53,696 bases of DNA, taken from the NCBI GenBank assembly GCA_028280955.1, contig JANQKU010000081.1:1-53696 (forward strand). The letters run 5' to 3'. Origin of the DNA: Opitutaceae bacterium. Its GTDB lineage: Bacteria > Verrucomicrobiota > Verrucomicrobiia > Opitutales > Opitutaceae. Position 1 is the stretch's first letter. Each line of letters opens with the position of its first letter. The translations under genes and the position numbers were made by a program. Below, in pieces: positions 1 through 53,696 of the stretch. The notes under the pieces were generated by a model. That model saw nothing but the letters and a program-made list of their open reading frames with translations, was not told where the DNA came from and did not search any database.

Positions 1-472
1 CATTTGAAATAGGCATCATGTCATCGACAATTTCATAAAGAGTATCATGGATCGCCTCTCGCAATTTTTCAGGAAGCCAGTTCCACTGAGTATAGGCGAT
101 CCATAGTAGCCGCGCAGAATGGCCCAGTGCAAGATCGTGCCTGTCATACTGACGATAGGTTGGCCATTGAACCAGTGCTTCCATTTCTTTTCTAGCTACT
201 GCACGAGCCGAGGGGTCACCAAAGAACTCCGATGTCCATCCCAGCGCATAAATACGTTCCTCCAATGCCCAGAGCATCCAGATAGCCCAGGGATAGACAA
301 AGTCATATTGTTCAAATCCCCGGATGGGTTGCTCGGGGATGTGAATTTTTTGGATGGGAAGCGGATAAGCCAGCTTTCGCCGAATCCGATAATACTCAAC
401 TTCGAGATAGGGCAAATTAACGTACCTATCCGAACGACATCGAAGTTCTTCTTTAAGGCTTTGAAGATTCAT
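1..472 (-). CDS. Partial gene, probable heparinase II/III-like or related alpha-toroid protein (N-terminal part)
   Basis: An uninterrupted reading frame runs leftwards from an ATG at 472-470 to the window edge, giving the first 157 residues of a longer protein. It starts 3 bases after the stop of the DUF2264 gene on the same strand, so the two are almost certainly co-transcribed. The sequence is rich in Trp, Tyr and charged residues (for example YPWAIWMLWALEER and QYDRHDLALGHSARLLWIAY), with amphipathic helices typical of the (alpha/alpha) toroid of heparinase-like and other polysaccharide-acting proteins. No signal peptide is visible. The family assignment is inferred from helix character and the DUF2264 neighbour, because the diagnostic C-terminal region lies outside the window. 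The open frame is secure; the function is not. Confidence 0.6.
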   Translation of the reverse strand, partial: MNLQSLKEELRCRSDRYVNLPYLEVEYYRIRRKLAYPLPIQKIHIPEQPIRGFEQYDFVYPWAIWMLWALEERIYALGWTSEFFGDPSARAVARKEMEALVQWPTYRQYDRHDLALGHSARLLWIAYTQWNWLPEKLREAIHDTLYEIVDDMMPISN

Positions 473-475
473 TGC

Positions 476-2374
476 TCAGTAATTTAAAGGTAAAATGGTC
501 ATCGAAAGATTCTCTGATTCCATAAGAACTGTTCCATCCTCTCCCCAATCTGTTCTTATTATCGGAGGAGACCAGGGTGAAGGGATTCTTTGGAGAGTTG
601 ATAAGGCGTAGGAAGCCAAATAAATCGCCTGTTCAGTTCCAGTGGAAACAATGTCCGTTTCAATGGTAGGGGTAATGGCACGATGATGAACAGCGTTTAA
701 CTGTTCGTTGCCTCGAAAACCTTTTGCGGGCAGAGCACGGGTATAGCCAGTAAGCCCAGAGATGAGAGTAGTTGCATCACCGTTTGTCACTTGGCTTAAG
801 CATTGCGTGCTTTTAATCTGTTTTTGCGGGGTGTTGCCAGGAGAATATCCCAAAGGGGCTCCTCCTTCGATAACCGTAATGGTTTTTTTCAAATCAGAAG
901 GTATAGTTATTTTATGGATACGAAAACAACCTTCTCCATGAGGAATTAATATCGTTTCGCATTCAACCTGGGATTCATCCAAAACAAGAGTGTAGCGGCC
1001 TCGCAGGCAATCTCCTGTGATCGAAAAAATTTGATAGACATAACAGTGGGCCCAGTTGACACCGTCGGTTAGACAAAGGGCATGGTCGGGACCTGTATCG
1101 CCTTCCACCATTCCAATGTTTCCAGGAAAATGCGTACTATATAGAAATTTCCCGTATTTTGCCGGATATTGATGTTGAGATCCAAGAGAATAGCGCTGCA
1201 CTTGTCCGGATGTCGCAGTGCCGCGCAAGAGCCATCCGGCCGGTTTGATCGTTCTGGAAAAATCGCTTTTTTCGACCGGAAGCGCTTCTTCCTCGGTTGT
1301 CCAAAAAAGATCGTTTTCATCGAGTTGCCATAAAGCGGTAAAAGCGAGCATACACCAGTAGGGATGCCCTGGATTGATATAATTGTCGCGGGCATCTGAA
1401 TGACCGTATTCAGCCAGTTCTTGTCTTACAATATCCGTTTCGCGATTGATAGCGCCGACGTTGTCATAATACGAAAGGTGTTTTCGAACGAGGCGACATA
1501 ACATCCCTGTCGAATGAGGCCAAATCCCTTGCTTGTATGCAAGAATAGGACCAGCAAGTCGGGCAAATTTATAGGACAGGCTACGCCCGAATTCAGGATA
1601 AGAACCATCTTTGCCAAAAAAGTAAGGGAATTCTTCTAAACGTTGTTTGATGCGATTGGAAAGGCGTTTGAAACGCTCGGGATCACTCTGCCCATCCATT
1701 TGAGCCCAGAACAATTCATGTGTACAAAAAACCCACCAGTTATAGTCATCAAAATGGCCTTCTCCTCCATCTGTCATCCATCCGTCACCACGATGTAAGC
1801 CTTCAATAGCCTTCCATGCATCTTCGATAATACTTTGATCATATTCCCATCCCAAAGCTTTACGGGCGCTATGATTAACGATCCAGAAAAGATTCCAGTT
1901 TTCCATAGTCAGTGGTCGAAGGCTAAACCGATCCAACCATTCTTGAAAACAGGTGATCCCTTTTGATGAAATCTGAGGAAGAAGAGTATCTCGCAGTAAC
2001 CAGGCGCCATAGGCCAGGATGGAAGACTCGACGGTACGTTGATCATAAGAGCCCCGTTTCTCATGATTCCACGAACCGAGTTGTTCAGGATCGAAGGCTT
2101 TTTCGAGAATAGCCCGAATCAACTCTTCTATCTCAATTGTCGTTCCACGAATCTTGAATTGATTGGGGAGTCTGGGATTGCTGAACCAAGCGGCCATAGC
2201 TGGAAACATGCGAGTAGACATATCCCAGGTGCCTCCATTATCCGAGAGATTCTTATGACCATTGAGCCAGGTGCGTATGAGAGTGTCATCCAGGGAATTA
2301 ACATAGCCTCTGCATAATCGGGCAAAGTAATTCTGACAGTAGGTCTTGAAATCAGGGGATGGGGAGAGTGGCAT
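476..2374 (-). CDS. DUF2264 domain-containing protein
   Basis: A 632-residue protein matching the DUF2264 family in length and in its Trp/Tyr-rich character. The N-terminal ~370 residues are helical, with motifs such as GSWNHEKRGSYDQRTVESS, DGWMTDGGEGHFDDYNWW and DGSYPEFGRSLSYKFAR. The C-terminal ~250 residues look beta-rich, giving the toroid-plus-beta-sandwich layout seen in many polysaccharide lyases. Family members are often found in carbohydrate-utilisation regions, but the reaction is not established. No signal peptide is visible, so it is probably cytoplasmic. Its stop lies 3 bases before the next co-oriented gene, and the membrane protein gene at 2439-4376 is 64 bases upstream on the same strand. 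No strong ribosome binding site precedes the ATG. Family assignment is fairly sure; a substrate cannot be named. Confidence 0.85.
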   Translation of the reverse strand: MPLSPSPDFKTYCQNYFARLCRGYVNSLDDTLIRTWLNGHKNLSDNGGTWDMSTRMFPAMAAWFSNPRLPNQFKIRGTTIEIEELIRAILEKAFDPEQLGSWNHEKRGSYDQRTVESSILAYGAWLLRDTLLPQISSKGITCFQEWLDRFSLRPLTMENWNLFWIVNHSARKALGWEYDQSIIEDAWKAIEGLHRGDGWMTDGGEGHFDDYNWWVFCTHELFWAQMDGQSDPERFKRLSNRIKQRLEEFPYFFGKDGSYPEFGRSLSYKFARLAGPILAYKQGIWPHSTGMLCRLVRKHLSYYDNVGAINRETDIVRQELAEYGHSDARDNYINPGHPYWCMLAFTALWQLDENDLFWTTEEEALPVEKSDFSRTIKPAGWLLRGTATSGQVQRYSLGSQHQYPAKYGKFLYSTHFPGNIGMVEGDTGPDHALCLTDGVNWAHCYVYQIFSITGDCLRGRYTLVLDESQVECETILIPHGEGCFRIHKITIPSDLKKTITVIEGGAPLGYSPGNTPQKQIKSTQCLSQVTNGDATTLISGLTGYTRALPAKGFRGNEQLNAVHHRAITPTIETDIVSTGTEQAIYLASYALSTLQRIPSPWSPPIIRTDWGEDGTVLMESENLSMTILPLNY

Positions 2375-2438
2375 TGAAGTTACTTTTCAGAGAGCTTCTC
2401 ATTTATCTTCAATCGATACTGAGATATTGGTCAAGAGA

Positions 2439-4376
2439 CTACTCGATGATAAATGATTTTAATCCGATCGAGAGTCTTCGGGAATCGGTATTGAGAGGTC
2501 GACGGGCAAGGGGCAAGTCAAAGCGAAGGGTATTGACGTCTTCAGTTTTTAAAAGGCTGGGATCGAAGGCAAAGGTGAGGATTTGTCCTTTTTTGCTATT
2601 GGCTATCTTCATACCTAGTGGTAATCCGTTGAGGCTGACAAAGACTTTCTGCTCTCCGTGAGAAATGAGCTCAAGGGTAAGCTGTCCTTTAACCGAAATT
2701 TTCTTTTCGACGGCAAACTGGATCTCGGCCAGTTTATTTGTATTCCATCGATGTTCTGTTTCGCCTTCGGCCCAACCGATAAAGAGAGCTTTATCTGTGT
2801 CGAAACGATTTCTACCACCAATCGGTAAAAATCCTTTGTCTGAGGGCTTGAAAACAGGGCCTCTGTCCAGAGCATAGTTTCCTGTCTTTAGGAGGCAGTT
2901 TTCATCGCAATTTTCCGCCTTTATTATGCGGATGTTTGGAGTGATGGTACCTTCTTTTACTGCAAGGGAAGTGAAGAGAAAATCCATATGGCTTTGGATA
3001 ACCACTGCTTTGGTATTACGCCGGTGCAGTTCAAGCAAAATTCCTGCAGTGATGGCCCAAAGGTCATGATCTGCGTAATCAAGGGTCACTTCATTCCAGT
3101 CTTCAGTTTGCGCCTGACTGATGATGGCATTAGAAAGTTCTCCTATTTCAAGGTTTTTGGCAGGAAGATGATGGGATGCTCTCAAACCCCAGAGAATCGT
3201 TGGGACTAAAAGTATGCCTATCACAACTAGAGGTGATGGCAGGCATCCATCTTTTCGGTAAAATATAAAATCGATAATACTGCAGATGGAAATGAGAATT
3301 AAGAGGAGAGGGATTGAGAAGTAGAATGTTCCCATATACTGTTTCAAAGGCAGGGGTGCTCCTTTAAAATAAAGAACTGCCAGAATGGTTATCAAAAAGG
3401 CGGCTATCACCATCTGCCGAAAAATGATTTTGTTCCTGTGCGATGTAAATATGAGAATAACAGTTACTCCGATTCCTGCGAAGAGATAATAGAATAGTCC
3501 GAAAGGAGATCTCCAATAGTGAACTAAAAATGCAAAGACATTGCTCCATGAATTATTTCCGCTAGGCCCTCTGAGAATCGTATTCGAAATTTTAGACAGA
3601 TTACTCGGTGTATTGAGGATGAGATCAATCCATATGGGAGCTGAAAAAAGCAGAGCGATAACAAGACCACAAAAAATTGATCTCTTTTCAGTTCTTTCAA
3701 GAGGTTTTTTCTGGGTCTTTCGCCCCAAAATGTATGCCAGAAAAATAAAAGGCAGGGTAAAGAGGGGTTGATCCACTCTTCCATGGATCAAGATACAGGC
3801 TAGAGTGATCGATAGGGGAATATATTTAAATTCTCTTCTGGCAATAAGAGGCAAGGTTGCCAGAAAGGCGAGATAGGGCAGAATCAATTTATATGGTGGC
3901 CAAACGCTGATCGTATAATTTCCAAGGATGACAAGTGCTAAAAGTACGAATACAATGCGTTTGAGGGTTTTTAGAACGGGAGATTCTGAAGTGTCATGAA
4001 ACGAAAGATGGGCCGCAATTGAAAGAAAAACAGCATTGAGAAAAAGGATCGAAAAGACCCATTGTCCATGTCTCGTTGGGATTATATGTGAAAGGAGATT
4101 TTCACATAAATTTGCGATGTAAAAGAAGAATGGCCCTGGATGGTGAAAGGAAAACAACGAGTATTGGCCTGTCAGTAAATAACCTTGTTGATCCAGTTGA
4201 TTGGCATGAAGCATGTCAGCCGCTTCATCGCCAACAGGGTAAACTATTTCTGCCAGCAAATGGCCTCTGGCGTAAAGGATGAGTAAGGTGATCGATAGAC
4301 AAAACGGAGCCAAATTTAGCAATTGTCCCAAGGCGGAGGGTATATTTGCCGGTTTAAGTTTTGAATCATCCGTCAT
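2439..4376 (-). CDS. Polytopic membrane protein, probable GT-C fold glycosyltransferase
   Basis: A 645-residue protein with about ten hydrophobic segments in the first ~400 residues, followed by a soluble C-terminal region of ~240 residues. The first large loop carries acidic residues (VGDEAADMLHANQL), as expected for the catalytic loop of GT-C glycosyltransferases that use lipid-linked sugars. The motif HHPGPFFFYIA is a pattern I associate with large arabinosyl- or mannosyl-transferase-like membrane proteins. The C-terminal region (residues ~430-645) looks like an extracytoplasmic alpha/beta plus beta-sandwich domain. The likely role is transfer of a sugar to a surface polymer or lipid at the inner membrane. 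The exact family and donor are unknown. The ATG at 4376 has no good ribosome binding site, but the next possible starts would cut into the first hydrophobic helix. Confidence 0.65.
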   Translation of the reverse strand: MTDDSKLKPANIPSALGQLLNLAPFCLSITLLILYARGHLLAEIVYPVGDEAADMLHANQLDQQGYLLTGQYSLFSFHHPGPFFFYIANLCENLLSHIIPTRHGQWVFSILFLNAVFLSIAAHLSFHDTSESPVLKTLKRIVFVLLALVILGNYTISVWPPYKLILPYLAFLATLPLIARREFKYIPLSITLACILIHGRVDQPLFTLPFIFLAYILGRKTQKKPLERTEKRSIFCGLVIALLFSAPIWIDLILNTPSNLSKISNTILRGPSGNNSWSNVFAFLVHYWRSPFGLFYYLFAGIGVTVILIFTSHRNKIIFRQMVIAAFLITILAVLYFKGAPLPLKQYMGTFYFSIPLLLILISICSIIDFIFYRKDGCLPSPLVVIGILLVPTILWGLRASHHLPAKNLEIGELSNAIISQAQTEDWNEVTLDYADHDLWAITAGILLELHRRNTKAVVIQSHMDFLFTSLAVKEGTITPNIRIIKAENCDENCLLKTGNYALDRGPVFKPSDKGFLPIGGRNRFDTDKALFIGWAEGETEHRWNTNKLAEIQFAVEKKISVKGQLTLELISHGEQKVFVSLNGLPLGMKIANSKKGQILTFAFDPSLLKTEDVNTLRFDLPLARRPLNTDSRRLSIGLKSFIIE

Positions 4377-4505
4377 TTTTTCGACTTTTGAAACAGCTTT
4401 TCAGAGAGAGTTGAAAACTGGCAAAACAAAACACAGGCCTGCCTCGAGAATTATTGGTAGAAAGGCCAGATATGAAGAAGGACCTGTGGTTACTTAGATA
4501 ACGGC

Positions 4506-5318
4506 TCAGGCCGGATTTGGTGGCCTGATGAAGGAAATCTGATTTAAGAGCCGTTCGTGTAGCCGAGGCTTGCGCATGTGATGATCTGCTAGAAATGGCA
4601 CAAGTTGTTGCAGGAAACGTTCTCTCTGTATGTTATTAAAACGTATTTGCTGGCGCAGTTCTACCAATTCGCAACGAAATGTCAGCCACCTGCCTTTAAA
4701 TTCTTTAGCTGAATTATCGTGAGTTGTTTTGCGGCATAACCGTCTCGATGAGCGCAATGAAAGTTTTCCATTCAAGTCTTTATTAATCTGACGGATAAGA
4801 TTCTTTGAAGAGATGGAAACGCTGTCGAAGTGGAATTTAAGCAGTTGGGACCTCAAATTGAAAATGATAGGTTCTATCTCTGGTTTACGTATGCGGGTTG
4901 CTAGACTGATGGCGTTATGTGTCCAGTTTTCCATTTCGTGTGCGATGAGAATGAAACGGCTTGTCGGATCAATTGATCTGAGAAACACAATTTTTTCGTC
5001 ATCAGTCTTAGATGATTTTTGTGATTTTAATCGTAGAAGACTTAAAACAAGGGTTCGTTCAAAATCCGATAACCTAAATGTGTAAGGAAGTGTTTGCCAA
5101 AGCCCTATAACGATATCTCTTACCGCTTCACTTTGACTTAGATTTGAGTCATATCCAGTACACGAAACATACTCTGTAATGAGATTTAAGTAATGCCGAC
5201 AGAGTTTACTATAAGCCTTTTGATCTCCTCTTCGAGCAGAATGCAAGTAACCACGAAGTTCTTTGCGTATAGGAGAAGCGGAAGCTTTTTTCGACAACAA
5301 TCCGTTGAGACAATACAT
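4506..5318 (-). CDS. Unknown protein with diverged ECF sigma-factor-like regions
   Basis: A 270-residue basic protein if translation starts at the ATG at 5318; a longer frame to 5405 would overlap the upstream gene by 67 bases, so the shorter form is preferred. Residues ~28-101 (ARRGDQKAYSKLCRHYLNLI, then SEAVRDIVIGLWQTLPYTF) resemble sigma-70 region 2 of ECF factors. Residues ~112-161 (SIDPTSRFILIAHEMENWTH, then a helix ending LRSQLLKF) resemble region 4. The last ~110 residues are Arg/Lys-rich and not recognised. Region 2 lacks the usual acidic DxxQE-type motif after helix 2, so this may be a degenerate or repurposed sigma factor. It follows the 5339-6046 gene by 20 bases and is probably co-transcribed with it. 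No standard ribosome binding site is visible. Confidence 0.55.
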   Translation of the reverse strand: MYCLNGLLSKKASASPIRKELRGYLHSARRGDQKAYSKLCRHYLNLITEYVSCTGYDSNLSQSEAVRDIVIGLWQTLPYTFRLSDFERTLVLSLLRLKSQKSSKTDDEKIVFLRSIDPTSRFILIAHEMENWTHNAISLATRIRKPEIEPIIFNLRSQLLKFHFDSVSISSKNLIRQINKDLNGKLSLRSSRRLCRKTTHDNSAKEFKGRWLTFRCELVELRQQIRFNNIQRERFLQQLVPFLADHHMRKPRLHERLLNQISFIRPPNPA

Positions 5319-5338
5319 TCGAGGAAGGCCTGGAGAGA

Positions 5339-6046
5339 TTAACTTTCTCGGTCGCCGAAGCGTCGCGCTAGTTCTTCGCGACAGTCTCGCATAACTCGCA
5401 ACCAAATCTCGCGAATATCAAAGAGGCGAATATGCGCCTGAGCTTTGAAATAGACGAGAGGAGGCATTTTGGTATCATCCATCTGCTGGAGCATTGCAAA
5501 TGACTGGTTGAGTTGACCCAATGAGCGTTTAAGTAAACAAACGACCAAGGAATAATCAGCCATATCCAAGGCTTGAATCGCCATAAAAGAATTTTGTTCA
5601 GCTTCGAAAAGAGATGTCTGAAATCCAAGAGCTGTTTTCGCTGGTATTTTGGAAGCGCAAGCAGGTGCGACTTGATCCCATGCTTTGCCAATCCATGAAT
5701 AAAGTGCCTTGGTGGAAATGTAGATAGGGTGCTTTTGAATGGTGTAGGGATCGAGTTCACAATCTACCTCTTCTTCCATCTGTGATTTTGCCAAAGCATC
5801 AGACAATTCGGGTTCTAGAGAGAGGCTTTCATCATTTGCCCAGTTTTCATGCGCCCAACCCATTTTTTGTGCGACTTCATCGATGCGATCATCTTTATCG
5901 AGAGCCTTTTCATAGTGAGAAAGGTAAGTTTGGATAGTTTTATCTTGGCGACGTAGATAGTTTTCCCAATCAAATTCGTTCCAGGCAATATCCCACGGTT
6001 CCTCCCATTCGCCGTCAGAATAGCTTTCGAAATCGGAATAGCTCAT
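5339..6046 (-). CDS. Hypothetical acidic protein, partner of the sigma-like gene
   Basis: A protein of 235 residues if started at the ATG at 6046 (reading MSYSDFESYSDGEWEEPWD); the frame is open to an ATG at 6121, but the extra 25 residues look like non-coding translation. The N-terminal ~60 residues are strongly acidic and Trp-rich. The C-terminal two thirds are predicted helical, with alternating hydrophobic residues (ALDMADYSLVVCLLKRSLG) that could form a helical bundle. No signal peptide, membrane helix or known motif is seen. It lies immediately upstream of the ECF-sigma-like gene, so a regulator/partner relationship is possible, but this is only an inference from position. I do not recognise the family. 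Confidence 0.55.
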   Translation of the reverse strand: MSYSDFESYSDGEWEEPWDIAWNEFDWENYLRRQDKTIQTYLSHYEKALDKDDRIDEVAQKMGWAHENWANDESLSLEPELSDALAKSQMEEEVDCELDPYTIQKHPIYISTKALYSWIGKAWDQVAPACASKIPAKTALGFQTSLFEAEQNSFMAIQALDMADYSLVVCLLKRSLGQLNQSFAMLQQMDDTKMPPLVYFKAQAHIRLFDIREIWLRVMRDCREELARRFGDRES

Positions 6047-6346
6047 AGCATTGTGATTAAAACTTAAAATAGGAGTGGTCTTAGTTGGAACTTGGAACAG
6101 TGGATGGCATAAAGCAAACAATTTGTTAAATGTTTGTAAAATTTAACCATGAGTAAATTCCTCTAAGGGTATTTGTAATTCATTAATATATAAATTCTTA
6201 TGATTTTTTTTTACAAAATAAAATATTGATTCTTAAACAGTTGGCGCAAATGATTTTCGGATACAGAAGCGAGTGATTCATGGAGTCTACGACTTTGGAC
6301 TGCTCTTTTAGTTTTTTTCGGATATAGGAGATATCTTTTACCTAAG
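6047..6346. other. Intergenic region between divergent genes, with a 16-base direct repeat
   Basis: About 300 AT-rich bases separate the minus-strand 5339-6046 gene from plus-strand acyP, so promoters for both directions should lie here. A near-perfect direct repeat, TTTTCGGATAyAGrAG, is present at 6254-6269 and 6315-6330, 61 bases apart. The second copy includes the likely acyP ribosome binding site (TAGGAG). No RNA gene or convincing -35/-10 pair was found. Confidence 0.4.
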
Positions 6347-6631
6347 ATGCAAAATGATGATTCAACTTTCTATTTAATGGTTTATTTTTCCGGCCACGTA
6401 CAGGGAGTTGGATTTCGATATCAAACATACAATATCGCAAAAGGCTATGAGGTTACAGGTTTCGTTAGAAACATGGCGGATGGTCGGGTACAGCTGGAGT
6501 TAGAAGGAGAAGAAAGTGAAGCAAGGAAATTTGTAGCTGAAATCATTGAGCAGATGGACGGTCTTATCCATGATGTGGAAATGGAGGACAGGTGTCGCCA
6601 ACGTGAGTTTACCGGGTTTACAATCCGATAA
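6347..6631 (+). CDS. acyP: Acylphosphatase
   Basis: A 94-residue protein with the whole acylphosphatase fold, hydrolysing carboxyl-phosphate bonds such as acetyl phosphate or 1,3-bisphosphoglycerate in the cytosol. The signature GHVQGVGFR contains the phosphate-binding loop with catalytic Arg24. The second motif, TGFVRNMADG, supplies catalytic Asn42, and GRVQLELEGE follows as in typical members. The length agrees with the family (about 90-95 residues). The ATG at 6347 is preceded by TAGGAG about 14 bases upstream; the Met at residue 11 is a possible alternative start, which would remove only the unstructured N-terminus. It lies 20 bases ahead of the ABC ATPase gene and may be transcribed with it, though a functional link is not evident. 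Confidence 0.93.
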   Translation: MQNDDSTFYLMVYFSGHVQGVGFRYQTYNIAKGYEVTGFVRNMADGRVQLELEGEESEARKFVAEIIEQMDGLIHDVEMEDRCRQREFTGFTIR

Positions 6632-6651
6632 AATAGATAAAAATTTGTTCT

Positions 6652-7515
6652 GTGGAAATAGCCGTTTCAATTGAAAATATTACGAAAGATTTTTCTCTGA
6701 AATTTCGGGGATTAAAATTGAGAGCTGTCGATGGGTTATCTTTGGAAATTCCAGAAGGTGAGATTTTCGGACTACTGGGGCCAAATGGTTCAGGTAAAAG
6801 CACAACGCTCAAAATGTTGCTGGGGTTGATAAAACCCACTTTGGGAGAAATTATGATTTTTGGATCCAGTAGTGCAAAAGTGGAGTCACGATCCAGAATA
6901 GGTTATTTACCTGAAGCCCCTTATTTTTATACCTACTTGACGGGGAGGGAATTGGTTACCTTTTACGCCGGAATTTGTGGAATACCCAAACTCAGGATAG
7001 AAGAACGAGTTTCGGAAGTGATTTCACTGGTTGATTTAGAAGAGGCCTCTGACCGTCGAGTCGGGACCTATTCGAAGGGTATGCTGCAACGAATTGGACT
7101 GGCTCAAGCATTAGTGCATGACCCTGATCTTATCGTCTTAGATGAACCCATGGCGGGCGTGGATCCATTGGGAGCAACTGAAATAACGAAAGTGGTTTTA
7201 GAACTGAAAAAACGAGGTAAAACAGTTTTGTTATCTACTCATTTGTTGACTCAAGTGGAAGAGGTTTGTGATCGTATTGCTATTCTGGATAAAGGAAAAT
7301 TAATTTTAGAAGGGACGGTAAAATCTTTATTAAATGATGAACAATCGAAATCCTTTCTGGTAAAAGGGCTTTCTTTAGAAACAGAAAAAGATTTTGAGCT
7401 TTGGCTGGAAGCAAGGGGCGCTTCGCTGCTTGCAAAAGAACCGGCAAAACGAAATCTAGATAAACTCTTCCTTGAGAGAGTTACTGCTAGAAAAGAGCGA
7501 AAAGACATAAAATGA
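6652..7515 (+). CDS. ABC transporter ATP-binding protein (ABC-2 exporter type)
   Basis: A 287-residue ABC ATPase starting at GTG. It has Walker A GPNGSGKST (residues 43-51), the signature YSKGMLQR (about 140-147), Walker B LIVLDEP (160-166) and the switch His in STH (~197). The C-terminal ~80 residues form an extra domain common in CcmA/Nod/NatA-type exporters. It powers the membrane protein encoded next, whose start codon overlaps its stop by 4 bases, implying translational coupling. The substrate is unknown; such pairs export lipids, drugs or peptides, or help membrane assembly. All catalytic motifs are intact. Confidence 0.92.
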   Translation: MEIAVSIENITKDFSLKFRGLKLRAVDGLSLEIPEGEIFGLLGPNGSGKSTTLKMLLGLIKPTLGEIMIFGSSSAKVESRSRIGYLPEAPYFYTYLTGRELVTFYAGICGIPKLRIEERVSEVISLVDLEEASDRRVGTYSKGMLQRIGLAQALVHDPDLIVLDEPMAGVDPLGATEITKVVLELKKRGKTVLLSTHLLTQVEEVCDRIAILDKGKLILEGTVKSLLNDEQSKSFLVKGLSLETEKDFELWLEARGASLLAKEPAKRNLDKLFLERVTARKERKDIK

Positions 7516-8324
7516 GACTTTTCTTAATTGCTCAGAATACATTGAAGGAAGCGGTTCGGCAAAAAATATTTCATTTTGTCGTACTGTTATCGATTGGATT
7601 AATTGTTGGTTCTCTTTTCTTCAGAGAATTCAACTTTGGCATTTCCGAAATAAAATTTATTGTCGATTTTGGATCGGGCGCGATAACTTTTTTTGGCTCA
7701 ATGTTGGCTGTAGTGGTGACAGCACAGCTTTTTTTTGCTGAAATTGAAAACCGGACAGTTCAGACTCTTCTTTCTAAACCGGTGTATCGAGCAGAGTTTA
7801 TTCTGGGGAAATTCTGTGGTATTCTTTTCGTGCTCTTTATTTTCATGGTTCTCATGACGATTTCGTTGATCTTGGTCATTGGGATTCGAGAAGCAGCTAT
7901 TTATTCACAGATTTCAGAGGAAATCTATTCTAAGGGATGGATACGCTATGGAGATGTGGTTCTGTTTTCAGTGGTTCAATGGGTTAAATTCGGAATCATT
8001 AGCGCTCTGACGCTTCTCATCGGCAGTTTTTCGCGATCAAGTCTTTATACTATCACGATGTCTTTTTTTCTGGTGATAATTTGCCACCTGCAGTACTTGG
8101 CGCAGGAAGGATGGAGCGTAACATCGATTTGGTTACTACAGGGTATGCTCCAATTCTTTAGTTATCTGATTCCGAATTTTCAGATCTTTAATCTTGGAGA
8201 TTGGGTGGCTTCTGGTGAAGCGTTGCCATACTCTATGGTATGGCAGGCAGGTGCTTATGGCATTGTCTATTGGATCAGTGTCAGCTGCCTCGCTATATAC
8301 AGTTTCAGTAAACGTGAAATCTAA
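7512..8324 (+). CDS. ABC-2 type transporter permease
   Basis: A 270-residue integral membrane protein with about six hydrophobic segments, starting in the ATGA overlap with the ATPase gene. The N-terminal helix (IAQNTLKEAVRQKIFHFVV) and the later block ENRTVQTLLSKPVYRAEFIL are characteristic of the ABC-2/NatB-like permease family, in which the latter sequence forms a cytoplasmic coupling helix. It forms the membrane half of the exporter with the 6652-7515 ATPase. The next gene begins inside its last codons, so the three genes behave as one operon. The transported compound cannot be read from the sequence. Confidence 0.87.
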   Translation: MRLFLIAQNTLKEAVRQKIFHFVVLLSIGLIVGSLFFREFNFGISEIKFIVDFGSGAITFFGSMLAVVVTAQLFFAEIENRTVQTLLSKPVYRAEFILGKFCGILFVLFIFMVLMTISLILVIGIREAAIYSQISEEIYSKGWIRYGDVVLFSVVQWVKFGIISALTLLIGSFSRSSLYTITMSFFLVIICHLQYLAQEGWSVTSIWLLQGMLQFFSYLIPNFQIFNLGDWVASGEALPYSMVWQAGAYGIVYWISVSCLAIYSFSKREI

Positions 8325-9090
8325 CCTCGTATTCATTGGATCCATTATAGGCTGGCTATTGCTCACGGGTATTTTGAGCAGGCCGTTGGAGCTTAAGGTC
8401 TGGGATAAAGTGAAAGCGGCTCAACCACAGCTTCAACTGAAAAACATTGAAGAGGGACTGGGGCAGGGGATTACGATCGGTTTATTAGGTGGTTTTCGCT
8501 CCCTTATTGCAGATGGGCTCTGGCTCAAAACAAACAATGCATGGGAACGGCGTGATTTACCCGCGACCCAAACGTTAATTAGTATGGTCACTGCAGTCGA
8601 TCCTCGACCTCTTTATTTTTGGATAAATGGCGCGAGAATAGTTGCCTACGATATGCCTATGTGGCGAATTGAAGCCGTTGGTCGCTATGAGGATGTTCCC
8701 ATATCGATTCGTGAGCGGATCATGGGAGAGCATGGTATTTTAGCATTGGAATATCTCAAAGAGGGTTTGTTACACCACCCACAGGATCCAATTCTTTATG
8801 CCGAAATGGCGATGATTTATCATCGGAAGCTGAACAATATGAAAACGGCATTGGAATATTACCGATTGGCTGCGATTCAACCGGAGGTTCCGTTTTACAT
8901 TGGAAGATTATATGCCGAATTGTTGCGTAAAGCGGGACAAACAGAAAAAGCTTACCAATGGTTAATTTTGTTACATCCAACCTTGCCAAAGGGCAATATT
9001 TGGGCCATGCCTGATGTTGTTTTGGGGAAAATCAGAGAACTTGAGGAGGAACTTGGCATTGAGACAGAGGATCTTTATCGATTTGAGTAG
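8314..9090 (+). CDS. Membrane-anchored helical-repeat (TPR-like) protein of the ABC operon
   Basis: The frame is open from 8194, but the first ~40 residues would be inside the permease gene. A GTG at 8314, overlapping the permease stop by 11 bases, gives 258 residues with an N-terminal membrane helix (residues ~4-22, VFIGSIIGWLLLTGIL). The rest is helical: residues ~130-215 contain TPR-like helix pairs (LALEYLKEGLLHHPQDPILY, MAMIYHRKLNNMKTALEYYR). A GADGLWLK-like stretch (IADGLWLKTNNAW) precedes them. It is probably anchored in the inner membrane and could act as an adaptor for the exporter. The family is not one I can name, and the start is a choice between weak sites. Confidence 0.7.
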   Translation: MKSNLVFIGSIIGWLLLTGILSRPLELKVWDKVKAAQPQLQLKNIEEGLGQGITIGLLGGFRSLIADGLWLKTNNAWERRDLPATQTLISMVTAVDPRPLYFWINGARIVAYDMPMWRIEAVGRYEDVPISIRERIMGEHGILALEYLKEGLLHHPQDPILYAEMAMIYHRKLNNMKTALEYYRLAAIQPEVPFYIGRLYAELLRKAGQTEKAYQWLILLHPTLPKGNIWAMPDVVLGKIRELEEELGIETEDLYRFE

Positions 9091-9103
9091 CGATTTTATC
9101 TTT

Positions 9104-9200
9104 AGTAAATTAGGTAATATAGTAAACTTTAAACTTGAATTTACTCAACACAATAATTTTAACTACCTTAATCAGTTGATATTAATGTGGAGTAAACTTT
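9104..9200. promoter_or_regulatory. Repeats upstream of the sulfate-activation operon, candidate operator
   Basis: The 176-base gap before cysC holds the 10-mer AGTAAACTTT twice, at 9121-9130 and 9191-9200, exactly 70 bases apart. There is a further AGTAAA at 9104-9109 and an inverted TTTACTC at 9140-9146, which pairs with GAGTAAA at 9190-9196. Such spaced repeats in front of an operon suggest a regulator binding region, but no known operator is recognised and the region is AT-rich, where repeats arise easily. Confidence 0.35.
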
Positions 9201-9266
9201 CATTCAAAAAGAAGATTTTGGCGTCATTACCCGCCAACAAGTTCTTCTTGTATACAGGGAACAGAG

Positions 9267-9866
9267 ATGACGGATAACTTATTTCCCATAGATAAAAAGA
9301 TACTCAGCAGGTCAGCGAAGGAAACACTTCTGCAACAGCATAGTCAGGTGATCTGGTTATATGGTCTGTCCGGTTCTGGCAAAAGTACTTTGGCCAATGC
9401 TCTGGAACGTAGGCTTCATGCAGAGGGTTTAGCGACAGTTTTACTTGATGGAGATAACGTTCGAAGGGGATTGAACGCAGGGCTTGGCTTTAGCGATGAA
9501 GACAGAATGGAAAATATTCGCCGGATAGCAGAAGTTTCGAAACTTTTTGTTGAAGCAGGAATCGTCACACTTAATTCCTTCATCACACCACAGAATAACC
9601 TACGTGGAATAGCACGAAATATTATTGGTGCTCAGAACTTGATTGAAATATACGTAGAATGCTCCTTTGAAGAGTGTGCCCGCAGAGATGTCAAAGGTCT
9701 CTATGCCAAAGCAAAAGCAGGCGAGGTATCAAATTTTACCGGACAGGATTCATCTTTTGAAGCGCCAGAAAATCCAGATTTGACTCTTAATACCGAAAAA
9801 ACATCAGAAGCAGAAACCCTTGAAATTTTATACCAGTTCATTCGCCCTAGGCTCAATCTGAAATGA
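9267..9866 (+). CDS. cysC: Adenylyl-sulfate kinase
   Basis: A 199-residue kinase that phosphorylates adenosine 5'-phosphosulfate (APS) to PAPS in the cytosol. It has Walker A GLSGSGKST (residues 33-41) and the family motifs DGDNVRRGLN, DRMENIRRIAEVSKLF, RDVKGLYAKA, FTGQD and EAPENPDL. Length agrees with stand-alone CysC (about 200 residues). The ATG at 9267 is preceded by AGGGAAC at a good distance. It is the first gene of cysC-cysD-cysN, with 33 bases to cysD. The segment around residues 107-115 (SFITPQNNLRG) differs from the usual SFISP-x-R form, a variation within the family. The function is secure. Confidence 0.95.
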   Translation: MTDNLFPIDKKILSRSAKETLLQQHSQVIWLYGLSGSGKSTLANALERRLHAEGLATVLLDGDNVRRGLNAGLGFSDEDRMENIRRIAEVSKLFVEAGIVTLNSFITPQNNLRGIARNIIGAQNLIEIYVECSFEECARRDVKGLYAKAKAGEVSNFTGQDSSFEAPENPDLTLNTEKTSEAETLEILYQFIRPRLNLK

Positions 9867-9899
9867 TTCTTTCCCAAACGTATTTTAAATGATAATACT

Positions 9900-10805
9900 A
9901 TGACTTACTACCATTTAAGCCATCTCCAACAGCTCGAATCGGAAGCGATTTTTATTATGCGAGAAGTGGCGGCTCAATTCGAGAGACCTGCTTTGCTCTT
10001 TTCAGGTGGGAAAGATTCTATTGTTTTGGTTCGCCTAGCTCAAAAGGCATTTTCTCCAGCTCGTATTCCTTTTCCTCTCTTGCATATCGATACCGGCCAT
10101 AATTTCCCGGAGACTCTGGAATTTAGAGATAAATTAGTCGAAGATATTGGGGCTCGTCTCGTCGTTAAATTAGTTCAAGATACGATCGATCAAGGCCGTG
10201 CAGTGGAAGAAAAGGGTGTGAATGCCAGCCGTAATGCTTTGCAAACAGTTACATTACTCGATGCTCTTGAAGAGCTACAGATTGAGGCAGCGCTTGGAGG
10301 AGCACGGCGGGATGAAGAAAAAGCCCGGGCAAAAGAACGATTTTTTTCCCATCGAGACGAATTTGGTCAATGGGATCCCAAGAACCAACGACCAGAACTC
10401 TGGAACCTTTTCAACGGTTATAAACAAATGGGAGAGCATTTTAGAGTCTTTCCTTTGAGTAACTGGACGGAGATGGATGTCTGGCAGTATATTGCCAAAG
10501 AAAATCTGGATATTCCCAGTATTTATTTCTCACATGATCGGGAAGTGATTGATCGTTCCGGTACGCTCCTAGCCAATACAGAGTATGTCACAGTTCAACC
10601 AAATGAAACAGTGGAAACTCGCCGGGTTCGTTTTCGAACAGTCGGAGACATGACTTGCACTGGAGCCGTTGAATCCGAAGCATCATCATTGAGTGATATT
10701 ATTCAGGAAGTTGCGGCTGCTCGTCAAACAGAACGGGGAACTAGAGCCGATGACAAACGTTCCGAAACAGCGATGGAAGATCGTAAAAAACAAGGGTATT
10801 TTTAA
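9900..10805 (+). CDS. cysD: Sulfate adenylyltransferase subunit 2
   Basis: A 301-residue ATP-pyrophosphatase-type subunit that makes APS from sulfate and ATP, driven by GTP hydrolysis in CysN. The PP-loop SGGKDS lies at residues 35-40. Further family markers are LLHIDTGHNFPE, GGARRDEEKARAKER, the segment FPLSNWTEMDVWQYI and the C-terminal RTVGDMTCTGAVES. It ends with the usual basic tail (KKQGYF). The length equals that of typical CysD (~300). It is followed after 12 bases by cysN, its obligate partner. No reductase genes (cysH, cysI, cysJ) lie nearby, so the fate of the PAPS is not shown by this locus. Confidence 0.97.
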   Translation: MTYYHLSHLQQLESEAIFIMREVAAQFERPALLFSGGKDSIVLVRLAQKAFSPARIPFPLLHIDTGHNFPETLEFRDKLVEDIGARLVVKLVQDTIDQGRAVEEKGVNASRNALQTVTLLDALEELQIEAALGGARRDEEKARAKERFFSHRDEFGQWDPKNQRPELWNLFNGYKQMGEHFRVFPLSNWTEMDVWQYIAKENLDIPSIYFSHDREVIDRSGTLLANTEYVTVQPNETVETRRVRFRTVGDMTCTGAVESEASSLSDIIQEVAAARQTERGTRADDKRSETAMEDRKKQGYF

Positions 10806-10817
10806 TCAGGTTTTAGA

Positions 10818-12086
10818 ATGACTAAAGAAGTAACATACGAAAACATGGACCTACTCAGGTTTACAACTGCAGGCAGTGTTGATGATGGTAAAAGTACTCT
10901 TATTGGAAGGTTGCTTTATGATTCAAAAGCAATCTTTGAGGATCAGTTAGATGCAATTGAAAAAAGCAGTGAAATGCGAGGAGATGAAAACGTTAATCTC
11001 GCTTTGTTAACTGATGGACTGAAAGCCGAACGGGAACAGGGAATAACCATTGATGTTGCCTACAGGTACTTTGCCACACCTCGCCGAAAATTCATTATTG
11101 CGGATACCCCTGGGCATATTCAATACACTCGTAATATGGTAACGGGTGCATCGACTGCAGACTTGGCTATTATTTTGATTGATGCCCGAAAAGGTGTGAT
11201 TGAACAAACATGCCGGCATGCGTTTATTGCCTCTCTCCTCAAAATTGAACACTTAGTAGTCTGTGTGAATAAAATGGACTTGGTTGATTACAAGGAAAGT
11301 GTTTTTGATGAGATAGTAGAGGCTTTCTCCGCCTTTGCTTCCCGCCTTCATGTTTCGGATATTAAATTTATCCCGATCAGTGCGTTGCATGGAGATAACG
11401 TTGTAGATAAATCGGACAAAATGCCTTGGTATCAAGGCGCATCTCTTTTATTCACTCTAGAGACTGCCTACATCGGCAGTGACGCCAACCATGTGGATGC
11501 TCGTTTCCCGATACAATGGGTTATTAGACCACAATCAAAGGAACATCACGATTTTAGAGGTTTTGCTGGTCGAATCGCAGCAGGTGTCTTTAAGCCAGGC
11601 GATGAAGTTATAGCATTACCCTCGGGATTTACATCGCGGGTCAAGGATGTTCGAACATTTGAGGGGCCTCTCGAAGAGGCTTTCCATCCAATGTCTGTTA
11701 CTATTACTCTGGAAGACGAAATTGATATTAGCAGGGGAGACATGCTGGCTAAGCCTAATAATATTCCCGAAATCGGACAAGATATCGAGCTGATGATTTG
11801 TTGGTTTTCTGAAAAAAAACTTCAGCCACGAGGAAAATATTTGATCAAACATACGTCTCGGGATGCAAAGTGTTTGGTAAAAGAAATTCGTTATAAAGTA
11901 GATATCAATACGCTTCACAAAATAGAGAGCGATCTGGAGGTATCTCTCAATGATATTGCTCGTATTCAAATTAGAACGACACAACCTTTATTTTACGATT
12001 CCTACAATAAAAACCGCAATACCGGAAGCGTCATTTTGATTGATGAATTCACGCATAATACCGTTGCAGCTGGAATGATTATCTAG
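10818..12086 (+). CDS. cysN: Sulfate adenylyltransferase subunit 1 (GTPase)
   Basis: A 422-residue GTPase subunit of ATP sulfurylase. It has the P-loop GSVDDGKST (residues 19-27), switch region EREQGITIDVAYRYF, DTPGH (96-100) and NKMD (151-154). Beta-barrel domains II/III follow (RGFAGRIAAG, then FYDSYNKNRNTGSVILID at the end). An AGG sits about 7 bases before the ATG. At 422 residues it is somewhat shorter than the ~475-residue E. coli form but ends at the normal C-terminus of domain III, so it is complete and has no fused CysC domain, in line with the separate cysC gene upstream. It works as a heterodimer with CysD. Confidence 0.97.
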   Translation: MTKEVTYENMDLLRFTTAGSVDDGKSTLIGRLLYDSKAIFEDQLDAIEKSSEMRGDENVNLALLTDGLKAEREQGITIDVAYRYFATPRRKFIIADTPGHIQYTRNMVTGASTADLAIILIDARKGVIEQTCRHAFIASLLKIEHLVVCVNKMDLVDYKESVFDEIVEAFSAFASRLHVSDIKFIPISALHGDNVVDKSDKMPWYQGASLLFTLETAYIGSDANHVDARFPIQWVIRPQSKEHHDFRGFAGRIAAGVFKPGDEVIALPSGFTSRVKDVRTFEGPLEEAFHPMSVTITLEDEIDISRGDMLAKPNNIPEIGQDIELMICWFSEKKLQPRGKYLIKHTSRDAKCLVKEIRYKVDINTLHKIESDLEVSLNDIARIQIRTTQPLFYDSYNKNRNTGSVILIDEFTHNTVAAGMII

Positions 12087-12114
12087 GAAGCTGATTGAAA
12101 CTCGTCTTCCTTTT

Positions 12115-13008
12115 ATGAATTTCTCTCGACTGGGTATTTGGTTTTCTGCAGCTCGGCCTAAGACTCTGCTGGCAGCTGTTATCCCAGTCATGGTCGGTTC
12201 ATCAATTGCCTGGAGAGATGGTTGGTTGACTTGGAGTGCCGCTGGATGGTGTCTGCTTTTTGCCCTCCTGGTTCAAATTGGCACTAATTTAGCCAACGAT
12301 TATTTTGATTACATAAAAGGAGCTGATGGTCTTGATCGTGAAGGGCCAAAGCGTGCCGTCAGCTCTGGGCAAATTGCGCCGGCAGTGATGTTACGGGCTT
12401 TTGTCATTGTTTTTGTCTTGGCCTTTATATCAGGTTTAAATCTGATCACTTTTCGGGGCTGGGAAATGTTGCCGATCGGAGTTCTCAGTATTCTCTTTGG
12501 TTTTGCCTATACCGGTGGGCCTTTTCCTCTAGCTTACCATGGTCTGGGAGACTTTTTTGTCTTTCTTTTTTTTGGTTTGGTTGCCGTGATGGGGTCTTAT
12601 TATGTTCAAACGGGCGACCTCAATCTATTGCCTTTTTTGAGCGCTATTCCAGTCGGGTTGTTAGCTACTAACATTTTGGTAGTAAATAATTATCGAGATA
12701 AGGAAACAGATAAGAGAGTAGGCAAACGCACGCTGGTTGTTCTTTTGGGTAAGAAAATTTCCCGGTGGCAATACGCTTTCAGCATATTCATTGCTTTTCT
12801 TATCTGTATTGTTTTAGCGATTTTGGGATACGGGTCCTGGATATTATTACCTCTACTTTTAGTTCCTTATTCTATTAAACTTTGTATCTTATTAAATGAA
12901 GGAGTATCCGGAGAAGATTATAATCATCTCTTGGGTAAAAGCGCAGGGCTGTTAATGGGATACGGTATTCTCTTTTCACTGGGTATTATCTTATCGGTGG
13001 TATTATGA
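12115..13008 (+). CDS. menA: 1,4-dihydroxy-2-naphthoate polyprenyltransferase
   Basis: A 297-residue UbiA-family prenyltransferase with about nine membrane helices, predicted to attach a polyprenyl chain to dihydroxynaphthoate in menaquinone synthesis. The first Asp-rich motif is NLANDYFDYIKGAD (Asn58, Asp62, Asp65) and the second is NNYRDKETD, both facing the active site and binding Mg-diphosphate. The N-terminal segment WFSAARPKTLLAAVIPV is typical of MenA rather than UbiA. It sits 28 bases after cysN and may be read through from that operon, but there is no metabolic link. Other men genes are not in the window. Confidence 0.93.
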   Translation: MNFSRLGIWFSAARPKTLLAAVIPVMVGSSIAWRDGWLTWSAAGWCLLFALLVQIGTNLANDYFDYIKGADGLDREGPKRAVSSGQIAPAVMLRAFVIVFVLAFISGLNLITFRGWEMLPIGVLSILFGFAYTGGPFPLAYHGLGDFFVFLFFGLVAVMGSYYVQTGDLNLLPFLSAIPVGLLATNILVVNNYRDKETDKRVGKRTLVVLLGKKISRWQYAFSIFIAFLICIVLAILGYGSWILLPLLLVPYSIKLCILLNEGVSGEDYNHLLGKSAGLLMGYGILFSLGIILSVVL

Positions 13009-13029
13009 TCTACTGCCGTGCAATAAAAA

Positions 13030-13052
13030 GGCCGCTCTCTTGCAAGGCGGCC
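13030..13052 (-). terminator. Rho-independent terminator for trxA
   Basis: Inverted repeat GGCCGC (13030-13035) / GCGGCC (13047-13052) with an 11-base loop. On the minus strand it is followed by CTTTTTATTG, a proper U-tract, placing a terminator 33 bases after the trxA stop. It also lies 21 bases after menA on the other strand, where the tail is A-rich, so it mainly serves trxA. Confidence 0.8.
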
Positions 13053-13084
13053 AAATAAATAGTCGATTAGAAAGATTCTTTTTA

Positions 13085-13411
13085 TCAGATATGAGCAGAT
13101 ATTTTGGACTGGAGATCTGCTTTGCCCACCATCCCGACAAATTGCTCGGCAATTTCGCCTCCCTTGAAAAGAAGGATAGTTGGGATCGCACGGATATTAA
13201 ATTTTGAGGCGATATCACCATTATCGTCTACATCTACCTTGCAGATTTTCACTTTCCCCGAAAGTTCTCCAGCTAATTCTTCCAGGACGGGCGCAATAGC
13301 TTTACAAGGGCCACACCATGGAGCCCAGAAGTCAACGAGAACGGGGATATCGCTCTTTTCAATGGTATCCTGAAAGGTATCAGAAGTGAGGTCTTGGATA
13401 AGATCTGACAT
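13085..13411 (-). CDS. trxA: Thioredoxin
   Basis: A 108-residue thioredoxin reducing protein disulfides in the cytosol. The active-site WCGPC is at residues 32-36, preceded by VLVDFWAP. The cis-proline motif RAIPT and the GGEIAEQFVGMVGK segment are both conserved. Length and motifs fit canonical TrxA. It stands alone between menA (convergent) and the scpA cluster, with 120 bases upstream for its own promoter and a clear terminator downstream at 13030-13052. No ribosome binding site is obvious before the ATG. Thioredoxin can also supply electrons to PAPS reductase, though that gene is not nearby. Confidence 0.97.
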   Translation of the reverse strand: MSDLIQDLTSDTFQDTIEKSDIPVLVDFWAPWCGPCKAIAPVLEELAGELSGKVKICKVDVDDNGDIASKFNIRAIPTILLFKGGEIAEQFVGMVGKADLQSKISAHI

Positions 13412-13531
13412 TTTACTATTTTATTTGATAAAAAATGGATTTGCTGATTTTTCTAACAGCTGAACAGGGGCTTCTCATGGAGGAGTTGTCAAGTGCTCTT
13501 TGCTACTTTTCGAGAAAACAAGCCTGAGAAT

Positions 13532-13816
13532 CTATTCGGGAGTAGATTTCTCGATGATTTCAGAGAGTTCCTTTGGTTCAACTTGATTGAGTTTCTTGCC
13601 CCGGGTTTTGAGTTCTTCAAATGTTTTGAGCGCAGTTTCAGTCAGGCGTTCATGAGTTTCTTCAGATCCACCTACAACAGAAAACTCCTCGGCTTTGGTA
13701 ATCCTTTTATGACCATCTTCATTATCAAGGCCTATACCCAGAAGATGTGCCGGTTTTTTTTCTGAATTTTTTTGTCTCACGTGAGCGTACAGTGCTTCAG
13801 GTTTTGATAGATTCAA
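13532..13816 (-). CDS. Small conserved-looking hypothetical protein coupled to scpA
   Basis: A 94-residue charged protein whose frame begins at a TTG (13816) that overlaps the 3' end of scpA by 20 bases; a GTG at 13780 is an alternative start. The sequence is Glu/Lys-rich (29 acidic or basic residues in the last 60) and has the centre LLGIGLDNEDGHKRITKAEE followed by a helix of about 35 residues. The composition and the coupling to scpA argue for a real gene, and the opposite-strand frame here looks like a shadow. It occupies the place where scpB would often be, but it has no resemblance to the winged-helix ScpB. No function can be assigned. Confidence 0.6.
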   Translation of the reverse strand: MNLSKPEALYAHVRQKNSEKKPAHLLGIGLDNEDGHKRITKAEEFSVVGGSEETHERLTETALKTFEELKTRGKKLNQVEPKELSEIIEKSTPE

Positions 13817-14561
13817 GCTTGTTTTGCGAAATTACCCTACAGTTAATATCGGAAAATGATTCGGTTTGTGAAATGGTAATTCGTTTCATTCGAACAAGTT
13901 CGAGCACTGCTAAAAATGTTACAATAAGAACGCGAACGTTTGTGGAACCTGGAAAAAGACTGGAGAAGGTAAAACTCTGGGTCTGTTCTGTTTTTTGAAT
14001 AATCATCTCCATTTGATCCACTACAGTCGTTTGATCATCGTTAATATCACCGATTACCAGCTTCTCAGCCAATCGTCTGAGCACATTATTAAAGGTATTC
14101 CATAGATTGACCTCATCAATATTCTGGAGAGGTCGCAGTTCCAAATCAAAGTTACTTGTTCGTTGTTGGTCCAAAGCAATCATGTTTGACTGCGATGTTG
14201 CCAAATCATCCAGGGTTCCTGCAGCTTCTTTAAACTTTTTGTATTGGAGAAGTTGATGGACGAGTTCCCAGCGAGGATCCAGTTCATCTTCCTCTGCATC
14301 CGGATCAACTACCTGCTCGTGTTTTGGCAGAAGTAGACGACTTTTAATCTCCATTAAGGTGGCTGCCATGACAAAGAAATCCCCAGCTATCTCGAGATGG
14401 AGTTCCTCCATTGCGTAAAGAATGTCGAGATATTGATGAAGGACTTGGCTAATCGGAATATCATAAACGTCAATCTCATGTTTTCGAATGAGAAAAAGCA
14501 AAAGATCGAGGGGTCCTTCAAAAACGGGGAGTTTTATGCGATGATCAAGTTCGGCAGGCAC
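13797..14561 (-). CDS. scpA: Segregation and condensation protein A
   Basis: A 254-residue kleisin that bridges the heads of SMC in the bacterial condensin and helps chromosome segregation. The N-terminal SMC-neck-binding motif LPVFEGPLDLLLFLIRKHEI and the following segment YDIPISQVLHQYLD are diagnostic, as is FFVMAATLMEIKSRLLLPK. The acidic linker (DPDAEEDELDPRWELV) and the C-terminal winged-helix region (TFLAVLELVRMKRI) are in place, so the gene is complete. An scpB gene is not adjacent; the next gene on the strand is the small unknown 13532-13816. The SMC gene is not in the window. Confidence 0.93.
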   Translation of the reverse strand: MPAELDHRIKLPVFEGPLDLLLFLIRKHEIDVYDIPISQVLHQYLDILYAMEELHLEIAGDFFVMAATLMEIKSRLLLPKHEQVVDPDAEEDELDPRWELVHQLLQYKKFKEAAGTLDDLATSQSNMIALDQQRTSNFDLELRPLQNIDEVNLWNTFNNVLRRLAEKLVIGDINDDQTTVVDQMEMIIQKTEQTQSFTFSSLFPGSTNVRVLIVTFLAVLELVRMKRITISQTESFSDINCRVISQNKLESIKT

Positions 14562-14607
14562 TGCTTTTCATTTTCTGGCTGAGGGTTTGAGGCAATCTAA
14601 AAATATG

Positions 14608-15858
14608 TTAATTTTTGCGGTGGAAGCAGGCCATAAAAAAACCATCTCCATCAAAATCATTGGGGAAGATAGTTAAGGTGTTGTCTGACGGGATTAAGCC
14701 GAAAGATTTGAGAGGCCGCTTCAGCATGAAATCAGAATCTTGCTGGAGAAAAGTAGCAACAGTTTCTTCGTTCTCTTTTACTGCTAGAGAGCAGGTGATA
14801 TAAACCAGTTGGCCACCTGGTTTAACGAGGGAGGATTTTTCCAGGAGAAGTTTTTGCTGTGTTTTACTATAGCCTGAAATCATCTCAGAAGTTGTCTGAT
14901 GACGTAGGTAAGGCCTTCTTCTCCAGGTTCCGGAGCCACTGCAGGGTGCATCAATCAAAACACCGTCAAATTGTTTGGGAAAATTCTTTTCTGTTTCTGG
15001 ATTATGAGAGATACGGATATTGGAATAGCCTGCTCGATTCGATCTCATTTTCAGTTCGGAAAGAATTTCTTTACGGATATCGCTTGCCCAAACAATCCCG
15101 GATGGGCCTACAAAATTGGCTAATTGAAGCGTTTTACCTCCAGCTCCTGCACAGGCATCAAACCAGATTTCATCACGAGCAGGAGCAACCATTTCAAGGA
15201 GAACTTGAGAAGCTATATCCTGTATTTCGATTTTTCCTTCCCGGTAAGCAAGGCTTTGATCAATTTTGGCAGATGGGTGGACTTTTCCTGCTGTCGGTAA
15301 ATGTGTTGATTGCGAAATCGAAAATCCTTCCTGTTGCAAATCAGAAAAAACAACAGACGCGTTTTTTAGAGCACGAATCCACAGGGGAGCTTTTTGCAGT
15401 AAAACGGCTTCATCAATTTTTTGACGATTGCGACCAAACCATTCGGGAATAAGTTGTGTTCGTCTGATGGGATACTTTGTAAGGATTTTATCTTCGAGAA
15501 TCTGCTTACGTTCTTCCCAACTCTTTTCAGGAGAAAGAAACTCCAGCAGTTCGGAATCGATGGAATCTTTATGCTTTTTTATTTCAGGAATTTCGTCAGC
15601 TAAAGCGACCAGTAAGTCGAGCGCTGTTTCAGCAGATGATACACGTAAGGGATCAATGTATTCTCGATATCGCAACCAAGTATAGACTAACTCTTGGTAA
15701 AATCGTCTGTCACGAGATCCAAATTGTTTGTTTTTACGAAGTTGAAAACGGAAGAGGGTAGCAAAATCTTTACCCGGCGAAAGATTCTTTTCTGCTTCGT
15801 CGATGAGTCGCAGAAGCGTACGGCGTTGATTCTGGATGATACCCGAAGATGAGGGCAT
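14608..15858 (-). CDS. RsmB/NOP2/sun-type rRNA cytosine-C5 methyltransferase
   Basis: A 416-residue SAM-dependent m5C methyltransferase. Residues ~1-110 resemble the NusB-like RNA-binding domain of RsmB. The catalytic domain has SAM motif I ACAGAGGKTLQLA, the motif IV cysteine in DAPCSGSGTWRRRP and the motif VI nucleophile in VYITCSL, so both catalytic cysteines are present. The C-terminal end FDGDGFFMACFHRKN is the usual close. The likely target is C967 of 16S rRNA (RsmB), but RsmF-type or other specificity cannot be excluded. It starts 1 base after the stop of lptD on the same strand, implying co-transcription from lptD. Confidence 0.9.
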   Translation of the reverse strand: MPSSSGIIQNQRRTLLRLIDEAEKNLSPGKDFATLFRFQLRKNKQFGSRDRRFYQELVYTWLRYREYIDPLRVSSAETALDLLVALADEIPEIKKHKDSIDSELLEFLSPEKSWEERKQILEDKILTKYPIRRTQLIPEWFGRNRQKIDEAVLLQKAPLWIRALKNASVVFSDLQQEGFSISQSTHLPTAGKVHPSAKIDQSLAYREGKIEIQDIASQVLLEMVAPARDEIWFDACAGAGGKTLQLANFVGPSGIVWASDIRKEILSELKMRSNRAGYSNIRISHNPETEKNFPKQFDGVLIDAPCSGSGTWRRRPYLRHQTTSEMISGYSKTQQKLLLEKSSLVKPGGQLVYITCSLAVKENEETVATFLQQDSDFMLKRPLKSFGLIPSDNTLTIFPNDFDGDGFFMACFHRKN

Positions 15859-15859
15859 T

Positions 15860-17998
15860 TTAAAAAGAAAGGAATTCTATTTCGAGATCAATCCGAGTTC
15901 CGCTTTCTCTTCGCGCATCAGAGTATGAACTGATCCCGTAATTGATTCGCCACTGATTACGTAAGATTTGGCTAATTCCGTAAGATTGTTCATTGAATCT
16001 GCTTTGTCGTGCATCGTACTGAATCCGAGCATAAAGTTCAAAAGCCTCATTCAAACGGTAACGAGCATAAAGTTGATACTGTTCGATATCACCTTTAAGA
16101 GCACTTGTCCCAAGGCCAACTTCCCAGAACTCCTGATCCGTTATCGTTATTTGTGTATTCAATTCACGAAGGTTAAAAGATTGTGAATCGAGTCGACTGA
16201 AAAGACTGATTCTGAGCCATTCGGCTGGTGTAAAATCAACCTGCGTATGAATCGCAGAAAAATCGTCTCCGTTCGGTTGATTCGAAAAATAAAGATCTCC
16301 CGCAAGAAAAAATCGCAATAAATCTCTCGATCCATATTCTGGATGTCGGGTTTGAAAGATATTATCCAGACCTATTCGTAAAGCATGCGTTTCCGAAAGA
16401 TCATCAATATTGCGAACTTCTCCTAGTCCAAGAGGTTGTAGTTGTGTTGAAAAGGCAATATCATCAATCGGTGGAATATAAGCAGAGCCCTTATCTGCTT
16501 CGGGAATATAACGATATTGAACCATCGGCTCAATCAGATGACGAATCCCTTCGATTTCCCAAACGGGATTTTCGTAATCGTAAACCGCAAAGATTTTCAT
16601 TTCGGCATCAAAACCAAGTTCACCTAGAAGGCGTGAATAGTTATCACGACCGTTTAACCGGTCATAATAGGTCCATCTTCCTCCTGCTATTGGAGTAAAA
16701 GTCAGCCATTCTGTCGGCCGAAAACTTCGACTCAAATTTGAGTAAAAATCCAGGCGATCACTTCTCAATGGCGTTTGGTTCGGGATCAATGATTCCTCTC
16801 TAAGAGCCGCTACACTGGCTTGAAACTCAGCCAGTATACCATGGCCTACATGGGTTGGCAGTAAATCAAATCGAACCTCAGGCAGACGTTCCTGCACGAT
16901 TTGAAAATCATTAGGCCGAAAACGGGTAAAAGCGGAAATGAGATAATTGTTACCATGGTAAACACCTTCTAAAAATGTATCAGGCCCCTGCGCATTTCGG
17001 AAAATCTTATGCCTGAAATCACGGGTAACATCGGAGTCGGACCAATCATTGACCAGACCAGTAAGTGTCACCTTCTCGTTTATCTGTTGCTTATGATGCC
17101 ACTCTAGAAAATGACGTTCACTGCCAATATTCTGTCCCAAAATGTCCTGTTCGGGATCACCTTGATCTTTAAGATAACCAAATTCGAATTTTCCGAAAGT
17201 CTCCTGGGCCTCTTTTTGTGAACGATATTTCACCGAAGGACCCACCATAACACCTCGCTTACTGAAAAGATCGATAAAACCACCTGCTTCGATTGCTTCA
17301 GAGACAGGGACACGGACTCCGGCATGTAAATAGGCTCCCAGTTCTTTTCGATAGCCAGTCCAGGCTTCAAAGGATTGTTTTCCACCTTCGAGATCCCGCC
17401 GAAAGGCCGAATTGTAAAAAACGGCCAATCCACCCAATTTTATGACCAGTTTATCAGCTTCAATTTTATCATCTTTGAAGTAACGTACTTCCAGAGCGGA
17501 AGCTCTCGGAGCCAGTGAATTAGGCTGACCAACGTAAGCGATGGCGTTTTGAACCTGAGCTTGTTCGATATTCCCGGTGATGGTATCCCCTTCAAGATAG
17601 GCGGGATATTGTCCGGCTCGAAAATTCGTTACCTCAGCTCTATTACCGTTCGTCGAATAAGTGATCGAATCACCGATTAAGCGTAATGCTTCACGGGTAA
17701 GGCTTATATTTCCTGTGGCCATCGCTTCCCCCGTTTTCTGATTATAGCGAATCTCATCTGCTAAAAGAAGCCATCCATCGTATGACAGGCTTGGGGTTCC
17801 GGTAACAATGGTTTCACCAGTTTCCAGATCATATGTGATTTCATCCCCCTCGATATAAGGGATCAGACTGAGAATGTCTTGAGTATAGACCAACTTTCCA
17901 ATGAAGAAGGACAATACTATAAGGATTATTTTCGGGAAAGACGGATATGTTTTCAACGGGATGAGTCTTGAAAGCGGGAAGCTAATGTCCAGAGGCAA
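15860..17998 (-). CDS. lptD: LptD-like LPS assembly outer-membrane protein
   Basis: A 712-residue outer-membrane protein expected to insert lipopolysaccharide into the outer leaflet. The first ~45 residues include a hydrophobic signal segment (IILIVLSFFIGKLVYT). Residues ~50-180 carry OstA/LptA-type repeats (GDEITYDLETGETIVTGTP, ADEIRYNQKTGEAMATGNI). The rest consists of alternating beta strands ending in a C-terminal aromatic residue (IDLEIEFLSF), as in barrel proteins. The listed start is a TTG; another TTG at 17956 would shorten the leader to a more usual length, so the start is uncertain. It diverges from glgB with ~117 bases between. It is shorter than E. coli LptD (~780 residues) but similar to that of other phyla. 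No LptE is nearby. Confidence 0.85.
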   Translation of the reverse strand: MPLDISFPLSRLIPLKTYPSFPKIILIVLSFFIGKLVYTQDILSLIPYIEGDEITYDLETGETIVTGTPSLSYDGWLLLADEIRYNQKTGEAMATGNISLTREALRLIGDSITYSTNGNRAEVTNFRAGQYPAYLEGDTITGNIEQAQVQNAIAYVGQPNSLAPRASALEVRYFKDDKIEADKLVIKLGGLAVFYNSAFRRDLEGGKQSFEAWTGYRKELGAYLHAGVRVPVSEAIEAGGFIDLFSKRGVMVGPSVKYRSQKEAQETFGKFEFGYLKDQGDPEQDILGQNIGSERHFLEWHHKQQINEKVTLTGLVNDWSDSDVTRDFRHKIFRNAQGPDTFLEGVYHGNNYLISAFTRFRPNDFQIVQERLPEVRFDLLPTHVGHGILAEFQASVAALREESLIPNQTPLRSDRLDFYSNLSRSFRPTEWLTFTPIAGGRWTYYDRLNGRDNYSRLLGELGFDAEMKIFAVYDYENPVWEIEGIRHLIEPMVQYRYIPEADKGSAYIPPIDDIAFSTQLQPLGLGEVRNIDDLSETHALRIGLDNIFQTRHPEYGSRDLLRFFLAGDLYFSNQPNGDDFSAIHTQVDFTPAEWLRISLFSRLDSQSFNLRELNTQITITDQEFWEVGLGTSALKGDIEQYQLYARYRLNEAFELYARIQYDARQSRFNEQSYGISQILRNQWRINYGISSYSDARRESGTRIDLEIEFLSF

Positions 17999-18115
17999 AA
18001 TGAATTTACTATCACCGATCTTATTTCAGTACCATTTAAGGCTAGACCCTGATCAAGGTCGAATCTACAAACCGGGGCGTTGTGACGAATTCTTGCAATT
18101 ACAAAAAATCACGAA

Positions 18116-20371
18116 ATGGCTTCAATCATTACCAAAGCTGAACTCTCCGGGTTTTTAAACGTTACTGTCTCCAGTCCGCATTCATTGCTCGGAATGCATC
18201 CTTGTAACTACCAAGGCAAGTCCGGGCTGGTTGTTCGTGCATTTTTACAGGGAGCCAAAACATGTGAAGTGGTTGATATTAAAGATGATAAACAACCCCA
18301 TTATCCTCTTGCAAAGATAGCAGAGGAGGGATTTTTTGAAGGTTTCATTGAAGGACGCGAAGAACCCTTCTCCTATCGTTTGAGAGTAGAAACCTATTCT
18401 TTGGAAGTTCGGCAATTCTTTGATCCCTATTCCTTTCTTCCCACTTTAGGTGATCAAGATCTTTATCTTTTTAATGAAGGAAATGAAAATCGTCTTTATA
18501 CAAAACTGGGAGCTCATACCAAGGAATTAAACGGTATTCCAGGGGTAGCTTTTGCTGTCTGGGCCCCGAGCGCAAAACGAGTCTCTGTTGTCGGAAATTT
18601 CAATCATTGGGATGGACGTTTTCATCCCATGCGTTCACTGGGTGCCTCTGGGGTTTGGGAACTCTTTATCCCTGGGCTAACCCAGGGAGAATTGTATAAA
18701 TTCGAAATATTGACGGCGAATCAAAATATTTTACTGAAAACAGATCCTTTTGGTAGTTATTTTGAACCGGCCCCGAATAATGCCGCTATTGTTTTCGATA
18801 ATACTCAATACGAGTGGAAAGATTCACAGTGGTTGGCGTCTCGGAATGAAAAAAGCTCTGTCGATCAACCATTATCTGTCTATGAGGTTCATCTAGGTTC
18901 GTGGAAGCGGGTAGTGGAGGACAATGATCGTCCATTAACCTATCGTGAGTTGGCCCCATTATTGGCAGATTATGTCACTGAAATGGGATTTACCCATGTG
19001 GAATTAATGCCGATAGCCGAACATCCTTTCAGTGGATCCTGGGGATATCAAGTAACTGGTTTTTTTGCACCGACACACCGCTTTGGCAATCCTGATGATT
19101 TTAAATTCTTTGTCGATTATATGCACCAAAAAGGCATTGGAGTGATTTTGGATTGGGTGCCGGCACATTTCCCCAGGGATACCTTTGCGCTGGCTCAATT
19201 TGATGGTTCCTATCTATATGAGCATGCAGATCCTCGCCAGGGTGCTCATCAAGATTGGGGAACTCTGATTTTCAACTTTGGCCGCAACGAAGTTCGTTGT
19301 TTTCTCGTTGCAAATGCCCTGTTCTGGTTGGAGCAGTTTCACATTGATGGCCTGAGGGTCGATGCCGTTGCTTCTATGCTTTACCTGGATTATTCCCGGA
19401 AAGAAGGCGAGTGGATTCCCAATAGGCATGGAGGAAGGGAAAATCTGGAAGCGATCGACTTTTTGCGTCAAGTGAACAACGTCGTTCATGATTATTATCC
19501 AGGTGCTTTAATGATAGCAGAAGAATCCACCTCGTGGGGCGGCGTCACAAAACCTACCTCGGAAGGTGGCCTTGGGTTTGATCTGAAATGGAACATGGGA
19601 TGGATGCACGACACACTCCGATATTTTTCAAGAGATCCCATCCATCGCAAATGGCATCATGATGATGTGACTTTTGCCATGCTTTATCAGTATGCTGAGA
19701 ATTTCATATCAGTCTTTTCCCATGATGAAGTCACTCATGGAAAAGCATCCATGCTCTTTAAAATGGGAACAGCATCCATTCCGGAAAAGGCCCAAAACCT
19801 TAGAGCTCTTTATGCCTATATGTGGGCTTATCCTGGGAAGAAACTTTTATTTATGGGATCGGAGTTTGGTCAATCACGTGAGTGGAATCACGACATAAGC
19901 CTCGATTGGCATCTGCTCGAATATATCGATCATGAGGGAATTCGTTCCCTGGTAAGAGATTTAAATCTCCTCTATCGTTCGGAACCCGCCTTGCATGGTC
20001 ACGATTTTAATCCAGATTCTTTTGAATGGATTAATAGTAATGACTCACCGCAGAGTGCTTTTTCATTTCTACGGAAAGACCCAAACTCGGATAATATCTA
20101 TGCTGTTGTCGGGCATTATGCAGCCGATACGAAAACTGAATACCGCATCGGCCTTCCCAAAATTGGGATTTGGAAAGAAGTGATTAACTCAAATTCAAGC
20201 AATTACGGAGGATCTAACTTCGGAAATAAAGGTAAAATTAAAGCTGAGGAAGTTCCGTGTGATGGATACGATTTCTCCGCGGTTATTTCTCTCCCACCAT
20301 TGTCGACCACTATTTTTAAATGGTCGAGGCCCACTTCAAAAAGTGGACCTCGTAAAAAGTCAAAGCAATGA
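18116..20371 (+). CDS. glgB: 1,4-alpha-glucan branching enzyme
   Basis: A 751-residue GH13 enzyme that forms alpha-1,6 branches in glycogen. It has the N-terminal N1 and CBM48 domains (residues ~15-250, including VWAPSAKRVSVVGNFNHWDG) and the catalytic barrel. The nucleophile Asp416 lies in GLRVDAVASM, the acid/base Glu469 in MIAEEST, and the third carboxylate Asp537 in SHDEVTHGK. The NRHGGREN block follows the nucleophile as in other GlgB. The C-terminal beta domain ends in a basic tail (KSGPRKKSKQ). The enzyme acts on glycogen in the cytosol. Other glg genes are absent from the window. The last codons overlap a strong hairpin (20325-20352). Confidence 0.97.
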   Translation: MASIITKAELSGFLNVTVSSPHSLLGMHPCNYQGKSGLVVRAFLQGAKTCEVVDIKDDKQPHYPLAKIAEEGFFEGFIEGREEPFSYRLRVETYSLEVRQFFDPYSFLPTLGDQDLYLFNEGNENRLYTKLGAHTKELNGIPGVAFAVWAPSAKRVSVVGNFNHWDGRFHPMRSLGASGVWELFIPGLTQGELYKFEILTANQNILLKTDPFGSYFEPAPNNAAIVFDNTQYEWKDSQWLASRNEKSSVDQPLSVYEVHLGSWKRVVEDNDRPLTYRELAPLLADYVTEMGFTHVELMPIAEHPFSGSWGYQVTGFFAPTHRFGNPDDFKFFVDYMHQKGIGVILDWVPAHFPRDTFALAQFDGSYLYEHADPRQGAHQDWGTLIFNFGRNEVRCFLVANALFWLEQFHIDGLRVDAVASMLYLDYSRKEGEWIPNRHGGRENLEAIDFLRQVNNVVHDYYPGALMIAEESTSWGGVTKPTSEGGLGFDLKWNMGWMHDTLRYFSRDPIHRKWHHDDVTFAMLYQYAENFISVFSHDEVTHGKASMLFKMGTASIPEKAQNLRALYAYMWAYPGKKLLFMGSEFGQSREWNHDISLDWHLLEYIDHEGIRSLVRDLNLLYRSEPALHGHDFNPDSFEWINSNDSPQSAFSFLRKDPNSDNIYAVVGHYAADTKTEYRIGLPKIGIWKEVINSNSSNYGGSNFGNKGKIKAEEVPCDGYDFSAVISLPPLSTTIFKWSRPTSKSGPRKKSKQ
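20325..20352. terminator. Hairpin inside the 3' end of glgB, possible terminator
   Basis: CGAGGCCCACTT (20325-20336) pairs with AAGTGGACCTCG (20341-20352) over 12 positions with one mismatch and a 4-base loop. It sits in the last codons of glgB, immediately before the convergent cyclophilin gene. Downstream sequence has only short T or A runs on either strand, so its terminator activity is plausible but not certain. Confidence 0.45.
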
Positions 20372-20375
20372 TTTT

Positions 20376-20849
20376 TTAGCTAACCGTTGCTTTGATGATT
20401 TTCTGCTCTTCAATCGGCTTGTCAGCGCCATCTGTGGCAACGGCCTCAATTTTTTGCACAACATCGTAGCCTTCGATCACTTCGCCAAAAATGGTATGGG
20501 CCATATTTAACCAAGGTGTTTTCGCTGTTGTAATGAAAAACTGGCTTCCGTTTGTTCCCGGTCCAGCGTTGGCCATTGCCAGAATACCTGTTTTGTCAAA
20601 ACGCACATCAGGTGATACCTCATCTTCAAAAGGAGTGCCCCATTTGGACTGACCTCCTCGACCAGTTCCAGTTGGGTCACCACACTGTATCATGAAATTA
20701 GGAATAATGCGGTGAAAAATGATACCATCGTAATAGCCGTCCTCGGCTAACGAAGAAAAATTCTCACAAGCCTTGGGTGCGATTTGCGGGAAAAGTTTTA
20801 CCTTAACTACACCCTGTGTTGTTTCGAGTTTTACGGTCGTTTTATCCAT
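20376..20849 (-). CDS. Cyclophilin-type peptidyl-prolyl cis-trans isomerase
   Basis: A 157-residue cyclophilin when started at the ATG at 20849 (reading MDKTTVKLETTQG); the frame extends to a TTG at 20885, but the extra 12 residues have no counterpart in the family. The active-site motif FHRIIPNFMIQCGD, with the catalytic Arg, is followed by GTGRGG. ANAGPGTNGSQFFITT and the cyclosporin-site Trp (TPWLNMAHTIFG) are also present. There is no signal peptide, so it acts in the cytosol in protein folding. The gene converges on glgB with 4 bases between the stops, and a possible small gene starts on the other strand upstream of it. Confidence 0.95.
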   Translation of the reverse strand: MDKTTVKLETTQGVVKVKLFPQIAPKACENFSSLAEDGYYDGIIFHRIIPNFMIQCGDPTGTGRGGQSKWGTPFEDEVSPDVRFDKTGILAMANAGPGTNGSQFFITTAKTPWLNMAHTIFGEVIEGYDVVQKIEAVATDGADKPIEEQKIIKATVS

Positions 20850-20914
20850 GAGGCGCAGAGTCGTAAGTTCATCGAATCGAAGCAAGAAATTTCGATTAAA
20901 GAGGTCCTTCTTTT

Positions 20915-21088
20915 ATGGGTTCTACCCAAAAGACTGACTCATCTCCTAGCAAAACTGAAGAATATGAGTATTATATCGGTCTTAGGCAGTTTTTAAAGTT
21001 ATCCCAGAAACGATATAAACCAAATTTTCAGTATGAACCCGTAAAGCTTTCTGCAGACCCTCCCTTATTTTTTAAGGGTAAAGTTTGA
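20915..21088 (+). CDS. Possible small protein of 57 residues
   Basis: A frame of 57 codons starting at ATG 20915 with AGAGG about 10 bases upstream, which is a better ribosome binding site than those of many larger genes here. The product begins MGSTQKTDSSPSKTEEYEYY and continues with LRQFLKLSQKRYKPNFQY, a plausible short soluble protein rich in Tyr and Lys. It diverges from the cyclophilin gene and ends 24 bases before a strong hairpin at 21113-21144 that could terminate it. No family is recognised. The evidence is start context, composition and terminator placement only. Confidence 0.4.
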   Translation: MGSTQKTDSSPSKTEEYEYYIGLRQFLKLSQKRYKPNFQYEPVKLSADPPLFFKGKV

Positions 21089-21112
21089 CAGACAATGGGT
21101 GTGGTAACCTCG

Positions 21113-21144
21113 GAGGCTCCGGTAGGTATGTAAACCGGAGCCTC
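21113..21144. terminator. Perfect 11-bp hairpin between convergent genes
   Basis: GAGGCTCCGGT (21113-21123) and ACCGGAGCCTC (21134-21144) form a perfect 11-bp GC-rich stem with a 10-base loop. It lies between the possible small gene (plus) and the PfkB gene, whose stop codon touches its edge. Neither strand has a U-tract after it, so it is either a weak bidirectional terminator or an mRNA 3' stabiliser. Confidence 0.55.
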
Positions 21145-22061
21145 TAGGGAGCGTCTAGAGAAGCCAAATCAAAATCGGCAATACCTCCTGACGCGGCATT
21201 TGCGGCAGCTAGAGGGAGCGCAAATTGAATGGCTTGTTTGAGATGACTTTTGTTTTCAAAAAGTGAATATAATAAACCGGCAAAGAAAACATCTCCCGAT
21301 CCGACTGGTGATACTTCGTCTGTAGCAGGTGGTGTGACAGAATTGATTTCCATATTTTCACAAATGCTCCAGATCTTGTTTGGTCCGTCTGTGACAACCC
21401 ATTCTTTGACCGGCCATTTTTCTTTAGCTCTCTGGAGTAAGATTGTCATCTGATCATCACTGGGGATTCCTTCACAATCCATTAATCCGGCAAATTCTAC
21501 TCGATTGATTTTCACCAGAGAGAGGGGATAAGCCACCAACCAGGAAAGGGCAGGGCCGTAACAATCAACGGCTAAAGGACGTTTACTCAGCCAGTTTTTA
21601 CATAAATCCCTAAGCGGTTCCCATACCTCAGAGTCCCATCTTTGAACAACACCGCAAATGGCCAGAACAGTATCGAGATTTTGTGTCTCCAGATAGGTGG
21701 CACATGCTTGAACACTCTCCAGTGAAACGCTGCTATCCAAACCGAGATAAGTGGTCTCCTTCCGAGCAGGAGCTCTTATCACAGCTCCACTGCGGGTTTC
21801 ACCCTCTGTGGGAAAGGCTTTAATAGGAAAATTTCTTTCTTTAAACCACGCATCACATCTCTTTCCAATTTCCCCTCCGGGAAAACAAATAGCCCTGGTT
21901 GAGCTGTTAAGACGCGTCAACATTTTGCTGACATTAATGCCTTTGCCTCCTACTTGGAAAAACTCATCGCTTGCCCTTTGTGTTTTTCCTTCTTCCCAGG
22001 CATTGAAAGTATAAGTTGTCTCTGCCAGTAAGTTTGCAGTGAAAGTGAGAATCGTTGGCAT
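21144..22061 (-). CDS. PfkB-family sugar kinase, 1-phosphofructokinase-like
   Basis: A 305-residue ribokinase-fold kinase. The N-terminal substrate signature GGKGINVSKML and the preceding EGKTQRASDEF resemble 1-phosphofructokinase/tagatose-6-phosphate kinase (FruK/LacC). The C-terminal motif is SPVGSGDVFFAGLLYS, with the catalytic Asp in GSGD, where the usual form is GAGD. It probably phosphorylates fructose-1-phosphate or a related sugar phosphate in the cytosol. No fructose PTS gene is adjacent, so the substrate is inferred only from the N-terminal motif. It diverges from the DNA glycosylase gene. A second, longer frame on the same strand upstream (to 22188) is a shadow. Confidence 0.87.
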   Translation of the reverse strand: MPTILTFTANLLAETTYTFNAWEEGKTQRASDEFFQVGGKGINVSKMLTRLNSSTRAICFPGGEIGKRCDAWFKERNFPIKAFPTEGETRSGAVIRAPARKETTYLGLDSSVSLESVQACATYLETQNLDTVLAICGVVQRWDSEVWEPLRDLCKNWLSKRPLAVDCYGPALSWLVAYPLSLVKINRVEFAGLMDCEGIPSDDQMTILLQRAKEKWPVKEWVVTDGPNKIWSICENMEINSVTPPATDEVSPVGSGDVFFAGLLYSLFENKSHLKQAIQFALPLAAANAASGGIADFDLASLDAP

Positions 22062-22129
22062 GAAGTGAGGAGAAATTGATTTCTTCTCCGTCGCAAATTA
22101 TTTTACACTTAGAATTTAGATTAAAACAG

Positions 22130-22642
22130 ATGGTGCATCTACTTACTCCAGAACACTTGAAGAGTTCGAATACTGTTTCTTTGGCCAAACGATTACTAGG
22201 TAAACACCTGGTTCTAAAAAATGGGGAAGCCCATATGATTACTGAAGTGGAGGCATATGACGGGCCAGACGATCTTGCCTGTCATGCCAGCCGTGGACGG
22301 ACCAAACGAACAGAAGTGCTCTTTTCCCCAGGAGGTATCTGGTATGTGTATCTCATATATGGAATGCATGAAATGCTTAACCTTGTCACAGGTCCTCAGG
22401 ACTATCCAGCAGCCATTCTTATTCGTGGACTGGAAGGAATCAGCGGTCCCGGACGTTTAACACGCGCTCTAAACATCGATAGACGTTTCAATGGACTCGA
22501 AGCAACTCCTCAGATTGGACTGCATATCGAAGATCGTGGGACAAAAATAGTCCGAAAACGTATAAAAACCACACCGAGAATTGGTATCGACTATGCCGGT
22601 CCTATCTGGTCACAAAAACCGTATCGGTTTTTACTTACTTGA
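22130..22642 (+). CDS. mpg: DNA-3-methyladenine glycosylase (AAG/MPG family)
   Basis: A 170-residue glycosylase of the mammalian AAG type that removes alkylated purines such as 3-methyladenine. The motifs are LAKRLLGKHLV, ITEVEAYDGPDDLACHAS (catalytic Glu in EVEAY), WYVYLIYGMHEMLNLVTG and AAILIRGLEG, followed by GPGRLTRAL. The frame is open to a TTG at 22076, but the ATG at 22130 gives the better N-terminus (MVHLLTPEHL). Its 3' end overlaps the convergent TRAP permease gene by 8 bases. At 170 residues it is slightly short for the family (about 190-200) but keeps all the motifs. Confidence 0.92.
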   Translation: MVHLLTPEHLKSSNTVSLAKRLLGKHLVLKNGEAHMITEVEAYDGPDDLACHASRGRTKRTEVLFSPGGIWYVYLIYGMHEMLNLVTGPQDYPAAILIRGLEGISGPGRLTRALNIDRRFNGLEATPQIGLHIEDRGTKIVRKRIKTTPRIGIDYAGPIWSQKPYRFLLT

Positions 22643-24497
22643 AAACATTGGGTAACCAAGTGGTCAAGAAGGGGAGGTAAGTGATAAACAGAATGCTCAC
22701 CAAAAAAACCAATAGCATAGGTATTGTCGCGCGAATGACTTCAGGTAAAGGCTTGCCGAATCGATAAGACGAAAGAAATAAATTCATGCCAACCGGTGGC
22801 GTTAGATAACCGAGTTGTAAGTTTGCCAAAAAGATAATGCCCAGATGAATCGGATCGATGCCAAAGGCCAATCCAATTGGGATCAAAAGCGGAACCACCA
22901 CAATGATGGCTGAAAAAATATCCATCAAACACCCGACCAAAAGTAGGAACACATTTAAAAGAAGCAAAAAGACCCATTTGGAAGTAATCGTGCTGGTTGC
23001 CCAATCCACTGCTAAATCCGGAATCTGGGCATCGATCAGATAATTGGTAAAGCCCATGGCAACTCCCAGGATGAGAAGAACACCTCCCACCAATAGTCCA
23101 CATTCAGCCATTACTCTGGGAACATCCCTTAGTAAATGCAGATCACGATAAATAAAGACCTCGATGCAAAGAGCATAGAGGGCGGTAAGAGCCGCTGCTT
23201 CCACGGGAGTAGCAAAACCACCAAAAAGTGAAACAAGCGCCACAACGGGCAATAAAAGTTCCCACTTAGCTTCCCAGGCCGCCTGGTAAGCCTCTTTCCC
23301 ATTAAAACGTTCTTTTTTTGTTTTTGTGTTAACTCGTCTTGACCTCGTGATGCCCCACCAAGCGGTTAGCCCTACTAAAAGGATTCCCGGTAGGAGACCA
23401 CCGAGAAAAATGGCTTTTATCTCCACCTGTGCTCCCGAATTTGTGGCAATAACAGCGTAGAGGATAAGAGGAAGACAAGGTGGAAAAAGAACACCTAGTG
23501 AACCCGCTCCGGTCAGTAGACCAATCGCATTACGTTCAGAGAAGTTGGCTGCAACTAATACCGGTAGAAGCAAGCCTCCCAGCGCGAGAATGGTCACACC
23601 GGAAGCACCCGTAAAAGTAGTAAAAAAAGCGCAAACTAAAGTTGTCACAATGACTGGACCTCCACGAATTTGCCCGACCAATGAGAGAAAAACTCGAATC
23701 AATCTCTTAGAAGCGCCACCTTCGGCCAAAAAATAACCAGCCAAAGTGAAGAGAGGGATTGTTGCCAGTGACGGGTTCACCACCATCTGATAATGATCCA
23801 GAGCAATAGAAGCGATAGGGCTTTCTTCTCCCCAGAAGAGGATGAGAGCTGCGCCACCTAGAAGAGTAAAAATCGGAGCTCCCAGAATTGCCGCGCCCCC
23901 CATCCCAAGTAAACAAGGCAGGACCAAAGACTCCGGTGATACAGGCGGGAAGATCCCTAAAAGAATCGCTCCACTGGAGAGGATGATAGTTACTAGTCGG
24001 CCTTTCCATCTCTCAGAGCTAGTCCACCATAACCGAAGCGCAATAATGGCAAAAGCAATCGGCAGAATGGCTTGTACAGTCCAGGTGGGAATATCAAAAA
24101 TTAGAATTTTACCAAATTTGTGTGAACTTTGGGCAAACTGAACACTACCCAGACAAAGAAAAACTGTAATGGCAGTGGCAAAAGAATTGGCGCCAATCTT
24201 TGCGTATGCCGTCCAACGTTCATTAAGAAAACTACTCAAAGTTGAAAGAGACAACAGTCTTTGATCGCGGGCAGCCAAAATACCACCGATCATCCCCACT
24301 AAGAGAACCAAATGTTGAACGATGACAGTGACACCCGAAATCCCGGTTTGGAAAAGTTTCCGCAGAAAAATCTCAACTACTGGTAGGAGCATCATAGCTC
24401 CAAGAGCCAGTGATGTAAGAAGATTCTCCGAATAAAAAATCCCTCTGGAAAGAGGAGAGGCTGGCCTCTTTTTTTCTACCTCAAAACCGTGACTCAT
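22635..24497 (-). CDS. TRAP transporter permease, fused small and large subunits (DctQM)
   Basis: A 620-residue membrane protein. The first ~180 residues form a four-helix DctQ-like region (VEIFLRKLFQTGISGVTVIV, then LAARDQRLLSLSTLSSF). Residues ~190-620 are the large DctM permease, with markers such as TTFTGASGVTILALGGLLLP and GAGSLGVLFPPCLPLILYAV. YLTPPVGMNLFLSSYRFGKP lies near the C-terminus. It imports a solute using the ion gradient together with the DctP protein encoded 14 bases upstream. An AAGG lies about 9 bases before the ATG. Substrate is not determined by sequence; TRAP systems mostly carry organic acids. QM fusion is known in some TRAP families. Confidence 0.93.
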   Translation of the reverse strand: MSHGFEVEKKRPASPLSRGIFYSENLLTSLALGAMMLLPVVEIFLRKLFQTGISGVTVIVQHLVLLVGMIGGILAARDQRLLSLSTLSSFLNERWTAYAKIGANSFATAITVFLCLGSVQFAQSSHKFGKILIFDIPTWTVQAILPIAFAIIALRLWWTSSERWKGRLVTIILSSGAILLGIFPPVSPESLVLPCLLGMGGAAILGAPIFTLLGGAALILFWGEESPIASIALDHYQMVVNPSLATIPLFTLAGYFLAEGGASKRLIRVFLSLVGQIRGGPVIVTTLVCAFFTTFTGASGVTILALGGLLLPVLVAANFSERNAIGLLTGAGSLGVLFPPCLPLILYAVIATNSGAQVEIKAIFLGGLLPGILLVGLTAWWGITRSRRVNTKTKKERFNGKEAYQAAWEAKWELLLPVVALVSLFGGFATPVEAAALTALYALCIEVFIYRDLHLLRDVPRVMAECGLLVGGVLLILGVAMGFTNYLIDAQIPDLAVDWATSTITSKWVFLLLLNVFLLLVGCLMDIFSAIIVVVPLLIPIGLAFGIDPIHLGIIFLANLQLGYLTPPVGMNLFLSSYRFGKPLPEVIRATIPMLLVFLVSILFITYLPFLTTWLPNVFK

Positions 24498-24511
24498 AAT
24501 AGAATACCTTA

Positions 24512-25519
24512 TTATGGTGACCGTCTGTATTCTTTTACGAGAGATTCCACCTCATCAAAAATATTTGCAGGAACAAGATTCCCTCTGATCTCCGGATAAA
24601 ATTGCTTTGTTACCTTCTGCCACTGTTCCATCTTTTGTTCATCCACAGGATGAACTTGTAAATTCCACTTTTCCTGCATCGCTTTTACTGCGAGATTACT
24701 CTCCCTTCGACCGGCTTCTCTAATAGCGATACCCGTTTTTTGCGCTGATTCCAGTAGGGCTGGTTTGAATTCATCAGGAATGCGCTTCCAGCTCCTTTCC
24801 GTAATAACGGCAGCTCCAATCAGAGGCGCCCAGTTGAGATCGAGCATGTTTGGAGCCGGACCAAAGACTTGGCCTGAAAGGGCATAAAAAGGCGGCATCG
24901 GCACAGCCTCAATCAATCCGGTTTGCAAACTGGTTAAAATGTCAGCTGTTTCTAATGGCACAACATTGAATCCGGCCGATTTCATGATGGCCGCTTGTTT
25001 AGGATCACCTGCCCAGGTAAACAGTTTTAATTTCTGAAAATCATCAGGTGTAAGGGCTGGTTTTTTAGTAAAAAACCGAACAAAGCCAACGTCTGTCCAA
25101 AAAAGCACCATGAAACCCTTCTCTTTCATTTTTTGCTCTAATTTCGGTTTCATCTTTTCTGAAACATAATCAAATTCATCCAGATCGTTAAACATCATCG
25201 GCATAACCTGCAAACCTGTCACTGCAGGTTCAATCTGTGATAACCCCGTCCCCGTGAGCAGTCCGGCTTGCGTTTGATTAATGGCCATACGCTCAACCAT
25301 CGCAGATTCTCCACCTTGAATACCCCCCGGATAAATGATGACATTGAGTTCCCCTCCGGAAATCTTACGCCAATCACTGGCCATTCGTTGAAGTGATTTA
25401 TGAAAGGAAGATCCCTTGGGAGCGAGTGTGGTAAGTTTGATCCGTTGTTTGGCGATTACCAGCCCAGGTAAACAAATAAAAAGCAGAAGGATGAAAATGG
25501 ATTTCGTCGGTAGCTTCAT
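24512..25519 (-). CDS. dctP: TRAP transporter substrate-binding protein (DctP family)
   Basis: A 335-residue periplasmic receptor with a signal peptide (IFILLLFICLPGLVIA, cleaved after ~residue 23). The mature part begins KQRIKLTTLAPKGSSFHKSL, typical of DctP-type proteins. It contains the block GGELNVIIYPGGIQGGESAM, followed by the segment around AGLLTGTGLSQIEP and the C-terminal helix EAVPMPPFYALSGQV. The conserved arginine that binds carboxylates in DctP proteins would be near residue 150 (DVGFVRFFTKK), which supports an organic-acid ligand, but this is inference. It is the middle gene of tatT-like/dctP/dctQM on one strand. The ligand is unknown. Confidence 0.92.
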   Translation of the reverse strand: MKLPTKSIFILLLFICLPGLVIAKQRIKLTTLAPKGSSFHKSLQRMASDWRKISGGELNVIIYPGGIQGGESAMVERMAINQTQAGLLTGTGLSQIEPAVTGLQVMPMMFNDLDEFDYVSEKMKPKLEQKMKEKGFMVLFWTDVGFVRFFTKKPALTPDDFQKLKLFTWAGDPKQAAIMKSAGFNVVPLETADILTSLQTGLIEAVPMPPFYALSGQVFGPAPNMLDLNWAPLIGAAVITERSWKRIPDEFKPALLESAQKTGIAIREAGRRESNLAVKAMQEKWNLQVHPVDEQKMEQWQKVTKQFYPEIRGNLVPANIFDEVESLVKEYRRSP

Positions 25520-25594
25520 GATTTTAAATGATCAGATGATGGCCATAGGAGTCATAGCCTTGGCAATCTTAAAACTCGAAAAACAAGGAATCAC

Positions 25595-26518
25595 TCAATT
25601 GAGAAAGAGTAAATCTGTCCGTCCAAGGAGCCAACGAGCTCGTTTTTGATAGATAAGATTTGTCAATCGCCACTCAGGCCGATCGTCAGGATTGATAGCA
25701 AGCGCTTGTTCTAAAAGATTGGTAAATTCTTCTAGATTATTTTCCGGAATAGAAACCGCTTCAGCTAAAGCCAGGTAAGGCGACACCATCTGACCCTTTG
25801 AAAGTTCAATTGCCCGGGAGAAATGTTCACGGGCACGGTCTGCCGGATCGCCTTTGCCTCCCTGTCGGATCATTTCATAGGTAATAAGAAAACTATGGAT
25901 CGCTCCACTATCGTAGCTTTCATCCAGCTGCAAAGCTCTGTCGATCAATGCTTCTACGATAGTGAGATCACTCACCATGACAGGATCGTCAACGGAAAGA
26001 CCGATGGCAGCCAACCAGGAAACTGCAGTCCAGTAGAGAAGGGGAACATCTTCTTTATCAGTGAAAACGACTGCCTCGAGCGGATTACTCCGAAGTAATG
26101 CTTCAAAATCTGGGTTGTCCACAGATAGACCTCTCAACCCATAATTTCGTGCCCTCAGGTAGAGACGTTTGGCTCGTTCCTTGGAAACTTCGGCTGCTTC
26201 GAAGTCTGTATCTTCCAGGATTTCTGCCTCTTGTTGCACAAAAGCGTATCCGTACTGGGTGAATCCACTAGCTGTTGCAAAAAGAAGGCCGGCATGGTCG
26301 GGCGATTCAGCCAACAAGCTCTCCATTAATTTCAAACTGAAAGGAAGTGCCTCTCTGATTAATTCCGGATCATCGTCCGAGCTGAAAGTTGTGCCACCTT
26401 TGGACAGAGCGTCTCCCATTTTGTTAACCGCAAGTTCATTGATCGAACAGCCTGAGAGCAAGGAACATATGGATACAAGAACAATGAGACGTTTAGCCCA
26501 TTTTTTTTGAGGGAACAT
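25595..26518 (-). CDS. TRAP transporter TatT-type lipoprotein
   Basis: A 307-residue lipoprotein when started at the ATG at 26518 (MFPQKKWAKRLIVLVS), with lipobox LLSGC giving the lipidated Cys at about residue 24. The body is helical and ends in TPR-like pairs (ADRAREHFSRAIELSKGQM, FTNLLEQALAINPDD). Together with the DctP and DctQM genes downstream this matches the TatT family known from Treponema pallidum (Tp0956), a trimeric TPR lipoprotein that docks to the TRAP receptor. It therefore probably tethers or assists the periplasmic receptor. The longer frame to 26554 adds 12 unlikely residues. The assignment relies on context plus general sequence character. Confidence 0.85.
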   Translation of the reverse strand: MFPQKKWAKRLIVLVSICSLLSGCSINELAVNKMGDALSKGGTTFSSDDDPELIREALPFSLKLMESLLAESPDHAGLLFATASGFTQYGYAFVQQEAEILEDTDFEAAEVSKERAKRLYLRARNYGLRGLSVDNPDFEALLRSNPLEAVVFTDKEDVPLLYWTAVSWLAAIGLSVDDPVMVSDLTIVEALIDRALQLDESYDSGAIHSFLITYEMIRQGGKGDPADRAREHFSRAIELSKGQMVSPYLALAEAVSIPENNLEEFTNLLEQALAINPDDRPEWRLTNLIYQKRARWLLGRTDLLFLN

Positions 26519-26576
26519 ATCGTATGGGGTACTAAGAAGATACAGATGATTCAAGAATGAAGTGGATAACCTACTC

Positions 26577-27455
26577 TTAACTTCCGTTACGTCGCTTCTT
26601 TTTAGTCAATTCGATTTTTGGAGATTTATAGTAATGCAGGCGAAGTTTCGCCGTTCCGATGGCAATCTTCACTTCAAGCAAAACAGGAAGTCTGATATCA
26701 TCGTTGGTAATCCAGACGGCGACACGTCCACCATCTGCTAAAATTCCGGAAGGACGAAATTCCATTCGAGGAACGAGTTTAAACGCTTCTTTTTTTCCAA
26801 AAGCAGTAGAAATCTTTTTCTTTTCGACAACATCAATATCGGCAAGATAGACTTTGCCATCGCCCGCAATGAGAATAGGGTAGGAGTTACCGACTTCCAG
26901 ATCCCAGGCTCTTGCCTGTAAAAGAGCCGAAATAAAATCAAGGGGATGAGAGTAAGGCAATTTAATTGAGGCGTTTTGATTGGGATCAGCTTCACTTCTA
27001 AAATGAAGAAAATTCCCTTCGTAATCGATCTCAGTTATATTCCGGCCCTTTTTTTTCCCAGCCTGTCCTTCCGCATCAATCCAAAGTAGACGCCATTCTA
27101 TGGGATCAAGATAAGTGCTAGCGTTTGCATCAACCCCATACAAGGCCCGTATGAATCCAGAAGTTTGGAAAGAAGTCTTCAAATGGAACACTTCTTTATC
27201 CTCCCGCTCCACCATGTTTGTTTTAACATTTATCTTTCCCACATTTCGAAAGATTCCCCAACCCGCTTTAAAGCGATATTCTTCTCCGGAAACAAATGCA
27301 TGAGCTCTTTCTTCCGGCGTGGGAAAGGTTACCTCCGGCCATGGCTCTTCCTCAACAGACTCATTCCCCCATAATATCAGGTTATAAAAACCAGACAGAG
27401 TCAAAAAACAGTGGAAACAAATTCTTGAAAGAAGTGAGGACATATCAGGAATCAT
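26577..27455 (-). CDS. DUF3108 domain-containing protein
   Basis: A 292-residue protein with an N-terminal hydrophobic segment (ICFHCFLTLSGFYNLIL) that is probably a signal peptide, so it acts in the periplasm or outer membrane. Residues ~55-285 have the DUF3108 pattern: YRFKAGWGIFRNVGKINV, then alternating strands including the ASTYLDPIEWRLLW and MEFRPSGILADGGRVAVWIT blocks, ending in IGTAKLRLHYYK. The basic Lys/Arg cluster at the C-terminus (KKKRRNGS) is unusual. It lies 58 bases upstream of the tatT-like gene on the same strand and could share its transcript. The function of the family is not known. Confidence 0.87.
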   Translation of the reverse strand: MIPDMSSLLSRICFHCFLTLSGFYNLILWGNESVEEEPWPEVTFPTPEERAHAFVSGEEYRFKAGWGIFRNVGKINVKTNMVEREDKEVFHLKTSFQTSGFIRALYGVDANASTYLDPIEWRLLWIDAEGQAGKKKGRNITEIDYEGNFLHFRSEADPNQNASIKLPYSHPLDFISALLQARAWDLEVGNSYPILIAGDGKVYLADIDVVEKKKISTAFGKKEAFKLVPRMEFRPSGILADGGRVAVWITNDDIRLPVLLEVKIAIGTAKLRLHYYKSPKIELTKKKRRNGS

Positions 27456-27783
27456 GGGACAGTAAATCCTACGTATTGTTCTAGAAAATAACTAAATCAA
27501 ACGAAAGACTTCGATCCTTCAGCTCAAGACAATTTGCCTAAAAACGATATCATTCATAGAACCCAACAGTGGTTTCTGGAGAGAAAATAACTAATGGCCA
27601 GAAGTTTAAACGAATAACAGAGAGCTGCCTAACCTCTCATAATGAGCAATTTAAATGTCTCCGGTTTTCGTGTTGGGTTTATAAAATCATTCCAAATCGT
27701 TGTACGAGGAGAGCATTATATTTTTAAATTCAGTATCGCTTACCAAAGAATCGTACAGTCTTTATTGTTTTACATCGAGGCTT
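27456..27783. other. Gene-poor AT-rich stretch with a 13-base direct repeat
   Basis: No credible gene is seen in these ~330 bases. The 13-mer AGAAAATAACTAA occurs at 27483-27495 and 27582-27594. An 8-base inverted pair, AACCCAAC (about 27560) and GTTGGGTT (about 27671), flanks the second copy. The plus-strand frame across 27642-27929 looks like an antisense shadow of the next gene. Confidence 0.4.
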
Positions 27784-28032
27784 TTAAACAGCACGAAACC
27801 AAAGATCCTCTCCTTTTTCATGAATTTTCTCGGGTATACCGAAATGTTCAGAAAATGCTGTTAATTGTTCTTGAGTTAAGGATCCTAGAGAATGATTTCG
27901 CATTTCATCCGATAAACTTTCAGTATTAAGCTGAGTGCGTAACTGAAGTATACTTTGCCAGGTTCGGTAGTTGTTCCCTTTTTTTTGTTCCTCAAGCCAA
28001 TGAATCAGGTCGTATAATTCTGAAACGTCCAT
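27784..28032 (-). CDS. Small hypothetical protein
   Basis: An 82-residue protein starting MDVSELYDLIHWLEEQKKG, with AAAAGGAT 5 bases ahead of the ATG, one of the clearer ribosome binding sites in this region. The sequence is soluble and helical (two amphipathic helices, residues 3-18 and ~25-60), and ends with EKGEDLWFRAV. It stands alone between two non-coding gaps of more than 300 bases. I recognise no family; the start context and the amino acid composition support a real gene. It could be a small regulatory or toxin-antitoxin-like protein, but nothing in the sequence shows this. Confidence 0.5.
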   Translation of the reverse strand: MDVSELYDLIHWLEEQKKGNNYRTWQSILQLRTQLNTESLSDEMRNHSLGSLTQEQLTAFSEHFGIPEKIHEKGEDLWFRAV

Positions 28033-28411
28033 AATTTATCCTTTTACTGCAACTGATGTTAATAATGAATTTTCAGGTATATGTTTCAGTAATGGGGGGT
28101 TTCCTAAAAACATATGCTTTTGTTTTCATCTATTATTCACAAAAGATAGAAAAAAATTGTTAATCAACAAATGGAAAACTTACCTGAATTTAGGTAGCCT
28201 CTAAAGAGGGTTTTACTTACTAATGAATCCGTGTTTTCCTCTATGACATAACAACTATCTGCTGATTAAGAAAAGGGAACAACCCAATGAAAGGGATTTG
28301 GTTGGTATTCCATGCTCACCATAACTGAAGAAGGAATCGAGATAAATTTGTTCAATAAAGTGAAATACTCATCGATCAATCGTATTCAGTTTATTCTACA
28401 TGAATTGAAAA
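28033..28411. other. Intergenic stretch without a convincing gene
   Basis: About 380 AT-rich bases between two minus-strand genes. Several short frames exist (for example one of 40 codons from ATG 28312 on the plus strand) but none has a good start context. It should hold the promoter of the 27784-28032 gene. No structured RNA or long repeat was recognised. Confidence 0.4.
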
Positions 28412-28981
28412 TCAGTCTTCTCTATCTGGATTAATTCTGATGTTTGTGTGGAATCCGGTGTTTTCGACTAAATCCTCTAAATCTCGAAGCGCCTCTGATT
28501 CTTCCATCAGTTTTGGGGTAATTTCCGCGCCATGATCGAGTATATTTATTCCACTCTTCTCCAATTTAATGTAGATCATTTTTTCGAGGGTTATATCCAA
28601 TTCAATCGGATATTTACCTTTTCTCAGTTTGATCCCGGAACCCCATACAGGGATTTCCTTCACTTTTGAAACAGTGAAAAGATGTTTGCCGATAGGGAGA
28701 TCGATATAACTAAATGTTTTTCCCCGGAAAACATAAACTCTGTCATCAATGGTCAAAAGGTCGACATAACCTGTTGAATTGTTTATATTGGGACCACCTT
28801 CAACCATATAGATGATAACACGATTTTCATCTGCCCGTGGAGGCTCCCAATCACTACTGACCTCTGGGTATCCATTTCCTATATAGGCAGTACGAGTGAT
28901 CACTCCGGAACATCCCGTAAGAGCACATACAATCAGTAGCCAAACGAGGCGCAACCAGCGTCTTCTGCAAGTGGGTCTCAT
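28412..28981 (-). CDS. DUF2846-like lipoprotein
   Basis: A 189-residue predicted lipoprotein. Start 28981 is chosen because AAGGA lies 8 bases upstream, whereas the ATG at 28987 would be only 2 bases from it. The leader MRPTCRRRWLRLVWLLIVCA ends in the lipobox LTGC. The mature domain has ENRVIIYMVEGG, DDRVYVFRGKTFSYIDLPIG and KHLFTVSK, the strand pattern of DUF2846-type small periplasmic lipoproteins. The C-terminal ~40 residues form an acidic helix. No function is known for the family. It is separated from the next upstream gene by 121 bases and probably has its own promoter. Confidence 0.72.
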   Translation of the reverse strand: MRPTCRRRWLRLVWLLIVCALTGCSGVITRTAYIGNGYPEVSSDWEPPRADENRVIIYMVEGGPNINNSTGYVDLLTIDDRVYVFRGKTFSYIDLPIGKHLFTVSKVKEIPVWGSGIKLRKGKYPIELDITLEKMIYIKLEKSGINILDHGAEITPKLMEESEALRDLEDLVENTGFHTNIRINPDRED

Positions 28982-29102
28982 AAGCATGATCCTTAAAAGA
29001 CGTTAAACTTCAGTCAATGTTACATTGAATTGCTCACTGCGATTCAGTTGTAAGAGACGAGCAGGATTATTAGGACAAGATTTTTCTGAGATAATCTTCA
29101 GG

Positions 29103-29999
29103 TTATTCACCTGGATATCTGAGAGTTTTATGGGGCATCAATCCTTTTTTCGCTACGTAATAAGCTTTCAACGCATCCAGTGGATGAAAAAACAGAAAAA
29201 TCACTATGATTAAAAAAATCCCGCCTTCAATACTTCCATTGATCTTTATTTCTTCAAGCGTCACAATGACAACGCTCATCCAGATATAAAGCATAAACAA
29301 TAATTCAAACACTCCCAGCATTCTCGAGCCCAGGTATAAATCACCCAGCCCAGGCATGATGAGCGATAAATAAGCGGCTTTTTTAGGACGTTTGAATTCA
29401 AGGTCACAGCCAGGACAATTTCTTGGAATATTAAGTATCTCGGTAAAGCATCTTGGGCACATCTTTCGAATTGTTTGCGCCGATTTATTTTTAGCTGCAG
29501 TGGTATCAATCACTGAGTTCAGAAAATCCCTCAGATAAACTCTATCTTTTTTCGGGATCTTTGTAAAAACCAGCGACTTGCCATTAGTGAACTTGATGGC
29601 GAGAGACCCCAATAGACTGGATTTTATATTCCTTATATTCGAGTACTCAATACATCCAATGAAAGTCCCACGTTCTTTTTTATTTTTGAGATGGATCAAC
29701 AATATTTTTTTCGACGTAAAAACAAAAGCTGTTTGATTGTAGTAGTGGGCAGCCCATCCGATAAAGAAAATTTCGAAATTCCGAACCCTTAATCCACTTG
29801 TGATATAGTAAACAATTTCATCAGATTGAGTAGCAGCCTGGATAGCTGGGTCAATTAATTTGAGCAGCTTCAATTTTCTTTTGGCAAGTCGTCTTTCTCC
29901 GAATTTTTCTTGTTTGATAAAATTATTGAATTCGTATTTTGGGTGTTCCGAATTTCCCTCAAGAAGCTCTTGAGCAGTCTTCATTTCCTTTATTTTCAT
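29103..29999 (-). CDS. Membrane protein with PH-like domain and zinc ribbon
   Basis: A 298-residue protein of three parts. Residues ~55-165 resemble a bacterial PH-like fold (AFVFTSKKILLIHLKNKK, IEYSNIRNIKSSLLGSLAI). A four-cysteine zinc ribbon follows at about residues 180-200 (CPRC and CPGC knuckles). The C-terminal ~90 residues contain two or three hydrophobic helices with LSLIMPGLGDLYLGSRMLG, a Gly-rich turn seen in TM2- and DUF5683-type small membrane proteins. It is probably an inner-membrane protein with the ribbon in the cytosol. The combination is not one I can name. It lies between the DUF2846-like lipoprotein and lepB genes, all on one strand. Confidence 0.65.
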   Translation of the reverse strand: MKIKEMKTAQELLEGNSEHPKYEFNNFIKQEKFGERRLAKRKLKLLKLIDPAIQAATQSDEIVYYITSGLRVRNFEIFFIGWAAHYYNQTAFVFTSKKILLIHLKNKKERGTFIGCIEYSNIRNIKSSLLGSLAIKFTNGKSLVFTKIPKKDRVYLRDFLNSVIDTTAAKNKSAQTIRKMCPRCFTEILNIPRNCPGCDLEFKRPKKAAYLSLIMPGLGDLYLGSRMLGVFELLFMLYIWMSVVIVTLEEIKINGSIEGGIFLIIVIFLFFHPLDALKAYYVAKKGLMPHKTLRYPGE

Positions 30000-30048
30000 A
30001 TCTTAATGCTAAGACGCTACTAGAACTACACCAGTTGTGATAGATTGC

Positions 30049-30753
30049 TTAATCTAACGGGGTGAAAAATCGTCCGAGCCTTGGTTGATACTTATCCAGT
30101 TTATTAAAAGAAGCGATTATGTTGGTAGCTCTTCCAATAATGAGTCTGCGTTCTGCAAAACCAAAAAAACGTGAATCTTCGCTGACATCACGATTGTCGC
30201 CCATAATAAAATACTGACCTTCCGGAACAATCATTTTATGAAAACTCCTCTTATCTGTCGGAACACTGGGAATACTCATAACCGCATGTCTTCTTCCCAG
30301 CAAATCCTCTTCCGCAAAGACTGACTGATTTCTGAGTTCCGGCATTAAATCCTTGGTGATCTCCATCGGCAATTCAGAATAGTTCACTTGTTGATTATTA
30401 ATGAATAACACATTGTTTTTCATTTCTATTTCATCGCCGGGTAATCCGATCACCCTTTTAATCAATCGTGTTCCATCTTTTGGCGAAAACAAAACGACAA
30501 TATCGCCTCTTTCGGGATCTGACCATTGTTTCACCCGATAGAGAGTTAGCGGAAAGCGCAGATCATAAGCCAATTTGTCCACATAGACTAGATCACCTTC
30601 TAAAATAGATGGATTCATAGAACCGCTGGGAACCCAATTCCAATCGGCAAAACTTGATCTAATCGGTATGAGGACAAGCACCACAAAAAGAATCAGCCAA
30701 CGCCATTCTACCCACTGATTCTCTAGAAATTGCCTGGTTTTTTCTTTAATCAT
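30049..30753 (-). CDS. lepB: Signal peptidase I
   Basis: A 234-residue serine/lysine protease that removes signal peptides from secreted proteins at the inner membrane. The start at 30753 is favoured by AAAGGG about 9 bases upstream; the frame extends to 30780. One membrane helix (residues ~17-33) precedes box B, VPSGSMNPS, with nucleophile Ser45. Box D, RLIKRVIGLPGDEI, carries the general base Lys99, and box E, GDNRDVSEDSRFFG, follows. All catalytic parts are present. It can process the several secreted proteins encoded nearby, but there is no specific operon partner. No second signal peptidase is in the window. Confidence 0.93.
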   Translation of the reverse strand: MIKEKTRQFLENQWVEWRWLILFVVLVLIPIRSSFADWNWVPSGSMNPSILEGDLVYVDKLAYDLRFPLTLYRVKQWSDPERGDIVVLFSPKDGTRLIKRVIGLPGDEIEMKNNVLFINNQQVNYSELPMEITKDLMPELRNQSVFAEEDLLGRRHAVMSIPSVPTDKRSFHKMIVPEGQYFIMGDNRDVSEDSRFFGFAERRLIIGRATNIIASFNKLDKYQPRLGRFFTPLD

Positions 30754-30954
30754 TTTACAGCCCTTTGGGAAATGTCGCATGTCAGCAAAGAGATTTTACT
30801 TTGTCAACGGAAGAGGGGATACCTTACTTTCTCAAAGGAACGATTTAGAGGGAAATTTCGTTGGTTCTAATTGTTCCGCATTTCGTATTGGGTTTTACTA
30901 AAACAGGAGATGAGGAATACGAATCAAGTTTCCTCAACTACTTTGCCGTGTAGA

Positions 30955-31176
30955 TTAATTTCTAATGTTTTTGATATCGATTTCGGTATCTTTGGAAATC
31001 TTATTCAACAATCCTGGACCGATTGTTTCGCTGCCATGAACAGGAACAGTTGTGGCTCTTCCGTCAGAATGCTTGAGAAAATGGTGACTTCCTTTAATTC
31101 TTAATACTTTAAACCCAAGCTTACCCAATACTTTTATTAATTCTTTTCCGGTAAACTTGGGATATTTGGTGCTCAT
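30955..31176 (-). CDS. hicA: HicA-type toxin (mRNA interferase)
   Basis: A 73-residue HicA-family protein. The double-stranded RNA-binding-like fold is indicated by GKELIKVLGKLGFKVLRIKG followed by SHHFLKH, where the first His of the GSHH motif is the catalytic residue in known HicA toxins. It continues with ATTVPVHGSETIGPGLLNKI, typical of the family. It cleaves mRNA when not bound by antitoxin. The gene overlaps hicB by 4 bases, in the order antitoxin then toxin on the minus strand. The sequence is intact, with no frameshift or missing residue. Confidence 0.92.
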   Translation of the reverse strand: MSTKYPKFTGKELIKVLGKLGFKVLRIKGSHHFLKHSDGRATTVPVHGSETIGPGLLNKISKDTEIDIKNIRN

Positions 31177-31388
31177 CCCTCAACTGCAACTTTTTGAATT
31201 CCCACGAATTCGTTTGGTTCCTCTGTAGGACCATACTCTTCCAAACATAATTCTATTACTTCTTTTGTTCTTTCGAGCAACTGATCGAGACTACGAGCTT
31301 GAGTGTGGCAGCCGTGCAATTCAGGAACACTTGCCACCAAGTATCCTTCAGAATCTTTTTCGATGACTACGTTAAACTCTTTTTTCAT
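31173..31388 (-). CDS. hicB: HicB-type antitoxin
   Basis: A 71-residue HicB-family antitoxin, starting at the ATG at 31388 (KKEFNVVIEKDSEGY); the frame to 31415 adds 9 residues not usual in the family. The degraded RNase-H-like core is seen in VASVPELHGCHTQARSLDQL, followed by TKEVIELCLEE. The C-terminus is short and lacks an evident ribbon-helix-helix or helix-turn-helix DNA-binding domain, so autoregulation may be weak or absent. Together with hicA it makes a complete module placed between lepB and the P-II fusion gene. Confidence 0.88.
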   Translation of the reverse strand: MKKEFNVVIEKDSEGYLVASVPELHGCHTQARSLDQLLERTKEVIELCLEEYGPTEEPNEFVGIQKVAVEG

Positions 31389-31577
31389 AACATGGAATTT
31401 ATTGCATAGGCGCAAATTCGCAAGATTTCTTTATTCATCGATTTTTGCATAACATCTGAGGTTTAGCACGACGGCAGCTGTTGTTACCACCAATTGGGTT
31501 TGCCCAATCAGCCTTAAGTTGAGTTTTCGTTCCGTCTGGAATGTGATTCATGCGTTCATTAATACCGAAATACTAAT

Positions 31578-32600
<1,023 letters not shown>

Positions 32601-32917
32601 CTAGGATATATTATGTTGGATGTGAAGGAACTCTCGCAAGTAACTCCGCCGAGATATTTCAAGGACAATATGAGGAGATCCTGCATATCATGAATAAAAA
32701 TCATGTAATTTTGCTTACATAAAACATGAATTGAGAAGATTTTATAATTTAATTTGGCGAATTTTGTTCCCTCTATTTTCATTCCATCCTCTCGGTAAGA
32801 GTCATTTCGTCAAAAAGGGATCTTTTTGTCAATTGAAGAGGGTACAGTTATTAACTGTGTAAACAAAGGAAAGGTCCGACAGACGCATCTGCTCACGCAT
32901 CAGGCCGATTTTGTTAG

Positions 32918-33058
32918 TTATCCCGATTGAACAAGCTCCCATGATGAGGTGGCAATCTGTCGATTGTTCTTGGGATCAAGGAAACGCTCCAGGACTACAA
33001 TACCTGGCTGAAGAGCGAGTTCATATCTGACCAGAGCAAGGAATTTACCTACAGGCAT
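32918..33058 (-). pseudogene. Short coding remnant next to tRNA-Arg (46 residues from ATG)
   Basis: On the minus strand an ATG at 33058 opens a 46-codon frame (MPVGKFLALVRYELALQPG, then LERFLDPKNNRQIA) ending at 32918. The same frame continues upstream with protein-like sequence (HLTEATGQWKR) up to a stop close to the tRNA at 33112. The codon choice looks coding and is richer in G+C than the flanking DNA. It could be a small gene, but the lack of a proper 5' end suggests the tail of a larger gene lost at the tRNA locus. No family was recognised. Confidence 0.4.
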
Positions 33059-33111
33059 CCTTTTCCATTGACCTGTTGCCTCTGTTAAGTGATTCAAATG
33101 CCCTTACCCGT

Positions 33112-33188
33112 GCGTCAGTAGCTCAGTTGGATAGAGCAGCGGATTTCTAATCCGCGGGTCGGGGGTTCGAATCCCTCCTGACGTGCCA
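33112..33188 (+). tRNA. tRNA-Arg, anticodon TCT
   Basis: A 77-base tRNA with acceptor stem GCGTCAG/CTGACGT (one G-T pair) and the CCA end encoded. The anticodon stem GCGGA/TCCGC has loop TTTCTAA, giving anticodon TCT, which reads AGA. The T-loop is GGTTCGAATCC and the D-arm has AGCTCAGTTGGATAGAGC. It is a typical elongator tRNA. Its position beside the gene remnant and the P-II/hicBA genes is notable, but no duplicated 3' end (att site) was seen. Confidence 0.96.
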
Positions 33189-33215
33189 TTTTAAAGGAAA
33201 GAATGGGGTAATCGA

Positions 33216-34172
33216 CTAAAGCGTCTTCACTTTAATACTTCCAGCGGATGTATGGAGTTGAAGCTTTGGGCCACCACCATTCACATCACCGATGGCCTTG
33301 TGTGTAATAAACTTGCCCGTAACAAAGATGGGAAAGTCAGTTTTGAGGCTGCCGGCACTGGTTTTGGCGATAAGGTGAAACGCTTCATCCGATGGCAGAT
33401 AAACTTTAATGCTCCCTCCTGAGGTATACAGGCTTACGTCGTTGCTCATTCCCTCAGTGAAGTAAGCCTTGATGCTTCCTCCACTTGTTCGGGCCTGAGT
33501 CGGGCCGAGTATGTTTCGCAGAGCAATGCTTCCGCCAGATGTTTTCACATCAATCGTTCCATTAATTGTATCAAGATCGATACTTCCACCTGAAGTAGAA
33601 AGTGCCATATCTCCTTTGATTGAGGAAGCTTCGATACTTCCACCACTGGTTTTTCCTTCGAGTGAACCGGAAATATCGTGAAACTTCATCTTTCCACCGG
33701 ATGTACGCACTCTAACAGTTGATCGTAGATTTTTAACAACAATGTTTCCACCCGATGTTTTTAGATGCTGAGCAACTGTTTTGGGTGCACGAATCTCTAT
33801 GTCGACAGAAACAGAAGGGCTGCGACGACCAAAGCCAAAAAATCTGAAGTTTCTCCCGCTATGATTTTTTTCATATTCAAAGGATATGTACAATCCGTCT
33901 TTTCGAGTATCCATTTCTGTGTCAATTTCCCTAAGAATTTCTTCAGCTTGAGCATCACTCGCATGGCGGACAATTTTTTCAGCTTTCAAACTGATATCGG
34001 GACGGTCTTCGCCAACGATGGTCAAGTTTCCTCCGAAAGTCTGGACATCGATAAATGAAATAGCGGAAGCATCAAAAAATTTCTCTATTGTCTGAGAATT
34101 TCCTGAGTCACTGTATCCGCTGGTAATCCCAAATAAGACAAGAATAGCAAGAGTCTGTAATATTTTCATCAT
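33216..34172 (-). CDS. Secreted DUF4097-like protein with TSGG beta repeats
   Basis: A 318-residue protein with a signal peptide (MMKILQTLAILVLFGITSGY). After an N-terminal region common to its neighbour (residues ~30-140), it has a beta-helix-like array of ~18-20-residue units each beginning TSGG followed by a hydrophobic residue (for example TSGGSIDLDTINGTIDV). I count seven TSGG units and two TSAG variants. This is the pattern of DUF4097/adhesin-like beta-strand-repeat proteins, which are usually extracytoplasmic and of unknown function. The paralogue at 34345-35076 lies directly upstream on the same strand. It ends 27 bases from the tRNA. A surface or periplasmic location is likely. Confidence 0.87.
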   Translation of the reverse strand: MMKILQTLAILVLFGITSGYSDSGNSQTIEKFFDASAISFIDVQTFGGNLTIVGEDRPDISLKAEKIVRHASDAQAEEILREIDTEMDTRKDGLYISFEYEKNHSGRNFRFFGFGRRSPSVSVDIEIRAPKTVAQHLKTSGGNIVVKNLRSTVRVRTSGGKMKFHDISGSLEGKTSGGSIEASSIKGDMALSTSGGSIDLDTINGTIDVKTSGGSIALRNILGPTQARTSGGSIKAYFTEGMSNDVSLYTSGGSIKVYLPSDEAFHLIAKTSAGSLKTDFPIFVTGKFITHKAIGDVNGGGPKLQLHTSAGSIKVKTL

Positions 34173-34344
34173 TGGTATGATACTCCGTTCGTGATAGAGT
34201 GGTTACAACAAAATGCGATGGAAAGTCGATATGTCCATTTTCTTTATTGGAGGCATTGCGCTTTTTATCTCATGTTTTCAGCCATAGATAACCTGTGGAT
34301 GTAATCAATTTTCCTCTTCTTCTTTAATCGATTCGAGACAGTCT

Positions 34345-35076
34345 CTAAAGTCTTTTCACATCGATACTTCCAACAGAAGTATCGAGTCGGAGCTCCGAGC
34401 CGCCACCATTAATATCACCTGTGACTCTTTTCGTAATAAACTTACCCTTAACCCCAATAGGGAAATTTGTTTCGATGTCTCCGATTCTGGTTTTAGCCAC
34501 AAAATGAAACGCTTCGTCAGATGGCAGAAGTGCAGTGATGGTACCGACAGATGCCCGAAGGGCCATATCATTACTGATCCCTTGCGGAAATTTAGCGCTA
34601 ATATTTCCGGCAATGAGTCGAACTTGGACGGGGCCGGTTATGTTTTGCAGGGTGATGTTTCCAGCGGACAGTTTCAGGCGTTGAGCTATCTTTTTCGGAG
34701 CGCGAATCTCGAGATTGAGATTAATGGATGGTTTGCGAGGGCCAAAAAAAATGAACTTTCTTCCACCATTTCCTCCTTTGTAATCGAAGAATATATATAA
34801 TTCATTTTTTCGAATAGCAATCTTCGGTTCCGTTTCCTCAAAAATCTCTTCGAGTTGAGATTCTTTCGCATGGCGGACAATTTTTTCGACCTTTAAGCTG
34901 ATATCCGAACGGTCTTCACCAATGACGGTCAGATTGCCTGCAGAGAATTGGACATCCACCAGTGAGATACCAGAAGCATTAAAAAATTTCTCTATCGTCT
35001 GTGAATTTTTCGAATGGCTGTATCCGTTGGAGATTCCTAAGAAGATAAGAATAACAAAAATCTGTAATATTTTCAT
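34345..35076 (-). CDS. Secreted DUF4097-like protein, paralogue lacking the repeat block
   Basis: A 243-residue protein that parallels the 33216-34172 product from end to end: signal peptide MKILQIFVILIFLGISNGYS, then NSQTIEKFFNASGISLVDVQ, GEDRSDISLKVEKIVRHAKE and the C-terminal SDEAFHFVAKTRIGDIETNF. It is 75 residues shorter because the middle TSGG repeats are missing; only SAGNITLQNITG and LIAGNISAK remain of the array. Several TSGG positions have become SAGN or ASVG. The pair is best explained by gene duplication followed by repeat loss or gain. It is probably exported; the function is unknown. Confidence 0.85.
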   Translation of the reverse strand: MKILQIFVILIFLGISNGYSHSKNSQTIEKFFNASGISLVDVQFSAGNLTVIGEDRSDISLKVEKIVRHAKESQLEEIFEETEPKIAIRKNELYIFFDYKGGNGGRKFIFFGPRKPSINLNLEIRAPKKIAQRLKLSAGNITLQNITGPVQVRLIAGNISAKFPQGISNDMALRASVGTITALLPSDEAFHFVAKTRIGDIETNFPIGVKGKFITKRVTGDINGGGSELRLDTSVGSIDVKRL

Positions 35077-35158
35077 CGTGAGAGTGATACCCCGTTTACC
35101 ATAGAATGGTTACAGTAAATTTTGATTTATTTCTAAGGCATTAAATTCAACTGATCGA

Positions 35159-36625
35159 TCAATCACTCCATTTGCCAGGAATTGTTTGTTTTTCCGAAGT
35201 TTCACCGGCAAAATATTGCATAATGTTCTTGGTGGCCATGCGAGGTCGTGGGTCAACGTGTTCGGGGAGATTGTCATAAATCCCGTAAACACGGTCCCAG
35301 TAATTCTGGCTGAGCGTCTGGTAATCCGGAGAGTTACCCGAAAGCTCAGTGAACAACTCCGCAAAAAATAAAAGTTCTTCACGATATTTATTGGGTGAAG
35401 GAAAAAGTGTCATATCGTTCCGATTCTGTCCTTTCAGATCTTGGAGTAATTCTGAAAGGTTTTTCATCCGCCGGTGATATTCCTTTCGTGAAAGATCAAT
35501 ACAGTGATAATTACCCCAATCCTTGACGACTTCGAATAACGGAAGATAAGCTGGAATTTCTCTACCTTCAGGTCCAAAAAGCTTTTCGTAAAAATTCTCC
35601 GCTAAACGGTCGGGATCTGCATTCGGATGAAGGAAAGATTGGGCCGACATGTAAAGTGAAAGCTGGTTGAGCAGAGGCGTCATGGTAAAACAGATACCAC
35701 CTGAGTATGCATTACAATCGTGTTCAGCTCGACGTTGCTCAAATAGGCGGTCGAATCGATAGTGGGGGACAATGTTATTTTCGCCTTCGGTCAGACTGAA
35801 GTCCCAACTGTAAACCGAGTGGGTTTTTGCTATTTCACGACACCAATCACGCGCGTCCTGTTCACCCTCGGGATTGCCGTCAGGATTAAAGCCCATATTT
35901 AGGGCTATTGAGGTAGGGGTAGGGAAATCCGGGAGTCGTTCTACCAAGTGATGCATACTCGATTCCGCCCGACACTTATCAAATTTCCAGGCAGTATGCT
36001 GATAAGATTGCATAAACTCTCCCTGCCAATTGTCGGGACCTTCTATAATTCCCCACCCAAAAAAAGGTGACCCCCAGGTGTGAAACTCGATTTCAATTGA
36101 GGGTAAATTTTTTTTCACCAGACCAGCTATTTCAACACTTTTGTCGATATAAGTTTCTGCCGTACAGCCGTTGCGAGAACAGGCACCGGGATCACCCGGA
36201 AAGATACCCACGATGTCCAGCCCTGACAGTTGATGCGTCCAGGCATTCCAGAGGAAACGCACTTCCTCCCATTCAGCTTTTTCATTCGGGCAGAAGGTAT
36301 GCCAGTTCGATCCGACAGTAGCCAGAGCACAGAGCATTTCTACTTTAAGCCCACGAAGATGAGCGTGTTCAATAGCTGCATTGATCTGGCGAATGAATGC
36401 CCGACCGAAACCGGCCTCTAAAGCCTCCCGGCAAAACAATCGGGGAACAAGCCAGAATTCCCAAACATTGAAGCCGAAATCGACCACCATATCAATGGCT
36501 TGTCTCCAATCATCATCCGACCAGGCGTAAGGCTGCCCCGGAAATAACATATTGGGATTGTAAGCATTGAGCAGGTGTGCGGCAAAATTATCGTAGTAGA
36601 TTCGTCTCTCTCCAAAATTGGCCAT
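35159..36625 (-). CDS. Unknown protein, probable TIM-barrel glycoside-hydrolase-like enzyme
   Basis: A 488-residue protein without a signal peptide. The N-terminal 300 residues read like a (beta/alpha)8 barrel: DFGFNVWEFWLVPR, HLRGLKVEMLCALATVGSNW, LSGLDIVGIFPGDPGACSRN, LPSIEIEFHTWGSPFFGWG and THSVYSWDFSLTEGENN. Conserved-looking acidic residues at strand ends (Glu in NVWEFW, Asp in PGDPG, Glu in EFHTWG, Glu in LTEGEN) are candidates for catalysis. The C-terminal ~180 residues are helical. The layout resembles enzymes of the GH20/GH84/GH115 or alpha-glucuronidase type, but no family signature is certain. It is separated from the DUF4097 pair by 82 bases on the same strand. Confidence 0.55.
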   Translation of the reverse strand: MANFGERRIYYDNFAAHLLNAYNPNMLFPGQPYAWSDDDWRQAIDMVVDFGFNVWEFWLVPRLFCREALEAGFGRAFIRQINAAIEHAHLRGLKVEMLCALATVGSNWHTFCPNEKAEWEEVRFLWNAWTHQLSGLDIVGIFPGDPGACSRNGCTAETYIDKSVEIAGLVKKNLPSIEIEFHTWGSPFFGWGIIEGPDNWQGEFMQSYQHTAWKFDKCRAESSMHHLVERLPDFPTPTSIALNMGFNPDGNPEGEQDARDWCREIAKTHSVYSWDFSLTEGENNIVPHYRFDRLFEQRRAEHDCNAYSGGICFTMTPLLNQLSLYMSAQSFLHPNADPDRLAENFYEKLFGPEGREIPAYLPLFEVVKDWGNYHCIDLSRKEYHRRMKNLSELLQDLKGQNRNDMTLFPSPNKYREELLFFAELFTELSGNSPDYQTLSQNYWDRVYGIYDNLPEHVDPRPRMATKNIMQYFAGETSEKQTIPGKWSD

Positions 36626-36711
36626 AGGATGTTTGATCTAATCAGGCTAAGGGAATGTTAAAAAAGAGAAATGAGCTTATCCATTCATTTAAATAATTTT
36701 TCCTACAGAGG

Positions 36712-37677
36712 TTATTCCCATAAATCGGTGCTGAGGTATTTCAATCCAGAATCATTAATCATCGTTGCCACTACTTTTCCTTTTAAAGGACCCTTGAGTA
36801 ACTGAAGGGCAGCCGCAACGTTGGCACCCGATGAAAAACCCGCAAAGATTCCTTCCTCTCGTGCGAGCTGTCTTGTTGTTTTAATCGCTTCTTCATCCGA
36901 CACTTCGAGAAAACCATCGATATCATCTGATTTCAAATACCGAAGATTTGCCATCGAATAGCCACCACCTTGAATGCGGTGATTGGGGTTGGTAATGGCT
37001 TTTCCGGCCAACACCGCAGAACCATCTGGCTCAACAATGAAACACTGGATGGATGGATCATATTTTTTGAAGGCCGCTGCACATCCCGCAAAAGTGCCGC
37101 CAGTTCCAGCAAAGTCACAAAAACCCTCAATGATACCCTTTGATTGTTTAATTATTTCGGGGCCTGTATGCAAATAATGGGCCCTGAAATTGGCTGCCAG
37201 TCGAAATTGATCTGCCCGAAATGCATTTCTTTCGTTTACCAATTCCTGAGTTCTTATTTCGACAAGTTCTATATCACCACCTGAAACCTGGCCTGGAGTA
37301 GAGTTCGGTTGCTGATCCACCAGAACAACTTCAGCTCCCAAAGCAATCATCATGCGAGCTCGCTCGATTGAGTTTCCTTTAGACATCACAGCGACAAAGG
37401 GATAACCCTTAATTCCACAAACAATGGCTAAACCCGTACCGGTATTACCACTGGTCAATTCGACAACTGTTTGACCGGGTTTTAGATCACCATCACTTTC
37501 TGCATCCTCGATGATTTGACGAGCAATCCTGTCTTTTTTTGAATATCCGGGATTAAGGTGATCAAGTTTTGCCCAAAGCCGCCCATCGAGGTTTTTGGTT
37601 AACCTGCTCAGCTCAACCAAGGGAGTGGAACCGATGGCATCTATGGTTGAGGAAATAAGAAAGTTTTCTCTGCTCAC
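36712..37677 (-). CDS. Cysteine synthase family PLP-dependent enzyme
   Basis: A 321-residue enzyme of PLP fold type II. The lysine-bearing motif is LNPGYSKKDRIARQII, in which the PLP Lys follows Ser. The substrate-binding loop is ELTSGNTGTGLA and the phosphate-binding loop is GTGGTFAG. The C-terminal ATMINDSGLKYLST has the Ser that contacts the pyridine ring. It probably makes cysteine from O-acetylserine (CysK/CysM type) or is a cystathionine-beta-synthase-like variant. There are no C-terminal CBS domains. No serine acetyltransferase is near. The cysCDN genes are 25 kb away, so a link is only possible. Fold and cofactor are secure; the exact substrate is not. Confidence 0.85.
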   Translation of the reverse strand: MSRENFLISSTIDAIGSTPLVELSRLTKNLDGRLWAKLDHLNPGYSKKDRIARQIIEDAESDGDLKPGQTVVELTSGNTGTGLAIVCGIKGYPFVAVMSKGNSIERARMMIALGAEVVLVDQQPNSTPGQVSGGDIELVEIRTQELVNERNAFRADQFRLAANFRAHYLHTGPEIIKQSKGIIEGFCDFAGTGGTFAGCAAAFKKYDPSIQCFIVEPDGSAVLAGKAITNPNHRIQGGGYSMANLRYLKSDDIDGFLEVSDEEAIKTTRQLAREEGIFAGFSSGANVAAALQLLKGPLKGKVVATMINDSGLKYLSTDLWE

Positions 37678-37785
37678 TCATGTTTTCTTATAGCAACAAG
37701 CCATTGTGGCAATCTCGATATTACGTGCGGTTGTGACCCAAATCTCAAACTCAATGAAATGCTTAGCGGAAAAGTTTTATTCAGC

Positions 37786-39390
37786 TTACTCATCTGCTGC
37801 TTTGGTTTCTTTATCTCGTCCCATGGTATGATAGAGTGAGGCAAGATCATCTCGTTCCATAATGCGATAGAGGGCAGAAAGGTTGTACAAAATTGCAGCT
37901 TCTTCAAAATGATTAGCACCGGATGTTTTTTCGGTAATTGCCAGAGCACGTTTAAAAAGTACCTCCGCTTGAGCATATTCACCTTGAGCACTGTAGAGCA
38001 TAGCTAGGTTGTTCAGAGTTGTCGCGACATAATGGTGATCGGGACCAAGTGTTTTCTCCCGTATGGCCAATGACCGTAAAAAAAATGCCTCAGCCAGAGC
38101 ATAACGAGCTTGAGTTTTGTAGATTGAAGCCAGGTTATTCAGAGTTGTGGCGACATCGGGGTGCTCGGATCCTAAGGCCTCAATATAAATCTTCAAGGCA
38201 CGTTTATAAAGTGGTTCAGCTCTATCATAGTCTTTCTGATCTCTATAGATCAGAGCTAAGTTATTAAGGTTCTTTGCCACATCGGGATGATTTGAGCCCA
38301 ATGCTCTCTCTCGTATCGCTAATGAGATTTTAAAAAGAGGCTCAGCTTTTTTGTGTTTACCTTGATCCGAGTACAAAATTGCCAAGTTACTCAAACTCGC
38401 TGCAACATCAGGATGTTTGCGACCAAGAATTTTTTTTCGTATCACTAGAGCACGTTTATAAAGAGTTTCAGCTTTATGATCTTTTCCTTGAGCCCGACAA
38501 AGAATGGCTAGATTGTTTAGACTCGTAGCTACCTCAAGGTGATTACGACCTAATGCTTTCTGCCTGACTTCAAGGGCGCGTTCGTAAAGCGACTCGGTCC
38601 AGGCATACTCACCTTCGATACGATAGAGTTCAGCCAGTTTATCCAAGTAGATCGCGATATCAGGATGATCGGGGCCAAGTTCTGTCTCTTTTTTGGCTAA
38701 TTCCCGTATGGCGAACATACGTTTTTCCAGCGGATCAGCCTGAACAGTCAATCCCTGGTCTCGATAGAGTTCTACCAGATTTTCAAGAGCCTCCACAAGA
38801 TAAGGATGAGTAGGGCCCATAGAATTTTCCCAATTGTTCAACAAGCCTCTGAAAATTTTTAAAGCTTCTTCATGCTGACCATCATCACGGTATATCTTAC
38901 CCAAAGTTTTCAGAACTCTCGTCACGTCGGGATGTTTAGAGCCAAAGGGGGTTTGCCAGATTTTTAAAAGGCGCTTATAGTATAAAATAGCCTGTTCACG
39001 ATCTCCCTGAACGTAATAAAGGGCAGCCAAATCATTCAAGACTTCAGCTACCCGCAGATGCTTGGGACCTAAGGCCTCCTCTCTTATGGCCAAGGCCCGT
39101 TTGTAGAGTAGCTCAGCCTCTGCATACTGTTTTTGCCTGTAGTAAAGAAAAGCTAAGTCATTTAGACTCAAGACAACATCTGGATGAGTGAGGCCTTTTT
39201 TTCTCTCTACCGCCTTAAGGGCTTTTTTTGCTGCGCTCACAGCACGGGAATAGCGACCCGCCTCATAAAGATCCATCACATTTCGATTCAATATCTCCCA
39301 ATCAGCTGGACCTGTTCCTTTTCCCAACAACGGGGAAATCGCCAATATCAAGAGGAAGAAGACCGCTATTAGTGTCAGGGCATATTTCAC
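37786..39390 (-). CDS. Secreted tetratricopeptide (kinesin-light-chain-like) repeat protein A
   Basis: A 534-residue protein with a signal peptide (MKYALTLIAVFFLLILAI) and about eleven 42-residue TPRs. Repeats follow the kinesin-light-chain-like pattern HPDVATTLNNLASIYK, EPLYKRALKIY and so on. The first ~50 mature residues (GTGPADWEILNRNVMDLYEA) and the repeat arrangement are shared with the protein at 39672-41309. It is probably periplasmic, acting as a protein-protein scaffold; partners are not known. The short C-terminus after the last repeat (RDKETKAADE) is charged. Such long TPR proteins of this class are frequent in Planctomycetes, Verrucomicrobia and cyanobacteria. Confidence 0.9.
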   Translation of the reverse strand: MKYALTLIAVFFLLILAISPLLGKGTGPADWEILNRNVMDLYEAGRYSRAVSAAKKALKAVERKKGLTHPDVVLSLNDLAFLYYRQKQYAEAELLYKRALAIREEALGPKHLRVAEVLNDLAALYYVQGDREQAILYYKRLLKIWQTPFGSKHPDVTRVLKTLGKIYRDDGQHEEALKIFRGLLNNWENSMGPTHPYLVEALENLVELYRDQGLTVQADPLEKRMFAIRELAKKETELGPDHPDIAIYLDKLAELYRIEGEYAWTESLYERALEVRQKALGRNHLEVATSLNNLAILCRAQGKDHKAETLYKRALVIRKKILGRKHPDVAASLSNLAILYSDQGKHKKAEPLFKISLAIRERALGSNHPDVAKNLNNLALIYRDQKDYDRAEPLYKRALKIYIEALGSEHPDVATTLNNLASIYKTQARYALAEAFFLRSLAIREKTLGPDHHYVATTLNNLAMLYSAQGEYAQAEVLFKRALAITEKTSGANHFEEAAILYNLSALYRIMERDDLASLYHTMGRDKETKAADE

Positions 39391-39671
39391 AGGAGTTGAA
39401 TCATGGAGTCTTGAAATGGAGTATTCTACAAGAGCAGACTTGAATTGCTTAGACTCATTCCCTTCCGAGTTGTTCCGCCTGAGTCTCTACAGAGAGACTC
39501 AGACTCTATGAAGCTCATTTTTCTCTAGAGATAATTCTAAAGATTCACCAATCCATTTGTGGTCTAGGGAGGCACCTTTGTTGAGAAGAAAACTTTCTCT
39601 GCTTACTTATTTTTACGGACGATTCTTTAAGCGTCCTGGCCATCTTGATTTCAGTCTTTTGGATAAAACCG

Positions 39672-41309
39672 TCAAGGGTCTCCCTTGTATTTGACGTGAA
39701 TATCTATCGCTCTCTTTTGTGCTGCTTTAGCTTCTTCATCTTGTTTGAGGGATCGATAAACTGAAGCCAAATTATAAAGAACCGCAGCAACTTCCAGACT
39801 ACTTGGACCCAAGGCATTTTCATTAATGGCCAGAGCACGTTCGAAAAGGATTTTGGCGGAACCATAGCGTCCTTGGGCTCGGAGAATCATTGCCAGATTG
39901 TTTAAAACAGTGGCCACATAAGGATGCTCCGGGCCTAATAGTTTTTCTCTTATCGCAAGCGAACGAAATAACAAGGGTTTTGCCTTATTGTATTCAGCTT
40001 GAGTTTTGTAGAACGCAGCTAAATTATTTAGACTTGTGGAGAGTGAGAGATGCTCGGGGCCGAGAACCTCTTCATATGTTACGACCGAACGTTTATAGAA
40101 TCTTTCAGCTTGCTCGAATTTTCCTTGTTGGCTGTAGAGCATGGCCAAATTATTCAGAGTAAGAGCTACATCGGCATGAATGGGACCTAACTTTTTCCTT
40201 CGGATTATCAAGGCACGTTCGAGAAACAGTTCAGCTTTTGTATATTTCTTTTGATCTTGGTAAAGCTCTGCCATGTAGGCTAAGCATTCCGCTACATCAA
40301 GATGATTCCGGCCCAATAATTTTACCCGTATAAAAAAGGCTCGTTTGAGATATTTTACCGCCTGCCTGTATTGCCAGTGAGTCCTGTAAAACTCAACTAA
40401 GTCGTCCAGGCTTTCAGCCACTTTAAGGTGGTTACTGCCCAAGTTTTTTTTTCGTATTTTCAGTGCGCGCCGGTAGAGTGATTCCGTTACTTTATATTCA
40501 CCTTGGCTGCGATAAAGTGCTGCCAAGGCATTTATCATTTCGGCAATTTCAATATGATCGGGGCCGAGCTCTATCTCTTTTGCCACCAATTTGTTTATGG
40601 CCAGTGCACGTTTCTCAAGTGCTTCTGCTTCAGTATCTAATCCTTCGTTACGATATATTACAGCTAGATCGTTTAAACTTGTAGCAACATTGGCATCGTC
40701 AGGACCATAGTTTTTCACAGCGCCTTCCAGTAATCGTATGTAAAAAGGGATACTTTTCGCAGTTTTCCCTTGGGCTTGGTAGAGTTCAGCCAACCTTTCC
40801 ACAATTCGTAGTGAATTCAGATCGTTTGGACCAAGGGTTTTATCCCATATTTCCAAAAGACGGATGTAGATAGGCTCGGCTTGTTCATATAGACCTTGGA
40901 CACGATAAAGCTCACCTAAATCATTGAGTGTATCGGCAAGCCAGAGATGCTTATTACTAAGTGGCTCCTCAGGCTTTATCGCTTGCTCCAGTACAATTAA
41001 GGCACGTTGATAGAGAGGCTCCGCCTTATCGTATTGTTTTTGGCTGTAGTAAAGAAAAGCCAGATCATTCAAACTTTCGACCAATTTATACGGTGTCGAA
41101 TTTTTTCTCTCCATCCTTCTGAGAGCTGATTTCGCATAGAAGATAGCGCCGTTGTATTGCCCTCCAACGTAGAAATCTTTAACTATTCGGTTGCGGATAA
41201 TCCAGTCTGCTGGACCTGTTCCTCTGGCAAATAGAGTAGGAGCGCCTACTAACAACATCAGATAGAGCGTTATCAATATCAGGATATATTTCATGAACTG
41301 TTGAGGCAT
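39672..41309 (-). CDS. Secreted tetratricopeptide repeat protein B (paralogue of 37786-39390)
   Basis: A 545-residue protein with signal peptide region FMKYILILITLYLMLLVGAP and about eleven TPRs of the same 42-residue kind (for example HADVALTLNNLAMLYSQQGK). The start of the mature part, GTGPADWIIRNRIVKDFYVG, matches the neighbour closely, and the repeats align in order, with one longer linker at residues ~115-135 (VLEQAIKPEEPLSNKHLWLA). It and the 37786-39390 gene are tandem duplicates on one strand separated by 281 bases. The repeats have diverged more than the leader, so the duplication is not recent. Function is unknown, probably a periplasmic scaffold. Confidence 0.9.
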   Translation of the reverse strand: MPQQFMKYILILITLYLMLLVGAPTLFARGTGPADWIIRNRIVKDFYVGGQYNGAIFYAKSALRRMERKNSTPYKLVESLNDLAFLYYSQKQYDKAEPLYQRALIVLEQAIKPEEPLSNKHLWLADTLNDLGELYRVQGLYEQAEPIYIRLLEIWDKTLGPNDLNSLRIVERLAELYQAQGKTAKSIPFYIRLLEGAVKNYGPDDANVATSLNDLAVIYRNEGLDTEAEALEKRALAINKLVAKEIELGPDHIEIAEMINALAALYRSQGEYKVTESLYRRALKIRKKNLGSNHLKVAESLDDLVEFYRTHWQYRQAVKYLKRAFFIRVKLLGRNHLDVAECLAYMAELYQDQKKYTKAELFLERALIIRRKKLGPIHADVALTLNNLAMLYSQQGKFEQAERFYKRSVVTYEEVLGPEHLSLSTSLNNLAAFYKTQAEYNKAKPLLFRSLAIREKLLGPEHPYVATVLNNLAMILRAQGRYGSAKILFERALAINENALGPSSLEVAAVLYNLASVYRSLKQDEEAKAAQKRAIDIHVKYKGDP

Positions 41310-41613
41310 CAGCTACTCTTCTCTAGGAAATATAATTTTCTAGAGACCTTTTGACTCCTCAACAATTGCTTCATCAAATACCCCATCTATTTCACGAAGC
41401 ATCCGAGGGAAACACCTCAGGCTTTCATTGTGAACGTTTACTCAATCCATAAAAATTCTGCCCCTTATAATTATCTATAAAAATCATAAAGAGCTCATCG
41501 AATTCTTTATACAAAGAACTCCCTATTCAAAATCTGTATTTCTCGTACTTATTTTTTGGATTTAATCTACCAATCGTCTATATCTTCAGGTAAAAATATT
41601 AATGCCAAAAAAT
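41310..41613. other. Intergenic stretch upstream of TPR gene B, no gene found
   Basis: About 300 bases between the secreted esterase gene and TPR gene B, both on the minus strand. It is AT-rich and should contain the TPR gene promoter. No frame of useful length, hairpin terminator or structured RNA was recognised. Confidence 0.4.
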
Positions 41614-42498
41614 CTATTTGCTTGAAATAAGGTCGTAGAGAAAGTGTGAAATATTTTTGGCAAAATCGTCCATATGATCAACTGGTGTATGCCCAGCTCC
41701 TTCTATGGCAACCAATTCACATTTGACTCCTTTTGCCTTTAATTCGACCAGTAGTTTTTCTGCATTGCTAAAGGGAGCCCCTTTATCTTCGGTCCCATGC
41801 ACCATAATGGTGGGGGAGGTATTTTTAGTGAGCTCCCAAGTCTTCCATTTTAGGTCCGGGGCTCCCCATAAATTGACTAAACCAATAATGCCTAACTTAT
41901 TCCAACTCGGATCATCGGCATTTTTATAACATAAGTTAGCGATCAAAAAACCTCCGGCCGAACCACCTCCTAAAACAATTCTATCTTTATCAATATTTAG
42001 TTCGTTGCTATTGTTCCGTAACCAGTGAAGGCCAGATATAACATCTTCCATGGCATCATCCAATGTGCCACTCATATCCTCTCCAGGATTCTCCCTTACC
42101 CGATAGTTAACAGATAGACAGACGTATCCTCTTTGCGCAAATTGTTTAGCTATGGCAACAATGTAACCCTGAGACTTGTCGTATTTGGTTTTGAATCCAC
42201 CTCCATGTGCCCATACGATTACCGGGCGATTCTTTTTTTCATCATTAGCAGGACTATAAACATCCAACAAAAGTTTTTCCGTGTTTCCTGCAAACGTAAC
42301 CGATTCGCCAAAAACAATATCTTTTTGAATTTCAATTTCATCAAATATTGGATCTAAGTAACGAACCAAGTTTCCCTGATTCAATTTTTTACCGGAAGAA
42401 TCAGCATTAGCTGACTCTGTCTCACTGGCTGTGGCAAAGTTGATGGTTATACCTGCTACTACTGTAAATACGAGAAGTCTTAAAATTTTCTGCTCCAT
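41614..42498 (-). CDS. Secreted alpha/beta-hydrolase, carboxylesterase (BD-FAE-like)
   Basis: A 294-residue esterase with a signal peptide (VFTVVAGITINFATASE). The oxyanion-hole motif HGGGF (in WAHGGGFKTKYD) and the nucleophile motif GGGSAGGFLIAN mark the hormone-sensitive-lipase/BD-FAE group. The acid residue is probably in HGTEDKGAPFSNAEKL and the His in EGAGHTPVDH. It should hydrolyse small esters such as acetylated or feruloylated sugars in the periplasm, which fits a carbohydrate-using organism, but the substrate is not known. It stands alone between TPR gene B and the URO-D-like gene. The catalytic residues are all present. Confidence 0.87.
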   Translation of the reverse strand: MEQKILRLLVFTVVAGITINFATASETESANADSSGKKLNQGNLVRYLDPIFDEIEIQKDIVFGESVTFAGNTEKLLLDVYSPANDEKKNRPVIVWAHGGGFKTKYDKSQGYIVAIAKQFAQRGYVCLSVNYRVRENPGEDMSGTLDDAMEDVISGLHWLRNNSNELNIDKDRIVLGGGSAGGFLIANLCYKNADDPSWNKLGIIGLVNLWGAPDLKWKTWELTKNTSPTIMVHGTEDKGAPFSNAEKLLVELKAKGVKCELVAIEGAGHTPVDHMDDFAKNISHFLYDLISSK

Positions 42499-42672
42499 TG
42501 TTTTTGCTTTTTTAAAATTTAAAGCGCTAGCCCAACCACAGTAGTTGTGCTGTCACCTCTACTTTGCTCACCTATGGGTGAAACACCCCCCTTGTCATTC
42601 ATCAACAAAGAACCATTAGGTTTATTATAATTTGGCTTTAGTTGAGCTATTTTTGCAATGAAAAGATTTTCT

Positions 42673-42678
42673 TATAAT
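42673..42678 (+). promoter_or_regulatory. Possible -10 element (TATAAT) of the URO-D-like gene
   Basis: A consensus TATAAT lies 31 bases before the ATG at 42709. A weak -35 (TTTTTG) is 17 bases upstream of it. The match is good for -10 but poor for -35 and lies in AT-rich DNA, so this is tentative. Confidence 0.35.
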
Positions 42679-42708
42679 TGGTAATTTGAGTAATCATAGA
42701 TTGCGGGG

Positions 42709-43917
42709 ATGAGTGATTCTAATATCACTAAAGATCATTGGATCAGCCTTGTTTTCTTTCATTTGAAACGAGTAGATCCAATCGAGATCAAGCAAACTAT
42801 GAGCATACAACCAATTCGAAATAAGTGGAAAGGTGAGTTAACAGACCGGGAACGTTTTAACCGGCAGATGCATTTCCAAGATGTGGACCGTTGCTTCAAT
42901 ATGGAGTTTGGTTACTGGGATGATAATTTTAAGGAATGGTCGATTTTCAGTGAAAATGGAATTACCTGTAATGAAGATGCGGATATATTGCTTAATTTTG
43001 ACAAGATAGCTGTTTTTCACGGCAAGATCTGGATGAATCCACCTTTCAAAGAAGAGGTGATTGGGGAAAAGGGAGATTTTTTGATTAAGAGAAATGGAGA
43101 TGGGCTTTTAGCAGAAGTTCCCAAAGATGCGCACGATACCATTCCTCACTATATCCAGTCCAGTGTGGTAACACCGGAAGATTGGAATCGTTGTAAAGAA
43201 GAACGGTTTCGTTTGGATGATCCAGAGCGCATCGTCGACATCGAAGCGCTGAAAAAGAAATATCCGGCTGATCGCGATCACCCACTAGGGGTTCATTGCG
43301 GATCGATGATTGGAACCATTCGAAATATCCTGACCTTTGAAGGATTAGCCTATGCAACGTATGATTACCCTGAAATGGTGGAAGATATGGTGGAAACTGC
43401 TTGTCGCATGGTCGAACATACTCTGGATCAAGTTTTACCCCATATCGATTTTGATTATGCTTCCGGGTGGGAAGATATTTGTTTCAAAAATGGTCCTATT
43501 GTGACAGTGGAATTTTTCCGTGATGTCGTGATGCCTCGATATAAACGAATTAATGAAAAGTTAAAGGCGCACGGAATTGATGTTTGGTACACCGACTGTG
43601 ACGGCGATGTTCGTCCCATTCTTCCGTATTTCCTGGAAGGTGGAATCAATTGTCTTTTTCCTTTTGAAGTGATGGGATGTGAACATCCGGGAAATCTACT
43701 GGATCAGTATCCGGAATTACGCATCATGGGCGGCTTTGACAAGATCCAGTTAGGCGCCGGACGTGAGGCGATCAAAGCATACATGGAAACACTGGTACCT
43801 TATGTGGAACGAGGTGGATACATACCGTTCTGTGATCATCGTTGTCCCCCTAATGTGACACCGGAAGATTATTCTTACTATCTCGATCTCAAAGAAGAAA
43901 TGTTTGGGATGAAATAA
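42709..43917 (+). CDS. Uroporphyrinogen decarboxylase (URO-D) family protein
   Basis: A 402-residue protein with the URO-D/corrinoid methyltransferase fold. The N-terminal part TDRERFNRQMHFQDVDRCFN is the usual family start. Further blocks are HCGSMIGTIRNILTFEGLAY, DYASGWEDICFKNGP, VWYTDCDGDVRPILPYFLEG and RIMGGFDKIQLGAG. In this clade such proteins are often methyltransferases or demethylases acting on cobalamin proteins rather than true HemE, and no hem gene is nearby. An ATG at 42799 would remove 30 N-terminal residues that have no family counterpart; the longer frame is listed because a TATAAT lies just upstream of 42709. The function is not settled. Confidence 0.8.
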   Translation: MSDSNITKDHWISLVFFHLKRVDPIEIKQTMSIQPIRNKWKGELTDRERFNRQMHFQDVDRCFNMEFGYWDDNFKEWSIFSENGITCNEDADILLNFDKIAVFHGKIWMNPPFKEEVIGEKGDFLIKRNGDGLLAEVPKDAHDTIPHYIQSSVVTPEDWNRCKEERFRLDDPERIVDIEALKKKYPADRDHPLGVHCGSMIGTIRNILTFEGLAYATYDYPEMVEDMVETACRMVEHTLDQVLPHIDFDYASGWEDICFKNGPIVTVEFFRDVVMPRYKRINEKLKAHGIDVWYTDCDGDVRPILPYFLEGGINCLFPFEVMGCEHPGNLLDQYPELRIMGGFDKIQLGAGREAIKAYMETLVPYVERGGYIPFCDHRCPPNVTPEDYSYYLDLKEEMFGMK

Positions 43918-43942
43918 AGAGAACATTTATTCACCGACAATC

Positions 43943-46474
43943 TCAGTTATCGCCTGGAGCCTGATAGAGGAAGATGAAGTTTTCCTGGCGAACCCAACCA
44001 ACTTCTCCATTTTCCAACATTATTTGAGTCCATCCTAAGAATGTTTTTTGTGGAAGAGCAAACGCTCCGGCCGGTAGAGGGTGGATTTGCTGTGCTTCGG
44101 CTGCATCGGTAGGAATAGAGTAAAGTTCTGTGGGCTGTGAAATAATGAGGGCTCTAGGGTGAGCCAATACCCCGTAAGCGGTCACAGCCCATTGAGAGAG
44201 TATCATCAGCAGTAATCCTGAGATAGAAACCGTCAAAGGAATAACCTTTCGTCTTATGCCAGACCGTCTAATCATTATGCTATAGAAACAAAGTCCAAAA
44301 GATAAGAGAAGAGCACCACTCAAGAGTAACCATGACCAGTTCCCTGGAGAAATCTGGCGGATGATTTTTCCACTTAATTTGTCGGAGGTCAATCTGGCCA
44401 ATGTTGGTGAAAAGGTATTTTCACGATTTTGTCCTACCTTTAAGTTCCAAAGAACGGCTTCACTGCGAGGAGCCAGAAGAAAAGCTGAGGTCCAATAGGC
44501 ATTGGCTTCAGTCCAGCGCTCCTGTTGCGAAAGAGTGAGAGCCAGGTTATTACGAACCGTCCAATTAGTTGGATCGGATGGCAAGGATTCCAACCAATCG
44601 TTTTCAGCTTCAACAAAGTTGCCTGCTTGATAATTCGCTAGAGGGCCTGCTTCTATCGCTGAAGGCGTATTACTGAGAATAAAGATGACCGCCCCAAGAG
44701 GCAACCAATGGCCTAATCGAAAAAGAGTTGAAAGCTGGATACGTGGAACTGGGGTATGAGAAAGAGTCGTGCGAGCCTGCATTGGCCAATTTGAGGAAAG
44801 ATTTCCATTTTGCGTATACAGTGTGTTTTCAACTTCTTTCCATAATCGTTGCCAATCTTGAATGATCGAAGCTGATAGATTCTTTTTCTTGAGCAATTGC
44901 GGAATTTGTTCTGACGTCGGAAGTGCCTGAGAAAGCCTCAGTGTTTGGGCAGAATACTGCATCCAGAGAAGCAGTAGATCATTTCGGTTTTTTTCGGAAG
45001 GTGTTTGGGAAAGAGAGGTCAAAATTTGTTTTAATTTTTCTCTGGCTATACGAGCGCTACGTCTAGGGTCATTCTGGAGAGCAGAGCGCAACGAGAGAAA
45101 GATCCAACAAAGTAGGGGAGGCAACAGGATAAACCAGAGCAAGGTGAGAGAATAAGGAGGCAGAGGTGCCGTTCCCTTATGAGAACCTTCCAGAGGAGGA
45201 TAGGGAAGGAAGGGATCATCTGCTTCTGCAGGGGAAGGAAATTCCAGAGAAAGTTTTTCGTTTGTTGTCGCTGAGGGAGCTAAGGGAACAGTAGCCGTTA
45301 CAGAGGCTTCCGATACTGTTACGGTAACAGCCTTTTGCGTTTCCTGTTGGTAAGTTCCTTTTTCAGGATCAAAATAGGTGTAACTGAAAGGACCGATTTG
45401 ATAGGTGCCAGGTTTTGTGGGAACCAGAACGATATCTTCCGTCAGAGTACCTGAAAAAATATTTCCTTCATCCATCACCTGGTTACTCTGTGGCTGGACA
45501 ACTTCAAAATCTTTGGAGACTTTACGTGGTGGTAAGTAAAGATTGGCTGGCCAATTTCCTGTTCCTTTGAGCGAAAGAGTCCAGGTGATGGGTTCACCGA
45601 CACTGGCTTCGGTTGGAACGACTAAAGATTCCAGAGAGAACTTCCCAACAGCTTGATGAAAATCATCCGGTGCTGGCGTCGGTAGAGGCAGAACCGTCAG
45701 TGTTAGTTCGTTACTACTGACAAGAAACTCTTCCACTTCGGGTTGAGAAAAGAAAATACTGCGGCGACGCCCTGTCTCAATGCTGACATGTTGTTGCACA
45801 GGAGGAATCTCGAGTGTGCCTGCTCGGGTAACCAATGCCTTTGTTTGGTAGAGTAGACCATTACGTCTTTCATTTCCCACCGTAAAGGTTCCTTTTTGAG
45901 GTTCTCCAAAAGGTTGAAGAATCAAACCATCGGGATTCCATTTGGGCACATCGGAAAGACTGACATTGTACTGCGTTGAAGCTGTCAAAATATATTCGAT
46001 GGTAATCACCTGACCAACCCAGATTTTGGTTTCTGAAAGCTGCAGTCTGGTTTCAACAATTTCTTCAACCGGTAATCCAGTCTGCCCGACACTGGCTTCA
46101 CCTACCTGGAAATTCACTTCAGCTGTGGTCAAGTCTCCTTTGTCTGTTTTAAAGGTCAGTGAAGGGATAGTGATACTTCCCTTATCGGTAGGATTTACTC
46201 TATAGACATACTCTATGGTATAACTGGAACGGCCATTGATAAACGAACTCTGTTCAGAACGGGAAGGGCGGCTGAACTCAAGGCCATCAATCGAAGGGAT
46301 AGCAGGAGTTTCGCTAGGATTACAATTGTCAAAAACGAGACTTAGTTGAGTCGCTTTCCCATACCCTAAAGTTCCACCAGAGGGACTCCAATAAACAGAC
46401 TGTGCTAAAGCAAACGATGTACCTAAAAACAGGAAACAAAAGGTACAAAACAGGATGGAACGATGCCGTCTCAT
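43943..46474 (-). CDS. BatD-like protein fused to BatE-like TPR and SH3 domains
   Basis: An 843-residue membrane-attached protein. It has a signal peptide (ILFCTFCFLFLGTSFALA) and periplasmic BatD domains (residues ~25-400), with repeated beta-sandwich strands such as VGQVITIEYILTASTQYNVS. A membrane helix lies at about 445-465 and a cytosolic helical stretch follows. TPR-like residues occur at ~610-680 (YQAGNFVEAENDWLESLPSD), then two more membrane helices (~700 and ~755) and a C-terminal SH3-type domain (~775-840). BatD and BatE are separate genes in Bacteroidetes, so here they are fused. It ends the moxR-DUF58-batA-batB/C operon, starting 2 bases after the previous stop. The role is inferred to be in aerotolerance or MoxR-AAA chaperone function. 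Confidence 0.85.
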   Translation of the reverse strand: MRRHRSILFCTFCFLFLGTSFALAQSVYWSPSGGTLGYGKATQLSLVFDNCNPSETPAIPSIDGLEFSRPSRSEQSSFINGRSSYTIEYVYRVNPTDKGSITIPSLTFKTDKGDLTTAEVNFQVGEASVGQTGLPVEEIVETRLQLSETKIWVGQVITIEYILTASTQYNVSLSDVPKWNPDGLILQPFGEPQKGTFTVGNERRNGLLYQTKALVTRAGTLEIPPVQQHVSIETGRRRSIFFSQPEVEEFLVSSNELTLTVLPLPTPAPDDFHQAVGKFSLESLVVPTEASVGEPITWTLSLKGTGNWPANLYLPPRKVSKDFEVVQPQSNQVMDEGNIFSGTLTEDIVLVPTKPGTYQIGPFSYTYFDPEKGTYQQETQKAVTVTVSEASVTATVPLAPSATTNEKLSLEFPSPAEADDPFLPYPPLEGSHKGTAPLPPYSLTLLWFILLPPLLCWIFLSLRSALQNDPRRSARIAREKLKQILTSLSQTPSEKNRNDLLLLWMQYSAQTLRLSQALPTSEQIPQLLKKKNLSASIIQDWQRLWKEVENTLYTQNGNLSSNWPMQARTTLSHTPVPRIQLSTLFRLGHWLPLGAVIFILSNTPSAIEAGPLANYQAGNFVEAENDWLESLPSDPTNWTVRNNLALTLSQQERWTEANAYWTSAFLLAPRSEAVLWNLKVGQNRENTFSPTLARLTSDKLSGKIIRQISPGNWSWLLLSGALLLSFGLCFYSIMIRRSGIRRKVIPLTVSISGLLLMILSQWAVTAYGVLAHPRALIISQPTELYSIPTDAAEAQQIHPLPAGAFALPQKTFLGWTQIMLENGEVGWVRQENFIFLYQAPGDN

Positions 46475-46476
46475 GG

Positions 46477-48351
46477 TTACCAGGTCTTTTCCTTTTCTTT
46501 TTGGGAAGATTCTTTGTTGTCGGGATTTAACAGTTGAAAAAGTTTTGCGGGTGAATCGTTGTTTTCAGCCCGTTTTAATTTTTGGATTGCCTCTGCCAAT
46601 GCAGGATTATCTGCAATGCTTTGATCACTTTCCTGAGCTGTTCCTCCTACGGTTTGTGTTTCTTCCGTCTCATTCTCTTTTTTAAGTGAAGTAGTTTCCG
46701 ATTCTTGAGTCGAAGGATCTCTTAGGTCACCCATCTGGCCTTCTTTATTTTCATCACCAGCTTCATTTTTATTGCTAGAAGGTTCTTCTGTCTGTTCATC
46801 TTTTTGCTCAGTATTCTCTCCTTGAGATTGCTCAGTATTTTCCGAATCGTTTTTCTGCTCGGCTTGATCTTGCTCCTCATTCTCCGTTTTTTTGTCTCTA
46901 TTTTTATCTTTAGATGAATTTTCAGTTTCCTCTTCGTTTTTGTCTTCTTCGTCAGATTTATCGTTCTGATCAGATTCCGGATTTTCGGCTTTTTTCTGTT
47001 CTTCCATTTGTTTTCTGAGTGCCGCTAATTTTTGTTTCAACTCTTCCCAATAAGGAGCATCCGGAAAATTTTGCTCTCCTTCATTGATCGCTCTTTGAGT
47101 ATCTTTCAAAATACCTTCAGAAGGAAGGATCTGTTGAGCCAATTTTTCTTGGCCGTACGCTATATTTGCGTTTGACATATCCGCATAGTCCGAAGCTGAG
47201 AGTTTATCTTTCTGAGCGAGTTCCCCAATTAAATCGGGAAGCGTTTTCTCCGTTTCCGTTCCAGGTAATTGAGCAGTGAGTGGACTTTTCCAACATAAAC
47301 AGAATAGGAAAAATCCAATCAAAAAAGATTGTGTGGTAATGATTTTGCGTGGTTTCGGAAGCGTTGGAAAATCCCTCCAAATCGATAGCAAAATGAAGAG
47401 AATAGCCGGAGCCAGGAACAATTGAAAACGTTCTATCTGCCGGACGGTTTTGGTCTCAATAAATTCTCCTGCCTGACTTGCCTCGACAGTGGCTGCCAGG
47501 AGCTTTGAGAGATCCGCCCATCCGGAAACGTCCTGATAAACACCATTCGTCATTTCGGCAAGTTGTAAGAGTGTATTGCGGTTGAGCTTCGATTGAACAA
47601 CAGCGCCTTTTGTATCTTTGAGAAAACCACCTTTTCCGTCCGGGATAAAACTGCCTTCAGCGGTTCCAATCCCAAGAGCAAGGATATGTATTTTATTATC
47701 GGCAAACTTCTGAGCAATTTTTTTCCATTCTTTACTATCACTTTCACCATCACTGAGAATGATCAAAAAACGATCCGAAGATGATTCATCAACGGGACTG
47801 AACGATCTTTCTGCCTCCATCAGCATATTGGCAAAATTTGTGCTGCCAGTAGGCAGGTAATCTGGTGTTAGATCAGGCAGAAAATCCTCCAATATCTGAT
47901 AGTCAGAACTCAAAGGACTTTGTAAAAAAGAGGTTCCTGAAAAAAGCAGAAGACCAACTCGTTCACCCTGTAGTTCATTGAGTAAATCCTGGATCATTAA
48001 CTTGGCTTTTGCCAGTCGAGACGGTTTTACATCTTCGGCTAACATACTGCGTGAAAGATCCAGTGCGATGAGAACTTCTCGCGCTTGATCAAAAACAGGT
48101 TCTTCCAAATCCCCCCATGTAGGCCGGGCTAGAGAGAAAATAATCAGAGAAATACCTGTCCAGAGAAAGACATAGCGTGTTCGGCTCTGTATAATCCTCA
48201 TTGGTTTCAAGGTCGTTCTACTCGCTTGCATGCGTTTAATATAAGGCCATTTTTTTTCCACATCCTTATCTCGCCTTCGAAAAATAACCAGCAGCAGAGC
48301 AAGAGCAGGAAGTATGAGAAACCAAAGCCATTGTGGTATAGCCCAAGTCAT
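46477..48351 (-). CDS. BatB/BatC fusion: VWA-domain membrane protein with acidic C-terminal tail
   Basis: A 624-residue protein. Two N-terminal membrane helices precede a von Willebrand factor A domain (~88-290) with MIDAS motif ALDLSRSMLAED, the Thr in TGSTNFANML and the Asp in LSDGESDSKEW. Two more helices lie at ~305-365. Residues ~375-440 are a short helical, BatC-like TPR region (YADMSNANIAYGQEKLAQQI), followed by a very acidic Glu/Asp/Lys/Gln-rich tail to ~600. The tail is low-complexity and probably disordered. The first codons overlap the batA stop by 4 bases. BatB and BatC are usually separate genes. The DxSxS metal site has Ser, so it is likely functional. Confidence 0.88.
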   Translation of the reverse strand: MTWAIPQWLWFLILPALALLLVIFRRRDKDVEKKWPYIKRMQASRTTLKPMRIIQSRTRYVFLWTGISLIIFSLARPTWGDLEEPVFDQAREVLIALDLSRSMLAEDVKPSRLAKAKLMIQDLLNELQGERVGLLLFSGTSFLQSPLSSDYQILEDFLPDLTPDYLPTGSTNFANMLMEAERSFSPVDESSSDRFLIILSDGESDSKEWKKIAQKFADNKIHILALGIGTAEGSFIPDGKGGFLKDTKGAVVQSKLNRNTLLQLAEMTNGVYQDVSGWADLSKLLAATVEASQAGEFIETKTVRQIERFQLFLAPAILFILLSIWRDFPTLPKPRKIITTQSFLIGFFLFCLCWKSPLTAQLPGTETEKTLPDLIGELAQKDKLSASDYADMSNANIAYGQEKLAQQILPSEGILKDTQRAINEGEQNFPDAPYWEELKQKLAALRKQMEEQKKAENPESDQNDKSDEEDKNEEETENSSKDKNRDKKTENEEQDQAEQKNDSENTEQSQGENTEQKDEQTEEPSSNKNEAGDENKEGQMGDLRDPSTQESETTSLKKENETEETQTVGGTAQESDQSIADNPALAEAIQKLKRAENNDSPAKLFQLLNPDNKESSQKEKEKTW

Positions 48352-49370
48352 TTTTCTTCTCCCCTTTTATTTTGTTTAAATCCGGATAAGCTGGAAAGCG
48401 CGATGAAACCCAAACCCGGAATGGCAAGATAAGAAAAAAATTCTTCCGTCAAAAGATATGACTTCGCCTTAAATTCAATTTTCTCTGCTTTATCAATCGC
48501 TGCAAAAGCAGAGGAGATGGTATTCGAATCATCTGCTCTAAAATACTGGCCTCCTGTTTTCCGAGCCATCGCTCGAAGTGTTACTTCATCCAAATCCGAA
48601 AGCATACGGCGGTAACCACCTAATCGATTTCCTTCACGATCAACGATAGGCATGGGCACCAGTCCTTCTTTTCCAGCCCCGATTGTGTAAATCGGTATTT
48701 TTTCAGCGATGGCCAAATCCGTCGCTTCTTCCGGTTTCAAATTCCCCGTATTATTCGATCCATCTGTCAAAAGTACCATAAAAGCTCCTTGGCGATCTTG
48801 CGTCGCATTAGAACTACCTTGTCGTAAACGGGTAAGGGCAACGCCAGCGCCATCTCCTAAGGCAGTGCCATCCTCTAGCATACCAATACGAAGCCTGCTT
48901 GCCTGCCTGCGCAACCAATCGTGATCAAAGGTAAGGGGAGATAAAGTGTAAGCTCTACCAGCAAATACGACCAATCCAATTCGATCATTTTCTCTTTGAT
49001 TAATGAAGGCTTCCAAAACAGGTTTTACCGCTTGAAGGCGGTTAACACGCTGATTTCCTTTTTCATAGTCTTCAGCCAACATACTTCCCGAGAGGTCGAT
49101 CGCGAGTATGATGTCATATCCTTTTTGTTCTGACTCATGTCGTGTTTTTACTTTCTGAGGACGCGCCAAAGAAAAAATCAAAAGGATAACTCCCAGATAA
49201 GCTAAGAGAAGAGGCCAACGCTTATTGCCAGTATGGCGGCTTTTAGTCCAGGCAGCGGCGAAAGGAACAACCATGATCGGGGTTGATCGACGATTTCGCA
49301 ACCACCCGATAAGAGGAAGGATAAGCAGGGCCAAAAGCCAAAGAGGATCTCTCAATATCCAGTTTTCCAT
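48348..49370 (-). CDS. batA: BatA-like VWA-domain membrane protein
   Basis: A 340-residue inner-membrane protein. Helices at the N-terminus (residues ~10-24 and ~55-72) and the C-terminus (~315-332) flank a VWA domain with MIDAS sequence AIDLSGSMLAEDY. The Thr site lies near MLEDGTALGDGAGVAL and the Asp in LLTDGSNNTGNLKPEE. It belongs to the BatA/MoxR-associated group, in which VWA proteins are acted on by MoxR ATPases. Its stop overlaps the start of the batB/C gene (ATGA), and it begins 3 bases after the DUF58 gene stop. The complex probably acts in the periplasm-facing membrane compartment; its true cargo is not known. Confidence 0.92.
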   Translation of the reverse strand: MENWILRDPLWLLALLILPLIGWLRNRRSTPIMVVPFAAAWTKSRHTGNKRWPLLLAYLGVILLIFSLARPQKVKTRHESEQKGYDIILAIDLSGSMLAEDYEKGNQRVNRLQAVKPVLEAFINQRENDRIGLVVFAGRAYTLSPLTFDHDWLRRQASRLRIGMLEDGTALGDGAGVALTRLRQGSSNATQDRQGAFMVLLTDGSNNTGNLKPEEATDLAIAEKIPIYTIGAGKEGLVPMPIVDREGNRLGGYRRMLSDLDEVTLRAMARKTGGQYFRADDSNTISSAFAAIDKAEKIEFKAKSYLLTEEFFSYLAIPGLGFIALSSLSGFKQNKRGEEK

Positions 49371-49373
49371 CGG

Positions 49374-50300
49374 TCAATGCCCGGCCAGACGAGCCATACG
49401 TCGGCGAAGAAAACGCACCATTGCATCGACCGTCGATTCCTCCGTTGTAATGGCCAGCCGGGTCGTCTGATCTGCAAAAAGAGAATTGAAATATATATTA
49501 CGACTTTGCACCCACTGCGCATGAGCCATTCGCTGCGACTTTGAATTTGTATCCAGAATAGTGAGATCGCCATTGACTGGATCAAAAATGGGGAGCTTTC
49601 CCTGATAGGGCAACTCACGTTCCCAAGGATCATCGATTCGGAACCCCATTGGTTGATACCGTTTCTTCAGCAAACTCCATCCTTCGGGTTCTTTTTCTAT
49701 CGCAAAATCGCCTAACCAAAGAAGAATGGTATGACGTGGAGCCGCTTGACTGATGAATTTCCAAGGAATCTTAACTGAAGTAGCCGATTGTAGATTTGGC
49801 AAAGGCTGTCCCAAAAGTGTTGCGGTACTGTGAAGAATTGCTTCACGCCCCGGAACTGGCCGACGAAAAGCGTGCCCTGAGGGACCGGCATAAATGAGCC
49901 CAACACGGTCACGATTAATGGCTCCCAACAACATAAAAAGCGAAGCCAACTCCAATAAACAATCTCTCTTTGTTCGATTACCCGACCCAAACTGCAAGGA
50001 TGGACTGTCTTCAAAGAGAATAAGAAAGCAAATTTCCCTTTCTTCGACAAATTTCTTTCGATAGGGTTCTCCCAGCCGTGCGGTTACATTCCAATCAATA
50101 TCCCGAACATCATCGCCATATTCATATTTGACCACTTGGTCAAATTCCATTCCTCGACCTTTGAAAGAGGATCGATATTCACCACTTAGCGCAGTTTCAA
50201 CAGCATGGCGAACACGCCATTCTAGACGACGCAAAAGAGCCAAAGATGGGGAAGCAGAACTCTCACCAAACGCACTGTTCATTGCTGTAAAGGGAGCCAT
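49374..50300 (-). CDS. DUF58 domain-containing protein of the MoxR operon
   Basis: A 308-residue protein with the DUF58 hallmark DVRDIDWNVTARLGEPYRKK at about residues 57-76, preceded by FKGRGMEFDQVVKYEYGD. The C-terminal half has a VWA-like fold, as known in the family (ILFEDSPSLQFGSGNRTKRD, then LLWLGDF). DUF58 genes nearly always sit next to moxR. Here it follows moxR by 28 bases and precedes batA by 3, so it is part of one operon. It lacks a signal peptide or membrane helix. Its exact job within the MoxR chaperone system is not established. Confidence 0.93.
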   Translation of the reverse strand: MAPFTAMNSAFGESSASPSLALLRRLEWRVRHAVETALSGEYRSSFKGRGMEFDQVVKYEYGDDVRDIDWNVTARLGEPYRKKFVEEREICFLILFEDSPSLQFGSGNRTKRDCLLELASLFMLLGAINRDRVGLIYAGPSGHAFRRPVPGREAILHSTATLLGQPLPNLQSATSVKIPWKFISQAAPRHTILLWLGDFAIEKEPEGWSLLKKRYQPMGFRIDDPWERELPYQGKLPIFDPVNGDLTILDTNSKSQRMAHAQWVQSRNIYFNSLFADQTTRLAITTEESTVDAMVRFLRRRMARLAGH

Positions 50301-50328
50301 TAATTTCTAAATAAAAATGTTAATCCTC

Positions 50329-51315
50329 TTACGATTTGCTCGATGAAAGAGAACCTATCGGCATAGGCGTTTTTTCGATCACCTTTTTGAGAAGATCGTC
50401 AGCGGTAATTTCTTCAGCTTCAGCTTCATAGGTTAAACCAACTCTATGTCGCATCGTATCCAGAAAAATATCTTGAATGATCCCAGGTGTCACGTGATCC
50501 TGCCCTCTCAACCAGGCAAGAGCTCGACCCGCTTGAAACAAGCTGATCGATGCACGAGGAGAAGCGCCATAGCTCAAATAATTTTCCTTATCCCTTGTTT
50601 CAGTGTTATCATCGGGTCGAGTAGACCGAACCAATGAAAGAATATAACCCTGAATTTCATCGGATACATGAATCGTATCTACTTCGGCTCGAAGAGCCAG
50701 AAGTTCTTCTCCGTTGGAAACACTTTTCAGAGAGGGTTGTTCTGTCACCTGACCCCAGCGGCTCATCATCCTCTGTTCTTCTACCTCATTTGGGTAATCA
50801 ACGATCAGTTTGAACATGAAACGATCTCGTTGCGCTTCCGGTAAAGGATAAGTGCCTTCCTGTTCCACTGGATTTTGTGTCGCCATGACAAAGAACGGGT
50901 CTGGCAGAAGATGAGATTCACCACCAACGGTTACCTGATGCTCCTGCATCGCTTCAAGTAATGCGCTCTGGACCTTAGCGGGCGCACGATTAATTTCGTC
51001 AGCTAAAACAAGATTGGCAAAAACAGGTCCTAAATGTGGAATAAATTTGCCATCAGTCGGTTGAAAAACCATTGTGCCGACAACATCGCTGGGCAGGAGA
51101 TCCGGGGTAAATTGAATTCGTTCGAATTGAAGCCCGAGAGCAGTCCCAAGACTTTTAATAAGTAACGTTTTAGCCAGTCCCGGCATACCTTCGAGTAAAA
51201 CGTGTCCGTTTGCCAAGAGAGCAACCAACAGCCGCTCTATAACCGCGTCTTGTCCAATAACTGCTTTACCGATTTCCGTTCGAATGACAGAAGGCCATTG
51301 ATGTGGAGAACTCAT
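50329..51315 (-). CDS. moxR: MoxR-type AAA+ ATPase
   Basis: A 328-residue AAA+ ATPase when started at the ATG at 51315; the frame to 51411 adds 32 residues without family counterpart. Walker A is GMPGLAKT (residues 43-50), with ANGHVLLEGM before it. Walker B is LVLADEINRAPAKVQSALLE, and sensor/arginine segments are present (MATQNPVEQEGTYPLPEAQR). The C-terminal lid has YGASPRASISLFQAGRALAW. MoxR ATPases act as chaperones that insert cofactors or mature VWA proteins, fitting the batA and batB genes downstream. It is the first gene of the operon, with ~215 bases upstream for its promoter opposite the aldo/keto reductase gene. Confidence 0.95.
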   Translation of the reverse strand: MSSPHQWPSVIRTEIGKAVIGQDAVIERLLVALLANGHVLLEGMPGLAKTLLIKSLGTALGLQFERIQFTPDLLPSDVVGTMVFQPTDGKFIPHLGPVFANLVLADEINRAPAKVQSALLEAMQEHQVTVGGESHLLPDPFFVMATQNPVEQEGTYPLPEAQRDRFMFKLIVDYPNEVEEQRMMSRWGQVTEQPSLKSVSNGEELLALRAEVDTIHVSDEIQGYILSLVRSTRPDDNTETRDKENYLSYGASPRASISLFQAGRALAWLRGQDHVTPGIIQDIFLDTMRHRVGLTYEAEAEEITADDLLKKVIEKTPMPIGSLSSSKS

Positions 51316-51529
51316 AAAAAGATAACGTACTGTATATACTGAGAGATTAAGTTTTAAAAATGGACCAAAGATTTCCCTTATGGTTTCAAAAAAACCAAAA
51401 TATGAAATCAAGGAAAATAAAACGATTAACCGAGTGAAAGATCACCTCTAATACAGCATTAGGTTAAAGCAACGAAAGAGTTGCATTTTTAAGATTGTTT
51501 TCTCGGGAGCTGTCTCAAGATTAGATGAT

Positions 51530-52489
51530 ATGGAATACAGAAAACTGGGAAATTCAGATTTGGAAATACCCGTTATCTCATTTGGATGCTGGCAATTTGG
51601 CGGCATTGAAACCTGGGGCACTCAATCCGATGCCGATTCAATCAAAGCTGTCCACGCAGCACTCGATTGTGGGATCAATTTCTTTGATACGGCTATGGCC
51701 TATGGCGGTGGACACTCGGAAGAAGTCTTAGGCAAGGCTCTTGAAGGACGTCGCGATGAAGCCATCATTGCCACCAAGCAAGGCGCAGCGGACCCATCCT
51801 TAATTGAAGAAAATTGTGATGCTTCGTTGAAACGGTTAAACATAGATGTGATTGATCTCTACCAAATCCATTGGGCCCGACATGAAAACCCAACTGAAGG
51901 TCATCTCGAAGTGATGCACCAGCTTCAGGACAAGGGGAAGATCCGCTACTACGGCGTCAGCAATTTTGGGGTAGAAGACTCGAATATCAGTATTTCGTAT
52001 CAGCAACGGCCTCCTGTTTCGAACCAATTACCCTACAGTCTCTTATGGCGAGCTATCGAATATGATATCCAATCCATTCTAGACGAAAATAAAATGGGTA
52101 TTCTCTGTTACAGCCCACTGATGCAAGGGCTATTGACCGGAAGATTCAAAACTCCCGCATCCGTTCCGGAAGGGAGACGAAGAACGCGTATCTTTACGGA
52201 AGATGGAGGTAAGAGAGTTTTCGAAACATTGGCTGAACTAGAGAAAATTTGCCAGGAAGCAGAGATGCCCATGCATGTCTTAGCTTTACATTGGTTACTC
52301 TCCCAAAAAGCCGTCACATCTGTCATTACGGGTGCACGTAACCCACAGCAAATTCAAGATAACGCTTCTGTTTTGGAAACAAAACCAGATCCCCAAGTCC
52401 TAGATCGACTAACAGCTGCTACGGAATCTCTAAAAGAGTTTATTGGCAGGAATCCAGACCCTTGGCGCACCGAATCCTGGTATCGTTAG
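51530..52489 (+). CDS. Aldo/keto reductase
   Basis: A 319-residue NADPH-dependent oxidoreductase. The catalytic tetrad is present: Asp53 in FFDTAMAYG, Tyr58 of the same motif, Lys83 in IIATKQG and His114 in YQIHWARHE. The N-terminal MEYRKLGNSDLEIPVISFG is typical of AKR families 11-13 acting on sugar or aldehyde substrates, and the C-terminal VITGARNPQQIQDN is part of the cofactor site. The substrate is not known. It is divergent from moxR, has no operon partners, and converges on the flavoprotein gene with 18 bases between the stops. Confidence 0.93.
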   Translation: MEYRKLGNSDLEIPVISFGCWQFGGIETWGTQSDADSIKAVHAALDCGINFFDTAMAYGGGHSEEVLGKALEGRRDEAIIATKQGAADPSLIEENCDASLKRLNIDVIDLYQIHWARHENPTEGHLEVMHQLQDKGKIRYYGVSNFGVEDSNISISYQQRPPVSNQLPYSLLWRAIEYDIQSILDENKMGILCYSPLMQGLLTGRFKTPASVPEGRRRTRIFTEDGGKRVFETLAELEKICQEAEMPMHVLALHWLLSQKAVTSVITGARNPQQIQDNASVLETKPDPQVLDRLTAATESLKEFIGRNPDPWRTESWYR

Positions 52490-52507
52490 GTTTCCACTGG
52501 ATTTCGT

Positions 52508-53696
52508 TTATCCATTCAGATCTTTCAAAATCTCCTGGGCAGCATTATGGCCGGGCAGTCCACTGACTTCCCCTCCCGGATGTTGACCGGAACCACAGAG
52601 ATAAAGGTTCTTGAGATGCGCCCGGTAATCGGCGAATTCAGGTAAAGGCCGGTTTCGGAAAAGCTGATCCGCATCATGCTGAATATGCCAGATGCAACCG
52701 TCCGTCAAACTGTTTGATTCAACCAAATCTGAAGGGACTCGTAGATGTTGATGAATAATCGAATTCTTGAAATTCGGGGCATGAGAATTGATTTGATCAA
52801 TAATCAAGTCAGCGACTCGTTCACGTTCGTTTTCCCAGTTACTTGCTTTTAGATTTCCCGGAGCGGGATAGACATAACACGAAACAGTGTGATGACCTGC
52901 AGGAGCGAGAGTAGGATCCACAATGGAAGGAACAGAGACCGAAATGACTGGTTTTTCCGTAGGACGACCTGCTTCTAGAGCATCGTAGGAGGCAGAAATT
53001 TCCGCTTCGGAAACATTGAGACGTACTCCGCCTTCAGAAGGCTCTGTAGGATCTCCTTGCCAAGCTTCCCATTGAGGCAACTCCGAAACAGCCGCCAAGA
53101 ATTTATAGCAGCTCACGTTTGTTTTTAACGCGGCAATCCGTTGCTTGATCTCTGCATGGACGGAATCTTTCGGAAGAATCTTCAAAAAAGTCGTTTTAGG
53201 ATCGAGATTTGAAACGACAATCCGGCTTCGAATTTCGGTTTGATCCTCCAACCGAAGACCAATGGCATTATTTCCCTCTACCAATACTTTTTCGACTGCT
53301 TTTCCCGTATGAATGATTGCTCCAGCTTCGACAGCAGCATCGGTCAGGACTTCAGCCAATGCGCCAAGACCACCTCGGACATACCCATTAGCGGGAAGTT
53401 CTCCCGTTTCATCGTCAGGGTTACTTATCGAACCATAAGCCAAAAACAGGGCAGAAGGATTTCGACTAACCGGAGCTCCTTCATCTGCATAAAAATCCTT
53501 CAACAATTGCGATGGCAAAAAATGATTGCGCAAGTCCCTCATCGTTGAGTTGAGAGCCTGATCGAGAATCAATTGGTCTGTGCCCATGTCTGCACGGACT
53601 TGATCCAGGCTGGGAGGTAACCCCAGTCGGTAAGGTGAGAAGGCTTTTCGCAGTTTTGTCTTAAAAGTTTCGTATCGCTCCATGCCCTCTTTCTCT
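52508..53696 (-). CDS. FAD-dependent oxidoreductase of the phytoene-desaturase type (partial, N-terminus off the edge)
   Basis: The frame is open to the window edge and covers the C-terminal ~395 residues. These include the substrate-domain segment around DLRNHFLPSQLLKDFYADEG, the FAD-domain strand block EAGAIIHTGKAVEKVLVEGN followed by SRIVVSNLDPKTTFLKILP, and the C-terminal FAD motif LYLCGSGQHPGGEVSGLPGH, with the Gly-rich end that binds FAD. The N-terminal GxGxxG dinucleotide motif must lie beyond base 53696. The ATG at 53683 is therefore an internal Met. The protein resembles the PYROXD2/phytoene dehydrogenase-like group (~530 residues), with roughly 140 residues missing. Substrate is unknown; there are no carotenoid genes in view. 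Confidence 0.88.
   Translation of the reverse strand, partial: EKEGMERYETFKTKLRKAFSPYRLGLPPSLDQVRADMGTDQLILDQALNSTMRDLRNHFLPSQLLKDFYADEGAPVSRNPSALFLAYGSISNPDDETGELPANGYVRGGLGALAEVLTDAAVEAGAIIHTGKAVEKVLVEGNNAIGLRLEDQTEIRSRIVVSNLDPKTTFLKILPKDSVHAEIKQRIAALKTNVSCYKFLAAVSELPQWEAWQGDPTEPSEGGVRLNVSEAEISASYDALEAGRPTEKPVISVSVPSIVDPTLAPAGHHTVSCYVYPAPGNLKASNWENERERVADLIIDQINSHAPNFKNSIIHQHLRVPSDLVESNSLTDGCIWHIQHDADQLFRNRPLPEFADYRAHLKNLYLCGSGQHPGGEVSGLPGHNAAQEILKDLNG

Follow-up and report, generated by a model that had tools for sequence, protein, structure and literature searches.

In a genome of the family Opitutaceae, genes for a TatT lipoprotein, a DctP receptor and a fused QM permease lie on one strand beside a gene for an exported DUF3108 protein. 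Is this fourth gene part of the transporter, as a first-pass annotation of the DNA had proposed, or is it there for another reason? Evidence from the window (the whole 53,696-nucleotide stretch of DNA analyzed) and from related genomes favors, with a probability of about 0.78, a three-gene TatT-associated TRAP (TPAT) cassette, tatT-dctP-dctQM, which was inserted between convergent MPG and DUF3108 genes in the ancestor of the genus and which imports a hydrophobic or otherwise non-carboxylate molecule.

All four ORFs are found on the minus strand in the ORF list of the window (Table 1), and all four Pfam assignments (DUF3108, TAtT, DctP and DctQ plus DctM) score above their cut-offs: 82.6 bits for the DUF3108 ORF, 121 bits for DctP (PF03480) and, within the QM ORF, 52.1 bits for DctQ at 35-156 and 254 bits for DctM at 204-609. 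Chance is ruled out as an explanation of the gene content of the locus. The first-pass annotation of the locus holds as far as the presence of its genes is concerned, but not in the implied unity of the three transporter genes with DUF3108, which lies outside the cassette. TatT may begin at a TTG at 26554, giving a longer ORF, or at an ATG at 26518; the ATG is the more likely start, being placed directly upstream of the predicted signal sequence and the lipobox LLSGC. The DUF3108 stop is followed by TatT after 22 nt if the TTG is used and after 58 nt if the ATG is used, the TatT-DctP and DctP-QM gaps are 75 and 14 nt, and MPG is convergent with QM, its last 8 nt overlapping the QM end. Promoter and terminator scans around the genes returned matches at chance level only. 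The genome (3.68 Mb in 286 contigs, approximately 86% complete) contains a single match each to TAtT, DctP and DctM, all within this cassette, and no other TRAP system was found there.

Table 1. Features of the TPAT locus and its flanks, with the evidence for each (window coordinates).
Feature	Position	Strand	Evidence
PfkB-type kinase; also marks the ancestral PfkB - MPG - DUF3108 locus	21144..22061	-	Pfam PfkB 70.6 bits, synteny
MPG, 3-methyladenine-type DNA glycosylase; left edge of the insertion	22076..22642	+	Pfam MPG 157.8 bits, synteny
DctQM, TRAP permease of 620 aa with Q and M subunits fused	22635..24497	-	Pfam DctQ and DctM
DctP, TRAP substrate-binding protein of the periplasm, Arg-less and TatT-linked	24512..25519	-	Pfam, alignment, residue counts
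TatT, predicted lipoprotein with TPR-like helical ring	25595..26518	-	Pfam, PDB match, AlphaFold2 model, lipobox
DUF3108 exported protein; neighbor outside the cassette, resident partner of the MPG locus	26577..27455	-	Pfam, synteny, model

The assignment of the three remaining genes to the TPAT class is secure. TatT scores 268.7 bits against the Pfam family TAtT (PF16811; cut-off 26.5), and its sequence retrieves Treponema pallidum TatT (PDB 3u64) at E 9e-34 and BstC (8g52) at E 6e-10; with a 19-row profile these values become 4e-51 and, for the sterol-binding BstC, 6e-26. An AlphaFold2 model (pLDDT 92.1) superposes on the TatT chain of the TatT:TatP(T) complex (4di3_A) with Z 33.3 and an rmsd of 1.9 Å over 267 residues, and on 3u64 with Z 33.1. 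BstC-type structures follow at Z 26.9 (8g52) and 19.2 (7t1s), and the next unrelated chain is at Z 18.2. TatT here is a predicted lipoprotein, with a lipobox recognized by eye whose Cys is invariant across 45 aligned sequences. Because the sequence and fold of TatT match those of the T. pallidum protein and the DctP and QM genes adjoin it, the module is a bona fide TPAT system by sequence, fold and gene order, and the locus is a well-formed example of a transporter class that is known but has seldom been studied. In both respects, the family of the lipoprotein and the class of the three-gene transporter, the first-pass annotation was correct.

If DUF3108 were a component of such systems it should accompany TatT elsewhere. 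Among 387 genomes of the phylum, TatT is matched in 49 (44 over the cut-off) and DUF3108 in 145. Forty TatT regions were examined out of 56 matched places, the window's own being among the 56, and a profile that detects the window copy and all 20 DUF3108 control regions found DUF3108 in none of the 40; in three of these regions (L054, L072, and L077) less than 1 kb is visible upstream of TatT. A scan of GTDB contigs yielded 276 TatT relatives, and DUF3108 is likewise absent from the loci of the best 80 of them (0/80), of which 70 include 2 kb or more of sequence on the upstream side of TatT. It is also absent from 35 further TatT loci with flanks of about 1.5 kb (0/35), six of them from a separate set and the rest from a draw centered on a betaproteobacterial bin, in which 212 of the 321 genomes carry DUF3108. 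The total of 0/155 loci includes some repeats, as five of the six loci of the separate set appear to duplicate earlier relatives, and L157 and L142 likewise appear to duplicate L041 and L042. At the level of whole genomes, DUF3108 is present in 36/44 TatT carriers of the phylum versus 109/343 non-carriers (p 2e-10, uncorrected for phylogeny), in 8/8 versus 26/29 within the window's family (p = 1), and in 59/75 versus 153/246 in the betaproteobacterial-centered draw, a weak effect (p 0.008). The refuting condition set out with the original proposal was thus checked, and the locus surveys went against DUF3108 as a component; its association with TatT is seen as a genome-level excess in the phylum but not as linkage. 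The phylum co-occurrence may reflect shared ancestry and genome type, with the two genes unlinked.

DUF3108 does have a regular neighbor. Among the 34 same-family genomes with a match (the window's own included), 22 DUF3108 loci were examined, and in 19 of these MPG is convergent with DUF3108, often overlapping it: the gap between the two genes is -119 to +49 nt in 13 loci and 713-1464 nt in six. An MPG match is absent from the other three, and PfkB is present in 13/22. In the window, QM-DctP-TatT comes next after PfkB and MPG, and DUF3108 lies beyond it. Since the cassette lies exactly between two genes that are paired elsewhere, its adjacency to DUF3108 is best explained as the product of an insertion. 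A genus sister (G387, locus L100; 75% complete) carries TatT, DctP, QM, MPG, and PfkB in that order on a 4465-base contig that is 74% identical to the window, with QM and MPG ends overlapping as they do here. This contig starts inside TatT, which places the DUF3108 side of the junction out of view, and DUF3108 has no match elsewhere in this 75% complete genome. A single insertion before the split of the two species of the genus is the simplest reading. Base composition was also considered as a sign of recent import and gave no support for it: GC3 of TatT, DctP, and QM is 0.415-0.420 and ordinary for the window, where 14 other ORFs average 0.391 (sd 0.029, range 0.347-0.450).

What kind of protein is DUF3108 itself? 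Its model (pLDDT 85) is closest to EipB (DUF1849; 6ntr), with a Foldseek E of 1e-7, a probability of 1.00 and TM-scores of 0.5-0.65; LprG, a YmcC-like protein and LolA are further matches with weak TM-scores, and a sequence search of the PDB gave no match below E 1. A TPR protein of Brucella is reportedly linked to EipB. The accessible part of a review does not name that protein (PMC10787603). DUF3108 has been said to have a YmcC fold, in the part of the source available (PMC4364669). An envelope role for DUF3108 is plausible, and a role in this particular transporter is not indicated.

The cassette consists of three genes. Clustering of called genes across 91 loci placed TatT in 87, DctP in 81, and QM in 75, and revealed no conserved fourth gene of any kind, the next commonest family being present in seven; the gene calls are mechanical and short contigs limit the search for a fourth gene. 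As no neighbor recurs, the gene neighbors in these 91 loci provide no hint or lead as to the substrate. Complete cassettes (TatT, DctP, and QM) are found in 37/40 TatT regions of the phylum and in 64 of the best 80 loci from the GTDB scan. Seven of the latter 80 (L124, L139, L146, L153, L164, L168, and L179) have TatT or TatT plus DctP and lack QM despite there being room for it. DctM is encoded elsewhere in six of these seven genomes, and all six have at least one copy of the same type as the QM of the window (52-68% identity), which supports the view that TatT, DctP, and QM function together even where they are unlinked.

With 44/387 genomes of the phylum over the cut-off, TPAT is already common in Verrucomicrobiota and is not new there. 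Given this and the 276 relatives in GTDB contigs, the earlier suggestion that a Verrucomicrobia-like genome widens the range of the class carries little weight. In a FastTree phylogeny of 76 concatenated cassettes the window groups with four others from Verrucomicrobia and Opitutales bins (L118, L147, L151, and L171; support 95), and other cassettes of the window's own family occur in at least three other places. The label Verrucomicrobiota needs nine changes on this tree, a pattern that suggests repeated movement of the cassette, to which mis-binned contigs and paralogues could add signal.

In classical DctP proteins an arginine clamps the carboxylate of the ligand and is described as a carboxylate filter; 5943 of 6142 sequences have it, and Phe is its commonest replacement (PMC4646407, as far as the text was available). 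In the window's DctP this position is occupied by Phe167, the column having been set by alignment to 4ng7, 4x04, and 4xfe (all Arg) and to TatP(T) (Ala); that paper gives Ala for Tp0957 independently of this alignment. Among 111 DctPs from TatT loci the residue is Phe in 85, Trp in 23, and Tyr in two, with one gap, so that all 110 readable sequences are aromatic. A second set of 35 TatT-linked DctPs, about five of which repeat members of the first, gives Trp in 26, Phe in seven, and gaps in two (33/33 readable aromatic). As a control 18 relatives were searched, of which 14 yielded 30 DctPs. The 18 not already counted as TatT-linked have Arg in 16, Asn in one, and Trp in one, and since the Trp-bearing protein (L212, G290) adjoins the second TatT of its genome it was dropped from the unlinked set. 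This leaves unlinked DctPs, from the same or related genomes, with Arg in 16/17 and Asn in 1/17; across the 30 DctPs of the 14 relatives, an aromatic residue in this column and linkage to TatT coincide without exception. The choice of residue also follows the permease, with Phe in 74/74 loci with fused QM, and Trp in 23/24 loci with separate Q and M (Phe in L158), a pattern that tracks lineage and does not count as independent evidence.

The missing arginine argues against a carboxylate ligand, and the ligand of this DctP is likely a non-carboxylate, probably hydrophobic. The pocket of Tp0957, which has Ala at this position, is described as hydrophobic, but loss of the arginine does not in itself prove a hydrophobic ligand, because the Arg-less DctP Csal_0678 binds ethanolamine, a small polar molecule (both from the accessible part of PMC4646407). 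A tie between Phe or Trp replacement and TatT linkage was not found in the open-licence PMC literature, a weak negative whose coverage stops short of the two 2012 TatT structure papers. We tentatively suggest, at somewhat less than even odds, that the Arg-less minority of DctPs is largely the TatT-linked class, forming a separate branch of non-carboxylate TRAP import in at least Verrucomicrobiota, Acidobacteriota, Planctomycetota and proteobacterial groups. This branch would come in a Phe form with a fused QM and a Trp form in which Q and M are separate, and would constitute a mobile, self-contained cassette for lipid-like molecules. An aromatic residue in place of the TRAP arginine provides a one-residue sequence mark of TatT-linked DctPs, and makes the question of TPAT cargo testable in harmless bacteria as well as in T. 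pallidum.

How do other readings of the locus fare? The module could be a standard TRAP importer of carboxylates that has simply gained a TPR lipoprotein, as DctP and QM fall in the general DctP and DctM families, but the clamping arginine is absent here and from every readable TatT-linked DctP, and is kept in nearly all of the unlinked ones (16/17), which makes this unlikely. Slightly less probable again is that the cassette is ancestral between MPG and DUF3108 and disappeared from the other family members: the TatT-carrying members of the family have TatT elsewhere, adjoining neither MPG nor DUF3108, and the family's cassettes sit in separate parts of the tree, against which stand the ordinary base composition and the cassette beside MPG in both known members of the genus.

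Least probable of the three is a genuine fourth-component role for DUF3108. In this reading the protein would be a lipid-binding barrel of the LolA/EipB kind that passes ligand on to TatT in this genus, an arrangement fixed by co-transcription. The shared strand and the 22-58 nt gap to TatT would fit such a role, as would the resemblance of the model to lipid- or lipoprotein-holding folds (EipB and, weakly, LprG and LolA) and the genome-level co-occurrence with TatT in the phylum. Set against these are the three null linkage surveys (0/40, 0/80, and 0/35 loci), conserved neighbors of its own, MPG and PfkB, in loci without TatT, and the presence of DUF3108 in 26 of the 29 family members that lack TatT. 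These surveys and its own synteny with MPG remove DUF3108 as a candidate TPAT component, and with it the first-pass proposal of a further component. It looks like a bystander, a chance neighbor of the cassette, and the results argue against pursuing it as a TPAT subunit.

In the preferred reading, that of a three-gene cassette inserted beside DUF3108, the insertion in the genus ancestor would have made DUF3108 a same-strand neighbor, and co-transcription of DUF3108 with TatT in this genus is possible. In the periplasm, the helical ring of lipid-anchored TatT would take up a molecule that is hydrophobic or otherwise not a carboxylate, and would dock on DctP with its pore aligned with the DctP cleft. 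DctP, with an aromatic residue replacing the carboxylate-clamping arginine, would then deliver this cargo to the fused QM permease for import driven by an ion gradient. These steps draw on work in T. pallidum and on sequence, and in the literature searched, some of it available only in part, no ligand was found for any complete TPAT system. Further points run counter to the model: T. pallidum TatP(T) has Ala at the arginine position and not an aromatic residue, and BstC, the one TatT relative with a measured ligand in that literature, has non-TRAP partners. The ethanolamine-binding Csal_0678, the phylum co-occurrence of DUF3108 with TatT and the hidden DUF3108 edge in the genus sister also weigh against it.

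Comparison with known systems places the locus among several related families. Classical DctP TRAP transporters such as SiaPQM share the DctP, DctQ, and DctM families with it; however, these transporters have the selectivity arginine (Arg-147 in SiaP; PMC4646407, in the part available) and no TatT, whereas the equivalent residue here is Phe. The binding protein is a PF03480 DctP, which sets the system apart from TAXI-TRAP transporters. BstC, the T-component protein of Methylococcus capsulatus (8g52), is reported to bind sterols and belongs to the same TatT superfamily, with a helical ring enclosing a hydrophobic tunnel (PMC10942540, from the accessible text) and the fold match given above. Its partners are described there as an RND transporter and a PhnD-like protein; in place of such BstA and BstB proteins, TatT in the window is flanked by DctP and DUF3108. 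The DUF3108 neighbor shares a likeness of fold, without a sequence match, with EipB and LolA-like barrels. The closest counterpart is the TPAT system of T. pallidum (Tp0956-Tp0957 and permease), for which the available part of PMC5812351 describes a single dctP and a single fused dctQM together with tatT, and has TatT dock at the cleft of DctP. Tp0957 has Ala where the window's DctP has Phe, and is described as a lipoprotein in the same source, whereas a plain signal peptide was judged by eye here. The two systems are alike in the fold and sequence of TatT, the adjacent DctP-type protein that lacks the arginine, the fused QM permease, and in each being the sole TRAP system of its genome.

Seven of the 80 named TatT loci (the best 80 of 276 relatives) carry TatT singly or with DctP, and no gene for the fused TRAP permease QM adjoins it although the contigs are long enough (L124, L139, L146, L153, L164, L168, and L179). 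For six of these seven, at least one QM of the window's type (52–68% identical to the window's QM) is encoded at another place in the genome. A planctomycete bin (G391; loci L141 and L221) has six TatT-family matches, five of them above the threshold.

At the DctP position of the carboxylate-clamping Arg of classical TRAP systems, Tyr replaces Phe or Trp in L144 and L146. No QM was found at either locus; the L144 contig ends right behind DctP. In L158 (Syntrophorhabdus bin) Phe at this position is combined with separate Q and M, the sole such case among the TatT loci found.

The predicted structure of the DUF3108 protein encoded beside the window's cassette (26577-27455) is closer to EipB (DUF1849), a Brucella envelope-integrity protein, than to the YmcC fold given for DUF3108 in PMC4364669.
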